NCBI RefSeq assembly: GCF_900188335.1
Contig: NZ_FZOY01000006.1
Location: 62,001 to 126,000, forward strand
Direction: 5' to 3'
Source: Tropicimonas sediminicola
GTDB lineage: Bacteria; Pseudomonadota; Alphaproteobacteria; Rhodobacterales; Rhodobacteraceae
DNA: 64,000 nt
Below, piece by piece: positions 1-64,000 of the stretch. Each line of letters opens with the position of its first letter. Position 1 is the first letter of the stretch. The notes under the pieces are model-generated. The model saw nothing but the letters and a program-made list of their open reading frames with translations, did not search any database and had not been told where the DNA came from. The position numbers and the translations under genes are program-made.

Positions 1-14
1 CCGGAGCGCCGGGC

Positions 15-803
15 TCAGGCGTCGGCGGACGCCTCTTCGGCTTCCGGAGCGGCCTCGAGCGTCTCTTCGACGAGGGCCTCTTCCATCTCGCCGAGGTCGA
101 TGCCGGCAGCGTCCATCTGGGCGGACATGCCGTCGAGCGCAGCGCGGGAGACGAGATCGCAGTAGAGCGCGATGGCGCGGGCGGCGTCATCGTTGCCGGG
201 GATCACGTAATCCACGCCTTCGGGCGAGCAGTTGGTGTCGACGACCGCGACGACCGGGATGCCGAGCTTCTTGGCTTCGAGGATGGCCAGGTCTTCCTTC
301 TTCACGTCGATGACGAAGAGGAGATCCGGAATGCCGCCCATCTCGCGGATACCGCCCAGGGAAGCTTGCAGCTTGGCCTGGTCGCGTTCCATGTGCAGGC
401 GCTCTTTCTTGGTGAGGCCCTCGGCGCCCATCGCCATCTGCTCGTCAATGGCGCGCAGACGGTCGATCGACTGGGAGACGGTCTTCCAGTTGGTGAGCGT
501 GCCGCCCAGCCAGCGGTGGTTCATGTAGTACTGCGCGCAACGCTCGGCGGCATCGGCGATCGGCTTCTGGGCCTGGCGCTTGGTGCCGACGAAGAGAATG
601 CGGCCACCCTTGGCGACGGTGTCGCGCACGACCTGGAGAGCCTGGTCCAGCATCGGGACGGTCTGCGTCAGGTCGAGAATGTGGATGCCGTTACGGTCGC
701 CGTAGATGTACTCGCCCATGCGGGGGTTCCACCGCTGGGTCTGGTGACCGAAGTGAACGCCAGCTTCGAGCAGCTGACGCAGAGTGAACTCAGGAAGCGC
801 CAT
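15..803 (-). CDS. rpsB: 30S ribosomal protein S2
   Basis: This encodes ribosomal protein S2 (262 residues) of the small subunit. The start is the ATG at 803, giving [20 protein letters not shown], the usual S2 opening; the open frame runs much further upstream but that part is a shadow. Family-typical stretches are [20 protein letters not shown], the [13 protein letters not shown] segment and [19 protein letters not shown]. The last 40 residues are an acidic Glu/Ala-rich tail, as in other alphaproteobacterial S2 proteins. rpsB is usually followed by tsf, which would lie left of the window. A promoter-like pair sits about 120 bases upstream, leaving a long leader that could host S2 autoregulation (inference). 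Confidence 0.98.
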
Positions 804-920
804 GTCATATCCTTTCCGGTTTCGCGTCCTCGACAGGGCCGAACGGGATCTCTCCCAACCGGCGGACCGATACGGGGATGTCTCCCCCGCAGGCCCAGGC
901 CCCGTCTGTGAAGTGGGCCG

Positions 921-949
921 CGCATACTGCATCGGAGACGGGCTGGCAA
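921..949 (-). promoter_or_regulatory. predicted sigma-70 promoter of rpsB
   Basis: On the minus strand TTGCCA (949-944) is followed after exactly 17 bases by TATGCG (926-921). The start point would be near 914, giving a leader of about 110 bases before rpsB. This is pattern recognition only; no other -35/-10 pair in the gap looked better. Confidence 0.5.
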
Positions 950-1022
950 CCCCCTGCCCCGCTTTTCCGCTGCGACGCCGGCGCAAGGCTGCTAGTTTCG
1001 GCCTGACACCAAGGAGGATCCC

Positions 1023-1358
1023 GTGAAACTTCCCGATTTCCTGATGGCGCTGCCCGCGCTCGACATACCCTTTCCGGAAGACGTGGTCGAGAGCCGCGCC
1101 ATGCGCACCGAGGACGCGCTGCTGGTTTTCTTCATCTTCCACAAGGACGCGGAACTGCCGCCGCATTCGCACGGCGCGCAATGGGGCAGCGTTCTGCAAG
1201 GGGAGGTTCAGTTGACCGTCGATGGTGTGACCACGACCTACCGGCAGGGCGACAGCTATGACCTGCCGGCCGGCGTTGTCCATGCGGTAAAGGTCGCCGC
1301 CGGCACGATTGCGATGGATACGTTCGAGGAACCGGACCGGTATGCGCTGCGGCGGTAG
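1023..1358 (+). CDS. small single-domain cupin protein
   Basis: A 111-residue protein made of one cupin barrel. It starts at GTG 1023, eight bases after a strong AAGGAGG. Cupin motif 1 is at residues 48-65 ([19 protein letters not shown]); the usual Glu metal ligand is replaced by Gln. Motif 2 is [10 protein letters not shown] around residues 79-88, supplying the last His. Such small cupins are metal-binding sugar, hormone or small-molecule binding proteins or isomerases; the sequence does not reveal the substrate. It stands alone, 219 bases from the divergent rpsB and about 100 bases before psuK, so it may be co-transcribed with the pseudouridine genes, but nothing proves this. Confidence 0.85.
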
Positions 1359-1365
1359 TCGCACG

Positions 1366-1394
1366 AAGGATCTTTTGCCTCCGGCGGGACAATT
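1366..1394. repeat. degenerate copy of a GATC/GCCTCCGGCGGG dispersed repeat
   Basis: Just after the cupin stop lies GGATCTTTTGCCTCCGGCGG followed by GACAATT. The core GCCTCCGGCGGG, preceded at short distance by GATC, recurs at 10777-10823 in a fuller form. It resembles an intergenic repeat that I recall as frequent in Rhodobacteraceae genomes, usually just downstream of genes. Confidence 0.4.
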
Positions 1395-1454
1395 CCGAAC
1401 AGATGGTGATGCGGAGCGCTTGCCTTCGGTCACGCCGCAGGGTTTCTTGCCCCC

Positions 1455-2339
1455 ATGGAAAAGACGCCGGACATTCTCTGCATCGGATCGGTTCTCTGGG
1501 ACGTGATCGGCCGCACGCCGCGGTCGATGGCGGTCGGGCATGACGTGCCGGGCCGCATTTCCCGGCTGCCCGGGGGCGTGGCCATGAATATCGCCATGGC
1601 GCTGGTGCGCGAGGGGATGCGACCGGCGCTGCTGACCGTTCTGGGCCAGGACGCCGAGGGCCGCGAGCTGGAGCAGGCGGCGCGGCGGATGGGGATGGTG
1701 ACCGAGCATGTCACCTGGTCCGACACCCTGCCGACCGATCAATACATGGCCATCGAAGCCGAGAACGGGCTGGTGGCGGCAATTGCCGACGCCCATTCGC
1801 TCGAACAGGCGGGTGATGCGATCCTGCAACCGCTGGCGGACGGGCGGCTCGGCTCGATCGATGCGCCGCATGCCGGGATCGTCGCGCTCGATGGCAACCT
1901 GACCGAAGAGCTCCTCTCAAGAATCGCCGACAGCCCGTTGTTTTCGATGGCCGATCTGCGGATCGCACCGGCATCTCCCGGCAAGGCCGGTCGCCTGCTG
2001 CCGCTGCTGCGCCACCCCCGGGCCACGCTCTACGTCAACCGGATTGAGGCCGGGCTGATCTGCGACAACCGCTTTTCCTCCGCCAAGGCGGCGGCCGAGG
2101 CGCTCGTGGCCTTTGGCGCGCGGCGGGTTCTGGTCACCGACGGCGGTGCGCCGATGGCCGAGGCCACGCCCGAGGGCGTGCTGACCGCGACACCGCCGCC
2201 CGTGGTCGTCACCCGGGTCACCGGCGCGGGCGACACCTTCATGGCGGCCCATATTTCTGCCGAGGCGCGTGGGCTTTCCGGCATCTTTGCCATAGAAGCC
2301 GCGCTCGGCATCACAGCAGCCTACGTTTCGGAGACCTGA
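1455..2339 (+). CDS. psuK: PfkB-family carbohydrate kinase, probable pseudouridine kinase
   Basis: A 294-residue ribokinase/PfkB-fold sugar kinase. The N-terminus has the PfkB motif with GSVLWDVIG and the GG of [14 protein letters not shown]; the C-terminal signature [12 protein letters not shown] (around 254-265) carries the catalytic Asp and anion hole. Its partner, psuG, starts five bases downstream and cleaves pseudouridine 5'-phosphate, so the natural assignment is pseudouridine kinase, which phosphorylates the 5'-OH of pseudouridine using ATP. The first residues [11 protein letters not shown] fit the fold. The specific substrate is inferred from the neighbour; alone the protein could be called only a PfkB kinase. 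Confidence 0.88.
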
Positions 2340-2343
2340 CGAC

Positions 2344-3258
2344 ATGACCCTCCCCCTGATCCTCGCGCCTGAAGTTCAGGCCGCGGCCGACGCCGGCCGC
2401 CCCATCGTGGCTCTCGAAAGCACCATCATCACCCACGGCATGCCCTGGCCGCAGAACCTCGAGACCGCCCGCAAGGTCGAGGAGACGGTGCGCGAGGCCG
2501 GCGCGGTGCCGGCCACGGTCGCGATCCTCGACGGGCAGCTGCATGTCGGGCTGGAGCCGGCGCAACTCGAAGCGCTGGCCCAGGCGAAGGATGTGGCCAA
2601 GCTGAGCCGGGCCGACCTCGCCGTCTGCCTGTCCCGCGGCGGCAACGGCGCGACGACCGTCGCTGCGACGATGATCGCGGCCCGCCTTGCCGGGATCGAC
2701 GTGTTTGCCACTGGCGGCATCGGCGGCGTGCACAAGGGCGCGGAGCTCAGCTTCGACATCTCGGCCGACCTTCAGGAGTTGGCAGCGACTCCGGTGACGG
2801 TCGTCGCCGCAGGCGCGAAGGCGATCCTCGACCTGCCCAAAACGCTGGAGGTGCTCGAAACCCTCGGCGTGCCGGTGATCTCGGTCGGACAGGACGCCCT
2901 GCCCGCCTTCTGGTCCCGCGACTCCGGCCTCAAGGCGCCGTTGCGGATGGACGATCCCGCCGAGATCGCCGAGGCCCACCTGATGCGGCAGGCGCTCGGC
3001 ATCCCCGGCGGGCAACTGGTCACCAACCCGATCCCGGTCGAGGACGAGATCGCCGCCGAGGTTCTGGCCCCGGTGATCGCGCAGGCGCAGGCCGACGCCG
3101 AGGCCCAGGGCATCACCGCGAAGAATGTGACGCCTTTTCTCCTGCAGCGCATCTTCGAGCTGACCGAGGGCCGCTCGCTGGAAGCCAACATTGCGCTCGT
3201 CCTGAACAATGCGCGCCTGGCCGCTGCCATCGCGACCGAAATCTCGGCTCGGCGTTGA
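2344..3258 (+). CDS. psuG: pseudouridine-5'-phosphate glycosidase
   Basis: A 304-residue PsuG (IndA-like) enzyme that reversibly splits pseudouridine 5'-phosphate into uracil and ribose 5-phosphate, the C-C bond breaking step of pseudouridine salvage. Recognisable blocks are ALESTIITHGMPWPQNL (catalytic Glu near residue 26), VAKLSRADL (active-site Lys), SRGGNGATTVAATM, FATGGIGGVHKGAE and VISVGQDALPAFWSR. Length matches the family (about 300-310). It follows psuK by four bases, so the two are translated together and let the cell recycle pseudouridine released from tRNA and rRNA turnover. Confidence 0.97.
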   Translation: MTLPLILAPEVQAAADAGRPIVALESTIITHGMPWPQNLETARKVEETVREAGAVPATVAILDGQLHVGLEPAQLEALAQAKDVAKLSRADLAVCLSRGGNGATTVAATMIAARLAGIDVFATGGIGGVHKGAELSFDISADLQELAATPVTVVAAGAKAILDLPKTLEVLETLGVPVISVGQDALPAFWSRDSGLKAPLRMDDPAEIAEAHLMRQALGIPGGQLVTNPIPVEDEIAAEVLAPVIAQAQADAEAQGITAKNVTPFLLQRIFELTEGRSLEANIALVLNNARLAAAIATEISARR

Positions 3259-3267
3259 AATAACCGC

Positions 3268-3295
3268 GCCTCGCATGCGGTTGGACTTGCGAGGC
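3268..3295 (+). terminator. hairpin after psuG
   Basis: GCCTCGCA (3268-3275) pairs perfectly with TGCGAGGC (3288-3295) around a 12-base loop, ten bases after the psuG stop. There is no T-run, so it may be a weak terminator or a 3'-end stabilising hairpin. Confidence 0.4.
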
Positions 3296-3344
3296 CGCGT
3301 CCGGCTGCATAGCTTCCCGTCAGTCCCCGCGCTTTCGAGACACG

Positions 3345-4136
3345 ATGCCCGACCAACATTCCAACGAGCCCGGACACGAGCTCCACATCCACCACCCGCG
3401 CCGCAAGCCCGGGCTGCTGGCCAATCTTCGCTCGTCCTTCCTGACCGGTCTGGTGGTGATCGCGCCCGTCGGGCTGACGGTCTGGCTGATCTGGACGGTC
3501 GTCGGCTGGGTCGACGCCTTCGTCCTGCCCTTCGTACCGGACGCCTACCAGCCGGAGACCTATTTCAAGAAGTATTTCGGCGAGGACACGACGATCAACG
3601 TCCGCGGTGTCGGCGTGGTGTTCTTCCTGATCTTCACCGTGGTGATCGGCTGGATCGCCAAGGGCGTCATCGGCCGGTCGCTGATCGACTGGGCCGAGGG
3701 TCTGGTCGACCGGATGCCGATCGTGCGGACCATCTATAACGGCGTAAAACAGATCGCCGAGACGGTCTTTGCCCAGACCGAGAACAATTTCGACAAGGCC
3801 TGCATGATCCAGTACCCGCGCGAGGGCCTCTGGGCGATCGCCTTCGTCTCCACCCGCGCCAAGGGCGAGATCTCGCGCCGCGTGCCGCGGGACGGGCGGA
3901 TCATCTCGGTCTTTCTGCCCACCACGCCGAACCCGACCTCGGGCTTCCTGCTGTTCGTGCCGGAGGAAGACCTGATCTACCTCGACATGTCGGTGGAGGA
4001 TGCGGCCAAACTGGTGATCTCGGGCGGCCTGGTCTATCCCACCGATGCCAATGGGACGGGCGACGTGCCGCCGACGCCCGGAGGCATTCCGCTTGCCGTC
4101 GAAGCCGAGCGCCAGCGCGACAAGCTCGACGCCTGA
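3345..4136 (+). CDS. DUF502 family membrane protein
   Basis: A 263-residue inner-membrane protein of the DUF502 family. After a short charged N-terminus come two hydrophobic helices, one around residues 31-53 (LTGLVVIAPVGLTVWLIWTV) and one around 85-108 (VGVVFFLIFTVVIGWIAKG). The conserved DUF502 core follows: DRMPIVRTIYNGVKQI, then TTPNPTSGFLLFVP and LDMSVEDAAKLVISGG. The function of the family is unknown. The C-terminal 30 residues are hydrophilic and variable. It is monocistronic and faces the patatin gene convergently with seven bases between stops. Confidence 0.9.
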   Translation: MPDQHSNEPGHELHIHHPRRKPGLLANLRSSFLTGLVVIAPVGLTVWLIWTVVGWVDAFVLPFVPDAYQPETYFKKYFGEDTTINVRGVGVVFFLIFTVVIGWIAKGVIGRSLIDWAEGLVDRMPIVRTIYNGVKQIAETVFAQTENNFDKACMIQYPREGLWAIAFVSTRAKGEISRRVPRDGRIISVFLPTTPNPTSGFLLFVPEEDLIYLDMSVEDAAKLVISGGLVYPTDANGTGDVPPTPGGIPLAVEAERQRDKLDA

Positions 4137-4143
4137 TCCGCGC

Positions 4144-5187
4144 TCAGCCGAACATCTCCTTAAGATCGACGGTGCTGCGCTCGTTGAGGTCGTCCCTGTG
4201 CTCGGCCAGAAAGCGGTCCGCCGCCGCGCGCCCGGCTGCCTTCAGCCGCGACAGGATCACCGGAGACGGCACGATCTTGGTTGCAACGGACAGGTCGCGC
4301 ATGAAATCGTCGTCGGCGATCATGTGCACCAGCACGTCGCGCATCTGCCCGCGCTCGACCCGCCCGTCCGCGATCAGCTCCTTGACGAAGTTGATCGCCC
4401 GCAATTCACGCAGCAGCGAAGAATTGAAGCTGATCTCGTTGATCCGATTGTGAATTTCCGACCCCGTCCGCGGCACTTCCGGCCGGAAGAGCGGGTTGAT
4501 GTTCACGATCAGCACGTCTGAGGGATAGTCCGGCTGGAACAGCGGAAAGAGCGCGGGATTGCCGGTGTAGCCACCGTCCCAGAACGCCTCGAGCTCCCCG
4601 GTGCGCGGATCGACCATCTCCACCGCCTGGAACAGCGACGGCAGGCAACCTGAGGCCAGGATCGCCTCGGTCGAGATCTCCTGCCCGGCGAAGACCCGGA
4701 TCTTGCCGCTGCGCACATTGGTGGCGGACACGAAGAAGGCCGGGCCGGTGTCGGCGCAGACGCGGTCGTATTCGAACCGCTCCACGATCCGCTCCAGCGG
4801 GTTGGAATAGAACGGGCCGTAGGAATAGGGGCTGACGACCCGGCTTGCGATATCCGCCATCCCGTAGAGCGGCGAGCTCTCCAGAATTTGCGCATAGACC
4901 TCGCTCGGCGGCGCGAAGGGCGCGAACCAGTGGGTCAGGCGCAGGTCCTGCACGCCGGCCACCTGGTGCCAGAGCCAGTCAAGGTTGGCGCGCGCGGCCT
5001 CACGGTCCTGCCCCTTGCCGTCGGCGACCAACCCCGCCTTCAGCGCGGCGCCGTTCAGCGCACCCGCCGAAGTCCCGGAGATCGCGGCGATCTCGATCTC
5101 TTCGTCGTCGAGCAGACGGTCGAGCACCCCCCAGGTAAAGGCGCCATGCGCGCCGCCGCCCTGCAGAGCCAGGTTGATCCGTTTCAT
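4144..5187 (-). CDS. patatin-like phospholipase
   Basis: A 347-residue patatin-domain serine hydrolase. The start at 5187 places the oxyanion loop QGGGAHGAF at residues 9-17, the nucleophile elbow GTSAG at 38-42 (Ser40) and the catalytic DGG at 204-206, giving the complete Ser-Asp dyad. There is no signal peptide. It is downstream of bdhA on the same strand, separated by a 59-base gap with a strong hairpin. In Rhodobacterales this pairing with 3-hydroxybutyrate dehydrogenase is common, which suggests a role in lipid or polyhydroxybutyrate turnover; that link is inference from context, and the substrate is not shown by the sequence. Confidence 0.92.
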   Translation of the reverse strand: MKRINLALQGGGAHGAFTWGVLDRLLDDEEIEIAAISGTSAGALNGAALKAGLVADGKGQDREAARANLDWLWHQVAGVQDLRLTHWFAPFAPPSEVYAQILESSPLYGMADIASRVVSPYSYGPFYSNPLERIVERFEYDRVCADTGPAFFVSATNVRSGKIRVFAGQEISTEAILASGCLPSLFQAVEMVDPRTGELEAFWDGGYTGNPALFPLFQPDYPSDVLIVNINPLFRPEVPRTGSEIHNRINEISFNSSLLRELRAINFVKELIADGRVERGQMRDVLVHMIADDDFMRDLSVATKIVPSPVILSRLKAAGRAAADRFLAEHRDDLNERSTVDLKEMFG

Positions 5188-5214
5188 CGCCGCGCCCTCT
5201 TCTGTCCGAAAGTA

Positions 5215-5242
5215 TCGCGGGGGAGCCACGCCTCCCCCGCGA
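5215..5242 (-). other. intercistronic hairpin between bdhA and patatin gene
   Basis: TCGCGGGGGAG (5215-5225) pairs perfectly with CTCCCCCGCGA (5232-5242) around a six-base loop, five bases after the bdhA stop. No T-run follows on the minus strand. It likely protects the bdhA mRNA end or attenuates read-through into the lipase gene. Confidence 0.6.
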
Positions 5243-5246
5243 CGTC

Positions 5247-6020
5247 TCAGAGCGCCGTCCAGCCGCCGTCGACGCTGATGGTCGTGCCGGTGATCTGGTC
5301 GGCCGCCGGAGAGCACAGGAAAACGCAGGTTCCGCCGAGCTGCTCGACGGTGGCGAACTCCTTGGACGGCTGCCGTTCGAGCATGACCTTCTTGATCACG
5401 TCCTCCCGGCTCATGTCGTATTCCTTCATCGTCTCCGGGATCTGCGCCTCGACAAGCGGGGTCAGTACGTAGCCCGGGCAGATCGCGTTGGCGGTGATCG
5501 GCTGCTGCGCCGTCTCCAGCGCCACCACCTTGGTCATGCCCACGATGCCGTGCTTGGCCGCCACATAGGCCGACTTGTACGGCGAGGCGGTCAGACCATG
5601 GGCGGAGGCGATGTTGATCACCCTGCCCCAGCCCGCTTTCCGCATCCCCGGCAGCGCCGCCGCCGTGGTGTGGAACGCCGAGCTCAGATTGATCGCGATG
5701 ATCGCGTCCCATTTCTCGACCGGGAACTCGTCGATCCCGGCGACGTGCTGAATCCCAGCGTTGTTCACCAGGATATCGCAGGTGCCCGCCTTCTCGACCA
5801 GCGCGCGGCACTCGTCACCCTTCGACATGTCGGCCTTGATGTAGCGCGCCGACGTGCCGGTCTCTTTCGCGATCTCCTCGGCCAGCGCGTGGTCCTCGTC
5901 GCGGTCCGTGAAGGAGTTCAGCACCACGTCCGCGCCGGCCCGCGCCAGTTCCCAGGCGACCCCGAGGCCGATCCCGGAATTGGACCCGGTGATAATGGCC
6001 GTCTTTCCGTTGAGTGACAT
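5247..6020 (-). CDS. bdhA: 3-hydroxybutyrate dehydrogenase
   Basis: A 257-residue classical short-chain dehydrogenase that interconverts (R)-3-hydroxybutyrate and acetoacetate with NAD(H), the entry step for using polyhydroxybutyrate monomers. It shows the TGSNSGIG cofactor loop (11-18), NNAG (86-89), and the catalytic Ser139, Tyr152 and Lys156 in SAYVAAKHG. The segments QHVAGIDEFPVEKW and ICPGYVLTPLVEAQIP are characteristic of BdhA rather than of acetoacetyl-CoA reductases. The start at 6020 gives the standard MSLNGKTAIITG. The patatin-like gene follows in the same direction. Assignment is firm from motifs. Confidence 0.95.
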   Translation of the reverse strand: MSLNGKTAIITGSNSGIGLGVAWELARAGADVVLNSFTDRDEDHALAEEIAKETGTSARYIKADMSKGDECRALVEKAGTCDILVNNAGIQHVAGIDEFPVEKWDAIIAINLSSAFHTTAAALPGMRKAGWGRVINIASAHGLTASPYKSAYVAAKHGIVGMTKVVALETAQQPITANAICPGYVLTPLVEAQIPETMKEYDMSREDVIKKVMLERQPSKEFATVEQLGGTCVFLCSPAADQITGTTISVDGGWTAL

Positions 6021-6182
6021 TGCGTTCCCTCCATTGTCAGTCCAGAGGGAACATACATGCTGCACGCGCAAAATGAAGGATTCGGGACGCGCGCTCGGGA
6101 TCACGGTTTGTGCCTTTCCCGCGACCGAAAATGCCAGCCGATGAAGATTGCCGCTCGAACGCCACTGGAAAGGGCAGAAAAA

Positions 6183-6205
6183 AACGCCCGCACAAGGCGG
6201 GCGTT
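6183..6205 (-). terminator. Rho-independent terminator, minus strand
   Basis: AACGCCCGC (6183-6191) pairs perfectly with GCGGGCGTT (6197-6205) around ACAAG. Read on the minus strand the hairpin is followed by a run of seven T. No annotated minus-strand gene lies immediately upstream of it, so the transcript it ends must begin in the AT-rich interval 6206-6366 or come from antisense transcription. Confidence 0.75.
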
Positions 6206-6340
6206 AAGTCATTGAGGCAGGTTTCATACAGGCAAGAAACCTATCGAGCAGTGCCTTAGTTATACGCAAACAACCGCCAGAGTCCAAGTTAAAAGTTTGA
6301 AATACTTGACTTGCAGGACTACGCTCTCGGCCAAACAAAC
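6183..6340 (-). ncRNA. candidate small RNA ending at the 6183 terminator
   Basis: The AT-rich stretch right of the terminator has a composition unlike its surroundings and ends in a clean intrinsic terminator, which is the outline of a trans-acting sRNA gene about 120-160 bases long on the minus strand. The 5' end is a guess. An in-frame minus-strand reading ending MKPASMT just before the hairpin exists, but it has no recognisable protein character. It matches no RNA family that I can name. Confidence 0.3.
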
Positions 6341-6366
6341 AAGGGCAGTGAGGGATTGTTGCGAAA

Positions 6367-8181
6367 ATGGGGTACGATTTTTTCTGTGGAATCCGGCCGA
6401 TTCTGCTGGCCACATGCCTGGGCACAACGGCAGGATTCGTTAACGCAGAGCCCGCACATGGCATAGCTATGTATGGCGAGCCCGCCCTGCCACCGGATTT
6501 TGTGTCTTTGCCCTATGTCAATCCGGACGCTCCCAAGGGCGGGCGCATCGTCCTTTCGGAGGTGGGCGGCTTCGACAGCCTCAATCCTTTCATCCTCAAG
6601 GGCAACTCGGTCTATGGTCACAGGGTCTACGGCTTCGAGAGCCTGATGGGCCGGAACTGGGACGAGCCTTTCACCCTCTACGGCCTGCTGGCCGAATCGG
6701 TGGAGACCGGCCTGAATCGAGAATGGGTCGAATTCACGCTGCGACCGGAAGCCCGCTTCTCGGACGGCTCGCCGGTGACCGTCGAGGACGTGCTCTGGTC
6801 CTTCGAGACGCTCGGCACCCTGGGCCACCCGCGCTACCACGCGGGCTGGGAAAAGATCGAAACCGCCGAGGCCGTGGGAGAGCGCACCGTCCGCTTCACC
6901 TTCAACACCGAGGACAACGAACTGCCGCTGATCCTCGGCCTGCGCCCGATCCTCCAGAAAGCCGCATACGAAGGCCGCGCCTTCCACGAGAGCACGCTCG
7001 AGCCGCCCGTCGGTTCCGGCCCCTACGTGATCTCGGATTACGAGCCCGGCCGCTTCCTCACGCTCAAGAAGGATCCGGACTGGTGGGGCGCCGACCTGCC
7101 GTTCAACCGCGGCCAGCACAATATCGACGAGATCCGCTACGAATGGTTCGGCGATGCCGACGTGGCCTTCGAGGCCTTCCGCGCGGGAGAGATCTCCTTC
7201 AACCGGGAGGGCAATCTCGCCAAGTGGCGGACGGCCTATGACTTCCCCGCCGTCCGCTCTGGAGAGGTGGTGCTTTCGGAGGTCCCCCACCAGCGTCCGG
7301 GCGGTATCCGGGGCCTCGTGATGAACACCCGCCGCGCGCCTTTCGACGACTGGCGGGTGCGTGATGCGCTGATCCACGCGTTCAACTTCGAGTTCATCAA
7401 CAACGCCATCAACGGCGGCGAGGAGCCGAGGATCGCGTCCTACTTCACCAACTCGGTGCTGGCGATGTCCGACGGGCCGGCCGAGGGCAAGGTGCGAGAG
7501 TACCTGGAGCCCTTTGCCGACCAGCTTCTGCCGGGCGCGCTCGAAGGCTATACCCTGCCCGCCTCCGACGGCAGCGAGGCCAATCGCCGGAACACCCGCA
7601 AGGCCATCGGCATCCTCTCGGACGCCGGCTGGACGGTGCAGGACGGGGTGATGAAGAACGCCGACGGCAAGGCGCTGGAGTTCGACATCCTCCTGCAATC
7701 GGGCGACACGCAGAACGTCAACATCGCCGAGCTCTACGCCGAGCAACTCAAGCGGATCGGCGTGGTGGCCAATCTCGTGACCGTGGACGCGGCGCAATAC
7801 AAGGAGCGCACGCAGGCCTACGATTTCGACATGGCCCATTACATCCGGCTGATGTCGCTCAGCCCGGGCAACGAACAGATCCTCTACTGGGGCAAGGACG
7901 GCGTCACCGAGCCGGGTACGCGCAACTGGATGGGCATGAACAACCCGGCGGTGGAGTCGCTCATCGACTCGATGCTGAACGCCAGCGACCAGGAAGATTT
8001 CCGCGCCGCGGTGAAGGCGCTCGACCGGGTGCTGACCACGGGGCGCTACGTGATCCCGATCTGGTACTCGCCGGTCAGCTACATCGCCTACAAGTCCGAG
8101 CTGAAATATCCCGAGGGCAAGACGCAGATGTATGGCGACTGGCTCGGCTTTCAGCCGGACGTCTGGTGGATCGAGAACTGA
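6367..8181 (+). CDS. family-5 extracellular solute-binding protein, YejA-like
   Basis: A 604-residue periplasmic binding protein of the peptide/nickel/opine family 5, nearest in style to YejA of the microcin C/oligopeptide importer YejABEF. Residues 1-26 form a signal peptide ending FVNA. The family openers APKGGRIVLSEVGGFDSLNPF and KGNSVYGHRVYGFESLMG are present, and the core SBP_bac_5 features include FTLRPEARFSDGSPVTVEDV and GSGPYVISDYEPGR. Its permease and ATPase genes (yejB, yejE, yejF) are absent: a terminator and rpsI follow at once. It therefore supplies ligand to a transporter encoded elsewhere or acts as a sensor-type binding protein. Confidence 0.9.
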   Translation: MGYDFFCGIRPILLATCLGTTAGFVNAEPAHGIAMYGEPALPPDFVSLPYVNPDAPKGGRIVLSEVGGFDSLNPFILKGNSVYGHRVYGFESLMGRNWDEPFTLYGLLAESVETGLNREWVEFTLRPEARFSDGSPVTVEDVLWSFETLGTLGHPRYHAGWEKIETAEAVGERTVRFTFNTEDNELPLILGLRPILQKAAYEGRAFHESTLEPPVGSGPYVISDYEPGRFLTLKKDPDWWGADLPFNRGQHNIDEIRYEWFGDADVAFEAFRAGEISFNREGNLAKWRTAYDFPAVRSGEVVLSEVPHQRPGGIRGLVMNTRRAPFDDWRVRDALIHAFNFEFINNAINGGEEPRIASYFTNSVLAMSDGPAEGKVREYLEPFADQLLPGALEGYTLPASDGSEANRRNTRKAIGILSDAGWTVQDGVMKNADGKALEFDILLQSGDTQNVNIAELYAEQLKRIGVVANLVTVDAAQYKERTQAYDFDMAHYIRLMSLSPGNEQILYWGKDGVTEPGTRNWMGMNNPAVESLIDSMLNASDQEDFRAAVKALDRVLTTGRYVIPIWYSPVSYIAYKSELKYPEGKTQMYGDWLGFQPDVWWIEN

Positions 8182-8224
8182 ACGCCGCCCCGGGCACGCG
8201 CCCGTGGAACGGTGCTCCACAGCA

Positions 8225-8252
8225 AAAAGGGCCGCGAAATCGCGGCCCTTTT
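8225..8252. terminator. bidirectional terminator between the solute-binding gene and rpsI
   Basis: A perfect 13-base inverted repeat, AAAAGGGCCGCGA (8225-8237) and TCGCGGCCCTTTT (8240-8252), gives a GC stem with T-runs on both strands. It lies between the convergent stops at 8181 and 8275 and serves both. Confidence 0.9.
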
Positions 8253-8274
8253 CGTTTGTCGTATCCGGCGCGGA

Positions 8275-8763
8275 TCAGCGCTTGGAGAACTGGAAGCTCC
8301 GGCGGGCCTTGCGGCGGCCGAACTTCTTGCGTTCCACCACGCGGCTGTCGCGGGTCAGGAAGCCCGCGGCCTTGAGCGGCGCGCGCAGGGCGGGATCGTA
8401 GAGCTGCAGGGCCTTGGAGATGCCGTGCTTGACCGCGCCAGCCTGACCGGAGAGGCCGCCGCCCTTGACCGTGGCGACGACGTCGAACTCGCCTTCGACG
8501 CCAGCGATCTGGAACGGCTGGTTCAGGATCAGCTGCTGCACCGGACGGGCGAAGTAGACGGTGATGTCGCGACCGTTGACGGTGACCTTGCCGGAGCCCG
8601 GCTTGATCCAGACACGGGCGACCGCGTCCTTCCGCTTGCCGGTGGCATAGGAGCGGCCCAGCTCGTCGCGGACCGGCTCACGGTTGACCAGCTCTTCGAC
8701 GACCGGAGCGGTGCCTTCGGCGACTTCGTTCAGCTCGGCGAGGGATTTGATTTCTTCGACCAT
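8275..8763 (-). CDS. rpsI: 30S ribosomal protein S9
   Basis: A 162-residue S9 protein of the small subunit, whose C-terminal tail reaches the P-site tRNA. The core begins [19 protein letters not shown] and includes [19 protein letters not shown]; the tail ends [16 protein letters not shown], with the universal Lys-Arg terminus. An N-terminal extension of about 35 residues ([17 protein letters not shown]) before the core is typical of alphaproteobacterial S9. It follows rplM by five bases and is co-transcribed with it, the standard rplM-rpsI arrangement. Confidence 0.98.
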
Positions 8764-8768
8764 TGTCC

Positions 8769-9227
8769 TCAGCTCCGGGTGTTCTTCTTGTTCATGGACT
8801 TGACGTCGAGCACTTCGGGCTTCTGGGCCTCATGCGGATGCTCGGAGCCGGCGTAGACACGCAGGTTGGTCATCTGCTGGCGCGACAGGCGGTTGCCCGG
8901 CAGCATGCGCTTGACCGCCTGGGTCACGACGCGCTCGGGGTACTTGCCCTCGAGGATCTGACCGGTGGTGCGGGACTTGATGCCGCCCGGGTAGCCGGTG
9001 TGCCAGTAGTTCGGCTTCATGCGCTTGTTGCCCGTGAGCTGCACCTTGTCGGCGTTGATCACGATGACATTGTCGCCCATGTCCATGTGCGGGGTGAAGG
9101 TCGCCTTGTGCTTGCCGCGCAGGCGATTGGCGACGATCGAGGCGAGACGGCCCAGCACCACGCCTTCGGCGTCGATGATGATCCATTTCTTGTCGATATC
9201 CGCCGGGGTCGCGGTAAAGGTTTTCAT
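8769..9227 (-). CDS. rplM: 50S ribosomal protein L13
   Basis: A 152-residue L13, an early-assembly protein of the large subunit. The start at 9227 ([15 protein letters not shown]) is chosen because it gives the family-typical N-terminus; longer open frames upstream would add unrelated residues and overlap the promoter. Signature blocks are [38 protein letters not shown] and [10 protein letters not shown]. It is the first gene of the rplM-rpsI operon. In other bacteria L13 represses its own operon through the leader, which could apply to the roughly 60-base leader here. Confidence 0.98.
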
Positions 9228-9292
9228 GGTTCTTGCTCTTATGATCCGTCGGGGGGCGCCCATGACGGACGCCCGAAGCGATTGATGGAGCG

Positions 9293-9320
9293 GTTCTAAG
9301 GATTTCCGCGATTGGGTCAA
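9293..9320 (-). promoter_or_regulatory. predicted sigma-70 promoter of rplM-rpsI
   Basis: On the minus strand TTGACC (9320-9315) and TAGAAC (9298-9293) are separated by 16 bases, and the DNA just upstream (9321-9380) is strikingly AT-rich, like an UP-element region of a strong ribosomal promoter. The start point would be near 9286. Confidence 0.6.
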
Positions 9321-9417
9321 GAGCATTTGCACCGAAATAATCAAGCAATAACAATACTCTAAAATTACGGTATCATTTTACCCCACAATTTCCCGCTCAT
9401 TTGCGCCTCTGCCCCGG

Positions 9418-9840
9418 TCAGCGCGCCGGCGGGATGGCATAGGTCATGCCGGCACGGGCCACCGGGTCGGGCTGCCCCTCGCTGAAGATCAGAACATCGC
9501 CGACCGCGAGCTGCCGCCCGAGCTTGAGCAGGCGCGCCTCTGCCAGCAGGTCACAGCCGGCCGCGGGCTTGCGCATGAAGTCGATGGAACAGTTCGTGGT
9601 CACCGCCAGCGCCACCGGGCCGATGCGGGAGAGCACCGCGAGGTAGATCGCCACATCCGCAAGCGCGAACATCGACGGGCCGGAGACGGTGCCCCCCGGG
9701 CGAAGGTGCACCTCCCGGATCGCCATCCGCACGGTGAGGGCCGCCGCCGAGAGGCGCTCGACCCGGAAATCATTGACCACCTGCGGGAACTCCCGCGCCA
9801 GGAACGCTTCCAGTTCCTCCGCATTCATCGCCAGTGACAT
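9418..9840 (-). CDS. PaaI-family hotdog thioesterase
   Basis: A 140-residue hotdog-fold acyl-CoA thioesterase of the PaaI/4HBT group. The signature GGTVSGPSMFALADVAIYLAV at about 49-69 contains the central helix with the Asp that activates water, followed by TTNCSIDFMRKPAAGCDLLA. It likely hydrolyses a small acyl- or aryl-CoA ester. It is transcribed divergently from the enoyl-CoA hydratase gene, whose start is 59 bases away, so the two may act on related CoA thioesters; the substrate is not predictable from sequence. Confidence 0.88.
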   Translation of the reverse strand: MSLAMNAEELEAFLAREFPQVVNDFRVERLSAAALTVRMAIREVHLRPGGTVSGPSMFALADVAIYLAVLSRIGPVALAVTTNCSIDFMRKPAAGCDLLAEARLLKLGRQLAVGDVLIFSEGQPDPVARAGMTYAIPPAR

Positions 9841-9898
9841 ACGCCCTTCCCCTCCCCGTCGGCCGCGTTACTCTGCCGGCAGGCTATGGGAGGATGGC

Positions 9899-10690
9899 AT
9901 GACGGACGAGATCCTGTTGCGGGAGGACCGCGGTTACGTTGCGGAACTGACACTGAACCGCCCCGCGGCACTGAATGCGCTTTCCGATGCAATGCTCGCC
10001 CGCCTGTCGGAAGAACTCGACACGCTGGCCGAAGATCGAAAGGTCCGGGTGGTGATCCTTCGCGGCGCGGGCAAGGTGTTTTGCGCCGGGCATGACCTCA
10101 AGGAGATGCAGGCGGGCCGGCAGACGGAGGACCGGGGGGCCGCCTATTTCGCGGACCTGTTCCGGCGCTGCGCAGACGTGATGCTGGCCATCCAGCGCCT
10201 GCCGCAACCGGTGATCGCGGAGGCGCATGGCATCGCCACCGCCGCCGGCTGCCAGCTCGTCGCATCCTGCGACATGGCGGTGGCGGCGGAGGGCACGCGG
10301 TTTGGCGTGAACGGGGTCAACATCGGGTTGTTCTGCTCGACGCCCATGGTGGCGCTGAGCCGCGTCGTGCCGCGCAAGAAGGCCTTCGAGATGCTCAGCA
10401 CCGGGCATTTCGTCGACGCGGCGGAGGCGGAGGCCATCGGTCTGGTGAACCGTGTGGTACCGGCGGAACACTTGCAAACGCAGACGCGGGAGTTGGCCGA
10501 CCATCTGGCCGCCAAGCTTGAGGCGGCGGTGCGGATCGGCAAACGGGCCTTTTACGAGCAGATCGAGATGCAGATCGAGGACGCCTATGCCCACGCTGCG
10601 GCGGTGATGACGGAGAACATGCTGTGGCGCGACACCGACGAGGGCATTGCAGCCTTCATCGAGAAGCGCAAGCCCGACTGGGCGGAGTAG
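9899..10690 (+). CDS. enoyl-CoA hydratase/isomerase family protein
   Basis: A 263-residue crotonase-fold protein. It begins MTDEILLREDRGYVAELTLN after a GGGAGG Shine-Dalgarno at 9888-9893. The oxyanion segment GAGKVFCAGHDLKEM and the second segment ATAAGCQLVASCDMAVA are intact. VNGVNIGLFCSTPMVALSR places it near ECHDC3-like hydratases rather than the FadB-type beta-oxidation enzyme: where canonical hydratases carry the first catalytic Glu, this protein has a GLFC stretch. The reaction is thus uncertain. It is monocistronic, divergent from the thioesterase gene, and followed by a 264-base gap with a dispersed repeat. Confidence 0.88.
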   Translation: MTDEILLREDRGYVAELTLNRPAALNALSDAMLARLSEELDTLAEDRKVRVVILRGAGKVFCAGHDLKEMQAGRQTEDRGAAYFADLFRRCADVMLAIQRLPQPVIAEAHGIATAAGCQLVASCDMAVAAEGTRFGVNGVNIGLFCSTPMVALSRVVPRKKAFEMLSTGHFVDAAEAEAIGLVNRVVPAEHLQTQTRELADHLAAKLEAAVRIGKRAFYEQIEMQIEDAYAHAAAVMTENMLWRDTDEGIAAFIEKRKPDWAE

Positions 10691-10776
10691 CAGAGGGCGA
10701 CCTCTCCCGCCGGTCGTCGACGCGGCTTGCGCCGCGCCTTCTCCCGTTGGGCCGGGCGCGCGTTCCGCGCGCGACA

Positions 10777-10823
10777 CGATCTTTCTGCCGAAAGATCGCG
10801 CCTCCGGCGGGGGTATTTGCGCC
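10777..10823. repeat. palindromic dispersed repeat with GCCTCCGGCGGG core
   Basis: CGATCTTTC (10777-10785) and GAAAGATCG (10790-10798) form a perfect nine-base stem with loop TGCC, followed at once by CGCCTCCGGCGGGGGTATTT. A second, degenerate copy is at 1366-1394. The composite hairpin-plus-core looks like a multi-copy intergenic element; no gene overlaps it. The surrounding gap (10691-10954) otherwise shows only GC-rich hairpins such as GCGCGCGTTCCGCGCGC. Confidence 0.55.
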
Positions 10824-10954
10824 AGGAGATCGATCGGGCCGCACAGCCCCGGTTTGACCCTAAGGGCGCCGTTTCCGACATTCCCTGTCGTCTTTGACCA
10901 AGCCCGTCGGCGGGGCGCTGGCGAGGCTCGGACAACAACAGCCGGAGGCCGCGC

Positions 10955-13369
10955 ATGAAAACCACCACGCAAGTCTGTGTCATTGGCGGCGGTGTCGTCG
11001 GCTGCTCCGTGCTTTACCACCTGACCAAGCTCGGCTGGAGCGACGTCATGCTGGTGGAGCGATCCGAGCTGACCAGCGGCTCCACCTGGCATGCGGCGGG
11101 CGGGTTTCACACGCTCAACGGCGACACCAACATGGCGGCGCTGCAGGGGTACACGATCGGGCTCTACAAGGAGCTGGAAGCGATCACCGGCATGTCCTGC
11201 GGGCTGCACCATGTGGGCGGGATCACCCTCGCGGACACGCCGGAGCGGTTCGACATGCTGAAGGCGGAGCGGGCCAAGCACCGGTACATGGGGCTCGACA
11301 CCGAGATCCTCTCGCCCTCCGAGATCAAGGCGATGGCCGAGCTGGTGAATGTCGACGGTATCCTCGGCGGGCTCTATGACCCGCTCGACGGGCATCTGGA
11401 CCCCTCGGGCACAACCCATGCCTATGCGAAGGCCGCGCGGATGGCGGGGGCCGAGATCGTGACGCATTGCATGGTGCGCGAGACCAATCCCCGCCCGGAC
11501 GGGACATGGGAGGTGGTGACCGACAAGGGCACGATCCACGCCGAGCACGTGGTGAACGCAGGCGGGCTCTGGGCGCGGGAGGTCGGCGCGATGGCAGGCG
11601 TCTACCTGCCCCTGCTGCCGATGGCGCACCAGTACATCGTGACCGACGACATCCCCGAGATCTACAACCGGGACGGCGAGTTCCCGCATATCATCGACCC
11701 CGGCGGCGAGAGCTACATGCGGCAGGAGGGGCGCGGGCTCTGCATCGGGTTCTACGAGAAGCCCTGCGAGGCCTGGTCGATCGACGGCACCCCCTGGGAG
11801 TTTGGCCACGAATTGCTGAACGACCAGTTCGAGAAGATCGAGGATTCGATCACCTTTGCCTATGCCCGCGTTCCGGTGCTGGAGACGGCGGGGGTGAAAT
11901 CGGTGATCCACGGGCCCTTCACCTTTGCGCCGGATGGCAACCCGCTGGTCGGGCCGGTGCCGGGGCTCAGGAACTACTGGTCGGCCTGCGCGGTGATGGC
12001 CGGGTTCAGCCAGGGCGGCGGCGTCGGGCTGACGCTGGCGCAATGGATGATTCACGGAGAGCCGGCGCAGAACAGCTTTGCGCTGGACGTGGCACGCTTC
12101 GGCAAGTGGACGACACCGGGCTACACCGTGCCGAAGGTGGTCGAGAACTACCAGAACCGGTTTTCCGTCTCCTTCCCGAACCAGGAACTGCCGGCCGCGC
12201 GCCCCTTCCGCACCACGCCGATGTACGACATCTGGAAGGGCATGAACGCGGTCTTCGGCCAGCAATACGGGCTGGAGGTGGTGAACTACTTTGCGCCCGA
12301 GGGGGCGACGCCCTACGAGGAGCCGACATTCCGCCGTTCCAATGCCTGGGAGCCCGTGCGGGCCGAGGTGCGCGCGGTGCGCGACGCTGTCGGGATCAAC
12401 GAGATCCACAACTTCGGCAAGTTCTCCGTCACCGGCCCGGGGGCGCGGGACTGGCTCGACCGGATCATGGCCGGGCGCATCCCGGCGCCGGGCCGGCTGG
12501 CGCTGTCGCCGATGCTGGCGCCGTCCGGACGGCTGATCGGCGATTTCACCATCTCATGCCTCGGCGCGGAGGAGTTCCAGCTCACCGCCTCCTACGGCAG
12601 CCAGGATTTCCACCTGCGCTGGTTCGAGCAGAATGCAGCGGACGGCGTGACGGTCCGCAATGTCTCCGACCTGCGCACCGGGTTTCAGATCGCCGGCCCG
12701 AAGGCGCGGGAGCTGCTGGCGCGGGTCACGCGGGCGGATGTGGGCGCCGAGGCCTTCCGGTTCCTGGACGTGAAGCGGATGACGGTGGGCATGGCCGACG
12801 CCATCGTGCAGCGCGTGAGCTATACCGGGGATCTCGGCTACGAGATCTTTGTCGACCCGATGAGCCAGCGCAACCTGTGGCATGTCCTGTCGGCGGCGGG
12901 CACGGACCTCGGGCTGCGCCCGTTCGGGATGCGGGCGATGATGTCGCTGCGGCTCGACAAGGGTTTTGGCGGGTGGCTGCGGGAATATTCGCCGGACTAC
13001 ATGCCCGCCGAGACCGGGCTCGACCGTTTCATCGCCTGGCAGAAGACAGCGCCGTTCATCGGCCGGCACGCCGCGGAACAGACCCGGCGCGAAGGGCCGG
13101 CTCGGCGGCTCTGCACCTTCATCGTCGATGCCGAGGATGCGGACGTGGCGGCCTACGAGCCGATCTGGCTCGACGGCGCGGTCGTCGGGTTCTGCACCTC
13201 GGGCGGCTACTCGCATTACGCGGAGAAATCCGTTGCCATCGGCTTCCTGCCGACCGAGCGGATCCGCGACGGGCTGGAGGTGGAGATCGAGATCCTCGGC
13301 GCGCGGCGACCGGCGCGGCTTTACACCGAACCGCTCTTCGATCCCGACGGCGCGCGCATGCGCGGCTGA
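10955..13369 (+). CDS. FAD-dependent dimethylglycine/sarcosine dehydrogenase-like protein with GcvT domain
   Basis: An 804-residue two-domain demethylase. Residues 1-370 are a DAO-type FAD oxidoreductase with GGGVVG at 11-16 and STWHAAGG, whose His46 aligns with the histidine that covalently binds FAD in dimethylglycine and sarcosine dehydrogenases. Residues 410-800 form the linker plus GcvT aminomethyltransferase folate-binding domains (FSVTGPGARDWLDRI, SYTGDLGYEIFV, RLDKGFGGW). Such enzymes oxidise an N-methyl group and hand the one-carbon unit to tetrahydrofolate in glycine betaine or related catabolism. No soxBDAG or betaine genes adjoin it, so the exact N-methyl substrate is open. The start follows GCCGGAGG with good spacing. 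Confidence 0.88.
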   Translation: MKTTTQVCVIGGGVVGCSVLYHLTKLGWSDVMLVERSELTSGSTWHAAGGFHTLNGDTNMAALQGYTIGLYKELEAITGMSCGLHHVGGITLADTPERFDMLKAERAKHRYMGLDTEILSPSEIKAMAELVNVDGILGGLYDPLDGHLDPSGTTHAYAKAARMAGAEIVTHCMVRETNPRPDGTWEVVTDKGTIHAEHVVNAGGLWAREVGAMAGVYLPLLPMAHQYIVTDDIPEIYNRDGEFPHIIDPGGESYMRQEGRGLCIGFYEKPCEAWSIDGTPWEFGHELLNDQFEKIEDSITFAYARVPVLETAGVKSVIHGPFTFAPDGNPLVGPVPGLRNYWSACAVMAGFSQGGGVGLTLAQWMIHGEPAQNSFALDVARFGKWTTPGYTVPKVVENYQNRFSVSFPNQELPAARPFRTTPMYDIWKGMNAVFGQQYGLEVVNYFAPEGATPYEEPTFRRSNAWEPVRAEVRAVRDAVGINEIHNFGKFSVTGPGARDWLDRIMAGRIPAPGRLALSPMLAPSGRLIGDFTISCLGAEEFQLTASYGSQDFHLRWFEQNAADGVTVRNVSDLRTGFQIAGPKARELLARVTRADVGAEAFRFLDVKRMTVGMADAIVQRVSYTGDLGYEIFVDPMSQRNLWHVLSAAGTDLGLRPFGMRAMMSLRLDKGFGGWLREYSPDYMPAETGLDRFIAWQKTAPFIGRHAAEQTRREGPARRLCTFIVDAEDADVAAYEPIWLDGAVVGFCTSGGYSHYAEKSVAIGFLPTERIRDGLEVEIEILGARRPARLYTEPLFDPDGARMRG

Positions 13370-13376
13370 GCGCGTA

Positions 13377-13706
13377 TCAGTGCAGTCGGGTGGGCGCGCT
13401 GGGTGCGGAGGATACTGGCCGGCGGAATTCGAGCTTGCCGGTCTCCGGGGATACGCGGCCAAGGCGCGGGAGATCCGTTGCGATCCGCGCCGGCTCCGCA
13501 CCGGTGAACACCTGCACCTGCTGTCCCACCGCGACCCAAAGCACTCTCTGCGTGCCGGTCTCGAGGCGGTCCCCCGGCCTCAGGCGCACGGCGGAACGCA
13601 GACCCGCAGCCGTCCGGACGGCCTCGCCCCTTGCGAATTTCAGAACCCGCTGCAACGGACTCCGCTCCTGTGCGGGCTTCGCGCCCACCGATGTCGTCTT
13701 CTTCAT
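13377..13706 (-). CDS. small protein resembling a degenerate Hint domain
   Basis: A 109-residue reading frame from ATG 13706; a longer frame reaches 13871 but crosses a perfect palindrome that looks regulatory. The central part, FARGEAVRTAAGLRSAVRL followed by RPGDRLETG and TQRVLWV, matches the opening pattern of bacterial Hint domains (F..GT.V.T..G...V..L.PGD.V.T....Q.V.W) but has Lys at the position of the splicing Cys. I read it as a short, probably inactive Hint-like protein. A full Hint protein lies just upstream on the same strand. The gene converges on the demethylase gene with seven bases between stops. It could instead be an unrelated hypothetical protein. Confidence 0.55.
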   Translation of the reverse strand: MKKTTSVGAKPAQERSPLQRVLKFARGEAVRTAAGLRSAVRLRPGDRLETGTQRVLWVAVGQQVQVFTGAEPARIATDLPRLGRVSPETGKLEFRRPVSSAPSAPTRLH

Positions 13707-13763
13707 GCCTGCCTCTCCGCCCGCATCCACTGGCGAGCGATTGTTATGCAGACACAATAGCTT

Positions 13764-13781
13764 GCCCGATTCGAATCGGGC
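13764..13781. promoter_or_regulatory. perfect 18-base palindrome, candidate operator
   Basis: GCCCGATTCGAATCGGGC is a perfect dyad centred on TTCGAA, 58-75 bases before the small Hint-like gene on the minus strand. Its position and symmetry suit a dimeric repressor or activator. It could also simply fold as a hairpin in RNA. Confidence 0.45.
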
Positions 13782-13890
13782 TACATCGCGCAGGTCGGAA
13801 GGTCGGAATTCCGCGGGATGTGAGTCTTTTCGGGCACCCTTCAGAAGTCCCCGCAGCTGCAGGCGCTTCAAGACCGCTCAAAAACAGAGA

Positions 13891-13912
13891 CGGGGGAGCA
13901 AAAGCTCCCCCG
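13891..13912 (-). terminator. terminator downstream of the Hint/RTX gene
   Basis: CGGGGGAGC (13891-13899) and GCTCCCCCG (13904-13912) form a perfect nine-base stem with an AAAA loop. Reading the minus strand, TCTCTGTTTTT follows, giving a modest T-run. It lies about 200 bases after the stop of the gene at 14108. Confidence 0.65.
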
Positions 13913-13976
13913 CCCCATTTCCACCCCCAACCAAGCCCCCAATGGCTCGAGAGCGAACTCGTTACCGGTAGTCATG

Positions 13977-14101
13977 CACTCGTTACGCGACCAGCACTCG
14001 CTTGTTCACCAACTCAGATCACTCTGAAATCACTCGCATCCCAATCTGTCGCTCAAATTGACACACCTCTTTCACTCGTCAGGATCTAACCCAGGCACTC
14101 G
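13977..14101. repeat. five CACTCG hexamers in the 3' region of the Hint/RTX gene
   Basis: CACTCG occurs at 13977, 13995, 14031, 14073 and 14096, five times in 125 bases, with spacings of 18, 36, 42 and 23. On the transcript of the minus-strand gene these read CGAGTG. The spacing is too irregular and the unit too short for CRISPR. Confidence 0.5.
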
Positions 14102-14107
14102 CTAATT

Positions 14108-16255
14108 CTACCTCCCGAGAAGCACGGCCTCGTGCTCCTTCAGGGTTCTGCGGGCGGCGGAATACTTTCGCTGCCCCTTGTACGTCTGGAGCTCCGGAAA
14201 CACCGTGAAGAGCTCGTTGCGTTGCGCATTGCCCAGACCGCGCAGCGAGTGATCGCCGGGCTGGAAACTCTCGGTCCAGGCACCGTTCGCCAGCACCACC
14301 TCGTGCTGGTCGAACATGAAATGGATGTAGGTCGTCTGCAGCATCTGCAGCCGGTGGACGCTGCGGTTGTTGATCAGGTGCTTGGCCGCGACCAGCACCT
14401 CGTGCTCCTCGAAATAGAGCGCCGTCAGGTCGTTTGCCACGAGCATCCGGTGGTTCGGAGAGACGATCATGTCGCGCTCCGGCAGCCCGTCGGCAAAGGC
14501 GCCCTTGCGGATCAGGATCGGCTGCAGGTGCCGCTCCTCGGAAAGCTGCTCGTAGTCGATCAGCTTCTGACCGTACCAGCGGATCTCCTGGATGCCGTTG
14601 TCGCGGGTGATCACCTTGTCGCCGACCGTCAGCTCTTCCACCGGCCGTTCACCATTGGGTGTCGCGATCAGGGTGCCGGGGGTAAAGCACGGGATGATCT
14701 TCTCGATGTTCTCGAAATGGGCCGTGCCGATGACATGGCCGCCCGGTTTGTCGAGGAACTCCACCGTGCCGTCAAAGCCGTTGCCGTCGCTGTCGGTGAC
14801 CAGGTCGGTGACACGGATCGGTCCGCTGCCGCGCAGGTCGAGCGTGTCGCAATCGATGCCGCCATCGCCGCCGAAAATCTTGTCGCCGATGCTGATCTTG
14901 CTGAACGTATCGCGGTCGTCGCCGCCATACATGATGTCCGGATCGCCACCGCCGGGCAGGTCGCCGTCGCCGATGATCGTGTCGTCGCCGTCCCCGCCGT
15001 AGGAGGTGTCGCGCCCTTCGCCGCCGATCAGCGTGTCGTTGCCCTTCTGGCCATAGAGGGTGTCGTTGCCCTCGTCGCCGTAGAGCGTGTCGTCGCCGGT
15101 GGCGGAATCGTCGATGGCCGGGCCGCTGGACGTGTAGTCGTAATGCTTGTTGTCCAGGGTGGCGCCGGAGGTGCCGAGGTCGACCTTGACGACGACGTCG
15201 TTGAAATCCTTGTCGCCGAGGCAGAGCAGGTCTTCGAAGCCGAGCTTGACCGAGCCGTCCGGGTATTCGCCCAGTCCCTTGGTGTGCACCTTGCCGTCGG
15301 GGTTGAGATCGACGTTCTCGCCATAGGCGGAGGACACGAAGGTGCCCTGCGGGCTGATGATCCCGATCCCCATGATCCCGCAGGGATCGACGTTGTAGGT
15401 AAAGGTCTTCCCGACATCAGCCTTGGTGTTCTCGCTCAGGATGACCAGGTTGCTGACGTCGCCCGTCTCGGGGTCGATCGTGTAGGCAAAAAGCTTGTTG
15501 GTGAAGCTGGCATCGGTGTCGGTGATGGTGATCTTCGCCGGCCCGTATTCCAGGCTGCGGTCACCGTAGATCGTGTCGTCGCCCTTGCCGCCGTGCACGG
15601 TGTCGTCGCCGCCGCCGGCATAGACGATATCGTCATCCGGCCCCTGCCCCGGCAGGATCGCATCGCCCGCGTCGATCATGTCGCCCTGCGGGTCGCCGGT
15701 GTAGTTCTCGTCGATCAGGTCGTCGCCATCGGTGCCCTCGACGATGCCGTTGGGCGCATCGCAATCGTCGCCGTCCAGGTCGATCGAGTATTTCACATCG
15801 TCTATCGCCGCCGAGCCGCAGACCGTGACCTCCATCCGATAGACGCCCTCGGCGTCGATCTCCACGGTGGCCTGCTCGTTGTTGCAGATCTCCGGGATCC
15901 AGACCTTCTTGATCAGGTCACCTTCGGCGTCGAAGCACTTGATATAGCCGCCTTCCTCGGTGTCGAGCACGCGCAGGCTGTCGACACTGGCAGCGCTCTC
16001 GAATTCGAAAACGAGCGTGCCGCCGCTGGCATTGTCGTCGGGATCGCTCTGGTCGCCGTCTTCCGACAGGATCAGCACCTTCGACATGTTCGAGGTCTTG
16101 AGATCCCAGTCGCCGCCGGTCGGACGGGCGGTGTCGAAGATCATCGCGGGATTATGGGAATTCAGGGAAAAGATCCGCACGCCCTGGTCGGAATACTGGT
16201 CCGAAAGCAGATCGCCAGCCGACAGCGCGTTGAAGTCGAGAAGAACATCCGCCAT
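14108..16255 (-). CDS. Hint domain protein with RTX repeats and DUF4114
   Basis: A 715-residue protein, almost certainly secreted or surface-bound. It is very acidic and Asp/Gly-rich. Residues 1-165 form a beta-rich N-terminal domain without a Sec signal. RTX-type Ca-binding nonapeptides lie around 215-230 ([19 protein letters not shown]) and 385-430. Between them is a DUF4114-like domain with [19 protein letters not shown] Hint module starts at Cys523 ([20 protein letters not shown]) with the SPNHRML block, ending near 690. RTX repeats suggest export by a type I system, which is not in the window. Hint modules can self-cleave, so proteolytic processing is possible. Long antisense frames here are artefacts of the repeat codons. 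Confidence 0.9.
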
Positions 16256-17110
16256 GACCGCCCCCTTATCCGGTCACGCCGAAGCGTGCCGGCGCCCGTG
16301 CGGCGGCCAGCAGCGACGCGCTCCGGAGATCGGAGGCGGCATTCCGGGGAGCCCCGGACGCCATGAGGTTGGTTTCTTCAGCACTTGCCATAAGGCGTTC
16401 CACTCGCATTCGCACGTTCAACATCCCTGACCACGGCGCTCACCCGGCACGCTCGGGCCGCGACACACTTCCAGATCTCCGAGAACATGAGAAAAGACCG
16501 GCAAACACACGCACCCACCGCGAAAAACCGGCAAGCACACCCGGTCTCCCGCCTTTCGCACCGCGGAGCCCGTGCCTTCGGCAGGCGCTCCACCCTTTCC
16601 CATGTTCCATAACGGCAGCGCTACGGAAGCTTGCGCGGCCACCCCCATGGCCTACACAACAACGCCCTCACATCGGGCAGGATCAGTTTACCGCTTCGCA
16701 ACCGCAGCAAGGAAGTGAAAATTGTCCGAAAAGTGGCAACGAAGTGTTCCGTCGCGGTGGCCACATGGTTAAGGCGGCGGCTGACAAGGTGGCAAACCGG
16801 TGCAGATTGTTTCCCATTTCCCAAGGCACGGAGGCTATCCCAGGGCCGACGCACCCGCATTTGCCCCTTCTGAATCAATGAACTCACGACGTGACGCAAC
16901 GGCCGGCGCCACACCCGGAGCGAATGGTCGTTTCCGCCGCAGCGACAAAGCCGGAGGCGTTTCGGCCGCCAGGGCGTCCGCGAAATTAACAAACTGGGCA
17001 GAAATGCGGCGAAGTCGAGACGCTGCGAACGCGCATCAATCAGGCTCGTTTCATCGAAATTGTTTGAAAAACGAAGGGAGTCGAGACGATGAGGCGATTC
17101 GTCCCAGCGG
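16256..17110. other. 855-base gap, no supported gene
   Basis: This is the longest gene-free stretch of the window. It must hold the promoter of the minus-strand Hint/RTX gene. Open frames here (for example 16363-16881 on the plus strand) have Pro/Arg/His-rich composition and no protein character. There is one notable direct repeat (16497-16540). Base composition is less biased than in the genes. Nothing else was recognised. Confidence 0.6.
16497..16540. repeat. two 14-base direct repeats 30 bases apart
   Basis: ACCGGCAAACACAC (16497-16510) recurs as ACCGGCAAGCACAC (16527-16540), exactly 30 bases later (about three helical turns) and 240-290 bases upstream of the Hint/RTX gene. Same-face spacing fits paired binding sites of a regulator. 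Confidence 0.4.
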
Positions 17111-17626
17111 TCAGGACTCGCGTCCCGGCGGCGCCTCCGCCGGTGAGTCGATGCTCGCGTGCCAGGGCTTGAGATCGACCACCGGGGTCCGGTCGAAACA
17201 ATCGAGCGCGTCGATCTCGATTACCCCGGTCCCGGCATCGATCGAGACGATGCGCACCACGGACATCGCCACCGGGTTCGGTCGATTGGGCGAGCGCAGA
17301 GCGAAGGTGCCGCGCGGCGCCTCGGTATGACGCGGCGCCTGGAGGATCAGGTCGCGCCGCGCGCGGTCCATCCAGTAAAGCACCACCAGTGGCTGCCCGG
17401 GCACCAATCCCTCAAGCCCTTCGCCCATCCCCTCGATCAGCTCGATCCGCGCGCCCTGCCCGCTCTGGCGCGCCGAGCCGATGTTGCGCGGGCACTCTTT
17501 CGGCCCCCACGGCGTGCGGATCTCGCCAATGAAGCAGATCCGGGCGTCGTCGGCCGCAGCCGGATCGCGGGCCAGCAGCCGCTCGCCCGGGCGGATCACG
17601 GGGGTGTAGTCGTCACGGTCGGACAT
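17111..17626 (-). CDS. trmO: TrmO/TsaA family tRNA methyltransferase
   Basis: A 171-residue member of the TsaA/TrmO (UPF0066) family, a beta-barrel SAM-dependent enzyme that adds the N6-methyl group of m6t6A37 in some tRNAs. The signature RSPNRPNPVAMSVV and DCFDRTPVVDLKPWHA motifs are clear, and IRTPWGPKECPRNIG matches the N-terminal strand. The start at 17626 gives MSDRDDYTPVIRPGE; longer frames upstream are unsupported. It lies 84 bases downstream of batD on the same strand and might be read through from the Bat operon. The family name is certain; the tRNA substrate is inferred from characterised homologues. Confidence 0.85.
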   Translation of the reverse strand: MSDRDDYTPVIRPGERLLARDPAAADDARICFIGEIRTPWGPKECPRNIGSARQSGQGARIELIEGMGEGLEGLVPGQPLVVLYWMDRARRDLILQAPRHTEAPRGTFALRSPNRPNPVAMSVVRIVSIDAGTGVIEIDALDCFDRTPVVDLKPWHASIDSPAEAPPGRES

Positions 17627-17710
17627 CGGTCTCTCCGATTGGCGGCGTTGCCCGAACCCTGCGCCACGACGCGGCGGGGCGCCACGCGCGGAACGCCGCA
17701 TCGCGGGCGC

Positions 17711-19015
17711 TCAACTCGGGTTGAGCGGCGGCAGGGCGTCGATCGAGAGACGCAGGCGACGCTCGGCCAGACGGCGTTTGCGCTCCTGCTCGAAGGCCGC
17801 GCCAAGCGCGCGCCAGGTCTCGTTCCGGGAGGCTGCAGCGCCGCGCCCGTAGAGCGCCGATGAGACCGCGATCGCCGCGTCGTCCAGCGCGTCGGGCGGG
17901 CTTCCGGGCACGGCTGGGCAGCGCCGGGTCCAGGCTTCGCGGGCCGCAAGAAAGGCCGGAAGGTCGCGCGCCGCAATCGCGTGGCGGACCGCGCCGGCGG
18001 CATGGGCCTCGCTTTGCAACCGGGCCTGTTTGCGACTCTCGAACGCCCGCCGAACCGGCGGCAGCGCAAAACGGACAAGCAGCCAGACCAGCCCCGCCAG
18101 GAGCGCGAGTGCCACCCCGGCCAGCGCCATCTGCCGGCCGGTGAAGCGCGGCTCGCGGGGCGGCGGCGGGGCGTCGACGGTCAGTGTCACACCCTCGAGT
18201 TGTGCGGTCTCGACCTCACCGCTGTCGATGTCGAACCACTCTACCGAGATCGCGGGCAGGTCTACCGTGCCGCCGTAGCGGGCCACGTAGGTCACCGTTT
18301 CCTCGCGGCTGCCGGAGAGCACGCCGCGCTCCTCGGTCTCGGCGACCTTCGGCTCGGCGGCATGGGCCTGCACCGGCCCGTCCGGGACCTCGGGGATGAG
18401 GCCGGGAATGAAGAGCGGCGTCGTACCGCCGATGCGCGCGGTGACCGTGCGCACCACGGCGTCGCCTTGTCCCAGCGTGCCGTCGGCGCCCTCGATCGAC
18501 TGTTCCAGCGTGAAATCCGAGGCAAGGATCGCCGGATCGAGCCCGGCGGCAGCTTCCGGCAGGGTTGCGGAGATCGTGAAGGCCGGCAGCGGCACCTCGG
18601 CCGTCACGGGCTGCGTCGTGCCGGGATCGGCATAGGTCACCACGATCCGCTGCTCCGGCAGCGTCACGTCGCCCGGCACCATCGGATAGAGCCGGTAGCT
18701 CCGGGCCACGCCCGACCAGGTCTCGCCGTCGACGCGCTCGCTGACCGGCCCCGAGGCGCGTTCGGGCAGCCGGACGATGACATTGGGCAGGTCGAGGTTT
18801 GGGAACTCGGGCGGGCTGGGCAGCCATGTCGGCACCAGCACCTTGATCCGCAGCACCAGCGGCTGGCCGACCACCACGCTTTCCGGTGTCAGCTCCGCCG
18901 TGACACGCGGCTCCGGCGCGCCCGGATCGGCCGTCGGCGACGCGGGCTGGGCAATGGCGCCGAGGGCCAGCGACAGCAGCAGCGCGACGGGCAGAAGATG
19001 GCGCAGCACTCTCAT
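17711..19015 (-). CDS. batD: BatD-like membrane-anchored protein
   Basis: A 434-residue protein with an N-terminal signal peptide (MRVLRHLLPVALLLSLALGA), an immunoglobulin-like periplasmic region (RVTAELTPESVVVGQPLVLRI, repeated beta-rich segments to residue 285), one transmembrane helix around 300-322 (ALAGVALALLAGLVWLLV) and a cytoplasmic helical tail. This is the BatD/oxygen-tolerance architecture. It is the last gene of the Bat operon; its start overlaps the end of the BatB/C gene by four bases. In other bacteria Bat proteins support stress and oxidative tolerance in the envelope, but the molecular role is not settled. Confidence 0.85.
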   Translation of the reverse strand: MRVLRHLLPVALLLSLALGAIAQPASPTADPGAPEPRVTAELTPESVVVGQPLVLRIKVLVPTWLPSPPEFPNLDLPNVIVRLPERASGPVSERVDGETWSGVARSYRLYPMVPGDVTLPEQRIVVTYADPGTTQPVTAEVPLPAFTISATLPEAAAGLDPAILASDFTLEQSIEGADGTLGQGDAVVRTVTARIGGTTPLFIPGLIPEVPDGPVQAHAAEPKVAETEERGVLSGSREETVTYVARYGGTVDLPAISVEWFDIDSGEVETAQLEGVTLTVDAPPPPREPRFTGRQMALAGVALALLAGLVWLLVRFALPPVRRAFESRKQARLQSEAHAAGAVRHAIAARDLPAFLAAREAWTRRCPAVPGSPPDALDDAAIAVSSALYGRGAAASRNETWRALGAAFEQERKRRLAERRLRLSIDALPPLNPS

Positions 19016-20550
19016 TCCCTGTCCCTCGTCGACTGCTCCTGCAGGAACCGCTGGCGCAGGAAATCACCCATCTGGGTGTCGACCGAGCGCATCCATTGAT
19101 CTGCCGTCTCCATGGACGGCGTCTCCTCGGTCTCCGAGAAGTCGGTGTCGGTCTCCGCGCCGCGCTCGTCCTCGTTGTCGAACACCACGTCGTCGGCGCC
19201 GATGCCCCGCTCCTCGCCGGTGTCGCCCTGCTCGCGGGCGGTCTCGACATAGTCCAGGATGTCTCGGGTCAGCGCCAGGTTCCACTCCGCCTCCGGGAAT
19301 TCCGGCTGCATCTCCAGCGCCCGCTCGTAGGCGGCGATGGCCGGGCGATACTCGCGGTTGCGGGTCCGCGCCATACCCTCGCCAAAGGCCGCTTCGGCGG
19401 TGTCGAGGCGGGAATAGATCTCGGCCGCCTCGGCGTATTTCCCGGCGCGCGCCAGCGCATGGGCCCGCCACATGGGATCGAGGAACAGCTCGCCCGCGCG
19501 GGCAAACTCCTTCTGGCGATAGGCGATGGCGCCCTGCTGGTCCGGGGTCAGGAACCAGTCCGCCACCCCGGCGCGCGCGGGTGCCGGCGCGCCCGCGGCG
19601 AGCCCGAGCGCCAGCAGCACCGACCAGCGCATGGTCCAGCCCCTGCGGAACCACAGCAGCAGCACCGGCACTGCGAGCCAGGCGACGATCCAGCCGCGGT
19701 CGTCCCAGTCCAGCCGTTCGTCACCCAGTAGTGCGGCGCGATAGGCCGAAGCCGCAGCGCGTTCGATCCGGCGCAGGTCGGCGTCGTCGGCGGAAATCCG
19801 GATCACCCGCTCCGAGGGCATTTCCGCCAGCGGGCCGGCCGGGGCGCCTTCGGGCGCGACCTGCAGGAACAGCACCGGCGGGCCGCCATCCGTGCCCGTC
19901 GAGACAAAGGCCGCCGCATCGGCCGCGTTCAGCGCGTCGAGCACGAAAAGGATCGCGCCCGGCGTCTCCGAGGCCGCGAGTTCTTCGGTCGCGAGCTCCA
20001 GCGCTGCGCCGGGCGCATCGCCTTCCACCGGCATCACCTCGGGCGTCAGGGCCTCGAGCATCGCCTTCATCAGGTTCGGATCCTCGGTCAGCGGCGCCAC
20101 GCGATGGGCGCTGCCGGCATAGGCGATGAGCGCGGTGCGTGCGCCGGCCCGGCGTTCGACCAGCTCGGCGATCTTGAAGCGCGCCCGCTCCAGTCGGCTG
20201 GGCGGCACATCGGGCGCCAGCATCGACTCGTCGACCTTGAGCACCACAACCAGCGGCGCGGTCTGCGCCAGCAGCGGGTTCGCCACCCGACTCCAGGTCG
20301 GCCCAGCGGCGGCGAGCGTCACCAGCGCCAGCACCAGCGCCACGAGGTCGATCGCGTGAAGCCGCCGGCCCTCGTCCGCGCCAACGGTCAGCGCCTCCGC
20401 CAGGTGCGGGACGATCCCCTTGGGGGGCGCGACGCTGGCGGTGTATCGGCGGCGCACGCGCCACCAGATCAGCCCGACCACCGGCAACAGGAGCAGGATC
20501 CACGGACGCAGAAGATGCAGCGCGCCGAGCGCGTCGAGAAACGCCGTCAT
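19012..20550 (-). CDS. BatB/BatC fusion: vWA domain plus TPR repeats
   Basis: A 512-residue membrane protein joining a von Willebrand A domain (about 90-290) to a TPR segment (about 345-440), as in BatB-BatC fusions. Transmembrane helices lie at 17-32, 66-82 and near 300. The metal site is degenerate: where BatB proteins have D-V-S-x-S, this one reads K105-V-D-E-S109, and the later TDG block is replaced by VLDAL. Metal-dependent ligand binding is therefore doubtful. The C-terminus is acidic and hydrophilic (GADDVVFDNEDERGAETD). It overlaps batA upstream and batD downstream by four bases, so translation is coupled. Confidence 0.85.
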   Translation of the reverse strand: MTAFLDALGALHLLRPWILLLLPVVGLIWWRVRRRYTASVAPPKGIVPHLAEALTVGADEGRRLHAIDLVALVLALVTLAAAGPTWSRVANPLLAQTAPLVVVLKVDESMLAPDVPPSRLERARFKIAELVERRAGARTALIAYAGSAHRVAPLTEDPNLMKAMLEALTPEVMPVEGDAPGAALELATEELAASETPGAILFVLDALNAADAAAFVSTGTDGGPPVLFLQVAPEGAPAGPLAEMPSERVIRISADDADLRRIERAAASAYRAALLGDERLDWDDRGWIVAWLAVPVLLLWFRRGWTMRWSVLLALGLAAGAPAPARAGVADWFLTPDQQGAIAYRQKEFARAGELFLDPMWRAHALARAGKYAEAAEIYSRLDTAEAAFGEGMARTRNREYRPAIAAYERALEMQPEFPEAEWNLALTRDILDYVETAREQGDTGEERGIGADDVVFDNEDERGAETDTDFSETEETPSMETADQWMRSVDTQMGDFLRQRFLQEQSTRDRE

Positions 20551-21530
20551 GCCGCCCTCCGTGCCGTGACGAGGCTCAGCCAGGCGAGGCTCAGCGTGGC
20601 CACCAGCGCGGCGGCGGCAAAGGCGATCCAGGCCAGCGGCTGCTTGGGCTGGAAGCTGATCGTCTCGGTCACCCGCGGGTTGAGCGCGTCGATCTCGGCA
20701 TAGATCTCTTCCAGCCCCGCGCCATCGGTCGCGTAGTAGAAGGCGCCGCCCGCGCGCCTGGCGATGGCCTCCAGCGCGTCCAGATCCACCTTGTCCTCGC
20801 CGGCGCCCTTCGGATCGCCGACGCCGATGGTGTAGATCGTCACCCCCTCCTGGTCGGCGATGGCCGCGGCGTTGATCGGGGACATCCGGCTCGCGGTGTC
20901 GGCACCGTCCGACAGCAGCACCAGCAGACGCTGATCGACCTCGGAGGCCTCGAAGGTGCGGATCGAGAGGCCGATGGCGTCTCCGATCGCGGTGTGCGGC
21001 CCCGCCATGCCGACCTGCGTGGTGTCCAGCAGGTGCCGGACCGAGGCCAGATCCTCGGTGAAGGGCGTCTGCACGAAGGCGCGACTGCCGAAGACGATGA
21101 GCGCGATCCGGTCGCCATCCCGCGCCTCGATGAAATCGCCGACCACGTCCTTGACCACCTGCAGGCGCTGCTGCGGCGTGCCGTCTTCGCCGGGCATGTC
21201 GCGGGCGTCCATCGAACCGGAGATGTCGACCGCCAGCACCATGTCGCGGGCCGCCTTGTCGATCTCGGTCTTCTGGCCGAGCAGTTCCGGCCGCGCCAGC
21301 CCCAGCACGACAAGGCCCCAGCAAAGGATCGCCGCGAGGGTCTGCAGCCGCCTGCGACGCAAGACCTGGGCGCCGGCCTGCGGCTCCAGCCCGCTGGCCT
21401 CGGCGATCTGCCGGAAGAACGGGATGCGGATGCCGGGCGTGCGCTCCCGATGCGGCGGGGCGAAGCGCCAGACGAACCAGGGGGCGGGCAACAGCAGGAG
21501 CGCCCAGGGAAAGGCCAGCGCCAGCGTCAT
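20547..21530 (-). CDS. batA: BatA-type vWA domain membrane protein
   Basis: A 327-residue inner-membrane protein with two N-terminal helices (residues 3-22 and 61-79), a von Willebrand A domain at about 95-290 and a C-terminal helix at about 302-322. The MIDAS motif is intact: D102-I-S-G-S106, the conserved Thr in DTTQVGMAGPHTAIGDAI, and LLVLLSDGAD. This contrasts with the broken MIDAS of the next gene. Start at 21530 overlaps the DUF4381 gene by four bases. BatA-like proteins pair with a MoxR ATPase and are thought to help assemble or protect envelope or redox proteins. Confidence 0.88.
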   Translation of the reverse strand: MTLALAFPWALLLLPAPWFVWRFAPPHRERTPGIRIPFFRQIAEASGLEPQAGAQVLRRRRLQTLAAILCWGLVVLGLARPELLGQKTEIDKAARDMVLAVDISGSMDARDMPGEDGTPQQRLQVVKDVVGDFIEARDGDRIALIVFGSRAFVQTPFTEDLASVRHLLDTTQVGMAGPHTAIGDAIGLSIRTFEASEVDQRLLVLLSDGADTASRMSPINAAAIADQEGVTIYTIGVGDPKGAGEDKVDLDALEAIARRAGGAFYYATDGAGLEEIYAEIDALNPRVTETISFQPKQPLAWIAFAAAALVATLSLAWLSLVTARRAA

Positions 21531-22009
21531 GCCGCGGCCTCCCCGCGACGGTGGCGGCGCACCCATGTCTCGACCAGCCGGGTCACCGCCGGATCGGGCG
21601 GCAGCGGGCGCCAGGGCGCCTGCACGAGCGCCTTGCCGGCCTCGCCGGTGAAATCGCATCCCGGGCAGCTCGCCGCGAGAAAGGCCAGCCAGTCCGCGCC
21701 GGTCTCCGAGGCCACCTGCGCCCGCGGATAGGCCGAGAGTGCGGCGCGGCGCAGGATCTCCGCCAGACGCGCGGGATCGTCGCCCGCCTGCCCGATCTCG
21801 ACCAGCGCGGCCCGGCGATAGGCATTGGCGCGCCGATGCTCCCGCCAGCGCCACCCGCCCCAGACAGCCAGCGCCAGCAGCACGAGCCCGAGCCAGATCC
21901 AGCCGCCGGTCGCCGGCCACATGGAGATCGGCGCCGGCTCGGGCACCGGCTTCAGCATGTCGAGCATCTCGACCAGGTTCTTGCCGTCGGTGTCGGGAAG
22001 ATCCGCCAT
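21527..22009 (-). CDS. DUF4381 family protein
   Basis: A 160-residue protein with one transmembrane helix around residues 36-54 (GWIWLGLVLLALAVWGGW), an Arg-rich cytoplasmic flank and a helical domain ending DPAVTRLVETWVRRHRRG. It matches the DUF4381 proteins that lie between DUF58 and BatA genes in proteobacterial MoxR operons. It shares one base with the DUF58 gene (TGATG) and four with batA. Function is unknown; co-translation suggests it is a structural partner of the vWA proteins. Confidence 0.85.
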   Translation of the reverse strand: MADLPDTDGKNLVEMLDMLKPVPEPAPISMWPATGGWIWLGLVLLALAVWGGWRWREHRRANAYRRAALVEIGQAGDDPARLAEILRRAALSAYPRAQVASETGADWLAFLAASCPGCDFTGEAGKALVQAPWRPLPPDPAVTRLVETWVRRHRRGEAAA

Positions 22010-22941
22010 CAGCGCGCCTCCGGCAGGCCCATCAGGCCCCTCATCTGCGGCAGCGTTTCCTCGCCGGCGGTCAGTGGCAGGACCGGGATGCCGTATTTCC
22101 GTGTCCAGTCCAGAACGCGGGCCATCCGCGCGCTGACCACGCTTTCGATCCCCGACCGGGTCTCGCCGGCCCCGGCGTCGAGTTCCACCTGAAGCTGGCC
22201 GTCGGAAGCAACGAACCGGAACTCCTCGGGCAGGTTCAGCCCAGAGGGATCGGCGATCGGAAAGAGGATCACGTCGTTGTGCTGCGCCAGCCGCCGGATC
22301 AGCTTTTCCGTGCGGTCGTCGGCCTCGTCGAAATCGCTGAAGATCAGGATGAGCGAGCCGGTCTTGGCGATCCGCGCGGCGGCCTCAAGCGGGGCATTGA
22401 GCGGTTGCGGCGTTGACACCTCGCGCTCGGCATGGAGCGCGCAATTCGCCCGCGCGATGGCCCCGAGCAGCCGGTTCAACGCCGCGTCGCCGGATTTCGG
22501 GCGCAGCTCGGCCCGCGCATCGTCGCCAAAGACGATGCCGCCCACCCGGTCGCCCTGCGCCCGAATGCGATGGGCGGCGAGGGCCGCAGCCTCGGCGGCG
22601 GTGACCGATTTCATGTTGCGCGTGGTGCCGAAGAACATGGTCATCCGCTGATCGACCAGCAGCAGCGCCGGGCGATCCCGCTCCTCGGTGAAAACGCGGA
22701 CATAGGGCTCGCCGGTCCGCGCGGTCACCTTCCAGTCGATGGTGCGGGGGTCGTCTCCGATCCGGTAGTCGCGCAGCTCCTCGAAATCGAGCCCGCGCCC
22801 CCTGAGCCGCGACGCATGCCGCCCGTTCATCGCCGAGCGCGCAGGCTGGCGCGGCAGGAAGCTGAGCTGCCGCGCAGGCCCGGCAAGCCGGCGCAGATGC
22901 GCCAGGTCGGTATGGATGCGCGGATCGGGTGCGGGCGCCAT
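22009..22941 (-). CDS. DUF58 domain protein
   Basis: A 310-residue DUF58 protein of the MoxR-associated operon. The family motif GRGLDFEELRDYRIGDDPRTIDWKVTART (written here in parts: GRGLDFEELRDY, then GDDPRTIDWK) is at about 46-75, followed by a vWA-like domain (PALLLVDQRMTMFFGT, SLILIFSDFDEADD). No membrane segment is evident. It follows the MoxR gene by nine bases and shares one base with the DUF4381 gene. DUF58 proteins are presumed clients or adaptors of MoxR ATPases. Confidence 0.9.
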   Translation of the reverse strand: MAPAPDPRIHTDLAHLRRLAGPARQLSFLPRQPARSAMNGRHASRLRGRGLDFEELRDYRIGDDPRTIDWKVTARTGEPYVRVFTEERDRPALLLVDQRMTMFFGTTRNMKSVTAAEAAALAAHRIRAQGDRVGGIVFGDDARAELRPKSGDAALNRLLGAIARANCALHAEREVSTPQPLNAPLEAAARIAKTGSLILIFSDFDEADDRTEKLIRRLAQHNDVILFPIADPSGLNLPEEFRFVASDGQLQVELDAGAGETRSGIESVVSARMARVLDWTRKYGIPVLPLTAGEETLPQMRGLMGLPEAR

Positions 22942-22950
22942 CGGCCGGCC

Positions 22951-23942
<992 letters not shown>

Positions 23943-23946
<4 letters not shown>

Positions 23947-24860
23947 GTGTCTTTCTCCTTGCCGCCCGCCGGCGCCGCGTCCCGGGCCAGCGCGTCGCGG
24001 GCCTCGTGCATGCGCTGCAGGAAATCCTCGTCGACCTGCGGAAACTGCGGGTCGATCCGCTCCAGCGTGTCCAGCAGCACCGACGAAACCACGAGCCGCG
24101 CGTACCACTTGTTGTTCGCCGGCACGACGAACCAGGGCGCGTAGCCGCGCGCGGTGTTGCGGATCATGTCCTCGTAGGCGGCCATGTAGGCATCCCAGTG
24201 CTTGCGCTCCTCGATATCGCCAAGCGAGAACTTCCAGTTCTTCTCCGGTTCGTCGATCCGGTCGAGGAAGCGCCGCGCCTGCTCGTCCTTCGAGATGTGG
24301 AAAAAGAACTTGAGCACCGCCGTGCCGCTGTTCGAAAGGTGCCGCTCGAAGGCCCGGATGTCCTTGAAGCGGCGCTTCCAGAAGGCGTCGTCAATGGTGT
24401 CCTGCGGGATCGCGCGCCCCTCCAGGATCTCGGGATGCACCCGCACCACGAGCACTTCCTCATAGTGGGATCGGTTGTGGATGCCGATCCGCCCCCGCTC
24501 GGGCAAGGCCACCGCATGACGCCACAGGAAGTCGTGTTTCAACGCGACCGGACCGGGTTGCTTGAACGAGGTCACGTCGCAGCCCTGCGGGTTGATGCCC
24601 GACATGACATGCTCGATGGCGCTGTCCTTGCCGCCGGCATCCATCGCCTGAAACACCATCAGAACCGCGGACTTGCCCTCGGCATAAAGCCGCTCCTGCA
24701 GCCTGCCGAGCGACTTGCGGCAATCCTCCAGCAGGTCCTTGGCCTCCGCCTTCTCGACGTCGACGCCGTTGGTGTCGCCTGGGTCGACGCTGTCCAGCCG
24801 AAACGACTTGCCGTCGTCGACCCGGTGACGCCGGGCCAGATCGCTTGCCTTCAGCGACAT
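23943..24860 (-). CDS. ppk2: PPK2-family polyphosphate:nucleotide phosphotransferase
   Basis: A 305-residue PPK2 kinase that moves phosphate from polyphosphate to nucleoside mono- or diphosphates. Walker A is FQAMDAGGKDSAIEHVMSG (70-88); the family blocks INPQGCDVTSFKQP, HDFLWRHAVALPERG, NRSHYEEVLVVRVHP and KNWKFSLGDIEERKHWDAY follow. The full set matches the polyphosphate:nucleotide phosphotransferase subgroup; whether AMP, ADP or GDP is preferred cannot be told by eye. It is the first gene of the MoxR/Bat operon with a four-base overlap, an arrangement that ties an energy-supplying enzyme to an ATPase system. Confidence 0.93.
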
Positions 24861-24888
24861 CCACGTTCCTCCCGTTCAGGACCCGACC

Positions 24889-25860
24889 TCATTCCGGCCA
24901 GATCGTCTTCCAGTCCTCCGCCATGTCGACGATCAGCCAGCCGCGGTCCGGCCCCTCGTCGAGACCGCGGTTCAACTGCCCCACATGGCTGTCCCGGTCA
25001 TAGGCAAACTCGCGCTCTCCGTCGGTGTGGTGCACCAGCATCCCGAAACGCGCGCCCTCGCCCGCGGTCGTGTATTCCAGCATCTGGAAATCGCCGTCGG
25101 AGTTGCCGGCCGCGAAGATCGGCCGCTGGCCGATGTGACGGATGATGCCGACCGGCTTGCCTTCCTTGTCGTCGATGAAGCTGATGCCGCCGTCCTTCTG
25201 CAGGACAGGCACGCCGTCCACCACCTGGTAGCTGGTGTTGCCCTGGCTGCCGATCACCTGCGACGGAGGGATGCCATAGGCCTCCTGAGAGATCGCGCGG
25301 ATGAAGTCGATGCCGCCGCCGGAGACGATATAGGTCGTGAAATCCTCGTCCCGCAGGTAGCTCAGCAGTTCCAGCATCGGCTGGTAGATCATGCTGGCAT
25401 AGGTCTTGCCGGTCGTCGGATGGGTCGCGGTGGTGAGCCACTCGTAGGCACTGGCCTCGAAGGCGTCGACCGTGATGTCGCCGTGCGACACGTTGATGAT
25501 CTCGAGCAGCCCTTCCTCGCCGCCGGCCATGATCCCCTCCATGTCGCCCGCCGCCGCGGCCTTGAGCACGTCGGAGCTGAGGATGGACGGATCGGCCTCG
25601 GCCTTCTCCTTCAGGATGTCGAGCGCGTAGAGAAGCTGGAAATACACCGGCTGCTCGGTCCAGAGGCAGCCATCGTTGTCAAAGGTCGCGATACGATCGG
25701 CCGGGGTGACGTAATCCTCGGACGCCGGATCCGTCACGGATTCCACGAAGGCGATGATGCGATCCTTGGCCTCGGTCCCGTTCCAGGACGGCAGCGGATC
25801 GGCAAGGGCCATGCCGGCGGACAGCGCAACGGCCGCAACGGCGATACTGAAATGTTTCAT
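24889..25860 (-). CDS. secreted HAD-superfamily phosphatase-like protein
   Basis: A 323-residue HAD hydrolase with a signal peptide (MKHFSIAVAAVALSAGMALA, cleavage after ALA). HAD motif I is TFDNDGCLW with Asp61 and Asp63, motif II is the VSGGG segment near 192, and motif IV is GNSDGDFQML. It is thus probably a periplasmic phosphatase, although HAD enzymes also include other hydrolases. It lies 67 bases downstream of the first sulfatase gene with a hairpin in between and probably shares its transcript, so it may act on a product of the sulfatases. Confidence 0.85.
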   Translation of the reverse strand: MKHFSIAVAAVALSAGMALADPLPSWNGTEAKDRIIAFVESVTDPASEDYVTPADRIATFDNDGCLWTEQPVYFQLLYALDILKEKAEADPSILSSDVLKAAAAGDMEGIMAGGEEGLLEIINVSHGDITVDAFEASAYEWLTTATHPTTGKTYASMIYQPMLELLSYLRDEDFTTYIVSGGGIDFIRAISQEAYGIPPSQVIGSQGNTSYQVVDGVPVLQKDGGISFIDDKEGKPVGIIRHIGQRPIFAAGNSDGDFQMLEYTTAGEGARFGMLVHHTDGEREFAYDRDSHVGQLNRGLDEGPDRGWLIVDMAEDWKTIWPE

Positions 25861-25882
25861 GAAAAATGCTCCCGGAGGTTGG

Positions 25883-25910
25883 GTCGGGACCGGCCGCAGC
25901 CAGTCCCGAC
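25883..25910 (-). other. intercistronic hairpin between sulfatase and HAD genes
   Basis: GTCGGGAC (25883-25890) pairs with GTCCCGAC (25903-25910) across a 12-base loop inside the 67-base gap. No T-run follows; mRNA processing or partial attenuation is more likely than termination. Confidence 0.5.
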
Positions 25911-25927
25911 ACTGTCGTGTCACCAGG

Positions 25928-27478
25928 TCACTGGTTGCCTTGGGAGCCTTGCTGGATCTGCTCCATGACGGCGCTCAGGTTGAAGCTGCCAGGCTTCTGA
26001 CGCGGCGGGAACTGCTCGAAGCTCTGCAGCCACTGGCCGACATAGGCCGCGGCCGGAGCGATGACGAACATGTGCTCCAGGTACCAGCGCTGGAAGCCCA
26101 TCGCGTTCTCCTCGCGGGCGCGCTCGAAGGGATCCATCCGCAGGTTGGCCAGCAGCGGTGCGCGCAGCACCTTGAACGGCTCCTGCCAGACTTCGAGGCC
26201 TTCGCCGGCCTGCTCCAGGAAGGTGATCTTCCAGTTGTCGTAGCGCAGCGCGGCCGGTTCACCGTCGTCGGTCCAGTAGATGAATTCCTTGCGCGGCCAT
26301 TCCGCCTCGCCCCGAAGCGCCGGGCCGAGGTCGTAGCCGTCGAGATGGACATTGTATTCCCGCCCGATCGCCTCGACGCCGCCCGCGAGCAGCTGTTCCT
26401 TGATGTCCGGCACGCCGGCGGCGGCCAGCAGGGTCGGCAGCATGTCCTCATGCGCGCCGATCTCGTTGACCACGGTGCCCGGCTCGATCACCTCGGGCCA
26501 GCGGATCATCGTCGGCACGCGGAAGCCACCCTCCCACTGGGTGTTCTTCTCGCCCTTGAACATCGTCGTGCCGCCATCGGGCCAGGTGAAGGTCTCGGCG
26601 CCGTTGTCGGTCGAGTACATCACGATGGTGTTGTCGGCGACGCCAAGCTCCTCGAGCTTGTCGAGCAGCTGGCCCACGTGGCCGTCATGCTCCACCATGC
26701 CGTCGGCATAGACGCCGAGACCGGTCACCCCGTCGCTCTCTTCCTTGAGGTGGGTGAAGATGTGCATCCGGGTGGAGTTCCACCACAGGAAGAACGGCTT
26801 CTCCTGCGCAACCGCGCGGTCGAGGAAATCGAGCGCGGCGGCGGTCACTTCCTCGTCGACCGTCTCCATGCGCTTCCTGGTCAGCGGGCCGGTGTCCTCG
26901 ATGGTGCCGTCGGCCGAGGACTTGATGACGCCGCGCGGGCCGAACTGCTCGCGGAAGGCCGGATCCTGGGGATAATCCGGGTTCTCCGGCTCTTCCTCGG
27001 CGTTCAGGTGGTAGAGGTTGCCGAAGAACTCGTCGAAACCGTGGTTGGTCGGCAGCATCTCGTCGCGGTCGCCGAGGTGGTTCTTGCCGAACTGGCCGGT
27101 CATGTAGCCGAGCGGCTTCAGAAGGCCGGCGATGGTCGGATCCTCGACCATCATCCCTTCCGGCGCACCCGGCAGGCCGACCTTGGTCAGGCCGGTGCGG
27201 ATCGGCGACTGGCCGGTGATGAAGGCCGCGCGGCCGGCGGTGCAGCTCTGCTGGCCGTACCAGTCGGTGAACAGCGCGCCTTCCTCGGCGATGCGGTCGA
27301 TGTTGGGCGTCTCGTAACCCATCATTCCGCGGTTGTAGGCGCTGGTGTTGAACTGGCCGATGTCATCGCCCCAGATCACCAGGAAGTTCGGAAGGTCGGC
27401 CTCTTGCGCCCAGACGCCCGGCGTGCTCAGGGCAAGGCCCGTGGCGGCAATTGCCACGACGTTCTTCAGTCTATGCAT
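25928..27478 (-). CDS. secreted arylsulfatase (type I, formylglycine-dependent)
   Basis: A 516-residue sulfatase with signal peptide residues 1-24 (ending GVWA). The metal-site opening FLVIWGDDIGQ (Asp38, Asp39) and the modification motif C79-T-A-G-R83 are present, so Cys79 would be converted to formylglycine by a maturase encoded elsewhere. The motif is the C-x-A-x-R form rather than the commoner C-x-P-x-R. Later blocks GKNHLGDRDEMLPTNHGFDE, YSTDNGAETFTWPDGG and GEKNTQWEGGFRVP supply remaining ligands. It is a close paralogue of the next gene. Start 27478 gives the best signal peptide. The natural sulfate ester is unknown. Confidence 0.93.
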   Translation of the reverse strand: MHRLKNVVAIAATGLALSTPGVWAQEADLPNFLVIWGDDIGQFNTSAYNRGMMGYETPNIDRIAEEGALFTDWYGQQSCTAGRAAFITGQSPIRTGLTKVGLPGAPEGMMVEDPTIAGLLKPLGYMTGQFGKNHLGDRDEMLPTNHGFDEFFGNLYHLNAEEEPENPDYPQDPAFREQFGPRGVIKSSADGTIEDTGPLTRKRMETVDEEVTAAALDFLDRAVAQEKPFFLWWNSTRMHIFTHLKEESDGVTGLGVYADGMVEHDGHVGQLLDKLEELGVADNTIVMYSTDNGAETFTWPDGGTTMFKGEKNTQWEGGFRVPTMIRWPEVIEPGTVVNEIGAHEDMLPTLLAAAGVPDIKEQLLAGGVEAIGREYNVHLDGYDLGPALRGEAEWPRKEFIYWTDDGEPAALRYDNWKITFLEQAGEGLEVWQEPFKVLRAPLLANLRMDPFERAREENAMGFQRWYLEHMFVIAPAAAYVGQWLQSFEQFPPRQKPGSFNLSAVMEQIQQGSQGNQ

Positions 27479-27605
27479 TTCGGGATCTCCCCTCTTCAGA
27501 ACCAAACGAACCAGGCGCCGACTGTTCCCCAGCCGGTCGCCTGATCCGCATCGAAGCTTTGGTCGGGGCCGCCCCGCGAGACGGCCCTTGCTGTTGTTGT
27601 CGGCG

Positions 27606-29210
27606 TTACTGCGCGCCGGAACCGGAGGAGAGCTTCTCCATCACCTTGTCGAGGCTGAAGGAGGCAGCTTCCTGACGCGGCGGGAATTCCTCGAAGGTGG
27701 CGAGGAAGTTGGCCACGTAGGCCTGGGCCGGCACCAGCATGTAGGCGCGGTCGAGCAGCCAGTCGTAATAGGTGTTCGACGTGCGATAGGCGCGCTCGTA
27801 GGGGTCGCGGCGCAGGTTGAAGATCAGCGGCACGCGTAGCGGCGTCAGTGGCTCCATCCAGGCACGGAACGTGCTCCAGGCCTTCTGCTCGAGGAAGGTG
27901 ATCTTCCAGTCCATGTAGCGCAGAGCGGCAAGGTCGCCGTCATCGGTGAAGTAGAAGATCTCCTTGCGCGGGCTCTCTTCCGTTTCGCCGGTCAGCAGCG
28001 GCAGGATGTTGTAGCCGTCGAGGTGGACCTTGTAGTCGCGTCCGCCGCCGACTTCGGCCACGGTGACACCCTCCAGAAGGTCTTCCTTGACGGTCTCGTT
28101 GCCGGCTGCGGCCAGGAAGGTCGGAAGCCAGTCCATGTGGTGGACGATCTCGTTGACCACCTCGCCCTCGGCGATCTTGCCGGGCCAGCGGACCATCGCC
28201 GGAACGCGCCATGCGCCTTCCCACTGGGTGTTCTTCTCGCCCCAGAACGGGGTCATCGCGGCATCCGGCCAGGTGTTCATGTGCGGGCCGTTGTCGGTCG
28301 AGTAGAACACGATGGTGTTGTCGGCGATGCCGAGGTCGTCGATCTTCTGCAGGAACTGACCGATGTGCAGGTCGTGCTCGATCATGCCGGCGGTGTATTC
28401 ATCCACGTTCTTGCCGACGATCTCGTTGGCCTGCTGGCGCATCTCGTCCTTCACGTGGGTGCGGAAGTGCATCCGGGTGCCGGACCACCAGACGAACCAC
28501 GGCGTACCGGCGGCTTCCTGGCGATCGATGAAGTCGAGCGCGGCGGCGACGGTTTCGTCGTCCACGGTCTCCATGCGCTGCTTGGTCAGCGGCCCGGTGT
28601 CCTCGATGGTGCCGTCGGCCGACGACTTGATGACGCCGCGCGGGCCCCACTTGTCGCGGAAGGTCGACCCGTCGGGCAGGACCATATCGCCCGGGTAATC
28701 CTCGTTCTCCGGCTCTTCCTCGGCGTTCAGGTGATAGAGGTTGCCGAAGAACTCGTCGAAGCCGTGGTTGGTCGGCAGGTGCTCGTCGCGGTCGCCGAGG
28801 TGGTTCTTGCCGAACTGGCCGGTCGCGTAACCTTCGGCCTTGAGCAGGCCGGCAATGGTCGGATCCTCGACCTGCATGCCTTCCTCGGCGCCCGGCAGGC
28901 CCACCTTGGACAGGCCGGTACGGAACACCGACTGCCCCATGATGAAGGACGAGCGGCCGGCGGTGCAGGACTGCTCACCGTAGTAATCGGTGAATATCAG
29001 ACCTTCTTCGGCAATCCGGTCGATGTTCGGGGTCTCGTACCCCATCAGCCCCATCGTGTAGGCCGAGATGTTCGACTGCCCCACGTCATCCCCCCAGATG
29101 ACGAGAATGTTGGGCTTGTCTTCCTGCGCCATCGCAATCCCGGCGCAAAGGCTCAGCGCCCCCGCCATGGTCGCTCCGACATACGTCCGATAGGACTGCT
29201 TCAATGTCAT
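27606..29210 (-). CDS. secreted arylsulfatase, paralogue of the preceding gene
   Basis: A 534-residue periplasmic type I sulfatase. Signal peptide is 1-28 (ending IAMA); ILVIWGDDVGQ and C82-T-A-G-R86 mark the active site. It shares long blocks with the neighbouring sulfatase (GYETPNIDRIAEEG, GQFGKNHLGDRDE, DEFFGNLYHLNAEEEPEN, RGVIKSSADGTIEDTGPLT), so the pair arose by tandem duplication, with divergence in the middle (the MRQQANEIVGKNVDEYTAG insert) and the C-terminal third. It is the first gene of the sulfatase-sulfatase-HAD group and diverges from the Crp-family regulator gene 242 bases away, which may control it. Confidence 0.93.
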   Translation of the reverse strand: MTLKQSYRTYVGATMAGALSLCAGIAMAQEDKPNILVIWGDDVGQSNISAYTMGLMGYETPNIDRIAEEGLIFTDYYGEQSCTAGRSSFIMGQSVFRTGLSKVGLPGAEEGMQVEDPTIAGLLKAEGYATGQFGKNHLGDRDEHLPTNHGFDEFFGNLYHLNAEEEPENEDYPGDMVLPDGSTFRDKWGPRGVIKSSADGTIEDTGPLTKQRMETVDDETVAAALDFIDRQEAAGTPWFVWWSGTRMHFRTHVKDEMRQQANEIVGKNVDEYTAGMIEHDLHIGQFLQKIDDLGIADNTIVFYSTDNGPHMNTWPDAAMTPFWGEKNTQWEGAWRVPAMVRWPGKIAEGEVVNEIVHHMDWLPTFLAAAGNETVKEDLLEGVTVAEVGGGRDYKVHLDGYNILPLLTGETEESPRKEIFYFTDDGDLAALRYMDWKITFLEQKAWSTFRAWMEPLTPLRVPLIFNLRRDPYERAYRTSNTYYDWLLDRAYMLVPAQAYVANFLATFEEFPPRQEAASFSLDKVMEKLSSGSGAQ

Positions 29211-29377
29211 GAACTTACTCCCTGTTTCGCGGCCATCGGCCGTCCATGTACCGGGTGCCCCGGTCAAACAAAAAACTGGTCACTCAAATTCTACTAGACG
29301 TCATGAACGTGATAGTATCGTGACCCCAGCTATCAAGCAGCACTTTCTTGTCTGCATACCCACACTTCCGCCAACAC

Positions 29378-29391
29378 GCTGACACGTCAGC
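29378..29391. promoter_or_regulatory. GCTGAC-N2-GTCAGC inverted repeat, candidate operator
   Basis: GCTGACACGTCAGC is an inverted repeat with perfect six-base arms in the divergent region between the sulfatase and Crp-family genes. It is 62 bases before the regulator start. It is a plausible site for that regulator itself, but has no resemblance to the FNR or CRP consensus. Confidence 0.4.
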
Positions 29392-29452
29392 CAAAATGCG
29401 GAACTGTGTAGGCCTTGATAGTCGAGTCGTTCAGGGCTAATCCCATCAATTG

Positions 29453-30160
29453 ATGGAAAGCATGAAAGAATCTTCGCTCGAGTTCGACCGGGAGCGGGCC
29501 GCAGAGGTTCTGGGCACGCGCGGATGGCTCTCGGAGCGCTCGCCCGCCTTCCGCGAGCAGATTCTCGAGACCGGGCGCCTGATGCGTTTCGAGGATGGCC
29601 AGCCGCTGTATCATGTCGACGACGAACCCGAAGGGCTGTTCGGCCTGGTCTCTGGCTCGGTCCGGATCGAAATCCCGGGCGGCCTCGAGGAGGCGATCTT
29701 CGTCCACCAGGCGGAGCCCGGATTCTGGATTGGTGATCTGGCGCTGTTCTCGAAGCAGAAGCGGCTGGTCGGTGTCACGGCGCGCGGACCGATCCACGTC
29801 TATTTCGTCCCGACCGACCGGCTCCGGGCCATGCTGCGCAGCACGCCGGACTTCATCGAGGATTTCTACGCGCTGACGCATCAGAACATGGCGCTCGCGC
29901 TGCGTCTGCTGGCAAATATCTCGGTCGGCAACGCCGCGCAGCGGATCAGGCTGCGTCTGCTGCATCAGGATGAGCAGGTCGCCGATCCGGGGAACTGGAT
30001 CCGTCTCTCGCAGGATGAGCTGGCGATGCTCGCCGCGGTTTCCCTGCCGACCCTGCAACGCACCCTGCGCAGGCTGGCCGATGCCGGGCTGATCGAGCTG
30101 GGCTACGGCCGCATCCGCATCCTCGACCGCGAGGCCCTCCGGGCAGACGCCGCGCCGTAA
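29453..30160 (+). CDS. Crp/Fnr-family transcriptional regulator without cysteines
   Basis: A 235-residue regulator with an N-terminal cyclic-nucleotide-type beta barrel (about 35-125; GSVRIEIPGGLEEAIFVHQ) and a C-terminal winged helix (RLSQDELAMLAAVSLPTLQRTLRRLADAGLIEL, quoted as two parts: RLSQDELAMLAAVS and LPTLQRTLRRL). There are no Cys residues, so it is not an oxygen-sensing FNR, and the recognition helix lacks the usual S/T-R/V-E-T pattern, predicting an unusual binding site. ATG 29453 is chosen over TTG 29450. It sits between the divergent sulfatase cluster and the octaheme cytochrome gene, 83 bases upstream of the latter, and may regulate either. Confidence 0.88.
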   Translation: MESMKESSLEFDRERAAEVLGTRGWLSERSPAFREQILETGRLMRFEDGQPLYHVDDEPEGLFGLVSGSVRIEIPGGLEEAIFVHQAEPGFWIGDLALFSKQKRLVGVTARGPIHVYFVPTDRLRAMLRSTPDFIEDFYALTHQNMALALRLLANISVGNAAQRIRLRLLHQDEQVADPGNWIRLSQDELAMLAAVSLPTLQRTLRRLADAGLIELGYGRIRILDREALRADAAP

Positions 30161-30243
30161 AATTTTCCGGTTTGTCACGCTCTTGCTGGCGCGACGCGGC
30201 ATCGAACGATACCATGCGCTCAAAAGCAGTGAAGGGTGTGGCG

Positions 30244-32226
30244 ATGATGGATCCTGCGACGCGGCTTGGCACCGCGCCTCTTTGGCTTGCCTGTGCATGG
30301 CTCGCAGGTGCGCTTGCCGTGGCAGCGCAGGACCAGCCGGAATCGCCCGCGGTCGAGCCCCCGGCCTACGTGGGCACCATGGCTTGCGCCGAATGCCACA
30401 CCGCCGAATTCGAAAGCTGGACCGGCTCGCACCACGATCTCGCCTGGACCGAACCGACCGCCGAGAACATCCTCGGCGATTTCGATGACGTGACCTTCGA
30501 ACACCAGGGCGTGACCACCACCTTCAGCCGCGAGGGCGACCAGTTCTTCATCGAGAGCGACGGGCCCGATGGCGCGCTGACCAGGTGGCCGGTGGCCGGG
30601 GTGATCGGCATCACCCCGCTCCAGCAGTATTTCGTCGAGACCGAACCGGGGCGGATGCAGAGCTTCGACATCCCCTGGGACGTGATCGAGAACCGCTGGT
30701 ACCACATGTATCCCGAGGAGCACCTGCCTGCGGGCGACGGCTTTCACTGGACCGGCCCCTACAAGAACTGGAACGCGCGCTGCGCGGAGTGCCACGCGAC
30801 CGATTTCCAGCGCAACTACGACCTGCAGACCGGCAGCTACGCCAGCACCGCGAGCGAGATCGGCGTCGGCTGCGAGGCATGCCACGGCCCCGGCTCGGCC
30901 CACCTAGACTGGGCGGCGGCGGTCGATGCGGGCACGGAGTTCGAGGTTCCGCCGGCCCTGAGCCCGACGGGCTTCACGGTGGACTACGCCGCCTCCGACG
31001 CCGAGACGGAAATGCAGCAATGCGCCTCCTGCCATTCCCGGCGCGGCACCTATCTGGGTGGGTCTCCCCTGCCCGGCACGCCGTTCCACGACGCCTACCG
31101 GCTCTCCACCCTGCGCGACCCGCTCTACCACGCGGACGGCCAGATCCGCGACGAGGTCTATGCCTACGGCTCCTTCCTCCAATCCAAGATGTATGCCGCA
31201 GGCGTCCAGTGCTCGGACTGCCACGACGTGCACAGCGCCACGCATTACAACGAGGGCAACGACGTCTGCGCCACCTGCCACTCGCCGGCGGGCAACTCGG
31301 ACTTCCCGACCCTGAAGCTGGCCGAGTACGACTCGCCCGAGCACCATTTCCACCCCGAGGACAGCGAGGGCGCGCAATGCGTTTCCTGCCACATGATCGA
31401 GCGGGTCTACATGGGCGTCGACGGGCGGCATGACCATTCGTTCCGCGTGCCGCGCCCGGACCTGACCATTGCCGTCGGCACGCCCAACGCCTGCACCGAC
31501 TGCCATGCGGAGGAAGGCCCCTACTGGGCGCAGGAGGAGCTGGACAAGCGCTTCCCGAACTCCGCCTATCGCGGCGATCACTTCGCGCTGGCCTTCGACG
31601 CCGCCTTCAAGGGCGAGGCGGGGATGGGCGACACCCTGGTGTCGATCGCGCTCAGCCCGTCCATGCCGGGGATTGTCCGGGCGACGGCGCTGGAACTGCT
31701 CGCGCCGCAGGCCACGCCGGAGCAGGCCGAGCAACTGGCGCTGCTACTGGAAGATGCCGACCCGATGGTCCGCACCCATGCCGTCTCGCTGCAACGTGTC
31801 GCGGCGCCGACCGACATGGTCGTGCGCATCCTGCCGCGACTGTCGGACGAGAGCCGGTCGGTCCGCATCGCCGCCGCGCGCGAGATGCTTGCCGCCCCGA
31901 TTGCCCACTTGCCCGACGCCAACGCCCGGGCGCTGGCCGGCGCAATGGGCGAATGGCAGTCCTCGCTCGCCAACACCGCCGATTTCCCGGAGACCCAGCT
32001 TGTTCTGGGCGGCATCGCCCTGACCACGCGCAACCTCGAAGGGGCGATCAGCGCCTTCGGTGAGGCCACGCGGCTCGATCCGCAGCTCGTTGCCGCCTGG
32101 TCGATGCTGGTTCGGCTCCGCGCAGCGAGCGGCGACGAGGATGGCGCCCGCGAGGTGCTGACCGAGGCGCTGTCGCTGAACCCGGAGGATCCGACGCTGC
32201 TCGGCCTCGAGGCACAGCTGCCCTAG
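30244..32226 (+). CDS. octaheme cytochrome c with HEAT-like and TPR repeats
   Basis: A 660-residue secreted protein. Start 30244 is favoured by GAAGGG nine bases upstream; a signal peptide follows (LWLACAWLAGALAVAA). Eight CXXCH haem sites occur at residues about 48, 180, 210, 260, 323, 342, 379 and 417, in a cytochrome c554-like region (YVGTMACAECH). After residue 430 the protein changes to HEAT-like and then TPR repeats (about 470-655). Such proteins occur in respiratory or detoxifying periplasmic electron transfer, but this fused type has no assigned reaction. It lies between a Crp-family regulator gene and a PQQ sugar dehydrogenase gene, which could donate electrons to it (inference). Confidence 0.92.
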   Translation: MMDPATRLGTAPLWLACAWLAGALAVAAQDQPESPAVEPPAYVGTMACAECHTAEFESWTGSHHDLAWTEPTAENILGDFDDVTFEHQGVTTTFSREGDQFFIESDGPDGALTRWPVAGVIGITPLQQYFVETEPGRMQSFDIPWDVIENRWYHMYPEEHLPAGDGFHWTGPYKNWNARCAECHATDFQRNYDLQTGSYASTASEIGVGCEACHGPGSAHLDWAAAVDAGTEFEVPPALSPTGFTVDYAASDAETEMQQCASCHSRRGTYLGGSPLPGTPFHDAYRLSTLRDPLYHADGQIRDEVYAYGSFLQSKMYAAGVQCSDCHDVHSATHYNEGNDVCATCHSPAGNSDFPTLKLAEYDSPEHHFHPEDSEGAQCVSCHMIERVYMGVDGRHDHSFRVPRPDLTIAVGTPNACTDCHAEEGPYWAQEELDKRFPNSAYRGDHFALAFDAAFKGEAGMGDTLVSIALSPSMPGIVRATALELLAPQATPEQAEQLALLLEDADPMVRTHAVSLQRVAAPTDMVVRILPRLSDESRSVRIAAAREMLAAPIAHLPDANARALAGAMGEWQSSLANTADFPETQLVLGGIALTTRNLEGAISAFGEATRLDPQLVAAWSMLVRLRAASGDEDGAREVLTEALSLNPEDPTLLGLEAQLP

Positions 32227-32329
32227 AACGCGCGGCGCGAGGACCTACCTGACAGGGAGACCGCAGCCCCGAGGGGTGCGTTCGGGCAGACATGCTGTCC
32301 GGCCGGCCCCGACCGACGGAGACGCCCCG

Positions 32330-33523
32330 ATGCCCCCATCCGCCCGCCGCCTCGCCGCTTCCACGCTCGCCCTCGCCCTGGCCGCCGCCGGCGCCACGGC
32401 GCAGGATTTCAACGCCACCCCGCCCAACGCCGAAGGGCAGACGCCCGCCTTCGCCGGCCAGACCCGCGCGCCGGTGATCTCCGACCCCGTGCAACTCGAC
32501 CGCGAGGTCGTGGCCGACGGGCTCCAGCACCCCTGGGGCATGGACCAGCTGCCCGACGGCAGCTGGATCGTCACCGAGCGCCCCGGCCGTATGCGGATCA
32601 TCCTGCCCGATGGCCGCCGCTCCCGCCCGATCGACGGCCTGCCAGAGGTCGACGCCCGCCGCCAGGGCGGGCTGCTCGACGTGGTGGTGCGCGAGGATTT
32701 CGCGACCAGCCGCGAGGTCTGGTGGAGCTATTCCGAGCCTGCCGAGAGAGGCCGCAACCGGTTGGCGGTGGCGACCGGCGTGCTGTCGCCCGATGCCGGG
32801 CGGATGGAGCAGGTCGAGGTGATCTTTCGCCAGGAGCCGGCGGTCGATTCCACGATGCATTTCGGCTCGCGGCTCGTCTTCGACCGGTCCGGCGCGCTCT
32901 TCGTTACTACGGGAGACCGCCACGGGCCGCGCGAATCCGCCCAGGACGTCGCAACCCACCTCGGCAAGGTGCTTCGGATCAGCCCCGAGGGCGGTCCTGC
33001 CTCGGGCAATCCGCAGATCGCCGGCGGGCGGCCGGAGATCTGGTCGCTCGGGCATCGCAACATCCAGGGCGCTGCGCTTGACGGGGCGGGCCGCCTCTGG
33101 ACGGTCGAACACGGCCCCCGCGGCGGCGACGAGCTGAACCGCCCCGAGGCCGGTGCGAACTACGGCTGGCCGGTGATCTCTTATGGCCAGGAATATTCCG
33201 GCGCGCCGGTCGGACAGGGCGCCACTGCCCGCGATGGGCTGGAGCAGCCACGCTACTACTGGGACCCGGTGATCGCCCCCTCCGGCATGGCCTTCTACGA
33301 CGGCGCGCTCTTCCCCGATTGGCGCGGCAGCGTGCTGATCGGCGGGCTGACCGGGCAGGCGCTGGTACGGCTGACGCTGGAGGACGAGGCCGTGACCGGC
33401 GAGGCGCGTTACCTCGAAGGGCGCGGACGGGTGCGGGATGTGGATGTCGCGGCGGACGGCGCGGTCATGCTGCTGATCGACGCGCGGGACGGTGCGCTGG
33501 TCCGCCTTGCGCCCGAGCGCTGA
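32330..33523 (+). CDS. PQQ-dependent soluble aldose sugar dehydrogenase
   Basis: A 397-residue periplasmic beta-propeller of the soluble glucose/aldose sugar dehydrogenase (YliI/Asd) family. ATG 32330 gives a good signal peptide (RRLAASTLALALAAAGATA, cleaved before QDF). Diagnostic motifs are VADGLQHPWGMDQLPDGSW, SLGHRNIQGAALD and VEHGPRGGDELNRPEAGANY, which line the PQQ and Ca sites. It oxidises aldose sugars and passes electrons to a cytochrome or quinone; the upstream octaheme cytochrome, 103 bases away, is a possible acceptor. No pqq biosynthesis gene is in the window. Confidence 0.93.
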   Translation: MPPSARRLAASTLALALAAAGATAQDFNATPPNAEGQTPAFAGQTRAPVISDPVQLDREVVADGLQHPWGMDQLPDGSWIVTERPGRMRIILPDGRRSRPIDGLPEVDARRQGGLLDVVVREDFATSREVWWSYSEPAERGRNRLAVATGVLSPDAGRMEQVEVIFRQEPAVDSTMHFGSRLVFDRSGALFVTTGDRHGPRESAQDVATHLGKVLRISPEGGPASGNPQIAGGRPEIWSLGHRNIQGAALDGAGRLWTVEHGPRGGDELNRPEAGANYGWPVISYGQEYSGAPVGQGATARDGLEQPRYYWDPVIAPSGMAFYDGALFPDWRGSVLIGGLTGQALVRLTLEDEAVTGEARYLEGRGRVRDVDVAADGAVMLLIDARDGALVRLAPER

Positions 33524-33532
33524 CGGCCCGCC

Positions 33533-33745
33533 TCACTCCGGCGGCGATTCCTCGTCGTCGCCACCGTTCCCGAAGGCGATGAAGAACTCGTAGACGCAAT
33601 AGGCGCCGAGCACGAGAAAGACGGTGCCCCAGAGCGGCGAGGCCGCGAGGAACTCGATCAGCGCCCAGCCGAGCGTGACCGCCACGATCGCCACCCGCCG
33701 CCAGAGCGGGGCATAGAACGGGTGGTTGCGGTCGAGCAGCTTCAT
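33533..33745 (-). CDS. small membrane protein
   Basis: A 70-residue protein beginning MKLLDRNHPFYAPLWRR, then two hydrophobic helices (VAIVAVTLGWALIEFLA and LWGTVFLVLGAYCVYEFFIA) and an acidic tail. The opening resembles small conserved Rhodobacterales membrane proteins of unknown function (possibly DUF3329-like). It converges on the PQQ dehydrogenase gene and precedes the ferredoxin operon end by 65 bases. Nothing in the sequence shows a role. Confidence 0.75.
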   Translation of the reverse strand: MKLLDRNHPFYAPLWRRVAIVAVTLGWALIEFLAASPLWGTVFLVLGAYCVYEFFIAFGNGGDDEESPPE

Positions 33746-33810
33746 GCCTCAGGTCCTCGCTGGAATGCGCAGGGACCTGTGTGCCTCGTGCGGCCCGGTC
33801 AGTCCAGCCC

Positions 33811-36009
33811 TCAGGCGAAAGGGGCCGCCCGCTCGATCAGTTCCGCGAGGTTCGGCTCGTCCGGATTTCGCGGCTGGCCCGGGTGGATGATGCTCACCTG
33901 GCAGCCCTCCGCCGCCTCGACCAGTTGCCGGTAGGTGCCGGCGTCCGGATCGGCGATATAGGCCTGCATGTTCTCGTTGTAGCGGAACATGGCGCTGTTC
34001 ACCTGGGTGCATTCGTTGCAGGTGGTGCAGCGGGCGGTCTCGATCCAGGGCACGCCGTCGGCTGCCCCTTCATCGGCTGGCTCGGCCGCAACCGGGGGCG
34101 CCTCTGCAACGGCCGGTGCCGGTTCCGGCGCCAGAGCGGGTTCCGGCTCGGCCTCGGCCTTGCGCTCCGCCGCCTCCCGCGCCTTCCGTTCGGCGGCAAG
34201 CAACCGCAGGGCGTGGGAATTGTTCACCCCCGCCAGTTCGAGCAGCCGCCGCCAGGCATCGTTGCAGCGCAGCGCCGCCTCGACGATCTTGGCGTCGACG
34301 ACAACCCGGAAAAGCCGGTTCTCGGGATCGATGCCGAGCACGTAACTGCTCTCGATCGCGTTGCCCTCGTCCGGTTCGGCCAGATGCTCGGCGGTGGGCA
34401 TCATCGCAGGCGTCCAGCCGTCCTGTGGCACCGCATGGCAGAACCGCTGGTAGCGCGCGTCGCAAATCGCGAAATCCGCAAAGCTGAAGGCGATCCTCTC
34501 CCGGCAGCCCTGCCCCTCGCGGTCCTCGTAGTCCAGCACATGCTCCGGCCAGTCCGCCTCGCATTGCGGGTTGACCGAGAGATCGAAGCGCGAGGCGAGG
34601 TCCGCCCCGGCGGCCGGATCATAGGTGAAGTTCGGGAAGACCCGCGCCTCGGTCGCCGCGGCGGACAACACGTAGGGCGCGACCCCGCGCACGCTCGGCG
34701 TGGCGCCGGAGTAGATGCAGAACAGCGCCGGCCCGTCGTAATCCATCCCCCGTCGCAGCGCCCGGCACATCCGGAAGAGATGCGCACTGGCAGCCTGGAA
34801 GACGAAAGCGTTGTTCAGTCCCATCGCCATCGAGGCGAGCCGCGTCGTGCCGGCGCCGAAGCTGTTGCGCGGCGGTTCGGGCGCGGTCGGGCCGAGCAGG
34901 TCGTCGACCTGGATCAGCACCGTGATCGGCAGCCCGCAGGCCAGCGCCTCGTAGGCGCGGGCAATCTCGGCCGAGACCGTCACGCCGTCCCTCAGGCAGA
35001 TCAGGGCCGAGGGCAGCAGGTCCATCTGCTCGGCGGTCAGATCACTCTCGTCGAAACGGGCAAAGACCGGGTCGTGCAACTCGGGCCGATACTTGTTATC
35101 CACCTCGAGCTCGGCGACGGTCATCGCCTTGGTGAATTCCAGCACGTCCGGCAGGCGCGCCCGATGCGCGTTGAGCGCGTCCGAGACGCTGGTGAAAGTG
35201 TAGTTGTAGGGCTCCGGCCTCTTGGGGCAGCTTTGGGACGCGCGGCCCGGACCGAAAAACGGCTGACATCGAAGCGCCTCGAGCGCGTGCCGGATACGTT
35301 TCACCCGGTCCTCCGGCAGGCGATCCTCGGGCCGTGCCCGCTCCAGCACACCGGACAGCGCGTCGAAGTCGATCGACCCGTCGACGTCGCGCCCCATGGC
35401 GGAAGCCAGCGCCTCGGCTCCATGCGCCTCGTGCGATTTCATATGGTCGGACTTCAGGATGTCGGACAGGCGGAGGATCAGGCTCTCCACCCGCTTGCGG
35501 AAGCGCCGCGCCTTGGCGTCCTGCCGGGCCTTCCAGGCATGGGTGACGACCCGGGCCGGGGTTTCCGCGTTGCAGCCGATCACCTCGCCGTCGAGGTCCA
35601 GATGCCGGCGGGCGGCGTCGAGGTTGCTGTCGAGCGGCCCGAAGGGCGCCTCGCCGCTCTCCTTCACCATCTCGGCGGCGGCCGTGCGCCAGAGCGCCGA
35701 GAGCCGCCCTGCCCGCCCGCCATTCACCGCGCGGCGGATCCGGGCTTCGAGCTTCAGCACCTGTTGGCGCATCGCCTCGCCATCGGCGCCGGGAGCGGCC
35801 GCGGCCTTGAGGATGTCGTCGATGATCCGGCTAAGCGGGCGCAGGAGCGTGGCGCCCTGCCCCTCGTCCACCAGCACCAGCGGGTAGTCGTGGCGAAGTT
35901 CGGAAAGCGCGCCATAGCGGGCGAAAAGCGCCGGGCGCAGCGCGCTCACGGACGCGGGCGCCGCGTCCTTGATGGATGGAAAGCTGTTGGCGAACTGGGC
36001 TTGTTGCAT
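33811..36009 (-). CDS. ferredoxin-tailed protein of the 2-oxoacid oxidoreductase operon
   Basis: A 732-residue protein, last of a five-gene operon. The N-terminal half (1-300) is helical and unfamiliar. The middle (about 300-610) has a pyruvate:ferredoxin oxidoreductase-like feel (FVFQAASAHLFRMCRAL, GPALFCIYSGATPS, VFPNFTYDP). An Ala/Pro/Glu linker (about 618-650) leads to a single-cluster ferredoxin domain: Cys661, Cys664, Cys667 and Cys703 (CTTCNECTQ ... GCQVSIIHPG), fit for one [4Fe-4S]. Start 36009 follows the beta-subunit stop by five bases. It is likely the electron carrier or third subunit linking the oxidoreductase to the NfnA/NfnB-like pair. I cannot name a characterised homologue. 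Confidence 0.75.
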   Translation of the reverse strand: MQQAQFANSFPSIKDAAPASVSALRPALFARYGALSELRHDYPLVLVDEGQGATLLRPLSRIIDDILKAAAAPGADGEAMRQQVLKLEARIRRAVNGGRAGRLSALWRTAAAEMVKESGEAPFGPLDSNLDAARRHLDLDGEVIGCNAETPARVVTHAWKARQDAKARRFRKRVESLILRLSDILKSDHMKSHEAHGAEALASAMGRDVDGSIDFDALSGVLERARPEDRLPEDRVKRIRHALEALRCQPFFGPGRASQSCPKRPEPYNYTFTSVSDALNAHRARLPDVLEFTKAMTVAELEVDNKYRPELHDPVFARFDESDLTAEQMDLLPSALICLRDGVTVSAEIARAYEALACGLPITVLIQVDDLLGPTAPEPPRNSFGAGTTRLASMAMGLNNAFVFQAASAHLFRMCRALRRGMDYDGPALFCIYSGATPSVRGVAPYVLSAAATEARVFPNFTYDPAAGADLASRFDLSVNPQCEADWPEHVLDYEDREGQGCRERIAFSFADFAICDARYQRFCHAVPQDGWTPAMMPTAEHLAEPDEGNAIESSYVLGIDPENRLFRVVVDAKIVEAALRCNDAWRRLLELAGVNNSHALRLLAAERKAREAAERKAEAEPEPALAPEPAPAVAEAPPVAAEPADEGAADGVPWIETARCTTCNECTQVNSAMFRYNENMQAYIADPDAGTYRQLVEAAEGCQVSIIHPGQPRNPDEPNLAELIERAAPFA

Positions 36010-36014
36010 GAGCC

Positions 36015-37004
36015 TTACTCCCCGACCTGCGCGGCCGCGCCGTCGGGCCAGATCCCGACCTTGTCGAATTCCTCGTTGAGCACCGTCTCGACCAGCGCCG
36101 GCGTGTTCGGCCGCTCGCCCGCGCGCAGCTCGTCGTAGCAGGGCACGTTCGGGTTCCGGTACAGGATTCCCACAGGGATCTCGCCCTCCAGCGCGGCCAG
36201 CGCCAGCGCGCGTTCCATGTTCAGCGGATCGTGGGTTTCCTGGTTCTTGTAGACCCGGCTGAGGTCCGGCGCGAGCCGCAGACCGTCGCCATGGGTCAGG
36301 ATGCGCATCTTCGACGGATCGCGCACCCAGTCGTCGAACCGGTGCTCCATGAAGTTCGGGCAGCGCTGCAGGATGCGGATGAACGAGAGCCCCTTGTGGT
36401 GATAGGCCTGCCGCAGGATCTGGTAGAGCAGGTCCGGGATCCAGTCGACCGCCTGCGCCACGAAGGAGACGTTGGAAACGCCCAGCGTCACCGTCAGCGG
36501 GTTGAGCGGATTGAGCGTGGCGCCGAAGGGCGTGGTGTTGCTCTTCATGCCGTGCGGCGAGGTCGGCGAGGCCTGTTTCTTGGTCAGGCCGTAGACGTTG
36601 TTGTCGTGCAGCAGCACGGTCATGTTCATGTTGTAGCGGATCGCGTGCAGCCAATGCGCCGCCCCGATCGAGCAGCAATCACCGTCGCCCATGGTGACGA
36701 AGACATGCAGGTCGGGCCGGCGGATCTTGATCCCCTCGGCAATCGGCAGGGCGCGGCCGTGGATGCCGTGAAACCCGTAGGCGTTCATGTAATGCGGCAG
36801 GCGCGAGGCGCAGCCGATGCCGGAGACGCTGACCGTCTTCTCGGGCGGCAATTGCTCGTCGCGGCAGAGCCGCTGCATGGCGGTCAGGATCGCGGTGTCT
36901 CCGCAGCCGGAGCACCAGCGCGGTGCGATCTCGCTCTGGTAGTCGGAGATGGCATAGTCCGTCTGGACCATCTGCATCAGGCACTGACTCATCGAAGCTG
37001 TCAT
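36015..37004 (-). CDS. 2-oxoacid:ferredoxin oxidoreductase beta subunit
   Basis: A 329-residue thiamine-diphosphate subunit. The TPP motif is GDGDCCSIGAAHWLHAIRYN starting at residue 106 and closing with HDNNVYGLT. Cluster ligands are visible as Cys31 and Cys34 (RWCSGCGD), Cys65 (GIGCASR) and Cys215 (QRCPNF), the KorB pattern for one [4Fe-4S]. It works with the alpha subunit encoded just upstream, decarboxylating a 2-oxoacid (2-oxoglutarate or pyruvate-like) with CoA and reducing ferredoxin. The substrate cannot be told by eye. Oxygen sensitivity of such enzymes fits the FNR-type promoter of the operon. Confidence 0.93.
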   Translation of the reverse strand: MTASMSQCLMQMVQTDYAISDYQSEIAPRWCSGCGDTAILTAMQRLCRDEQLPPEKTVSVSGIGCASRLPHYMNAYGFHGIHGRALPIAEGIKIRRPDLHVFVTMGDGDCCSIGAAHWLHAIRYNMNMTVLLHDNNVYGLTKKQASPTSPHGMKSNTTPFGATLNPLNPLTVTLGVSNVSFVAQAVDWIPDLLYQILRQAYHHKGLSFIRILQRCPNFMEHRFDDWVRDPSKMRILTHGDGLRLAPDLSRVYKNQETHDPLNMERALALAALEGEIPVGILYRNPNVPCYDELRAGERPNTPALVETVLNEEFDKVGIWPDGAAAQVGE

Positions 37005-37013
37005 CGTTACCCC

Positions 37014-38945
37014 CTATGCCTTGCCCAGTTTCGCCAGCGCGGCGTCGACGATCGCGGCGGGCTTCAGCGGCTGCCCCCGCGCCTTGCCCCAGCAATCGAC
37101 ATCCACCAGCCAGCGCGACCGCAGGAGCATCGCGAGGTGCGAATAGCGGCGGTTGTCGCCGCCGATCAGCGGATCGTCCTTCGGGTCGTTCCAGTTGTTC
37201 TCGATGGTCATCACCTTGTCGAACCGGCGCATTACTTCGTCGATGCCGGATGCCATGGGCTGCAGGAACTTCAGGTGCAGCGAGGACACCCGGTGGCCGT
37301 CGGCCCGAAGCCGCTTCACCGCCTCCTCGATGGCGCCGCGGGTGCTGCCCCAGCCGATCAGCAGCAACTCCCCCTCCTCGTCGCCGAAGACGGGCGCCAG
37401 CCGCAGGGTCGTCTGCAGGGCGGCGAGCTTGCGCGAACGGTTCAGCAGCCCTTCCTCGTTGATCTCGGGGTCGTAGGCCACGTGGCTGTCGCGGTCATGC
37501 GCCAGCCCGGTCAGGCAGTGCATCCCGTTTGGCTGCCCGGGAATGAAGCGCGTGGCGATGCCGGTGCGCTCGTCCCAGTCGTAGGGGCGCGCATCCTCCG
37601 GAACCGCGCTCTGGTTGACAGGCGGGGCGAGCCAGTCGGCGTTGAACTTCGGCCGAGGGTATGGCTGCTGCGCCGTGGCAAGCGCCGCGTCGGAGAGGAT
37701 CACCACCACCATGTTGAAGGTCTCCGCGATCTTGCGCGCGGTGATGACGGAATAGAAGCAATCCTCGATGGAGGAGGCCGCCATCACGACCTTTGGCGCA
37801 TCGCCGTGCCCGCCGAAGATCGCGGCCATCATGTCGCCCTGCTCGACCTTGGTCGGCAGACCGGTCGACGGCCCGCCGCGCTGCACGTCGATCACGACAA
37901 GCGGGATCTCGGCCATGACGGCCAGCCCGATCGCCTCCTGCTTGAGCGAGAGGCCCGGACCGGAGGTGATCGTCACCGCGCATTTGCCGGCATAGGAGGC
38001 GCCGATGGCGAAGGTCGCGGCGGCGATCTCGTCCTCGGCCTGGTGCACCACGCAGCCCACCTTCTCGAAGACGCTGCTGAGGTAATGCGACGCTGAGGTC
38101 GCGGGCGTGATCGGGTACATCGCGCAGACCTCCATCCCGGAGGCCACGACGCCGAGCGCGAGCGCCGCGTTGCCGTTCATCACCACCTGCGGCTCGGTCA
38201 CCGGCGGCGCGGGGATCTGGTAGCGCAGGTCGAGATTGGCCTCGGCCCAGGCGCGGCCCGCATCGAGCAGCTCGATATTGGCGTCGACGATCTTCTGGTC
38301 CTTCTTGGCGAAGACGAAACGCACCTGCGCCCGGGCCAGTTCGGCATCGAGGCTGTAGATCGCGCAGAGCATCCCCAGCACGAACATGTTCTTGCCGCGC
38401 CGCGGGTCCGGAACGGATTTCTGGCACTCCGCCTCCATCGGCACCTCGAAGAGCCGATAGCCCGCCGCCCGCACCTCGTCGCGCACCTTGGCATAGGCGC
38501 GGGCGATCTCGGGGTTCGGGTCGTGCGTCCACATGTTCTCGAGGATGATCGTCGCGCCCGGCTTCACCTCGCCCGCGTGCAGCCGGCTCAACAGAACCTG
38601 CTCGTTAAAGGCCACGACCAGATCCGCCTCGTCGCCCACGTTGGTCACGCGATGCGCGGCCATGCGGACCCGGTTGCCGCTGGCGCCCGCGACCGAGCGG
38701 TGCGGCGGCTGGATCTCGGCGGGGATGATCTCGACCGTCCAGATGCCCATGCCGGACCGCGCGGCGATGGCCGCCAGCGATTGCCCGCAGCGCTGCGCGC
38801 CTTCGCCGGAATCGCTCACGACCTCGACGATGTGTTCCTGAAGGATCTCCGCGGTCCGCCCCTGCGGCGCCGCGCCGCCCGGTCCGTCAACCTGCCGCGA
38901 AAGCATGGCGGTCTCGGCCTGGTGTTGCTTGCCATTGAGTGTCAT
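37014..38945 (-). CDS. 2-oxoacid:ferredoxin oxidoreductase alpha subunit (gamma-alpha fusion)
   Basis: A 643-residue subunit combining the gamma domain (about 38-225; SDSGEGAQRCGQSLAAIAAR, GDEADLVVAFNEQVL) with the alpha domain (about 245-643; MYPITPATSASHYL, HQAEDEIAAATFAIGASYAG, TSGPGLSLKQEAIGLAV), as in KorA-type proteins. It pairs with the beta subunit nine bases downstream. The first 35 residues are a variable hydrophilic extension (MTLNGKQHQAETAML). It lies between the NfnB-like gene and the beta subunit gene, all on one transcript. KorA-like architecture favours 2-oxoglutarate or a branched or aromatic 2-oxoacid over pyruvate, but this is inference. Confidence 0.93.
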   Translation of the reverse strand: MTLNGKQHQAETAMLSRQVDGPGGAAPQGRTAEILQEHIVEVVSDSGEGAQRCGQSLAAIAARSGMGIWTVEIIPAEIQPPHRSVAGASGNRVRMAAHRVTNVGDEADLVVAFNEQVLLSRLHAGEVKPGATIILENMWTHDPNPEIARAYAKVRDEVRAAGYRLFEVPMEAECQKSVPDPRRGKNMFVLGMLCAIYSLDAELARAQVRFVFAKKDQKIVDANIELLDAGRAWAEANLDLRYQIPAPPVTEPQVVMNGNAALALGVVASGMEVCAMYPITPATSASHYLSSVFEKVGCVVHQAEDEIAAATFAIGASYAGKCAVTITSGPGLSLKQEAIGLAVMAEIPLVVIDVQRGGPSTGLPTKVEQGDMMAAIFGGHGDAPKVVMAASSIEDCFYSVITARKIAETFNMVVVILSDAALATAQQPYPRPKFNADWLAPPVNQSAVPEDARPYDWDERTGIATRFIPGQPNGMHCLTGLAHDRDSHVAYDPEINEEGLLNRSRKLAALQTTLRLAPVFGDEEGELLLIGWGSTRGAIEEAVKRLRADGHRVSSLHLKFLQPMASGIDEVMRRFDKVMTIENNWNDPKDDPLIGGDNRRYSHLAMLLRSRWLVDVDCWGKARGQPLKPAAIVDAALAKLGKA

Positions 38946-38963
38946 TGCCGCCTCTCCGCCTCG

Positions 38964-40466
38964 TTACGCCAACTGAACATGGGTGAAGGTCTTCTCGGCC
39001 AGGTCGATCCCGAACAGGCTGTTGTCGAACCCGTTTCGGTCCGCGGCATAGACGACCGCGCTGTCCCGGATGCCGAGATAGGCCCGGATGCTCGCCGCTG
39101 CCCTGCGCCCTGCCCCCATCGCGAGGATCACCGTCGCCGCCCCGGTGACGATGTCGCCGCCGGCATAGACGCCCGCCAGCGAGGTCGCGAGATCGGCGTC
39201 GGTGTCGATATAGCCCCACTTGTTGAGCCTGAGCTTCGAGGTCTGGCCGAGGATCGGGTTGGGCGAGGTGCCAATGGCGTAGACCACCGTGTCGGCCTCG
39301 AAATCGAACTCGCTGCCCTCCACCGGCACCGGGCGTCGGCGGCCGGACTCGTCGGGCTCGCCAAGTTCCATCTGCTGGCAGCGGATGGTGCGGACGTTGT
39401 TCTCGGCGTCGCCCAGCAGCTCGACGGGCGTGGTCAGCCAATGGAACTGGATGCCCTCCTCCTGCGCGTGGTGTAGTTCTTCCTTGCGCGCCGGGCACTC
39501 GACCTCGGTACGGCGATAGACGCAATGCACCTCCTCCGCGCCCAGCCGCAGGGAGACCCGCATCGCGTCCATCGCGGTGTTCCCGGCCCCGATCACCGCC
39601 ACCCGCTTGCCTAGCCCGAGCGGGGTGTCGTAGCTCGGGAAATCGCCGGCATGCATCAGGTTGCAGCGCGTCAGCAGTTCATTGGCCGAGAGCACGCCGT
39701 TGAGGTTCTCGCCGGGGATGTCCATGAAACGCGGCGTTCCGGCCCCCGCGCCGATGAACACGGCGTCGAAGCCCATCTCGCCCAGCATCTGCTCCACGGT
39801 GAAGAGCCGCCCCACCAGCGTGTTGCAGCGGATTTCGACCCCGAGTGCCTCCAGGTTGGCGATCTCGGCGTCGACCACGCTGTTGGGCAGGCGGAACTCC
39901 GGGATGCCGTAGCGCAGCACTCCGCCCGGCGCGTGCAGCGCCTCGAAGATCGTCACCTTGCAGCCCGCCTTGGCGAGATCGGCGGCGCAGGCCATGCTCG
40001 CCGGGCCCGATCCGACGATGCCGACGCGGAACGGCACCGGCTCGATGTGGCTGGTCTTGCGCCAGCCGTTTGCGATCGCCTGGTCGCCCAGCCAGCGCTC
40101 CAGCCGCCCGATCGCCACCGGCTCCAGCCGGTCGCCCACCGGGCAGACGCCCTCGCACTGCTCCTCCTGCGGACAGACGCGGCCGCAGACCGCGGGCAAC
40201 AGCGTCGAGTCGGTCAGGTGGTTCCAGGCGCCCTCGAAATCCTTGCCGATCATCTTTGCGATGAAGCCGGGGATGTCGATGTTGACCGGGCAGCCCTCGA
40301 CGCAGGCCGGCTGCGGGCACATCAGGCAGCGCTCGCATTCCAGCAGCGCGTTCTCGCGGTCGAAACCGAGCGCCACTTCCTCGAAATTCCGCGCCCGGGC
40401 CTCCGGGTCCTGCACGGGCATGAAGGCCCGCTCCTGCGGAATGCTGCGGATCGTCTTGCGGGCCAT
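38964..40466 (-). CDS. NfnB/GltD-like FAD/NAD(P) oxidoreductase
   Basis: A 500-residue flavoprotein of the glutamate synthase small-subunit family. The N-terminal domain binds two [4Fe-4S] clusters (Cys44, 47, 50, 55, 59 and Cys94, 98, 104, 108). Two Rossmann folds follow: FAD (VGIVGSGPASMACAADLAKAG at about 147-167; quoted in part, GSGPASMACAADLAK) and NADP (VAVIGAGNTAMDAMR). No glutamate synthase large subunit is adjacent; its partner is the NfnA-like gene, whose stop is two bases from ATG 40466. A GTG at 40472 is an alternative start overlapping that stop. Together they resemble the NADH/NADPH/ferredoxin bifurcating enzyme Nfn, or a ferredoxin:NADP reductase. Confidence 0.9.
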   Translation of the reverse strand: MARKTIRSIPQERAFMPVQDPEARARNFEEVALGFDRENALLECERCLMCPQPACVEGCPVNIDIPGFIAKMIGKDFEGAWNHLTDSTLLPAVCGRVCPQEEQCEGVCPVGDRLEPVAIGRLERWLGDQAIANGWRKTSHIEPVPFRVGIVGSGPASMACAADLAKAGCKVTIFEALHAPGGVLRYGIPEFRLPNSVVDAEIANLEALGVEIRCNTLVGRLFTVEQMLGEMGFDAVFIGAGAGTPRFMDIPGENLNGVLSANELLTRCNLMHAGDFPSYDTPLGLGKRVAVIGAGNTAMDAMRVSLRLGAEEVHCVYRRTEVECPARKEELHHAQEEGIQFHWLTTPVELLGDAENNVRTIRCQQMELGEPDESGRRRPVPVEGSEFDFEADTVVYAIGTSPNPILGQTSKLRLNKWGYIDTDADLATSLAGVYAGGDIVTGAATVILAMGAGRRAAASIRAYLGIRDSAVVYAADRNGFDNSLFGIDLAEKTFTHVQLA

Positions 40467-40468
40467 GC

Positions 40469-41422
40469 TCACGCCTTCTCGCTTGTCGCGCCCTCGGGCG
40501 CCATTGCCAGCCGGCGGCAGCTGGCGTCGTAGCGGTCCAGCGCCTCCCGCTCCTGCGGCCGGTAGCGCGCCAGCCGCGCCATCAGGTCATCGAAATCCAC
40601 CTCGTGGCCGTCGAAATCCGGCCCGTCAACACAGGCGAACCTGATCCGGCCGCCCACCCGCACCCGGCAGCCGCCGCACATGCCGGTGCCATCCACCATG
40701 ATCGGGTTCAGGCTCACCATTGTCCTGATCCCGTGCGGCCGGGTCGCTTCGGCGCAGGCCCGCATCATGATCGGCGGGCCGATGGCGACGAGCTCGTCGA
40801 TGTCGCCATGCGCGGCGATCGCCTGTTCGATGCCCTGCGTGACCAGCCCCTTGATCCCGGCCGAGCCGTCGTCGGTGCAGATCACGAACTCGTCGCAGAC
40901 ATCGCGGAACTTCTGCTCCCAGAAGATCAGCTCGCGGCTGCGGAAGCCCACCACGCCGATCACGTAGGCGCCGGCCTCCTTGAAGGCGCGCGCCTGCGGA
41001 TAGATCGGCGCGACGCCCAGCCCGCCGCCGACGCAGATCACCTTGCGCGCGTCCGAGATCTCGCTGGGAATGCCCATCGGCCCGACCAGTCCGAAGAGCC
41101 GCGCCCCCGGCACCATCCGGGCCTGCATCTCGCGGCTGGACTTGCCGACCGCCTGAACCACCAGCGTGATGGTGCCCGCCTCCCGGTCGAAATCGGCGAT
41201 TGTCAGGGGAATCCGTTCGCCGTGATCGTCCAGCATGACGATGACGAACTGTCCAGGACGCGCCGCGCGGGCCATCTGGGGATGACTGACCTCGAGGAGG
41301 AATGTCGTCTCCGAGAAATCCTGGCGGTCGACCACCGGAAAGCCGCCGCCCCGATCCGCCTTGCCATCCGGCGTGGAAACGGCCGCTGCAGACGCGCCCG
41401 GCACCCTGTCCTCCTCAGACAT
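40469..41422 (-). CDS. NfnA/SudB-like FAD and [2Fe-2S] subunit
   Basis: A 317-residue ferredoxin-NADP reductase-fold protein of the sulfide dehydrogenase/NfnA type. FAD- and NAD-binding segments are [20 protein letters not shown] and [21 protein letters not shown] (in part [12 protein letters not shown]). The C-terminal cluster site [11 protein letters not shown] ... [11 protein letters not shown] gives Asp244, Cys249, Cys252 and Cys264, the Asp/Cys3 ligand set of the NfnA [2Fe-2S]. Start 41422 is preferred over 41428 because the GGAGGAGG upstream is correctly spaced only for it. It opens the operon, 92 bases downstream of a perfect FNR box. A 30-residue hydrophilic extension precedes the core. 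Confidence 0.9.
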
Positions 41423-41837
41423 CGGCATCCTCCTCCCGAAGTGTGGCGTTGTCGGACCCCATTGCCCGGGCTCGCCAACGCGGCCGACCCTAGCCCCCTC
41501 CCGCAGGCCTGCATTGATGCGGATCAAACCGCGGGGCGACATCTGGATTTTTCCGAATGTGTGCCTCTTTGGCCGATCGCCCAGGCCATCCGCCTTGCGC
41601 GGCCAAATGGCCTGTGCTACCCGCGCAAGTGACCGATCTAAGACCCCTGCGCCAGGGAAGACGCGCCCCTTCATACCGCCCGAGACCGGGCCGAAGGACC
41701 AGCGTGGGCGCGCAGGGATCGCAAGCGGTCGCACGACATGCGCCGTGTGGAGGACGGGCCGGTTTCATTGCCCCCGCGATTCCGCACAGACTTCCCCACT
41801 GGCACGCCGCAGGTGCCACGAATACAGGACGACAGCC
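41423..41837. other. 415-base divergent regulatory region
   Basis: This gap separates the ferredoxin operon from galT. Apart from the FNR promoter (41487-41527) it contains an imperfect structure bounded by TTTGGCCG (41568-41575) and CGGCCAAA (41600-41607) in the galT direction. No gene was supported in the remaining 230 bases, and no clear galT promoter was recognised. Confidence 0.6.
41487..41527 (-). promoter_or_regulatory. FNR-activated promoter of the ferredoxin operon
   Basis: TTGATGCGGATCAA at 41514-41527 is a perfect match to the FNR/FnrL consensus TTGAT-N4-ATCAA. On the minus strand a TAGGGT hexamer (41492-41487) could be the -10 element; it predicts a start near 41479-41480, putting the FNR box centre about 41 bases upstream, the standard class II activation position. 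The box is 92 bases from the ATG of the NfnA-like gene and about 310 from galT, so it serves the ferredoxin operon. Confidence 0.85.
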
Positions 41838-42908
41838 ATGGACAGAGGTTCGGTCTCGACCAATGCTCCGCATCGCAGGTTCAACCCGCTCAAGGGCGAG
41901 TGGGTGCTTGTCTCGCCCCATCGCACGCAACGGCCCTGGCAGGGCCAGCAGGAGGCGACGGCCGGCGACGAGAAGCCGAAGCACGACCCCGGTTGCTACC
42001 TGTGTGCCGGCAACACCCGCAACAGCGGCGCCGTCAACCCCGACTACAAGGGGCCTTATGTCTTCGACAACGACTTCCCCGCCCTGCTGACCGACAGCCC
42101 CGAGGGCGGCACCACCGGCGATCCGCTGTTCCGCGCCGACAACGTGCGCGGCACCGCCCGCGTCATGTGCTTCTCGGAGCGCCATGACCTGACGCTGCCC
42201 GAGCTTCCGGTGCCCGCGATCCGCGAGGTCGTCGACGCCTGGGCGGGCCAGGTCGAGGAACTTGGCGCCAAATGGGACTGGGTCGCCGTCTTCGAGAACA
42301 AGGGCGCCGTGATGGGCTGCTCGCAGCCGCATCCGCATGGCCAGATCTGGGCCTCCGACTTCCTGCCCAACGAGGTCGCGACCGAGGACGCCATGCAGGC
42401 ACGGCACCTGTCCGAGACCGGCCAGGTCCTGCTCGTGGAATACGCCGCCGCCGAGGCGGCGAAGCAGGAGCGCGTGGTCGTCGAGAACGAGCACTGGATC
42501 GCCGTCGTGCCCTGGTGGGCGGTCTGGCCCTTCGAGACGCTGGTGCTGCCCAAGCGGCACGTGCTGCGCCTGCCCGACCTCGACGTCACCGAGCGCGATG
42601 CGCTGGCCGACGTGCTCAAGCGGCTCTGCACCCGCTACGACAACCTTTTCGAGACCGAGTTTCCCTACACGATGGGCTGGCACGGAGCGCCGACGCGCGA
42701 GGGCCGCTACGATCACTGGCAGCTCCACGCCCATTTCTACCCGCCACTCCTGCGCTCGGCGACGGTGCGCAAGTTCATGGTGGGCTACGAGATGCTGGCC
42801 GAAGCGCAGCGCGACCTGACGGCGGAAAGCGCCGCGGACCGCCTGCGGTCGCTGCCGGATGTGCATTACAAGGACCGTTTCAATACCGATCAGGGGGGCG
42901 CCGAGTGA
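41838..42908 (+). CDS. galT: galactose-1-phosphate uridylyltransferase
   Basis: A 356-residue GalT of the Leloir pathway, exchanging UMP between UDP-glucose and galactose 1-phosphate. The active-site H165-P-H167 in [12 protein letters not shown] carries the uridylylated His; the Zn pair CYLCAG (Cys53, Cys56) is present, as are FENKGAVMG and the [15 protein letters not shown] segment. Start 41838 gives [20 protein letters not shown]. It overlaps galK by four bases (GTGA). No galE or galM gene adjoins. Confidence 0.96.
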
Positions 42909-44017
42909 GCGACACCGTGACAGACAAGGCCCTCGCGGAACGCGTGACCGCGGCCTACGAGCAGTATTTCAAGCAATCGCCCGAAGTGGCGACCTCGGCA
43001 CCGGGGCGGGTGAACCTCCTCGGGGAACATACGGATTACAATGGCGGATTCGTCCTGCCGATGGCCCTGCGCGGGCTCGGTGTGGGGGTCGCGATCGGCC
43101 GCGGGCCGGAGCCGGGCGTGGTCCGGGCCTATTCCGACACCTTCCACGACGCGGAAACCCGGAACATCGGCGAGAACGCGGTCGGCAAGTGGTCGGACTA
43201 CGTGCTCGGCAGCCTCAAGGCGGTAGCCGAACCCGAGGTGGCGGAAACCGGCGTGCAGATCGCGCTGATCACCACGCTGCCCATGGGCGCCGGTCTCTCC
43301 AGCTCCGCCGCGCTCGAGGTGGGCACCCTGCGGGCCGTGACCGCGCTCTACGCCAAGCAGATGTCGGCGGTCGACCTCGCGGTCCGCGCCCGGGCAGTGG
43401 AAAACGGCTATGTCGGGATGCCCTGCGGGATCATGGACCAGTTCGCCTCTTCCGTAGGCGAGCCGGGTACAGCGCTCTTCCTCGACACGCGCACCCTCGA
43501 CCACGACACCGTCCCCGCCCTGCCGGGCCACAGCTTCGTCATCGTGGAATCGGGCGTGAGCCATCAGCTCACCGAGGACGGCTACGCGACCCGCGTGTCC
43601 GAGTGCAACGCCGCCTGCAAGGCGCTCGGCGTCGAACTCCTGAGCGATCTCGGGATCGGCGACCTCGAGCGGATCGCGGCGATCGAACCGCTGCTCGGCC
43701 GACGGGCCCGCCACATCGTGACCGACAACCAGCGGGTGCTGGACGGCGTCACGGCGCTCAGGACGGGCGATGCGGCCCGCTTCGCGCAGCTCATGATCGA
43801 CAGCCACGCCTCGCAACGCGACGATTTCGAGATCACCGTTCCCGAGACCGATGCCATCGCCGCCGGCGCACTGGAAATGGGCGCGCTTGGCGCGCGGCAG
43901 ACCGGCGGCGGCTGGGGCGGCGCCATCGTGGCGCTGGTGCCCAACACCGCGCTTGCCGATTTCGGCGAGGCCATCACTTCGCGCTTCCCCAAGACGCGCG
44001 TGCTCGCGATCACCTGA
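42905..44017 (+). CDS. galK: galactokinase
   Basis: A 370-residue GHMP kinase that phosphorylates galactose at C1. It starts at GTG 42905 inside the galT stop. Diagnostic motifs: [20 protein letters not shown] (galactokinase signature, about 30-49), [15 protein letters not shown] (GHMP ATP loop, about 121-135) and [15 protein letters not shown] near the C-terminus. Length is slightly short of enteric GalK (382). The galT-galK pair ends at a strong terminator, so the ABC transporter that follows has its own promoter. Confidence 0.96.
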
Positions 44018-44040
44018 GCCGGCCGGCAGGCCGCTCCCGG

Positions 44041-44070
44041 AACCGGCGTACCCCGGCACGCCGGTTTTTT
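44041..44070 (+). terminator. Rho-independent terminator of galTK
   Basis: AACCGGCGT (44041-44049) and ACGCCGGTT (44058-44066) form a perfect nine-base stem with an eight-base loop; the stem runs into six T (44065-44070). It is 23 bases after the galK stop. Confidence 0.92.
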
Positions 44071-44193
44071 CGTGCTCGGCGTCGGGTTTCGGTGGAAATC
44101 TCGCGGCGCTTTGTTGACCCTTCCCGCGATCCGGGCATTCTGCACGAAACCTCCGGCAGAAACGACCGGACCAACACCAACGGGAGACAACAA

Positions 44194-45330
44194 ATGAAAA
44201 TTCTCGGCGCATTGACCACTTGCGCGGCGATCCTCGCGGCCGGCACGGGCTTTGCCGGCGACGTCAAGGTCGGCATGATCACCACGCTGTCCGGCGGCGG
44301 CGCGGGCCTCGGCATCGACACCCGCGACGGCTTTCTGCTCGCTCTGAAACAGGCCGGCGCCGACAACATCGAGGTGGTGATCGAGGACGACCAGCAGAAG
44401 CCCGACGTGGCGGTGCAGCTGGCCGACAAGATGATCCAGTCCGAGAATGTCGACGTGCTGACCGGGATCGTCTGGTCGAACCTCGCCATGGCCGTGGTGC
44501 CGGCGGCGACCGCACAGGGCAAGATCTACCTCTCGACCAACGCCGCGCCTTCTGCGCTGGCCGGCAAGGGATGCCACCCGAACTACTTCTCGGTCTCCTA
44601 CCAGAACGACAACCTGCACGAGGCCGCCGGCGCCTATGCCACCAAGGCGGGTATCACCAAGGCGTTCATCCTCGCGCCGAACTACCCGGCCGGCAAGGAT
44701 TCTCTCAACGGTTTCAGGCGCTTCTACGAAGGCGAGGTGGTCGGCGAGATCTACACCCAGCTCGGCCAGACCGACTACGCCGGTGAGATCGCCCAGATCC
44801 GCGCCTCGGAGGCCGACGGCATCTTCTTTTTCCTGCCCGGCGGCATGGGGATCTCTTTCGTCAAGCAATACGCGGGCTCGGGCGTAGAACTGCCGCTCGT
44901 CGGTCCCGCCTTCAGCTTCGATCAGGGTATTCTCGGCGCGGTGGGCGATGCGGCGCTCGGCGTCAAGAACACCTCCCAATGGAACAAGGACATCGACAAC
45001 GAGGCGAACAAGACCTTTGTCGACGGCTTCCTCGCCGAATACGGCCGCCTGCCCTCGCTCTACGCCGCTCAAGGGTATGACACCGCCAACCTGCTGATTT
45101 CCGCCGCCGAGAAGGCCGAGGTGAGCGACACCGAGGGCTTCCGCGCGGCACTCAAGGAAGCCGACTTCGCTTCCGTGCGTGGCAAGTTCTCCTTCGGAGC
45201 CAACCAGCACCCGATCCAGGACATCTACGTCCGCGAAGTGGTCAAGGAAGGTGACGTGCTGACCAACCGGATCCTCGAGCCGGTGCTGGTTGACCACGTC
45301 GACGCCTACGCCGCCGAATGCAGCATGTGA
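44194..45330 (+). CDS. ABC transporter substrate-binding protein, branched-chain amino acid type
   Basis: A 378-residue periplasmic type I binding protein (LivK/Leu-Ile-Val-binding fold). Signal peptide residues 1-21 end GFAG; the mature core opens VKVGMITTLSGGGAGLGIDT and includes VLTGIVWSNLAMAVVPAAT and FVKQYAGSGVELPLVGPAF. A GGGAGA ribosome site precedes ATG 44194. It leads a five-gene set (binding protein, two permeases, two ATPases). In related bacteria this subfamily serves aromatic or other carboxylates as often as amino acids, so the ligand is left open. Confidence 0.92.
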   Translation: MKILGALTTCAAILAAGTGFAGDVKVGMITTLSGGGAGLGIDTRDGFLLALKQAGADNIEVVIEDDQQKPDVAVQLADKMIQSENVDVLTGIVWSNLAMAVVPAATAQGKIYLSTNAAPSALAGKGCHPNYFSVSYQNDNLHEAAGAYATKAGITKAFILAPNYPAGKDSLNGFRRFYEGEVVGEIYTQLGQTDYAGEIAQIRASEADGIFFFLPGGMGISFVKQYAGSGVELPLVGPAFSFDQGILGAVGDAALGVKNTSQWNKDIDNEANKTFVDGFLAEYGRLPSLYAAQGYDTANLLISAAEKAEVSDTEGFRAALKEADFASVRGKFSFGANQHPIQDIYVREVVKEGDVLTNRILEPVLVDHVDAYAAECSM

Positions 45331-45374
45331 CCCCGGGGCTCCGTTGTTGCACGCAAGTCTGACTGAACGCCGGT

Positions 45375-45392
45375 CGCGCGCCCCTGCGCGCG
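45375..45392 (+). other. intercistronic hairpin after the binding-protein gene
   Basis: CGCGCGC (45375-45381) and GCGCGCG (45386-45392) form a seven-base stem with loop CCCT in the 105-base gap before the permease gene. Hairpins here typically stabilise the binding-protein mRNA so it is made in excess over the membrane subunits. Confidence 0.5.
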
Positions 45393-45435
45393 GCCTGCCG
45401 CTGCCGCCCGACGTGACGCCGGAGTCCGCGACCGC

Positions 45436-46359
45436 ATGAGCCTCTCCCTGCTTCTCGAACAGGTCCTGAACGGGCTTCAGTTCGGCATGATGCTGTTCCT
45501 GATGTCGGCCGGGCTGACGCTCGTCTTCGGCGTCATGGGGCTGATCAACCTCGCCCACGGCTCCTTCTACATGATCGGCGCTTTCGCCTGCGCGGGCGTG
45601 GCGATGGCCACGGGATCGTTCTTCCTCGGCCTCGTGGCCGCGCTCGCGGCGGCGGCGGTCGCCGGTGTGCTGGTCGAGATGCTGGTGATCCGGCGGCTTT
45701 ATGACCGGGACCATCTCGACCAGGTGCTCGCGACCTTCGCGCTGATCCTGGTGTTCTCCGAAGGCACCCGCTACCTCTTCGGCTCCTTCCCGCTCTACCT
45801 CGACGTGCCGCCGCTCCTCTCAGGTGCCGTCGCGCTGCCGGGCGGCATCGACTACCCGGTCTACCGCCTCGCGGTGATCCTGGCCGGCGGGCTGCTGGCC
45901 GTGGGCCTTTTCTGGCTCGTGGGGCATACCCGGCTTGGCATCCGCATCCGCGCCGGTGAGGCCGACCGGGAGATGATCGCCGCGCTCGGCGTCGATATCG
46001 ACCGGCTCTACACCATCGTCTTCGCCCTCGGCACCGCTCTGGCGGGGCTTGCCGGGGCCATCGTCGGCACGCTGCAATCGGTGCAGGTGGGCATGGGCGA
46101 GCCGGTCCTGATCCTTGCCTTCGTGGTGATCGTGATTGGCGGCATCGGCTCGATCAAGGGCGCGCTGATCGGCGCGCTGCTGGTCGGGCTGACCGATACG
46201 CTGGGCCGCAGCCTGCTGCCGGTCGCCTTCGCCGCCTTCCTGCCGCCATCGGAGGCCAACGCGGTCGGCTCGGCGCTGGCCTCGCTGCTGATCTACCTGC
46301 TGATGGCGGGCGTGCTCGTGTTCCGGCCGAGCGGCCTCTTCGGTGCGGTGCGCGCATGA
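45436..46359 (+). CDS. branched-chain-type ABC transporter permease (LivH-like)
   Basis: A 307-residue inner-membrane permease with about eight transmembrane helices. The opening EQVLNGLQFGMMLFLMSAGL and GLINLAHGSFYMIGAF are typical of LivH; EADREMIAALGVDIDRL is the cytoplasmic coupling loop that meets the ATPases. Its stop overlaps the start of the second permease gene by four bases (ATGA), so the two are translated together as a heterodimer. Confidence 0.93.
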   Translation: MSLSLLLEQVLNGLQFGMMLFLMSAGLTLVFGVMGLINLAHGSFYMIGAFACAGVAMATGSFFLGLVAALAAAAVAGVLVEMLVIRRLYDRDHLDQVLATFALILVFSEGTRYLFGSFPLYLDVPPLLSGAVALPGGIDYPVYRLAVILAGGLLAVGLFWLVGHTRLGIRIRAGEADREMIAALGVDIDRLYTIVFALGTALAGLAGAIVGTLQSVQVGMGEPVLILAFVVIVIGGIGSIKGALIGALLVGLTDTLGRSLLPVAFAAFLPPSEANAVGSALASLLIYLLMAGVLVFRPSGLFGAVRA

Positions 46360-47336
46360 TCCGCGAACGCTACCTCAACCTCGCGCTGCTCGCGGCGCTT
46401 CTCGCCGTGCCGGTGCTGGCCCAGGTCCAGGGTGCCCCCTTCACCATCACGCTCGCCACCAAGATCGCGATCTTCGCGCTGGCTGCCGTCGGGCTGAACC
46501 TGGCGCTCGGGCTTGGCGGGCTGGTCTCCTTCGGCCACGCCGCCTTTTTCGGCGTCGGCGGCTACGTCATCGGGATTCTTGCAAGTCACGCAAGGAACTA
46601 CGAGCCGTTTCTCACCTGGCCGGTGGAGGTGGCGGGCACCACCCAGATGCTGGTGCTCTGGCCCCTCGCGGTGCTTGTGGCCGCCCTCGTCGCCGCCGCT
46701 ATCGGGGCGCTGTCGCTCCGCACCTCCGGCATCTTCTTCATCATGATCACGCTGGCCTTCGCCCAGATGCTTTATTATTTCGCCGTCTCCTGGCCGACCT
46801 ATGGCGGCGAAGACGGGCTGCCCTTCTACCTTCGCGGCGACTTTCCCGGCCTGAACACCATGGACCCGATCAGTTTCTTCGGGCTCTGCTACGCCCTGCT
46901 GCTCGTCGCTCTCTGGCTGTTCCACCGCCTCCACCGCGCGCGCTTCGGATTGGCGCTCGAAGGCGCGCGGCAGAACCCGGAACGGGTGCAGGCGCTCGGC
47001 ATCCGGCCGTTCCAGGTCCGCCTCCTGGCCTTCATCCTCTCGGGCGCGATCACCGGGCTTGCCGGCGCGCTCTATGCCGACCTCAACCGGTTCGTGAGCC
47101 CGGCGATGTTGGGCTGGCAGACCTCCGGCGAGCTGATCGTTCTGATCATCCTCGGCGGCGTGGGGCGGCTCTGTGGGCCGGTCGCGGGCGCGGGGCTGTT
47201 CTTCCTGCTGGAGCACTGGCTCGGCGGGCTCAGCGAGTTCTGGCAGTTCTGGTTCGGCCTGATCCTGCTCTGCGTGGTGCTGTTCGCCCGCGGCGGGTTG
47301 ATCGGGGCGCTTGCGAAGGATCAGACCCATGACTGA
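46356..47336 (+). CDS. branched-chain-type ABC transporter permease (LivM-like)
   Basis: A 326-residue permease with many hydrophobic helices, the partner of the LivH-like subunit. LALGLGGLVSFGHAAFFGVG, SLRTSGIFFIMITLAFAQML and the coupling segment GARQNPERVQALGIRPFQVR are family-typical. It overlaps the upstream permease by four bases and the downstream ATPase gene by eight, consistent with tight translational coupling across the transporter operon. Confidence 0.93.
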   Translation: MIRERYLNLALLAALLAVPVLAQVQGAPFTITLATKIAIFALAAVGLNLALGLGGLVSFGHAAFFGVGGYVIGILASHARNYEPFLTWPVEVAGTTQMLVLWPLAVLVAALVAAAIGALSLRTSGIFFIMITLAFAQMLYYFAVSWPTYGGEDGLPFYLRGDFPGLNTMDPISFFGLCYALLLVALWLFHRLHRARFGLALEGARQNPERVQALGIRPFQVRLLAFILSGAITGLAGALYADLNRFVSPAMLGWQTSGELIVLIILGGVGRLCGPVAGAGLFFLLEHWLGGLSEFWQFWFGLILLCVVLFARGGLIGALAKDQTHD

Positions 47337-48081
47337 GCCGATCCTCGAGGCACGCGGCCTCTGCAAGACCTTCGGTGCGCTGGTGGCCTCCGATGCCGTC
47401 TCGCTCGATTTGCGAAACCGCGAGATCCACGCCCTGATCGGACCGAACGGCGCGGGAAAATCCACGCTCATCAAACAATTGTCCGGCGATCTTCGCCCCG
47501 ATTCCGGCCAGGTCCTGTTCGACGGTCACGACGTCACGGCACTCCATGTCGCCGGAAGGGCCCGCCTTGGGCTGGCGCGGAGCTTCCAGGTGTCGTCCGT
47601 CGCCAGCGAGTTCACCGTCCTGCAAAACGTGCTGCTGGCACTGGTCGGGCGCGAACGCGGCGCCTTCGGCCTGTTCCGCCGGGTCCTGAGCGATACCCGC
47701 CTGACCGAACCCGCCCGCGGCCACATCGCCCGTGCCGGGCTCGCCGGGCGCGAACGGGACCGCGCGGCCGACCTCTCCCATGGCGAGCGGCGCCGGCTGG
47801 AGATCGCGATGGCGCTGGCACAGGCGCCCCGGGTCTTTCTGCTCGACGAACCGATGGCAGGCCTCGGGCTGGAAGGCAGTGGCGAGATGACCGCCCTCCT
47901 CGACGCGCTGCGCCACGAGGCGCCGATCCTGCTGGTGGAGCACGACATGGACGCCGTCTTTGCCCTTGCGGACCGGATCAGCGTCATGGCCGGCGGCCGC
48001 CTCATCGCCACCGGCACGGTCGACGAGATCCGCGCCGACCCGGAAGTCCGCCGCGCCTATCTCGGCGAGGCCGTATCATGA
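47329..48081 (+). CDS. branched-chain-type ABC transporter ATPase (LivG-like)
   Basis: A 250-residue ATPase. Walker A GPNGAGKSTLIKQLSG, signature DLSHGERRRLEIAMALA (with SHGER in place of the usual SGGQ form, common for LivG) and Walker B RVFLLDEPMAGLG are intact; the H-loop is LVEHDMDAVFALADR. The start at 47329 overlaps the permease gene. Its stop overlaps livF-like start by four bases. Confidence 0.94.
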   Translation: MTEPILEARGLCKTFGALVASDAVSLDLRNREIHALIGPNGAGKSTLIKQLSGDLRPDSGQVLFDGHDVTALHVAGRARLGLARSFQVSSVASEFTVLQNVLLALVGRERGAFGLFRRVLSDTRLTEPARGHIARAGLAGRERDRAADLSHGERRRLEIAMALAQAPRVFLLDEPMAGLGLEGSGEMTALLDALRHEAPILLVEHDMDAVFALADRISVMAGGRLIATGTVDEIRADPEVRRAYLGEAVS

Positions 48082-48773
48082 CGGCGCCGTTCCTCAGCCT
48101 GCGGGATGTCTTTGCCGCCTACGGGCCGGCCGAGGTGTTGTTCGACCTGTCCTTCGACCTCGCCGAAGGCGAGATCGCGGCGTTGATGGGCCGCAACGGC
48201 ATGGGCAAGACGACCACGATCCGCAGCATCTGCCGCCTGCAACGGCTGACCCACGGCGCGATCCACCTCGACGGGCACGACATCACCCGGCTCGACGCCC
48301 ACGAAGCCGCACGGCTTGGCCTCGGCCTCGTTCCGGAGGGCCGGCGCTGCTTCGCGCCGCTGACGGTGGAGGAAAACCTCGTCGTCGCCGCCCGCCCCGG
48401 CCATTGGGATCTCGCCCGCGTCACCGATCTGTTCCCGCGGCTCGGCGAGCGCCTTGGCCAGCGCGCCGGCTCGCTCTCCGGCGGCGAACAGCAGATGCTG
48501 GCGATCGGCCGGGCGCTGATGACCAACCCGCGGCTCCTGCTGCTCGACGAGGCCACCGAGGGACTCGCCCCGCTGATACGGCAGGAGATCTGGGCCGCCA
48601 TCGAGGCGGTCGCGCGCGGCGGCGGACTGACAACGCTGGTGGTCGACAAGAGCCTCGCCGAACTGCGCGGCCTCGCAAGCCGCGCCATCGTGCTGGAAAA
48701 GGGACGCAAGGTGTTCGACGGCGCAATGGGCGACCTCACGACCGACCTTTGCGAGCGGTATCTCGGCGTCTGA
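48078..48773 (+). CDS. branched-chain-type ABC transporter ATPase (LivF-like)
   Basis: A 231-residue ATPase, second of the pair. Walker A GRNGMGKTTTIRSICRL, signature GSLSGGEQQMLAIGRALM and Walker B RLLLLDEATEGLAP are complete. It ends five bases from the convergent hydroxyacid dehydrogenase gene, closing the transporter operon. The importer should be functional since all five components are intact. Confidence 0.94.
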   Translation: MTAPFLSLRDVFAAYGPAEVLFDLSFDLAEGEIAALMGRNGMGKTTTIRSICRLQRLTHGAIHLDGHDITRLDAHEAARLGLGLVPEGRRCFAPLTVEENLVVAARPGHWDLARVTDLFPRLGERLGQRAGSLSGGEQQMLAIGRALMTNPRLLLLDEATEGLAPLIRQEIWAAIEAVARGGGLTTLVVDKSLAELRGLASRAIVLEKGRKVFDGAMGDLTTDLCERYLGV

Positions 48774-48778
48774 CGCGA

Positions 48779-49723
48779 TCAGTTGACGGGCGTCAACAAC
48801 GGTTTGCCGGCGAAGAAGGCCGCGAGGTTATCGCGCTGAAGCTGGCCCATCGCATTGCGCGTCTGCACCGTGGCCGAACCGATATGCGGGGCCAGCAGAA
48901 CGTTGTCGAGCGCCCGGAACCGCGGGTCGATCTGGGGCTCGTCGAGGAACACGTCCAGCGCCGCGCCGCCAAGCCGGCCAGCTTCCAGCGCGTCCAGCAT
49001 CGCCGCCTCGTCCACCGTCGACCCACGGGAGATGTTGACCAGAACGCCCGTCGGCCCGAGCGCCTCGATCACCGCCGCGCTGACGTAGCCTTCCGTCTCC
49101 GCCCCGCCAACCAGCGCGACGAAACAGGCGTCGACCGCGCTGGCCAGCGCCACGGGATCGGCGTGATAGGTCCAGCCCTCGGGCACATCCTTGGGCGAAC
49201 GCGAATGGTAATGGATCTCGCACTTCATCGCGGCCAGCCGATCCGCGATCTCGCGACCGATCCGCCCGAGGCCGCAGATCCCGACCTTGCGCGCGCTGGC
49301 GCTGCGGGCCAGCGGCATTGCCCCGCGTTCCGCCCATTTCCCGGACCGCACCCAGCTATCGGCGCCGTCCATCTCGCGGGCCTGCATGATGAACATCGCG
49401 ACCGCGAGATCGGCCACATCGTCATTGAGCACGTCCGGCGTGTTGGTCACCTTGACCCCGCGCTGGCTGGCTGCCGCAACGTCGATCGAGTCATATCCGG
49501 CCCCGAAATGCGCGATGATCTCCAACCCGGGAAGCATGTCCATCTCGTCCCCCGAGATCGGGGAATGGCTGGAATAGGCCACCGCTCGCGCCGCTTTTGC
49601 CTCCGCCGGCAGGTCGGCGATCCTGGCTGCGTTATCGATCAGATGGAGCTCGTACTCTGCGCGCATCGCGTCGATATCGATCTGGCGGAACTTGCCGATG
49701 GCGATCAGGATGGGTTGGGTCAT
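48779..49723 (-). CDS. D-isomer-specific 2-hydroxyacid dehydrogenase
   Basis: A 314-residue NAD(P)-dependent dehydrogenase of the glyoxylate/hydroxypyruvate reductase family. The cofactor loop is GLGRIGREIADRL, the substrate Arg is in NISRGSTVDEAAML, and the catalytic Glu and His are in LDVFLDEP and LAPHIGSAT. ATG 49723 gives MTQPILIAIGKFRQ. It likely reduces glyoxylate, hydroxypyruvate or a related 2-oxoacid; the exact substrate is not evident. It converges on the transporter operon and is otherwise isolated. Confidence 0.92.
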   Translation of the reverse strand: MTQPILIAIGKFRQIDIDAMRAEYELHLIDNAARIADLPAEAKAARAVAYSSHSPISGDEMDMLPGLEIIAHFGAGYDSIDVAAASQRGVKVTNTPDVLNDDVADLAVAMFIMQAREMDGADSWVRSGKWAERGAMPLARSASARKVGICGLGRIGREIADRLAAMKCEIHYHSRSPKDVPEGWTYHADPVALASAVDACFVALVGGAETEGYVSAAVIEALGPTGVLVNISRGSTVDEAAMLDALEAGRLGGAALDVFLDEPQIDPRFRALDNVLLAPHIGSATVQTRNAMGQLQRDNLAAFFAGKPLLTPVN

Positions 49724-50080
49724 GCAGGCAGCTCTCGGTTGGTCACGGACGCGCCCAGACCTACCCTCGAATGATCTGGACGGACAGCGAAATGCGCTGC
49801 TCACAGGTAAATTTCTGCAGCACCGCAATACCTTGCAGTCGCTATGGGCGAAATGACAGGCGTTGTCCGACCGTCTTCGGCATGGCGGATCCCGCCCGAC
49901 CGCCCGTTCCGGATCGACGCGCCTTAACGCATTCGAGACGGGACGCCTGCGCGCAGCTTGCGCGGGAATTCGTGGTCGCACCTTCGGCACATCGCACTAC
50001 AAGACACATCGCAATGTGGCGTCTCCGACCGAGCGGCGTCTATGGCACCATTCTGGCGCCAGGATGCCCCGCGCCCGATC
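49724..50080. other. 357-base gap, nothing recognised
   Basis: The stretch between the dehydrogenase gene start and the end of cheD carries no supported gene, repeat or terminator. The left end should contain the dehydrogenase promoter. Confidence 0.6.
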
Positions 50081-50602
50081 TCAGAAAAGTTCGACCTCGG
50101 AACTCGGCAGAACCTCTCGCCGGGGCGGGGTCTCCGAGACCAAGGCGTCGGAAAGAACGCGCTGACGCGCCTTGCCGCTGGAGGGCCAGAACTGCACCCG
50201 GCGTGCGCCGGTGCCGCCGAGGCTCATGGCCACGACCTCGATCCCCTCGCGCTTGCAGAACTCGACCGCGAACCGTCCGTTCTTGGCCCCGATATCGCCA
50301 AGCCCTTCCATCATCCGCGCACCTCCGAAGAGCTTGCAGCGCAGTCGCCTGCGTTCAGCGCCGCCCTGCAGCAGGCTGTTGATCAGCAATTCCATGGCGT
50401 TGGTGCCGTAGAGCGTGCGCCGCAGGTCACCTTCGGACCCTTCCGGCAGCAGGATGTGGTTCATTCCGCCGATCCCGGGGGCCGGATCCCATAGGCAGGC
50501 CGCGACGCAGGACCCGAGCACGGCAGTCAGCATCGCGTCGGGGTTCGAAGATACCACCATCTCGCCCTGCCCGATGTGATGGGTGGCGCAGACTCGCTCC
50601 AT
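50081..50602 (-). CDS. cheD: chemoreceptor glutamine deamidase CheD
   Basis: A 173-residue CheD, which deamidates glutamines in chemoreceptors and can interact with CheC/CheX-type phosphatases. The catalytic Cys32 lies in VLGSCVAACL and His49 in GGMNHILLP. RRTLYGTNAMELLIN and KLFGGARMM are the usual conserved blocks. Its start shares one base with the cheB stop. Its probable client is the large chemoreceptor two genes upstream. Confidence 0.95.
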   Translation of the reverse strand: MERVCATHHIGQGEMVVSSNPDAMLTAVLGSCVAACLWDPAPGIGGMNHILLPEGSEGDLRRTLYGTNAMELLINSLLQGGAERRRLRCKLFGGARMMEGLGDIGAKNGRFAVEFCKREGIEVVAMSLGGTGARRVQFWPSSGKARQRVLSDALVSETPPRREVLPSSEVELF

Positions 50603-51630
50603 CAGCTCCGCCCTCGCCCGGGACCGGAGGTTTCCTCGAGGATGGCGTCGGCGATCCTGCCGAGCGGGAGCACGCGACTGGCGGCCCCCAGCTCGGCCGC
50701 AACCCTCGGCATACCGAAGACGACGCAGCTGTCACGATCCTGTGCGATGCTCGTTGCCCCGGCCTGACGCAGAGTCAGCATACCCTCCGCCCCGTCGCGC
50801 CCCATACCGGTCAGCAGGACCGGCACCACCTGCGGTGCGACAGCGGCCGCCGAGTGAAACAGGTAGTCGACCGAGGGCCTGTGGCCGTTGACCTTGCTCT
50901 GCGCCACAAGATCGCACCAGGCGTTGTTCCCGGAAGCGCGAAGGCCAAGGTGATGTTCGCCACCCGGCGCGATACGGACCTCTCCCTGCCGGACCTGCTC
51001 GCCGTCCCGGGCGAGGTCGACGCCGGGAGCGACCCGCCGCGCCAGGCGTTCGGCGAAGCTCGCGAGGAACGGCCCCGGCATGTGTTGGGCGATGAGAATC
51101 GGCGGGGCATTGCGCGGCATCGACAACAGCACCCGCTCCAGCGCATCCACGCCGCCTGTGGACGCCCCTATCAGAACGATCCTGCCATTCCATCGGAAGT
51201 TCCCGGACGGTCGAGCCTCCGGCCCGGCAGGTCCGGGGAGGCGCGCTTCGGAGGCTACGAACACTCGCTCCGCAAGATCGGCGAGCGTATCCGGACGATC
51301 CGCTCGCGGCTTGCCGATGCAATCCACGGCCCCGAGTTCCAACGCGTCGATGGCCGCCGCGCTGCCGCGATGGGTCTCGGTCGACAGCATCACCACCGGC
51401 ATCGGGCGCAGGCGCATGAGCCGTTCGAGAAAGGTCAGGCCATCCATACGCGGCATCTCCACGTCGAGCGTCAGAACATCGGGGCTGGTCCGGCGAATGA
51501 TCTCGCGGGCGTCGTAGGGGTCGGATGCCTCTCCGATGATCTCGAACCGGCCGTCCCTGAGCAGGCACTGCTTGATAAGACTGCGCATCGACGGAGAATC
51601 GTCGACAATCACCACGCGTTTCAAAGTCAT
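50602..51630 (-). CDS. cheB: chemotaxis response regulator protein-glutamate methylesterase
   Basis: A 342-residue CheB. The receiver domain has Asp10/Asp11 and the phospho-acceptor Asp56 (DVLTLDVEMPRMDG); the methylesterase domain has the Ser157-His183-Asp279 triad (GASTGG, AQHMPGPF, GMGRDGAEG). It removes methyl groups from chemoreceptors to reset sensitivity. The gene sits between the chemoreceptor gene (50 bases upstream) and cheD, forming an mcp-cheB-cheD unit. No cheA, cheW, cheR or cheY is present here. Confidence 0.96.
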   Translation of the reverse strand: MTLKRVVIVDDSPSMRSLIKQCLLRDGRFEIIGEASDPYDAREIIRRTSPDVLTLDVEMPRMDGLTFLERLMRLRPMPVVMLSTETHRGSAAAIDALELGAVDCIGKPRADRPDTLADLAERVFVASEARLPGPAGPEARPSGNFRWNGRIVLIGASTGGVDALERVLLSMPRNAPPILIAQHMPGPFLASFAERLARRVAPGVDLARDGEQVRQGEVRIAPGGEHHLGLRASGNNAWCDLVAQSKVNGHRPSVDYLFHSAAAVAPQVVPVLLTGMGRDGAEGMLTLRQAGATSIAQDRDSCVVFGMPRVAAELGAASRVLPLGRIADAILEETSGPGRGRS

Positions 51631-51680
51631 CCTGAACCCGTCTCTGTTGACCCGAAGCCTCTGCGACCGTTGCCGCGGGT

Positions 51681-54600
51681 TCAGAACTCCTCCCAGTCGT
51701 CATCGGGCTCGATCAGAGCCGCACGCTCGGTCGCGCCATTTGCAGCTGCCAGACGTACCGGCGGCGCCTTGGAGGCCTCCGGCACCGACGTGTCCGGGAC
51801 CGGCTTTCTGGCCGGCACATGCAGTTCCACACCGGTTCGGAAGCCCATCATGGTTTTGGTCAGCGCCTCCGCCTCGCGGGTCAGCGCGTTGCTGGTGGCG
51901 GTGGTCTGCTCGAACATCGCGGCGTTCTGCTGTGTGACCTGGTCGAGCTGGTTGACCGCAGCGTTGATTTCCAGAAGCCCGGTCGACTGCTCCCGCGCGG
52001 AAACGGCGATTTCCGAGACGTGTCCCGAGATGCCCTTCACGCTCTCGACGATGCGTTTCAGCGCCGTTCCGGTCTGACCGACGAGGTCCACGCCGCGCTC
52101 GACCGTGTCGCCGCTTGCCGTGATGAGTTCGTTGATCTCGCGCGCGGCCTCGGACGAACGTTGCGCGAGCGCCCGCACTTCCGAAGCGACCACGGCAAAC
52201 CCGCGCCCCGCCTCGCCCGCCCGCGCCGCCTCGACGCCGGCATTCAGCGCCAGCAGGTTGGTCTGGAAGGCGATGTCGTCGATCACACCTACGATCTTCG
52301 AGATCTGTCGCGACGAGCTGGCGATCTCTCCCATGGCGTCGACGGCCTGCTGCACGATGTTGCCGCTGCGTTCGGCGTCCGCGCGGGCGTCTTCGACCAC
52401 CTTGTCCGCGAGCGCCGCCCCGTCCGCTGCACCGCGAACGCTCGTCGTCAGCTCGTCGAGCGCGGCGGCGGTTTCCTCAAGCGTCGCCGCCTGGCGCTCG
52501 GTGCGACGCGACAGGTCGTCTGCGGCTGCGTTGATCTCGTCCGCTTCGCTGCGAATTGCACCGGCATTCAGGACGACGCGGGACATCGCCTCGCGCAGGC
52601 GGGAGACAGAGGCGTTGAAGTCGCGCCGCAGCCGGTCGTACTCCGGATCGAATGCATCGCCGATCTCGACGGTGAGGTTGCCCTCGGCGAGAGCGTCCAG
52701 CCCTACTTTCAGAGCCTCCACGACCCGCGACTGCGCGGCCTCCATCCGGGAGCGAACCGTCTCGGCGTGGCTGATCTCCTCCACCGCATCCGTCGTGTCC
52801 GTTCCCATGAACAGGTGACGCATCGGCGTTCCGTTCAGGTCGAGCACCGGGTTGAATCCGCCCTCCACCCACCGCGTGGCGCCGTCGTTGGAGAGGAGCC
52901 GGAACCTGCCGGCGACTGCCTCACCACGCGTCAGCCGTTCCAGCATCGCCTGGCCATCCCCGTCCGCGCCCTGCTCCGAACGAATGACGCTGAACCCGTT
53001 CCGTCCGAGAAGCGCCTTGCCGTCGGAGCCGACTCCCTCGGCGAAGTTTTCGTTCGCTCTCAGTATCCGACCGTCCGGGCCGATCTGCGCGGTAACCAGG
53101 TGCTCTTCGATCGTGGTGAGAATTGCCTGCTGAAGCTGGCTCTCGGTCACGTCCTGCCATTCGACGACATTGCCCATGTGGCCGCCGTCCTCGCCGTGGA
53201 TCGCGTTGATGCCGAGGGAGAAACGGACGTCGCCCACCGGCAAGTTGACGGTACGGGGAAGGCTCTCGGGATCGTCGAGAATACCTCGGAGCTGGTCCGG
53301 ATCGGGGTGAAAGATGTCTACCGGCTGTCCAACGAGGTCGCGGGGATCGAAGTCCGGACGGATCACGCGCATCGCCTCTGCATGCGCCTCCATCAACCGG
53401 ACAAGGGCCGCATTGACGAAACCGATGCGGTGATCCCGCTCGAGCATCATGATCGGCGCGGACGAGGCGGTCAGCGCCGCGCTCTTGGCCTGCGCTTCGC
53501 GGGAAACCTCGCGTGCATCGAGCAGGGCCTTGCGGAAATCCTCGAGCGTGCGGGCGATCGCACCGACCTCATCCTTCCGCGCGATATCGGGCACCGTGCA
53601 CTCCAGCTCGCCGTCGCGCACCTGCCCCATCACGGCCTGGACACGCCGGAGCGGACGGGAGATCCCGCGCGAGAGCAGCCATCCGACGAGGCAGATCAGG
53701 GCAAGAAGACCGGTCGACTTGATGGCGACGCTTCCGAGATAGGCCCGGGAGGGCTGGAACAGCACGTCGAGCGGTTCCTCCGCGACGATGGCCCAGGGGC
53801 TTCCGGCCACGACCACGGGGCGAGAGGCGGCGAGGCTTGGCTCGCCGGAAAAGGTGGTCTGCTCGACCACCTCGGCCTTGCCGGAAAGCGCCGCGGCGAC
53901 GGCCGGGCCCTTTGCTGCGGCCCGAAGCGCCACCGCAGACGGGGCCAGCCGCGAGTCGCTGCGCAGCACGCCATCGGGACCGACGAGGTAGGTTTCCGTG
54001 CGTTCCGGCAGCCCGAGCTCGGATTGCATGATCGCGTTGACCGGTGCGAGCGAGACCTGGCTCACGAAGACGCCCATCAGCGTGTCCTGTGGGCCGAGGA
54101 CCTTTGACGCCGCGAAGGCCACCGGCGCGTCCCCGGCCGGAGCGTAAAGCGCGAAGTCGGAGAGCACCACCTCGCCGGGCTCACCCGCCATGGCAGCGGC
54201 AAAGACCTCCCCAAGACCGCCCGCCGCAGGATCCGTGACCACGTTCATCCCGAGGTCGGCGGACTTGCGCACCGAGTAGACGACAAAGCCCTCCGGATCG
54301 AGCAGGTAGGAATCCTGGAGGCCGTGAAGGGTCACATATTGCAGGAACTGGTCGTGGAAGGTTGCGTGTTTTCGAGAGTATTCCGAGCCGTCTCCGGCAT
54401 CGACCAACCGCTCGCGCGCGCTTGCAGGATAGGGGTTTTCATCCAGGTAGAGCCTGCGCACGGTGCCGACCGGATCCGCGTCGTCGATGTAATGGAAGCC
54501 GAGGCCGAGCCCCATCGCGGCCTGGCTGGTGGTCGGCAGGCCCGCCTGAATCCTGACATCGAGAATGGTGTCGGCGACGAAAGCCTCGATCTCCGTCGCG

Positions 54601-54764
54601 CGGGCATGTGTCGCCAGTTCGAGGGCGGAGCGTGATTTCTCCACCGACTGACGCCGCATGTCGAGCCAGCCGAGTCCGGCCGTCAGGGAGATTGCGGCCG
54701 CCGCAAGCAAGGCCACGATCAAGGGCAGTTTCACCGACAGCCGCACGTTGTCCAGTATACGCAT
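51681..54764 (-). CDS. methyl-accepting chemotaxis protein with dCache and two PAS domains
   Basis: A 1027-residue chemoreceptor. Order: TM1 (about 14-33), a periplasmic double-Cache-like sensor (about 45-335), TM2 (about 347-366), HAMP, PAS 1 (about 435-550), PAS 2 (about 560-670), a second HAMP-like linker, and the signalling domain (about 745-960) with the conserved hairpin tip IDDIAFQTNLLALNAGVEAA. The last residues, DDWEEF, match the WxxF-type tether that docks CheR/CheB on receptors, so it should be adaptationally complete. It senses both a periplasmic ligand and, through PAS, possibly an internal redox or energy signal. It is divergent from the hydrogenase operon. Confidence 0.93.
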   Translation of the reverse strand: MRILDNVRLSVKLPLIVALLAAAAISLTAGLGWLDMRRQSVEKSRSALELATHARATEIEAFVADTILDVRIQAGLPTTSQAAMGLGLGFHYIDDADPVGTVRRLYLDENPYPASARERLVDAGDGSEYSRKHATFHDQFLQYVTLHGLQDSYLLDPEGFVVYSVRKSADLGMNVVTDPAAGGLGEVFAAAMAGEPGEVVLSDFALYAPAGDAPVAFAASKVLGPQDTLMGVFVSQVSLAPVNAIMQSELGLPERTETYLVGPDGVLRSDSRLAPSAVALRAAAKGPAVAAALSGKAEVVEQTTFSGEPSLAASRPVVVAGSPWAIVAEEPLDVLFQPSRAYLGSVAIKSTGLLALICLVGWLLSRGISRPLRRVQAVMGQVRDGELECTVPDIARKDEVGAIARTLEDFRKALLDAREVSREAQAKSAALTASSAPIMMLERDHRIGFVNAALVRLMEAHAEAMRVIRPDFDPRDLVGQPVDIFHPDPDQLRGILDDPESLPRTVNLPVGDVRFSLGINAIHGEDGGHMGNVVEWQDVTESQLQQAILTTIEEHLVTAQIGPDGRILRANENFAEGVGSDGKALLGRNGFSVIRSEQGADGDGQAMLERLTRGEAVAGRFRLLSNDGATRWVEGGFNPVLDLNGTPMRHLFMGTDTTDAVEEISHAETVRSRMEAAQSRVVEALKVGLDALAEGNLTVEIGDAFDPEYDRLRRDFNASVSRLREAMSRVVLNAGAIRSEADEINAAADDLSRRTERQAATLEETAAALDELTTSVRGAADGAALADKVVEDARADAERSGNIVQQAVDAMGEIASSSRQISKIVGVIDDIAFQTNLLALNAGVEAARAGEAGRGFAVVASEVRALAQRSSEAAREINELITASGDTVERGVDLVGQTGTALKRIVESVKGISGHVSEIAVSAREQSTGLLEINAAVNQLDQVTQQNAAMFEQTTATSNALTREAEALTKTMMGFRTGVELHVPARKPVPDTSVPEASKAPPVRLAAANGATERAALIEPDDDWEEF

Positions 54765-54923
54765 TGGAAGGTCCCCAAACTGGTGTTGCCCAGAGCGCCG
54801 GGCGCGCGGCCGGCGAGACCGAGCCGCCAGCCATGGGCGTTTGCGACACTCTTGGCGGCAAGCCGTGAAAAATCGCTTAAGTGCGGCCGAAGCGGACCAA
54901 TCTTTCCGGCATCACGCGCAGGT

Positions 54924-54966
54924 TTGACCTGAATCATGCCGTCCAACGGATCGGCGGCGTTACGAT
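54924..54966 (+). promoter_or_regulatory. FNR-like promoter of the hydrogenase operon
   Basis: TTGACCTGAATCAT (54924-54937) matches TTGAT-N4-ATCAA at eight of ten positions. A good -10 hexamer, TACGAT, follows at 54961-54966 and predicts a start near 54972, which would put the site centre (54930.5) about 41.5 bases upstream. The geometry equals that of the perfect FNR box at 41514. The site lies 118 bases before the first hydrogenase gene and 160 before the divergent chemoreceptor gene. Confidence 0.6.
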
Positions 54967-55054
54967 CCCCGGCAGGAGAGGTCGCTTGAACCGCCGGAAA
55001 GGACCGGTCGTGGCCCGGCGCCCCGGAGCGGCCGCCCCGCCAAGGGAGGTGCGC

Positions 55055-56176
55055 ATGGCGTTTCAGGCTCACGCGATCATCGACTCCCCGGCCCCGCTGG
55101 TGGCCGCGCTGAAAGACGCAGGCTGGAAGGTGATTGCGCCTGTGGAGCGGGACGGCGCACTCGTCCTCGCGGCGATCCAGTCCGCCGAGGAATTGCCGCG
55201 CGGCCGCGTCGACCGGGCGTCGCCCGGCGAGGTCCGGATCGAGGATGGCCGCCCCGGACGCTGGTTCGACCACACCCTGCCCGCCTCCGGCTGGAAACGC
55301 TGGCTGCACCCGCCGCGCCATCTGCTGTGGCGGGCCAACCGGGGACGCGACGGATTCGAGCTGAAAACGCCGCCGCCCGAGACAGAGGACCTTGCCTTTC
55401 TCGGTATCCGCCCTTGCGACCTGGCCGCCATCGCGCGGCTCGACGCGGTGCTCGGGCCCGACGGGTCGGCCGATACCGAGTACATGCGTCGGCGGCGTCA
55501 CATGCTGAGCGTCGTGGTGCAATGCGCACGGGCCGCGGACACCTGTTTCTGTACCGGGCCGGGAACCGGGCCGCGGGCGGAGCACGGTTTCGACCTCGCG
55601 CTGACCGAACTCGAGATCGGCCTTCTCGTCGAGGTCGGCTCCGAACGAGGCGCCGGGATCCTCGAGCGCCTGCCTTCCAGAGAGGCGCGAGAGACGGATA
55701 TCGAGGAGGCCCATGCGATCTCTCGGAAAACCGCCGGGATGCAGCGCCGCCGCCTGCCGCCCTCAGCGGCCGCGGCAATCGCGCAGGCCCCGGACCATCC
55801 GGAATGGGACCAGCTTGCGGCGCGGTGCCTTGCCTGCGGGAACTGCACGCTGGTCTGTCCGACCTGCTTCTGCACCGATGTCGAGGACACCACGGACTTG
55901 TCGGGCGATCATGCCGAACGCTGGCAGGTCTGGGACAGCTGCTTCGCCACCGGTTTCAGCTTTGTGCACGAGGGGCCGGTCCGGACCTCGGTCCGATCCC
56001 GGTATCGCCAATGGCTCACCCACAAGCTCGCGACGTGGTACGATCAATACGGCACCTCGGGCTGCATCGGATGCGGCCGCTGCATCGCCTGGTGCCCGGT
56101 CGGGATCGACCTCACCGCCGCTGCCGAGGCCATCGCACGCCCGGCATCCCCCAGCCCCGCACCCACAGGAGGTTGA
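55055..56176 (+). CDS. hydB: group 3b-like hydrogenase iron-sulfur subunit (HydB type)
   Basis: A 373-residue subunit with two C-terminal [4Fe-4S] ferredoxin sites, starting at about residue 258 (CLACGNCTLVCPTCFCTD) and 337 (CIGCGRCIAWCPVGIDL). FLGIRPCDLAAIARLD and VVQCARAADTCFC are typical of the sulfhydrogenase beta/anaerobic sulfite reductase A-like subunit. ATG 55055 follows GGGAGG. It passes electrons between the flavin subunit and the small hydrogenase subunit. It is the first gene of the operon, under an FNR-like promoter. Confidence 0.9.
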   Translation: MAFQAHAIIDSPAPLVAALKDAGWKVIAPVERDGALVLAAIQSAEELPRGRVDRASPGEVRIEDGRPGRWFDHTLPASGWKRWLHPPRHLLWRANRGRDGFELKTPPPETEDLAFLGIRPCDLAAIARLDAVLGPDGSADTEYMRRRRHMLSVVVQCARAADTCFCTGPGTGPRAEHGFDLALTELEIGLLVEVGSERGAGILERLPSREARETDIEEAHAISRKTAGMQRRRLPPSAAAAIAQAPDHPEWDQLAARCLACGNCTLVCPTCFCTDVEDTTDLSGDHAERWQVWDSCFATGFSFVHEGPVRTSVRSRYRQWLTHKLATWYDQYGTSGCIGCGRCIAWCPVGIDLTAAAEAIARPASPSPAPTGG

Positions 56177-56186
56177 GCCCGCAGCC

Positions 56187-56657
56187 ATGACCCGAATCGA
56201 GATCGAAGCCCTTCTCGCCGATCACCCGGACTTCCACCAGTTCACCGCCGCCGAACGCGCGCGGCTGGCGGCCTGGGCGCGGGAGGAGCGCTACCCCGCC
56301 GGCACCACGATCTTCAACGAGGAGGACCCCGCCGACACCGTTTTCCTGCTGCTGGAGGGTGACGTGGCGGTGCAGAACGCGCTTCCGGGCGGCCCTCCGG
56401 TGATCATCGAGACGCTGCATACGGGCGACATGCTGGGATGGGCCTGGCTGGTGCCGCCGTTCCGGCGGATGTCGGACGCGATCGCCCAGACCGACGTCCG
56501 CGCGGTCGGGCTCGATGCGGCCGGGGTGCGGGCGCTCTGCAATGCACATCCCGAGATGGGATACCGCCTGTTCCAGAACTGGCTGCCGCATCTCGTGCAG
56601 AGGTTCCGGAGCCAGCGGCTGCAGATCCTCGACGTCTACTCGGAAAGGTCCAGGTGA
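56187..56657 (+). CDS. stand-alone cyclic-nucleotide-binding-domain protein
   Basis: A 156-residue protein consisting of one cNMP/Crp-type beta-barrel (AGTTIFNEEDPADTVFLLLEGDVAVQ, quoted in part: FNEEDPADTVFLLLEGDV; GDMLGWAWLVPPFRR) followed by a single long helix. There is no DNA-binding winged helix. It lies ten bases after hydB and four before hydG, so it is made with the hydrogenase. Similar stand-alone domains accompany some bacterial group 3b hydrogenases. A role as a regulatory or assembly subunit is inference; what ligand it binds is unknown, and the canonical cAMP Arg/Ser pair of the phosphate-binding cassette is not evident. Confidence 0.85.
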   Translation: MTRIEIEALLADHPDFHQFTAAERARLAAWAREERYPAGTTIFNEEDPADTVFLLLEGDVAVQNALPGGPPVIIETLHTGDMLGWAWLVPPFRRMSDAIAQTDVRAVGLDAAGVRALCNAHPEMGYRLFQNWLPHLVQRFRSQRLQILDVYSERSR

Positions 56658-56661
56658 GGCC

Positions 56662-57504
56662 ATGACCCTGCCCCTCCCCGACCCGATGCTGCCGATGCGG
56701 TTCCGCGTCGTGGAGCGGTTCGACGAGCAACCCGGCGTCGCCTCGCTGGCGCTCGTGCCGGTGGAGGATGCGATGCCGCTGTTCCGGCCGGGGCAGTTCA
56801 ACATGCTCTATGCCTTCGGGATCGGCGAGGCGGCGATCTCGATCTCGGGCGATCCGCACGAACACGGCTGGATGGTGCACACGATCCGCGAGGTCGGCGC
56901 GGTCAGCCGGGCACTTGCGCGGATACATCCAGGCGGGATGCTGGGGCTGCGCGGGCCGTTCGGCGCGCATTGGCCGCTCAGGCGGCAATCGGGGCGGCAT
57001 CTGCTGTTCGTCGCGGGCGGGCTCGGGCTTGCGCCCCTGCGGCCGGCGATCCTGCAAGCGCTGCGGGAAAAGACACGCTATGCCTCGCTGACGCTCGTAT
57101 GCGGTGCGCGCGCGCCGGAACAGATGCTCTACCGCGACGAGGTCGACGGCTGGGCCCGCCAGCCCGGCATGGACGTGCTCCGCATTGTCGATCACGCGAA
57201 CGCCGGCTGGACCGGACGGGTTGGCGTGGTGACGACGCTTCTGGGCGCCGCGCTCGGCCCGCACGACCCGGAGAGCGTGTCGGCCTTCGTCTGCGGGCCG
57301 GAGATCATGATGCGCTTCACGGCCCGCGATCTGGCCATCGCCGGCGTACCAGGGGGCCGGATCTGGCTGTCGTTGGAGCGCAACATGAAATGCGCCATCG
57401 GTCGCTGCGGGCGGTGCCAGTGGGGCCCTGATTTCCTCTGCCGCGACGGGCCGGTCCTGCCGTATGATCGCGTCGCCCGGCGCCTTGCGATCAAGGAGCT
57501 CTGA
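56662..57504 (+). CDS. hydG: hydrogenase FAD/NAD(P)-binding subunit (HydG type)
   Basis: A 280-residue ferredoxin-NADP reductase-like subunit. The FAD region is [20 protein letters not shown], the NAD(P) region [15 protein letters not shown], and CGPEIMMRF is the usual closing motif. A C-terminal [2Fe-2S] site has Cys residues in [21 protein letters not shown]. It exchanges electrons between NAD(P)H and the cluster chain of the hydrogenase. It is followed two bases later by the small subunit gene with an AAGGAG ribosome site. Confidence 0.93.
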
Positions 57505-57506
57505 CC

Positions 57507-58277
57507 ATGACCGCGCCTCTCCGTCTCGCCGTCTGGAAATTCGCCAGTTGCGACGGTTGCCAGCTTGCCCTGCTGGAAAGCGGCGATCTGCTGCTGGAAC
57601 TGGCCGAGGCGGTCGAGATTGCCCATTTCGCGGAAGCCAGCTCCAGCATGCGGGAAGGGCCCTGGGACCTGTCGTTGGTCGAAGGGTCGATCACCACGGC
57701 CGAGGACATCGCCCGAATCCGTCACATCCGGGAGAACTCCCGCCTGCTGGTGGCCATTGGCGCCTGCGCCACGGCCGGCGGCATCCAGGCGCTGCGCAAT
57801 GTGGCCGATGCCGGTGCATTTGCCGCGGCGGTCTATCCGCACCCGGAGATCCTCGACGCGCTGGAGACCTCGACGCCGGTCTCCGATCACGTGGCGGTGG
57901 ACCTGGAGCTTCAGGGCTGTCCGATCTCGAGCGCGCAACTGCTGGAGGTGATCACCGCGCTGCTGTCGGGGCGGAAGCCGCAGCTGCCGGTGGAACCGGT
58001 GTGTTTCGAATGCAAGCGCGCGGGCCATCCCTGCGTGCTGGTCGCCAACGGTACGCCCTGCCTCGGGCCGGTCACCACGGCAGGCTGCGGCGCGCTCTGC
58101 CCGGCGGTCGGGCGCGGCTGCTACGGCTGTTTCGGACCGCTTCCGGGCGCCGTGCCGGCCGTCCTGTCCCAGCGTCTCGCGGAACTCGGCCTGCACCGGG
58201 CCGAGTTGACCGCGCTCTACCGTTCCTTCGCCGCCGCCGCACCGGCGAACGCCGAGGAGGCCGCGCGCCATGAGTGA
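57507..58277 (+). CDS. hydD: [NiFe]-hydrogenase small subunit (HydD type)
   Basis: A 256-residue small subunit that wires the NiFe site to the diaphorase. The proximal cluster ligands are Cys15 and Cys18 (ASCDGCQL), Cys87 (GACATAGG) and Cys138 (GCPISS). Eight further Cys (166, 169, 176, 185, 194, 198, 205, 208) fit two additional [4Fe-4S] clusters. There is no Tat signal, so the enzyme is cytoplasmic. It overlaps the large subunit gene by eight bases. Confidence 0.95.
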
Positions 58278-59559
58278 ACGCACGATCACGCTCGACGCCC
58301 TGACGAGGGTCGAGGGCGAAGGCACGCTGGACCTGACGATCCGGGACGGGAAGGTCACGCAATGCGCTTTCCGCATCTTCGAGCCGCCACGCTACTTCGA
58401 GGCGCTGCTGCGCGGCCGCGCGGCCAGCGAAGCCCCGGACATCACCGCGCGCATCTGCGGCATCTGCCCGGTCGCCTACGTGATGAGCGCCTGTCAGGCC
58501 ATAGAGGCCGGATGGGGCGTGACCGTCAGCCCGGAGATCCATGCCCTGCGGCGGATGGTCTATTGCGGCGAGTGGATCCAGAGCCACGTCCTGCACGCCG
58601 CCATGCTGCACGCGCCGGATTTCCTCGGCCTGAACGACGCCATCGAGATCGCCCGAGTCGCGCCGGACACCGTCCGCACGGCCCTGCGGCTCAAGGCGCT
58701 CGGCAGCCGGTTGATGGAAGTGATTGGCGGCCGGGCCGTCCATCCGGTGAACACACGGCTCGGCGGCTTCTTCCGGGCCCCGGACCCCGCGGCCATCGCC
58801 GCCCTGATCCCGGACCTGGAATGGGGTGTCGGCGCCGCCCGCTCGTTGGCGCTGGACTTCGCCCGCTTCGACTTTCCTGTAGACAACGGCGATTACCTCT
58901 TCGTCTCGCTGGTCCACCCGGAAACCTACCCGATCCTGGAGGGTCGGATCGGAAGCTCCGACGGGCTCGACATCCCGGTCGACGCCTTCCACGACCATTT
59001 CTGCGAGGACCAGGTGGCGCATTCCACCGCCCTGCATGGCCGCATGAGGGACGGCCGCCGCTACCTGGTCGGCCCGCTCGCACGCTACGCGAACAACTAC
59101 GTTCAACTCTCTGAGACAGCGAAGGAAACGGCGGCGCTTTGCGGCCTCGATCCAGTTGAAAGGAACCCGTTCCGTTCTATCCTTATTCGTATGGTGGAAA
59201 CCCAATATGCCTGCGAGGAAGCGCTGCGGCTGGCCCGTGGTTACGTCCCGCCCCAACCGGCGGCGATGGAGATGCGGCCTGTGGCCAGCGTCGGCGAAGG
59301 CTGCACCGAGGCGCCGAGGGGGATCTGCCACCACCGCTACAGGACCGATGACAGCGGGATCATACTGGAAGCGACCATCGTTCCGCCCACCTCCCAGAAT
59401 CAGCCGCAGATCGAAGCCGACCTTGCTCGGGTTGCCCAGGCCAATGTCGACCTCGACGACGACGCGCTCCGGCACCGCTGCGAACAGACGATCCGCAACT
59501 ACGATCCCTGCATCTCCTGCGCCACCCATTTCCTGAAACTGAAGGTGGACCGTGGCTAG
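58270..59559 (+). CDS. hydA: [NiFe]-hydrogenase large subunit, group 3b-like (HydA type)
   Basis: A 429-residue catalytic subunit. The L1 motif is [16 protein letters not shown] (Cys63, Cys66), the group 3b-style form, and L2 is DPCISCATH (Cys414, Cys417, His420), followed by a nine-residue tail that the maturation protease should remove. All four Ni ligands are present, so the enzyme should be active. Group 3b enzymes reversibly couple H2 to NADP(H), and some reduce sulfur. The segment 59140-59215 has visibly more A/T codons than its neighbours. hyp accessory genes are not in the window. Confidence 0.95.
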
Positions 59560-59992
59560 CCGCATCGAACGCCTCTTCATCGGAGTCGGCAATTCCTTGC
59601 GCCGCGACGACGGTGTAGGGCCATGGATCGCCGAAGCCCTGGCGGCGCGCGGCGCGAAGACCCTGATCCACGCGGGCGACGGCATGGCCTTGATCGAACC
59701 CTTCGACACCCATTCCGACGTCGTTGTTTTCGACGCGACCCAGAGCGGCCGCGCGGCCGGAACCATCACGCGAATAGATGCCGCCAATGCGCCGGTTCCG
59801 GTCGAGATTTTTCGTCACTCCACCCACTGGATCGGGGTCGGCGAAGCCGTCGAGACGGCCCGCGCCCTCGGCTGTTTGCCGCCACGACTGCTGCTGATCG
59901 GTATCGAGGGGCAGCGCTTCGAGCCCGGCGAAGGGCTGAGCGCCCCCGTGGAGCGGGCGGCGCAGATGCTGGTGGACGAAATGTCCGCCTGA
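59552..59992 (+). CDS. hydrogenase maturation protease
   Basis: A 146-residue Ni-dependent endopeptidase of the HyaD/HybD/HycI family. The opening FIGVGNSLRRDDGVGPWIAEAL contains the metal-binding Asp, with further ligands in VVVFDATQSG and FRHSTHWIG. It cuts the C-terminal tail from the large subunit after nickel insertion. It starts at GTG 59552 within the hydA end (eight-base overlap), so it should be dedicated to this enzyme. Its stop abuts that of the convergent hydrolase gene. Confidence 0.92.
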   Translation: MASRIERLFIGVGNSLRRDDGVGPWIAEALAARGAKTLIHAGDGMALIEPFDTHSDVVVFDATQSGRAAGTITRIDAANAPVPVEIFRHSTHWIGVGEAVETARALGCLPPRLLLIGIEGQRFEPGEGLSAPVERAAQMLVDEMSA

Positions 59993-60742
59993 TCAGGGCC
60001 TTGGCGCTTTCTTCTCCGGCGATGGTTGCTCTGCGGCAAGGTCGGACAGGAGCGCTGCCAGTTCCTCGGCCCGCGTGAGTTGCGGAAAATGCCCGCAGTC
60101 GATTTCCCGCAAGGCGCGGCACGGACTTTCCGAAGCCATTCTCCATTGCAGCCAGGGTGTTACGGTCCGATCTTGCGTGCAGGCAATGTAGCTGCGCGGC
60201 ACCGACCCGAAACGCCGCGACGTGAGCGAGACTGCATCCGTCTGCACCGCGTTCGATTCCGGACCGAGCAGTGCCAGACCTCGCGCGCGCTCCGCCTCGG
60301 TTGCGTCCTGGAACAGGATATCGGCGGCCACATCCGGATCCAGCACGGTCGTCCCACGCTCCGGCCCGCGCCGGATGGCCGGGCCGATCGTCTCCGGCTC
60401 GCGCCGCTTGAGGGAGGTAAGCGAGTCGCCGTCGCGCGGCAGGAAGGCGGCGACGTAGACCAGCCCGCGGATCGCTTCAGGCACCCGCTCTGCCGCGGCC
60501 GAGATGACCATGCCACCCATGGAATGGCCGACCAGAACCGCAGGTTCTCCTTTGGCAAGCACGGCCGCGACCGCGCGTCCACAATCGTCGAGCGTCACCG
60601 TGCCAAGCGGCGCCGGGTCCGCGCCGTGCCCAGGCAGATCGAGGGCTTCCACGGCGTGGCCCAGTCGCGTCAAGGCCGGCACAACCTTCGACCAGCCTGC
60701 CGCCTGCCCCCAGGCTCCGTGCACCAGCACGATCCTTGCCAT
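59993..60742 (-). CDS. alpha/beta hydrolase
   Basis: A 249-residue alpha/beta hydrolase starting MARIVLVHGAWGQAAGWSKV, with oxyanion HGAWG, nucleophile elbow GHSMGGMVIS (Ser near residue 96) and a C-terminal DCGHFPQLTRAEELAALL providing the His. It resembles methylesterase/pheophorbidase- or PET-like small hydrolases of broad substrate range. It has no signal peptide and no metabolic context beyond the convergent hydrogenase operon, so the substrate is unknown. Confidence 0.88.
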   Translation of the reverse strand: MARIVLVHGAWGQAAGWSKVVPALTRLGHAVEALDLPGHGADPAPLGTVTLDDCGRAVAAVLAKGEPAVLVGHSMGGMVISAAAERVPEAIRGLVYVAAFLPRDGDSLTSLKRREPETIGPAIRRGPERGTTVLDPDVAADILFQDATEAERARGLALLGPESNAVQTDAVSLTSRRFGSVPRSYIACTQDRTVTPWLQWRMASESPCRALREIDCGHFPQLTRAEELAALLSDLAAEQPSPEKKAPRP

Positions 60743-60886
60743 TCCGTCTCCTCCCGCGCTCGCGTCACGGAGTTTCCCCGGCCCGCGCGTCGCAGGCAAC
60801 CCGGCAGGCACCGCCGTGACGTGGCGCCATCTCGCGCCGCCGCGCCGGTCGTGCTAGCACCTGTTCCAAACCATGCGGGATGCACG

Positions 60887-61411
60887 ATGAAACTCGCCTA
60901 CACAATGTCCGATGTCCCGGGCCAGATGAACGCCACCCTGGGATGGCTCGCCTCGGCGCTTCAGGCCGAAGGCCTGCGCCCAGTGGGCGCGGTTCAGATC
61001 AACCGGGATGCCGACACCGGCAGCAAATGCGACATGGATCTGCTGATCCTGCCCGACGGCCCGCGCGTCTGCATTTCGCAATCGCTCGGCCCCGGAGCGG
61101 CGGGCTGCCGGCTCGACACCGGAAGCCTCGAGCTGTCGGTGCAGCGCGCTGCGGACCGGCTGGCCGAGGGGGCGGATATCTTCATCGCCAACAAGTTCGG
61201 CAAGCACGAGGGCGACGGCCGCGGATTTCGCGACCTGATCGCCACGGCGCTCATGCAGGAGGTTCCGGCAGTCGTGGGAACCACCGAGGCCAACCTGCCG
61301 GCCTTTCTCGACTTCGCGGGGGGATTGGCCGAAGAGGTCGCCTGCGAGGGCGGCGCCCTGCTCTCCTGGTGCCGGAACGCGCGCCTTGCCCGGCAAGAGG
61401 TGAGCGATTAG
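60887..61411 (+). CDS. DUF2478 domain protein
   Basis: A 174-residue protein matching the DUF2478 pattern: GAVQINRDADTGSKCDMDLL, RVCISQSLGPGAAGCRLDTGS and IFIANKFGKHEGDGRGFRD. The family has a P-loop-like nucleotide-binding look, and I recall it close to molybdate-transport or molybdoenzyme genes. Here it is upstream of nasT and the nitrate genes; assimilatory nitrate reductase needs molybdenum, which makes a molybdenum link attractive but unproven. It diverges from the hydrolase gene. Confidence 0.82.
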   Translation: MKLAYTMSDVPGQMNATLGWLASALQAEGLRPVGAVQINRDADTGSKCDMDLLILPDGPRVCISQSLGPGAAGCRLDTGSLELSVQRAADRLAEGADIFIANKFGKHEGDGRGFRDLIATALMQEVPAVVGTTEANLPAFLDFAGGLAEEVACEGGALLSWCRNARLARQEVSD

Positions 61412-61539
61412 ACGGCGCAAGCAGGCGCAAGTTGCCCAGGAATTGAGCAATACACAGATCGCACGGCGCCTGCCGGATGGCCGCAGTTGCCCTGCTCCGG
61501 CCGATCCTCGAAAGATCCCGGGCAGCCCGAGAGACCCAG

Positions 61540-62124
61540 ATGTCCGATCGTCTATCCATCGTTGTCGTCGAAAAGGACCGTGAACGGGCCCTGCTTATCG
61601 TGGATTCGCTCCGTGCGGCGGGCGATCACGAGATCATCGTGATCTCGGAGCAGACCGGGCTCGCCCGGCGGATCTCCGAGCGCAACCCGGATGTGGTGCT
61701 GGTCGACGTGACCAGCCCGTCCCGCGACATGCTGGAAGAACTCACACTCGCTTCCTCGCCGATGGAGCGGCCGGTGGCGATGTTCGTCGACCGCTCCGAC
61801 GACAGCCTGACCCGCACCGCGATCGAGGCCGGGGTGTCGGCCTACGTGGTCGATGGGCTGGCGCCGGGCCGGATCAAGCCGGTGCTCGACGCCGCGATCA
61901 CCCGGTTCCAGATGTTCCAGCGCATGCGCGCCGAACTGGCCGCGACCAAGCGGGCGCTGGAGGAGCGCAAGATCATCGACCGCGCCAAGGGGCTGCTGAT
62001 GAAGGCGCGCGGCCTCGACGAGGACGCGGCCTATGCGCTCCTGCGCAAGACCGCGATGGACCAGGGCAAGAAGGTCGCCGAGGTGGCCGAGGCGCTGGTG
62101 ACGGCGGCAGGGCTTTTGTCGTGA
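61540..62124 (+). CDS. nasT: ANTAR-domain antiterminator NasT
   Basis: A 194-residue response-regulator-like protein: pseudo-receiver domain (1-125; VVVEKDRERALLIVDSL, DVVLVDVTSPSRDML) and C-terminal ANTAR RNA-binding helices (about 130-190; ALEERKIIDRAKGLLMKARG, LDEDAAYALLRKTAMDQGKK). It binds dual-hexaloop RNA and prevents termination of nitrate assimilation transcripts. ATG 61540 gives MSDRLSIVVVEKD. The nasS start overlaps its stop by four bases. The leader it should act on is at 63413-63523. Confidence 0.93.
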   Translation: MSDRLSIVVVEKDRERALLIVDSLRAAGDHEIIVISEQTGLARRISERNPDVVLVDVTSPSRDMLEELTLASSPMERPVAMFVDRSDDSLTRTAIEAGVSAYVVDGLAPGRIKPVLDAAITRFQMFQRMRAELAATKRALEERKIIDRAKGLLMKARGLDEDAAYALLRKTAMDQGKKVAEVAEALVTAAGLLS

Positions 62125-63296
62125 GTGTCGTGCGGCTGACCCTCGGCTACATCCCGCTCGTGGATGCGGCGCCGCTGATCGTCGCCCGCGAGATCGGCTT
62201 TGCCGAACAGGAAGGGCTGTCGCTGGACCTGCGCCCCTCGCCGTCCTGGTCGACCCTGCGCGACCTGGTTGCGCTCGGGCAGATCGAGGCCGCGCATATG
62301 CTGGCGCCGGTCCCGGTCGCGATGGCGCTCGGGCTCGGCGGCATGGCGACGCGGCTCGACGCGCTCTGTGTTCTCTCGGCCAATGGCAATGCCGTCGGCG
62401 TCTCGCTTCCGCTGGCGGAGCGGATGCGGGCCGCGGGCCACCCGTTCGACTTCGCCGATGCCGAGAGCGCCGGGCGTGCCCTGATCGCCGCGGCGGGCGA
62501 TCGGTTGCGGATCGGCGTGCCCTTCCCGTTCTCAATGCATGCCGAGCTGCTGTATTACTGGCTCGGTGCGCTCGGCCTGGAAGCACCGCAGGCGCTCGAC
62601 GTCCACACCGTGCCGCCCCCCTTGATGGCCGAGGCGCTCGCTGCCGGCGACATCGATGCCTTCTGCGTCGGCGCCCCGTGGGGGGCCGCGGCCGTCGACG
62701 ACGGCGTTGCCGAACTCCTGCTGCCCACCACCAGCATCTGGCGCTTCGCCCCTGAGAAGGTGCTGGCCGTGCGCCACGACTGGGCCGAAGCCAACCCCGA
62801 CCTCGCCGCCCGGATGATCCGCACCATGTGGCGCGCCGGGCGCTGGCTGGCGGACCGGGACAACCACGTCACCGCCTCGGAGCTGCTTGCCCGGCCGGAA
62901 TACCTCAACCTGAACGCCGAGCTTCTGGAGCGGTCGCTCACGGGCGTGCAGACGATCTCTCCCCGCGGCGAGATCCGCCGCACCGACGGCTTCCTGCTGT
63001 TCCATGCCGGCGCCGGCGGCTTTCCCTGGCGCAGCCAGGCCAGCTGGATCGCCGCCCGCCTTGCCGCGCGTACCGGGCTCGACCGCGCCGCCGCCGACCG
63101 CGCCGCCCGGCAGGTGTTCCGCACCGATCTCTACCGCGCCGCGCTGGCGGGCACCTCGGCCGATCTGCCCGGTGCGTCCGAGAAGCTGGAAGGCGCGCTC
63201 CATGTGCCGACCGAAGTCGCCTCGCAGACCGGCACGCTGATTCTGCCGCCAGACGGATTCTTCGACGGTCGCGTTTTTGACCCCTCGGCCGACTAG
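62121..63296 (+). CDS. nasS: nitrate sensor NasS (NrtA-like, no signal peptide)
   Basis: A 391-residue NrtA/CmpA-fold protein that begins directly with the binding fold ([20 protein letters not shown]), with no signal peptide, so it is cytoplasmic. Typical blocks are [37 protein letters not shown] and [12 protein letters not shown]. In Paracoccus and Azotobacter NasS binds NasT and releases it when nitrate or nitrite is present. It starts at GTG 62121 overlapping nasT by four bases, which fits production in equal amounts for a complex. Confidence 0.92.
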
Positions 63297-63412
63297 CGCC
63301 CAAAAAGCGTGCAGAACGCGCCCCCGAAACGGGTCGACCGAACCCGACAGCCACTTTTCTGCATCTGCACGTTGACCGACCTCGCAATCGCAGCATTACT
63401 GAGGCTGTCAAC

Positions 63413-63523
63413 GGAACAAGGGCGTTCCCAGACATCGCACCCCGACGACGTGGGTCATCCGAGCAAAGCCGCTTGAATCGTTTCGTACCATCTTTGGTGC
63501 GGATCGGATCACGCGGCTTTTTT
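63413..63523 (+). ncRNA. ANTAR-type nas leader: two hexaloop hairpins and terminator
   Basis: Hairpin P1: GGAAC (63413-63417), loop AAGGGC, GTTCC (63424-63428). Hairpin P2: CGAGC (63460-63464), loop AAAGCC, GCTTG (63471-63475), five pairs including one G-U. Both six-base loops have A at position 1 and G at position 4, the recognised ANTAR-binding rule. P2 uses the bases AAAGCCGC (63465-63472), which are also the 5' arm of the terminator, so P2 and the terminator cannot form together. NasT binding should hold P2 and let transcription continue into nrtA. The linker between them is 31 bases. Confidence 0.85.
63465..63523 (+). terminator. regulated intrinsic terminator before nrtA
   Basis: AAAGCCGC (63465-63472) pairs with GCGGCTTT (63513-63520) and runs into six T (63518-63523). 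The interior folds further: TGAATCG with CGGATCA (one mismatch), then CGTACCA with TGGTGCG around loop TCTT. It ends 61 bases before the nrtA ATG and is mutually exclusive with hairpin P2. Confidence 0.88.
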
Positions 63524-63583
63524 GATTTCCGGCGCCCTTACTCTCCCAGAAACGCGCCACCGACAGACGAGGACGCAGACGCA

Positions 63584-64000
63584 ATGACACGTATCCTGAG
63601 CCTGGCCCTTGCCGCCACCACCGCCCTCACCACGCCCGCCCTGGCCGAGATGCTGGACGTGGAGAAGGACGAGCTGACCTTCGGCTTCATCAAGCTGACC
63701 GACATGGCGCCGCTCGCCGTGGCCTACGAGAAAGGGTATTTCGAGGACGAGGGCCTGTTCGTGACCCTCGAGGCCCAGGCCAACTGGAAGGTGCTGCTCG
63801 ACGGCGTGATCGACGGCCAGCTCGACGGCGCCCACATGCTCGCCGGCCAGCCGCTCGCCGCGACCATCGGCTTCGGCACCGAAGCCCACATCATCACCCC
63901 CTTCTCGATGGATCTGAACGGCAACGGCATCACCGTGTCGAACGAGATCTGGGCGATGATGAAGGAACATGTCGAGCACGACGCCGAGGGCAAGCCCGTC
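63584..64000 (+). CDS. nrtA: nitrate ABC transporter substrate-binding protein, 5' part
   Basis: The first 139 codons of an NrtA-type nitrate-binding protein; the window ends inside it. ATG 63584 opens a signal peptide ([21 protein letters not shown]), then the mature start [20 protein letters not shown] and blocks [40 protein letters not shown] and [19 protein letters not shown], all typical of NrtA. It should be followed by nrtB/nrtC and the assimilatory nitrate and nitrite reductase genes beyond the window. Its expression is gated by the upstream leader. Confidence 0.93.

Follow-up and report, generated by a model that had tools for sequence, protein, structure and literature searches.

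Introduction

Enzymes that couple a 2-oxoacid oxidoreductase to a GltD-like NAD(P) subunit are already known from Azoarcus, in the form of KorABC and phenylglyoxylate:NAD oxidoreductase; in Azoarcus evansii, KorABC acts as 2-oxoglutarate:NADP+ and PadEFGHI as phenylglyoxylate:NAD+ oxidoreductase. To our knowledge, they contain neither an NfnA nor a subunit made of a dead PFOR and a ferredoxin. In both, as in the locus reported here, a 2-oxoacid oxidoreductase is combined with a GltD-like flavoprotein subunit for NAD(P). Two-subunit OGOR/KorAB enzymes (6n2n, the Magnetococcus OGOR, and Hydrogenobacter KorAB) have the same gamma-alpha fusion, beta subunit without ferredoxin domain and catalytic motifs as found here, where the pocket residues are KorAB-like, but the loop that reads PAEIKGG in 6n2n_A is PAEIQPP here, and the module is also tied to NfnAB and a fifth protein. 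The solved Nfn complexes of T. maritima (4ylf) and P. furiosus (NfnI, 5jca), which are nearest by sequence, have the same A-B gene order and cluster-ligand motifs; in contrast to them, the operon of NfnAB here also contains genes for a dead-PFOR/ferredoxin protein and a 2-oxoacid oxidoreductase, and bifurcation is putative. Nfn-like genes are widespread in other lineages, and PFOR is listed among the genes in nfn clusters in a figure legend (PMC6405883). Some Nfn homologues, e.g. P. furiosus Nfn2, are not bifurcating (PMC5861303; likewise PMC6405883). In R. palustris, an alphaproteobacterium, the Nfn homologue AadN is, like the module here, linked to a particular low-potential pathway, but it is a single fused protein without a 2-oxoacid oxidoreductase; of ten R. 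palustris strains listed, each has AadN or KorAB except one that has neither (PMC9973337).

Results

A tightly spaced five-gene module

The window, a stretch of 64,000 nucleotides from Tropicimonas sediminicola (contig NZ_FZOY01000006.1, positions 62,001 to 126,000), carries five open reading frames on the minus strand in the order nfnA, nfnB, alpha, beta and fifth gene, all of them open and spaced by -4 (overlap), 18, 9 and 5 nt. The nfnA-like gene (40469..41422) codes for an Nfn small subunit with FAD, NAD site and [2Fe-2S] and, taken in the family scans as a longer frame of 421 aa, reached 378 bits with NF004862 (cut-off 220). An alternative ATG is present at 41428, but the start at 41422 was preferred because its distance from the upstream GGAGG is more favourable. 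The nfnB-like gene (38964..40472) starts with GTG, overlaps the nfnA stop by 4 nt and codes for an Nfn large subunit with two N-terminal [4Fe-4S] clusters, FAD and NADP site; it matched Fer4_20, Pyr_redox_2 and TIGR01316 (571 bits, cut-off 472). A fused gamma-alpha subunit of a 2-oxoacid:acceptor oxidoreductase (37014..38945; TIGR03710, 519 bits, cut-off 483) is followed by the catalytic beta subunit with TPP and proximal [4Fe-4S] site (36015..37004), for which PF02775 was above cut-off while TIGR02177 narrowly missed its own (247 versus 262 bits). The fifth gene (33811..36009) codes for a protein of 732 aa. The original prediction of five adjacent, tightly spaced and intact genes was thus borne out by the reading frames, and its family assignments agree with the Pfam/NCBIfam scans.

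The nearest PDB entries are 5jca_S (P. furiosus NfnI, E 2.4e-91) for NfnA and 4ylf_B (T. maritima Nfn, E 1.9e-164) for NfnB. The Asp/Cys3 ligand motif of the [2Fe-2S] cluster of NfnA, including FACVDG, is identical in all 11 modules having an nfnA match, and the NfnB cysteines C49, C52, C57, C61 and C96, C100, C106, C110 are kept in all 11 modules with a complete nfnB, so that the two sets of sites described before as intact in the window alone are so throughout. The YRR motif of NfnB, presumably NADP-binding, was found in 12/12 modules. NfnA and NfnB have the sequence features of NfnAB; electron-bifurcating activity with NADPH, NAD and ferredoxin is putative.

The alpha/beta enzyme

Judged by domains and motifs, alpha and beta are a two-subunit 2-oxoacid:acceptor oxidoreductase, with 6n2n_A (E 1.5e-85) and 6n2n_B (E 3.1e-53) as nearest PDB entries. 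In alpha, a POR gamma domain is fused to POR_N, the substrate Arg is present, and YPITP and QRGGPSTG occur in 12/12 modules; the unusual PAEIQPP loop is found in the same 12 and in Gemmatirosa. The four Cys and the TPP motif of beta (CxxC, GC, GDG, DN, RCP) are intact in 12/12 modules. The residues aligned to StOFOR Ser41, Thr349, Asp468 and Leu123 are A, T, L and L (the Ser41 column was aligned by eye), which is the residue set of 2-oxoglutarate-specific KorAB (PMC5020499). Beta has Arg where StOFOR has Lys49, as does 6n2n_B, and K49R in StOFOR1 favoured pyruvate (PMC5020499). The most likely substrate, going by the A, T, L, L set and by 6n2n as nearest structure, is 2-oxoglutarate or a similar acid, although the Arg at the Lys49 position leaves this tentative. 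An ordinary OGDH E1 is encoded in the source genome, so that the TCA step does not depend on the module.

The fifth protein

The fifth protein, scanned with three extra N-terminal residues, had no Pfam or NCBIfam match above cut-off; Fer4_13 at the C-terminus fell 0.2 bit short. Its profile alone, compared with the PDB, found ferredoxin I only and no PFOR; the tail profile matched ferredoxin I 1dax with an E value of 6e-5. Its PFOR identity depends on a bridge through giant PFORs: hhalign of 11 fifth-protein copies against ten giant PFORs gave an E value of 2.4e-70 over 583 columns, with no homology in that alignment for the first ~139 residues. This alignment identifies the fifth protein with the C-terminal half of a PFOR type of ~1,650 residues that ends in a ferredoxin domain. 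The NTGGQ TPP motif is absent in all 11 complete copies, the GDG position reads RDG in eight and HDG, RLR and CGQ in one each, and of the four cluster Cys of the beta domain only one (C146) is kept while three are lost in 11/11; near where the third cluster cysteine was lost, some copies have a Cys that is not conserved. In contrast, the C-x2-C-x2-C...C pattern of a [4Fe-4S] ferredoxin is kept in the tail of all 11. Since the TPP motif and three cluster Cys were lost while the tail was kept, we read the fifth protein as a probable pseudoenzyme electron adaptor, composed of a dead PFOR TPP/beta domain and a C-terminal single-[4Fe-4S] ferredoxin domain, and this appears to be new. The ferredoxin tail had been noticed before, but the dead PFOR TPP domain ahead of it had been missed.

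With four genome pairs for each gene, pN/pS was 0.34-0.41 for the fifth gene, the fastest evolving, versus 0.12-0.24 for the other four (0.16-0.24 for nfnA); selection on all five genes is purifying. A decayed duplicate was rejected, because the fifth reading frame is open in 11/11 complete copies and selection is purifying, though weaker than in the neighbours. A recent copy of the giant PFOR of the same genome is unsupported, as in an unrooted tree all fifth proteins group in a single clade (100/100) that excludes the giants. By inspection of the alignment, the C-terminal extension that follows the last Cys of the fifth proteins is common to Rnf-linked giants and not to the local giant. A 344-aa protein of Gemmatirosa, considered as a second dead-beta relative, is suggestive only (E 0.001 with a single sequence as query, a probability of 1.1% by hhalign, nothing by BLASTP). 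Among 72,556 plasmid records, two fifth-protein matches were found, both through giant PFORs.

Conservation and linkage

The five-gene order is present in all 12 genomes found with the fifth gene, in 11 of them complete and in one cut by a contig end, and is therefore far beyond chance; the carriers include the cultured Cohaesibacter. Across 11 modules, the divergences of the five proteins are correlated with one another (r 0.73-0.98). Five flank proteins of the window, tested with the window itself as positive control, were found beside none of the ten other modules. They look like products of galactose, cytochrome, sugar-dehydrogenase and transporter genes. Order, co-divergence and unshared flanks speak for the single five-gene unit of the original prediction, and, as to its question of whether the five genes always co-occur, they did so in all 12 genomes found with the fifth gene, one of them truncated. 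As refutation it had named NfnA/B-like genes regularly occurring without the other three. This applies in part: Nfn-like genes without the module do exist in three of the eight genomes of the class that have a match at the cut-off used, and two carriers have second copies, but relatives of the close type, i.e. of beta at at least 62% and of nfnA at at least 66% identity, were found only in the five carriers among the 385 genomes of the class sampled. Using all eight nfnA genomes, the association of nfnA matches with the module had a Fisher p of 8e-10.

Ferredoxin-tailed giant PFORs

Ten loci with full-length tailed PFORs were fetched with their context. At six of them (L012, L055-L059), one in this genome, the PFOR adjoins nfnBA, and at the other four (L017, L018, L053, L054) it adjoins Rnf genes, which associates the tailed chassis with NAD(P) modules. 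The source genome thus carries a second PFOR-Nfn operon that was absent from the original prediction. The giants resemble the fifth protein, which matches their C-terminal half and tail, and both types neighbour NAD(P) modules; the giants, however, are complete, with TPP and cluster sites intact in 10/10 aligned, whereas the fifth protein is predicted to be dead.

Discussion

We propose, with a probability of about 0.55, that the products of the five genes form a dedicated 2-oxoacid:NAD(P) oxidoreductase, a likely 2-oxoglutarate-oxidising, Nfn-coupled and NADPH-forming complex, of which we infer assembly, electron path, substrate, direction and confurcation. Alpha-beta would oxidatively decarboxylate the 2-oxoacid with CoA on TPP, from where single electrons would pass to the [4Fe-4S] cluster of beta. 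As alpha-beta is without a ferredoxin (delta) domain of its own, the fifth protein would take them up on its [4Fe-4S] tail; its PFOR-like domain, without TPP and its own cluster, is now probably a docking scaffold only. From the tail, NfnB would then receive them on its [4Fe-4S] clusters, and NfnAB would merge them with electrons from NADH to reduce NADP+ (confurcation), giving 2-oxoglutarate + CoA + NADH + 2 NADP+ -> succinyl-CoA + CO2 + NAD+ + 2 NADPH. If NfnA idles, the outcome would be simple NADP reduction. More tentatively, at somewhat below even odds, this may be an undescribed multi-subunit complex acting as an electron-confurcating 2-oxoglutarate:NAD(P) oxidoreductase, where the ferredoxin that wires alpha-beta directly into NfnAB would sit on a pseudoenzyme derived from a dead PFOR catalytic half. 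It would then belong to a broader group of PFORs with ferredoxin tails that are interchangeably combined with either Nfn or Rnf.

Enzymes of these kinds work through free ferredoxin in P. furiosus, and contact is not implied by operon linkage alone. The module may be an operon of two loosely cooperating soluble enzymes, a 2-oxoacid:ferredoxin oxidoreductase and an Nfn, that form no stable complex and are served by the fifth protein as a diffusible carrier, and the varied clusters of nfn genes, some listing PFOR in a figure legend (PMC6405883), fit such an arrangement. We consider it unlikely, since a body of ~600 residues is kept on the ferredoxin in 11/11 complete copies, which is costly for a mere cluster carrier, and since Nfn or Rnf genes repeatedly accompany the tailed scaffold. 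It is decidedly improbable that the module is a non-bifurcating 2-oxoacid:NADP+ oxidoreductase like Azoarcus KorABC, with NfnA being vestigial or regulatory. NADP-reducing alpha-beta-GltD-like enzymes exist, and a PorA-PorB-GltD trio without nfnA match adjoins the module in one genome, and the genome of the window has a similar one (by tblastn only), but the identical [2Fe-2S] motif and the purifying selection on nfnA argue that the second flavin/NAD site is likely used.

In the reverse direction, NADPH might be bifurcated so that low-potential electrons either drive the reductive carboxylation of an acyl-CoA or become available to a different ferredoxin-dependent enzyme. OGOR is reversible. 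Nfn runs both ways (PMC5861303), and in R. palustris the Nfn homologue is proposed to supply benzoyl-CoA reductase (PMC9973337). Yet the five galactose-, cytochrome-, sugar-dehydrogenase- and transporter-like flanks tested, none of which is common to the ten other modules, and the oxidative OGDH in the genome speak against this direction, which we regard as very improbable; reductive carboxylation by the module is possible in principle and was favoured by no result of this analysis.

As to novelty, the original prediction that this may be a largely undescribed redox complex is supported in part. The open-access literature searched, which covered part of the matches, yielded no description of the five-gene unit or the fifth protein. 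The concept, however, is not wholly new, because GltD-like coupling is known and PFOR has been listed in nfn clusters. Each half, the 2-oxoacid oxidoreductase and the Nfn, is a known enzyme kind; what looks new is the helper, the fifth protein. If the confurcating complex proposed here is real, an Nfn-type enzyme would be coupled to a single carbon-oxidising enzyme through a dedicated, hard-wired adaptor rather than through the pool of free ferredoxin, and a bacterium that already has an ordinary OGDH would possess a route from 2-oxoacid to NADPH. It would also clearly exemplify how a dead domain of a metabolic enzyme can be turned into a scaffold for electron transfer. The occurrence of the tailed PFOR chassis next to Nfn as well as next to Rnf suggests that the plug-in design is a general one.

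Layout, distribution and linkage of the module

The module consists of five open frames on the minus strand, arranged head to tail in the order nfnA (41422..40469), nfnB (40472..38964), alpha (38945..37014), beta (37004..36015) and a fifth gene (36009..33811). The first two genes overlap by 4 nt and the following gaps are 18, 9 and 5 nt, confirming the predicted order and tiny spacings. NfnA, NfnB and alpha scored above the cut-offs of curated models, and beta, in which the family motifs are present, just under that of TIGR02177 (247 bits, cut-off 262). The nearest solved structures by sequence were the Nfn complexes of T. maritima and P. furiosus for the Nfn subunits and 6n2n, which we take to be the Magnetococcus OGOR, for alpha and beta. 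ARAGORN found no tRNA in the window, and there was no Rfam match at gathering scores. Near the module, a plus-strand ORF of 684 aa (30172-32226) contains several CxxCH motifs, as read from its translation, and resembles a multihaem cytochrome.

The fifth gene was found in 12 genomes over all samples. All five genes are contiguous and in identical order in 11 of them. In L016, the twelfth, contig boundaries truncate both nfnB and the fifth gene, and an nfnA of 68% identity is located close to the beginning of a separate contig. The co-occurrence of the five genes was thus borne out, the one incomplete case being cut by contig ends. The fifth protein is encoded in 5 of 385 genomes of the class and, in a sample of 60 relatives, in 6 of the 9 congeneric genomes (counting the window's own), 1 of 27 other family genomes and none of 24 further class members. 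It is also present in Cohaesibacter, the sole confirmed locus of a contig scan of close relatives. A sample of the phylum (n = 398) contained 50 genomes with some match, of which only the window's own was of the fifth-protein type; 11 (own included) encode giants, i.e. full-length PFORs of around 1,650 residues ending in a ferredoxin domain, in frames of 1,651-1,698 aa, and most remaining matches were weak and lay in frames of about 550-590 aa.

Relatives of beta with at least 62% identity were restricted to the same 5 of 385 class genomes, the next best reaching at most 50%. NfnA relatives (E <= 1e-25) were found in 8 of the 385, five being module carriers (Fisher p 8e-10 for the association), so three class genomes have Nfn without the module; in addition, two carriers have a second Nfn copy. 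The original prediction, that the module couples 2-oxoacid oxidation to the Nfn-like pair, implied that such Nfn-like genes do not regularly occur alone. These Nfn-like genes outside the module contradict this in part, but NfnA of the three module-less genomes is 47-55% identical to the window's, compared to 66-79% in the four other carriers. Pairwise distances of the five module proteins correlate (r 0.73-0.98, 11 modules). Five flank proteins of the window, which served as positive control, were found beside none of 10 other modules within the short fetched flanks (nfnA side, about 3.5-5.3 kb; opposite side, 0.4-10 kb). The five-gene module is real, conserved and functional-looking. PorA-PorB-GltD-like trios without an nfnA match were seen on another contig of the same genome (L060:9382-12954, tblastn only) and, adjoining the module, in a second carrier, G053 (L014:13927-17849, by families).

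The fifth protein and the giant PFORs

When the genome was searched with the fifth protein (732 aa), a protein of ~1,665 aa elsewhere on the same contig also matched (28% identity, E 6.6e-18). This protein is a complete PFOR on a single chain, extended in length and with a tail resembling a ferredoxin. In a profile comparison of 11 fifth proteins with 10 giants, residue 140 to the end aligned with giant model columns 1000-1634 (E 2.4e-70); the N-terminal ~139 residues are without assigned relative. The giants (10/10) retain the GDG and NTGGQ motifs as well as the four cysteines of the beta domain. When 11 fifth proteins were aligned together with 7 giants, the GDG position of the fifth proteins reads RDG in eight and HDG, RLR and CGQ in one each, NTGGQ is absent from 11/11, and one of the four cysteines, C146, is retained (11/11). 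The C-terminal C-x2-C-x2-C...C is invariant (11/11), and the tail resembles, by profile match, ferredoxin I of Desulfovibrio. Since GDG/NTGGQ and three of four cysteines are lost and the tail cysteines are invariant, the fifth protein is, judged by its motifs, a dead PFOR catalytic domain still bearing a ferredoxin. This putative adaptor constitutes one protein family, for which no Pfam or NCBIfam model scored above cut-off (Fer4_13 was 0.2 bit short) and no description was found in the literature searched, which was covered in part.

The giant of the same genome belongs to a second PFOR-Nfn operon on the same contig (L012:6525-14269), about 63 kb beyond the module; nfnB (42% identity) and nfnA (41%) paralogues come after it. 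Within the genus, 8 of 9 genomes encode giants. Ten, a subset of those in the phylum and relatives samples, were fetched with context: nfnB and nfnA lie directly downstream in six (L012, L055-L059), and the giant gene lies within or next to an Rnf gene cluster in four (L017, L018, L053, L054; Gemmatirosa, Persicobacter and two other genomes), an arrangement for which no description was found among the best literature matches, in partial coverage. In Gemmatirosa, a module-type alpha-beta pair (58 and 52% identity), which shares the PAEIQPP loop of the module, is found in the same Rnf cluster as the giant; therefore, module-type alpha-beta and the tailed PFOR keep company in two settings. Between beta and RnfB of this cluster, a 344-aa protein (L017:5035-6069) is weakly similar to the dead PFOR domain (E 0.001, one-sequence search) and may be another degenerate beta. 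Giant-linked NfnB has Asp at the position of C49 of module NfnB in four loci (L012, about 11,850-13,312; L056-L058), and in L012 the first of its N-terminal cluster motifs is also interrupted by an insertion; hence, one cluster may be altered.

Relation to known systems, putative substrate and proposed electron path

Azoarcus KorABC and phenylglyoxylate:NAD oxidoreductase are related known systems. A review of Nfn (PMC6405883) describes four Nfn patterns and, in a figure legend about nfn gene clusters, names PFOR; the part available makes no mention of the five-gene unit. Other papers, likewise seen in part, describe the Nfn-like AadN of an alphaproteobacterium (PMC9973337), a non-bifurcating Nfn2 (PMC5861303), Nfn as NADPH source (PMC4518329) and an rnf operon without PFOR in it (PMC3534657). 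The module is a new variant assembled from known parts.

2-oxoglutarate is favoured as putative substrate because the residues aligned with Ser41, Thr349, Asp468 and Leu123 of StOFOR, a 2-oxoacid oxidoreductase, are A, T, L and L, the set of 2-oxoglutarate-specific KorAB according to the available part of PMC5020499; the match to Ser41 was set visually, and the remaining three were taken from printed alignments. The same part reports that K49R in StOFOR1 shifted the preference to pyruvate, and the Arg found at this position in the module counts against 2-oxoglutarate, though 6n2n_B also has Arg.

Lacking a ferredoxin domain, alpha-beta depends on a carrier for its electrons. This could be the fifth protein, which is encoded next to beta and has a [4Fe-4S] tail on a PFOR-shaped body. 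Electrons would enter NfnB via its N-terminal clusters, and NfnA would contribute the NAD site through which electrons of NADH join. The simplest reading would be a path from the 2-oxoacid via TPP, the beta cluster, the tail, the NfnB clusters and FAD to NADP, whose steps beyond the sequence we infer. Since the genome also encodes an OGDH E1, the module would be an added route to NADPH and not the TCA step itself.
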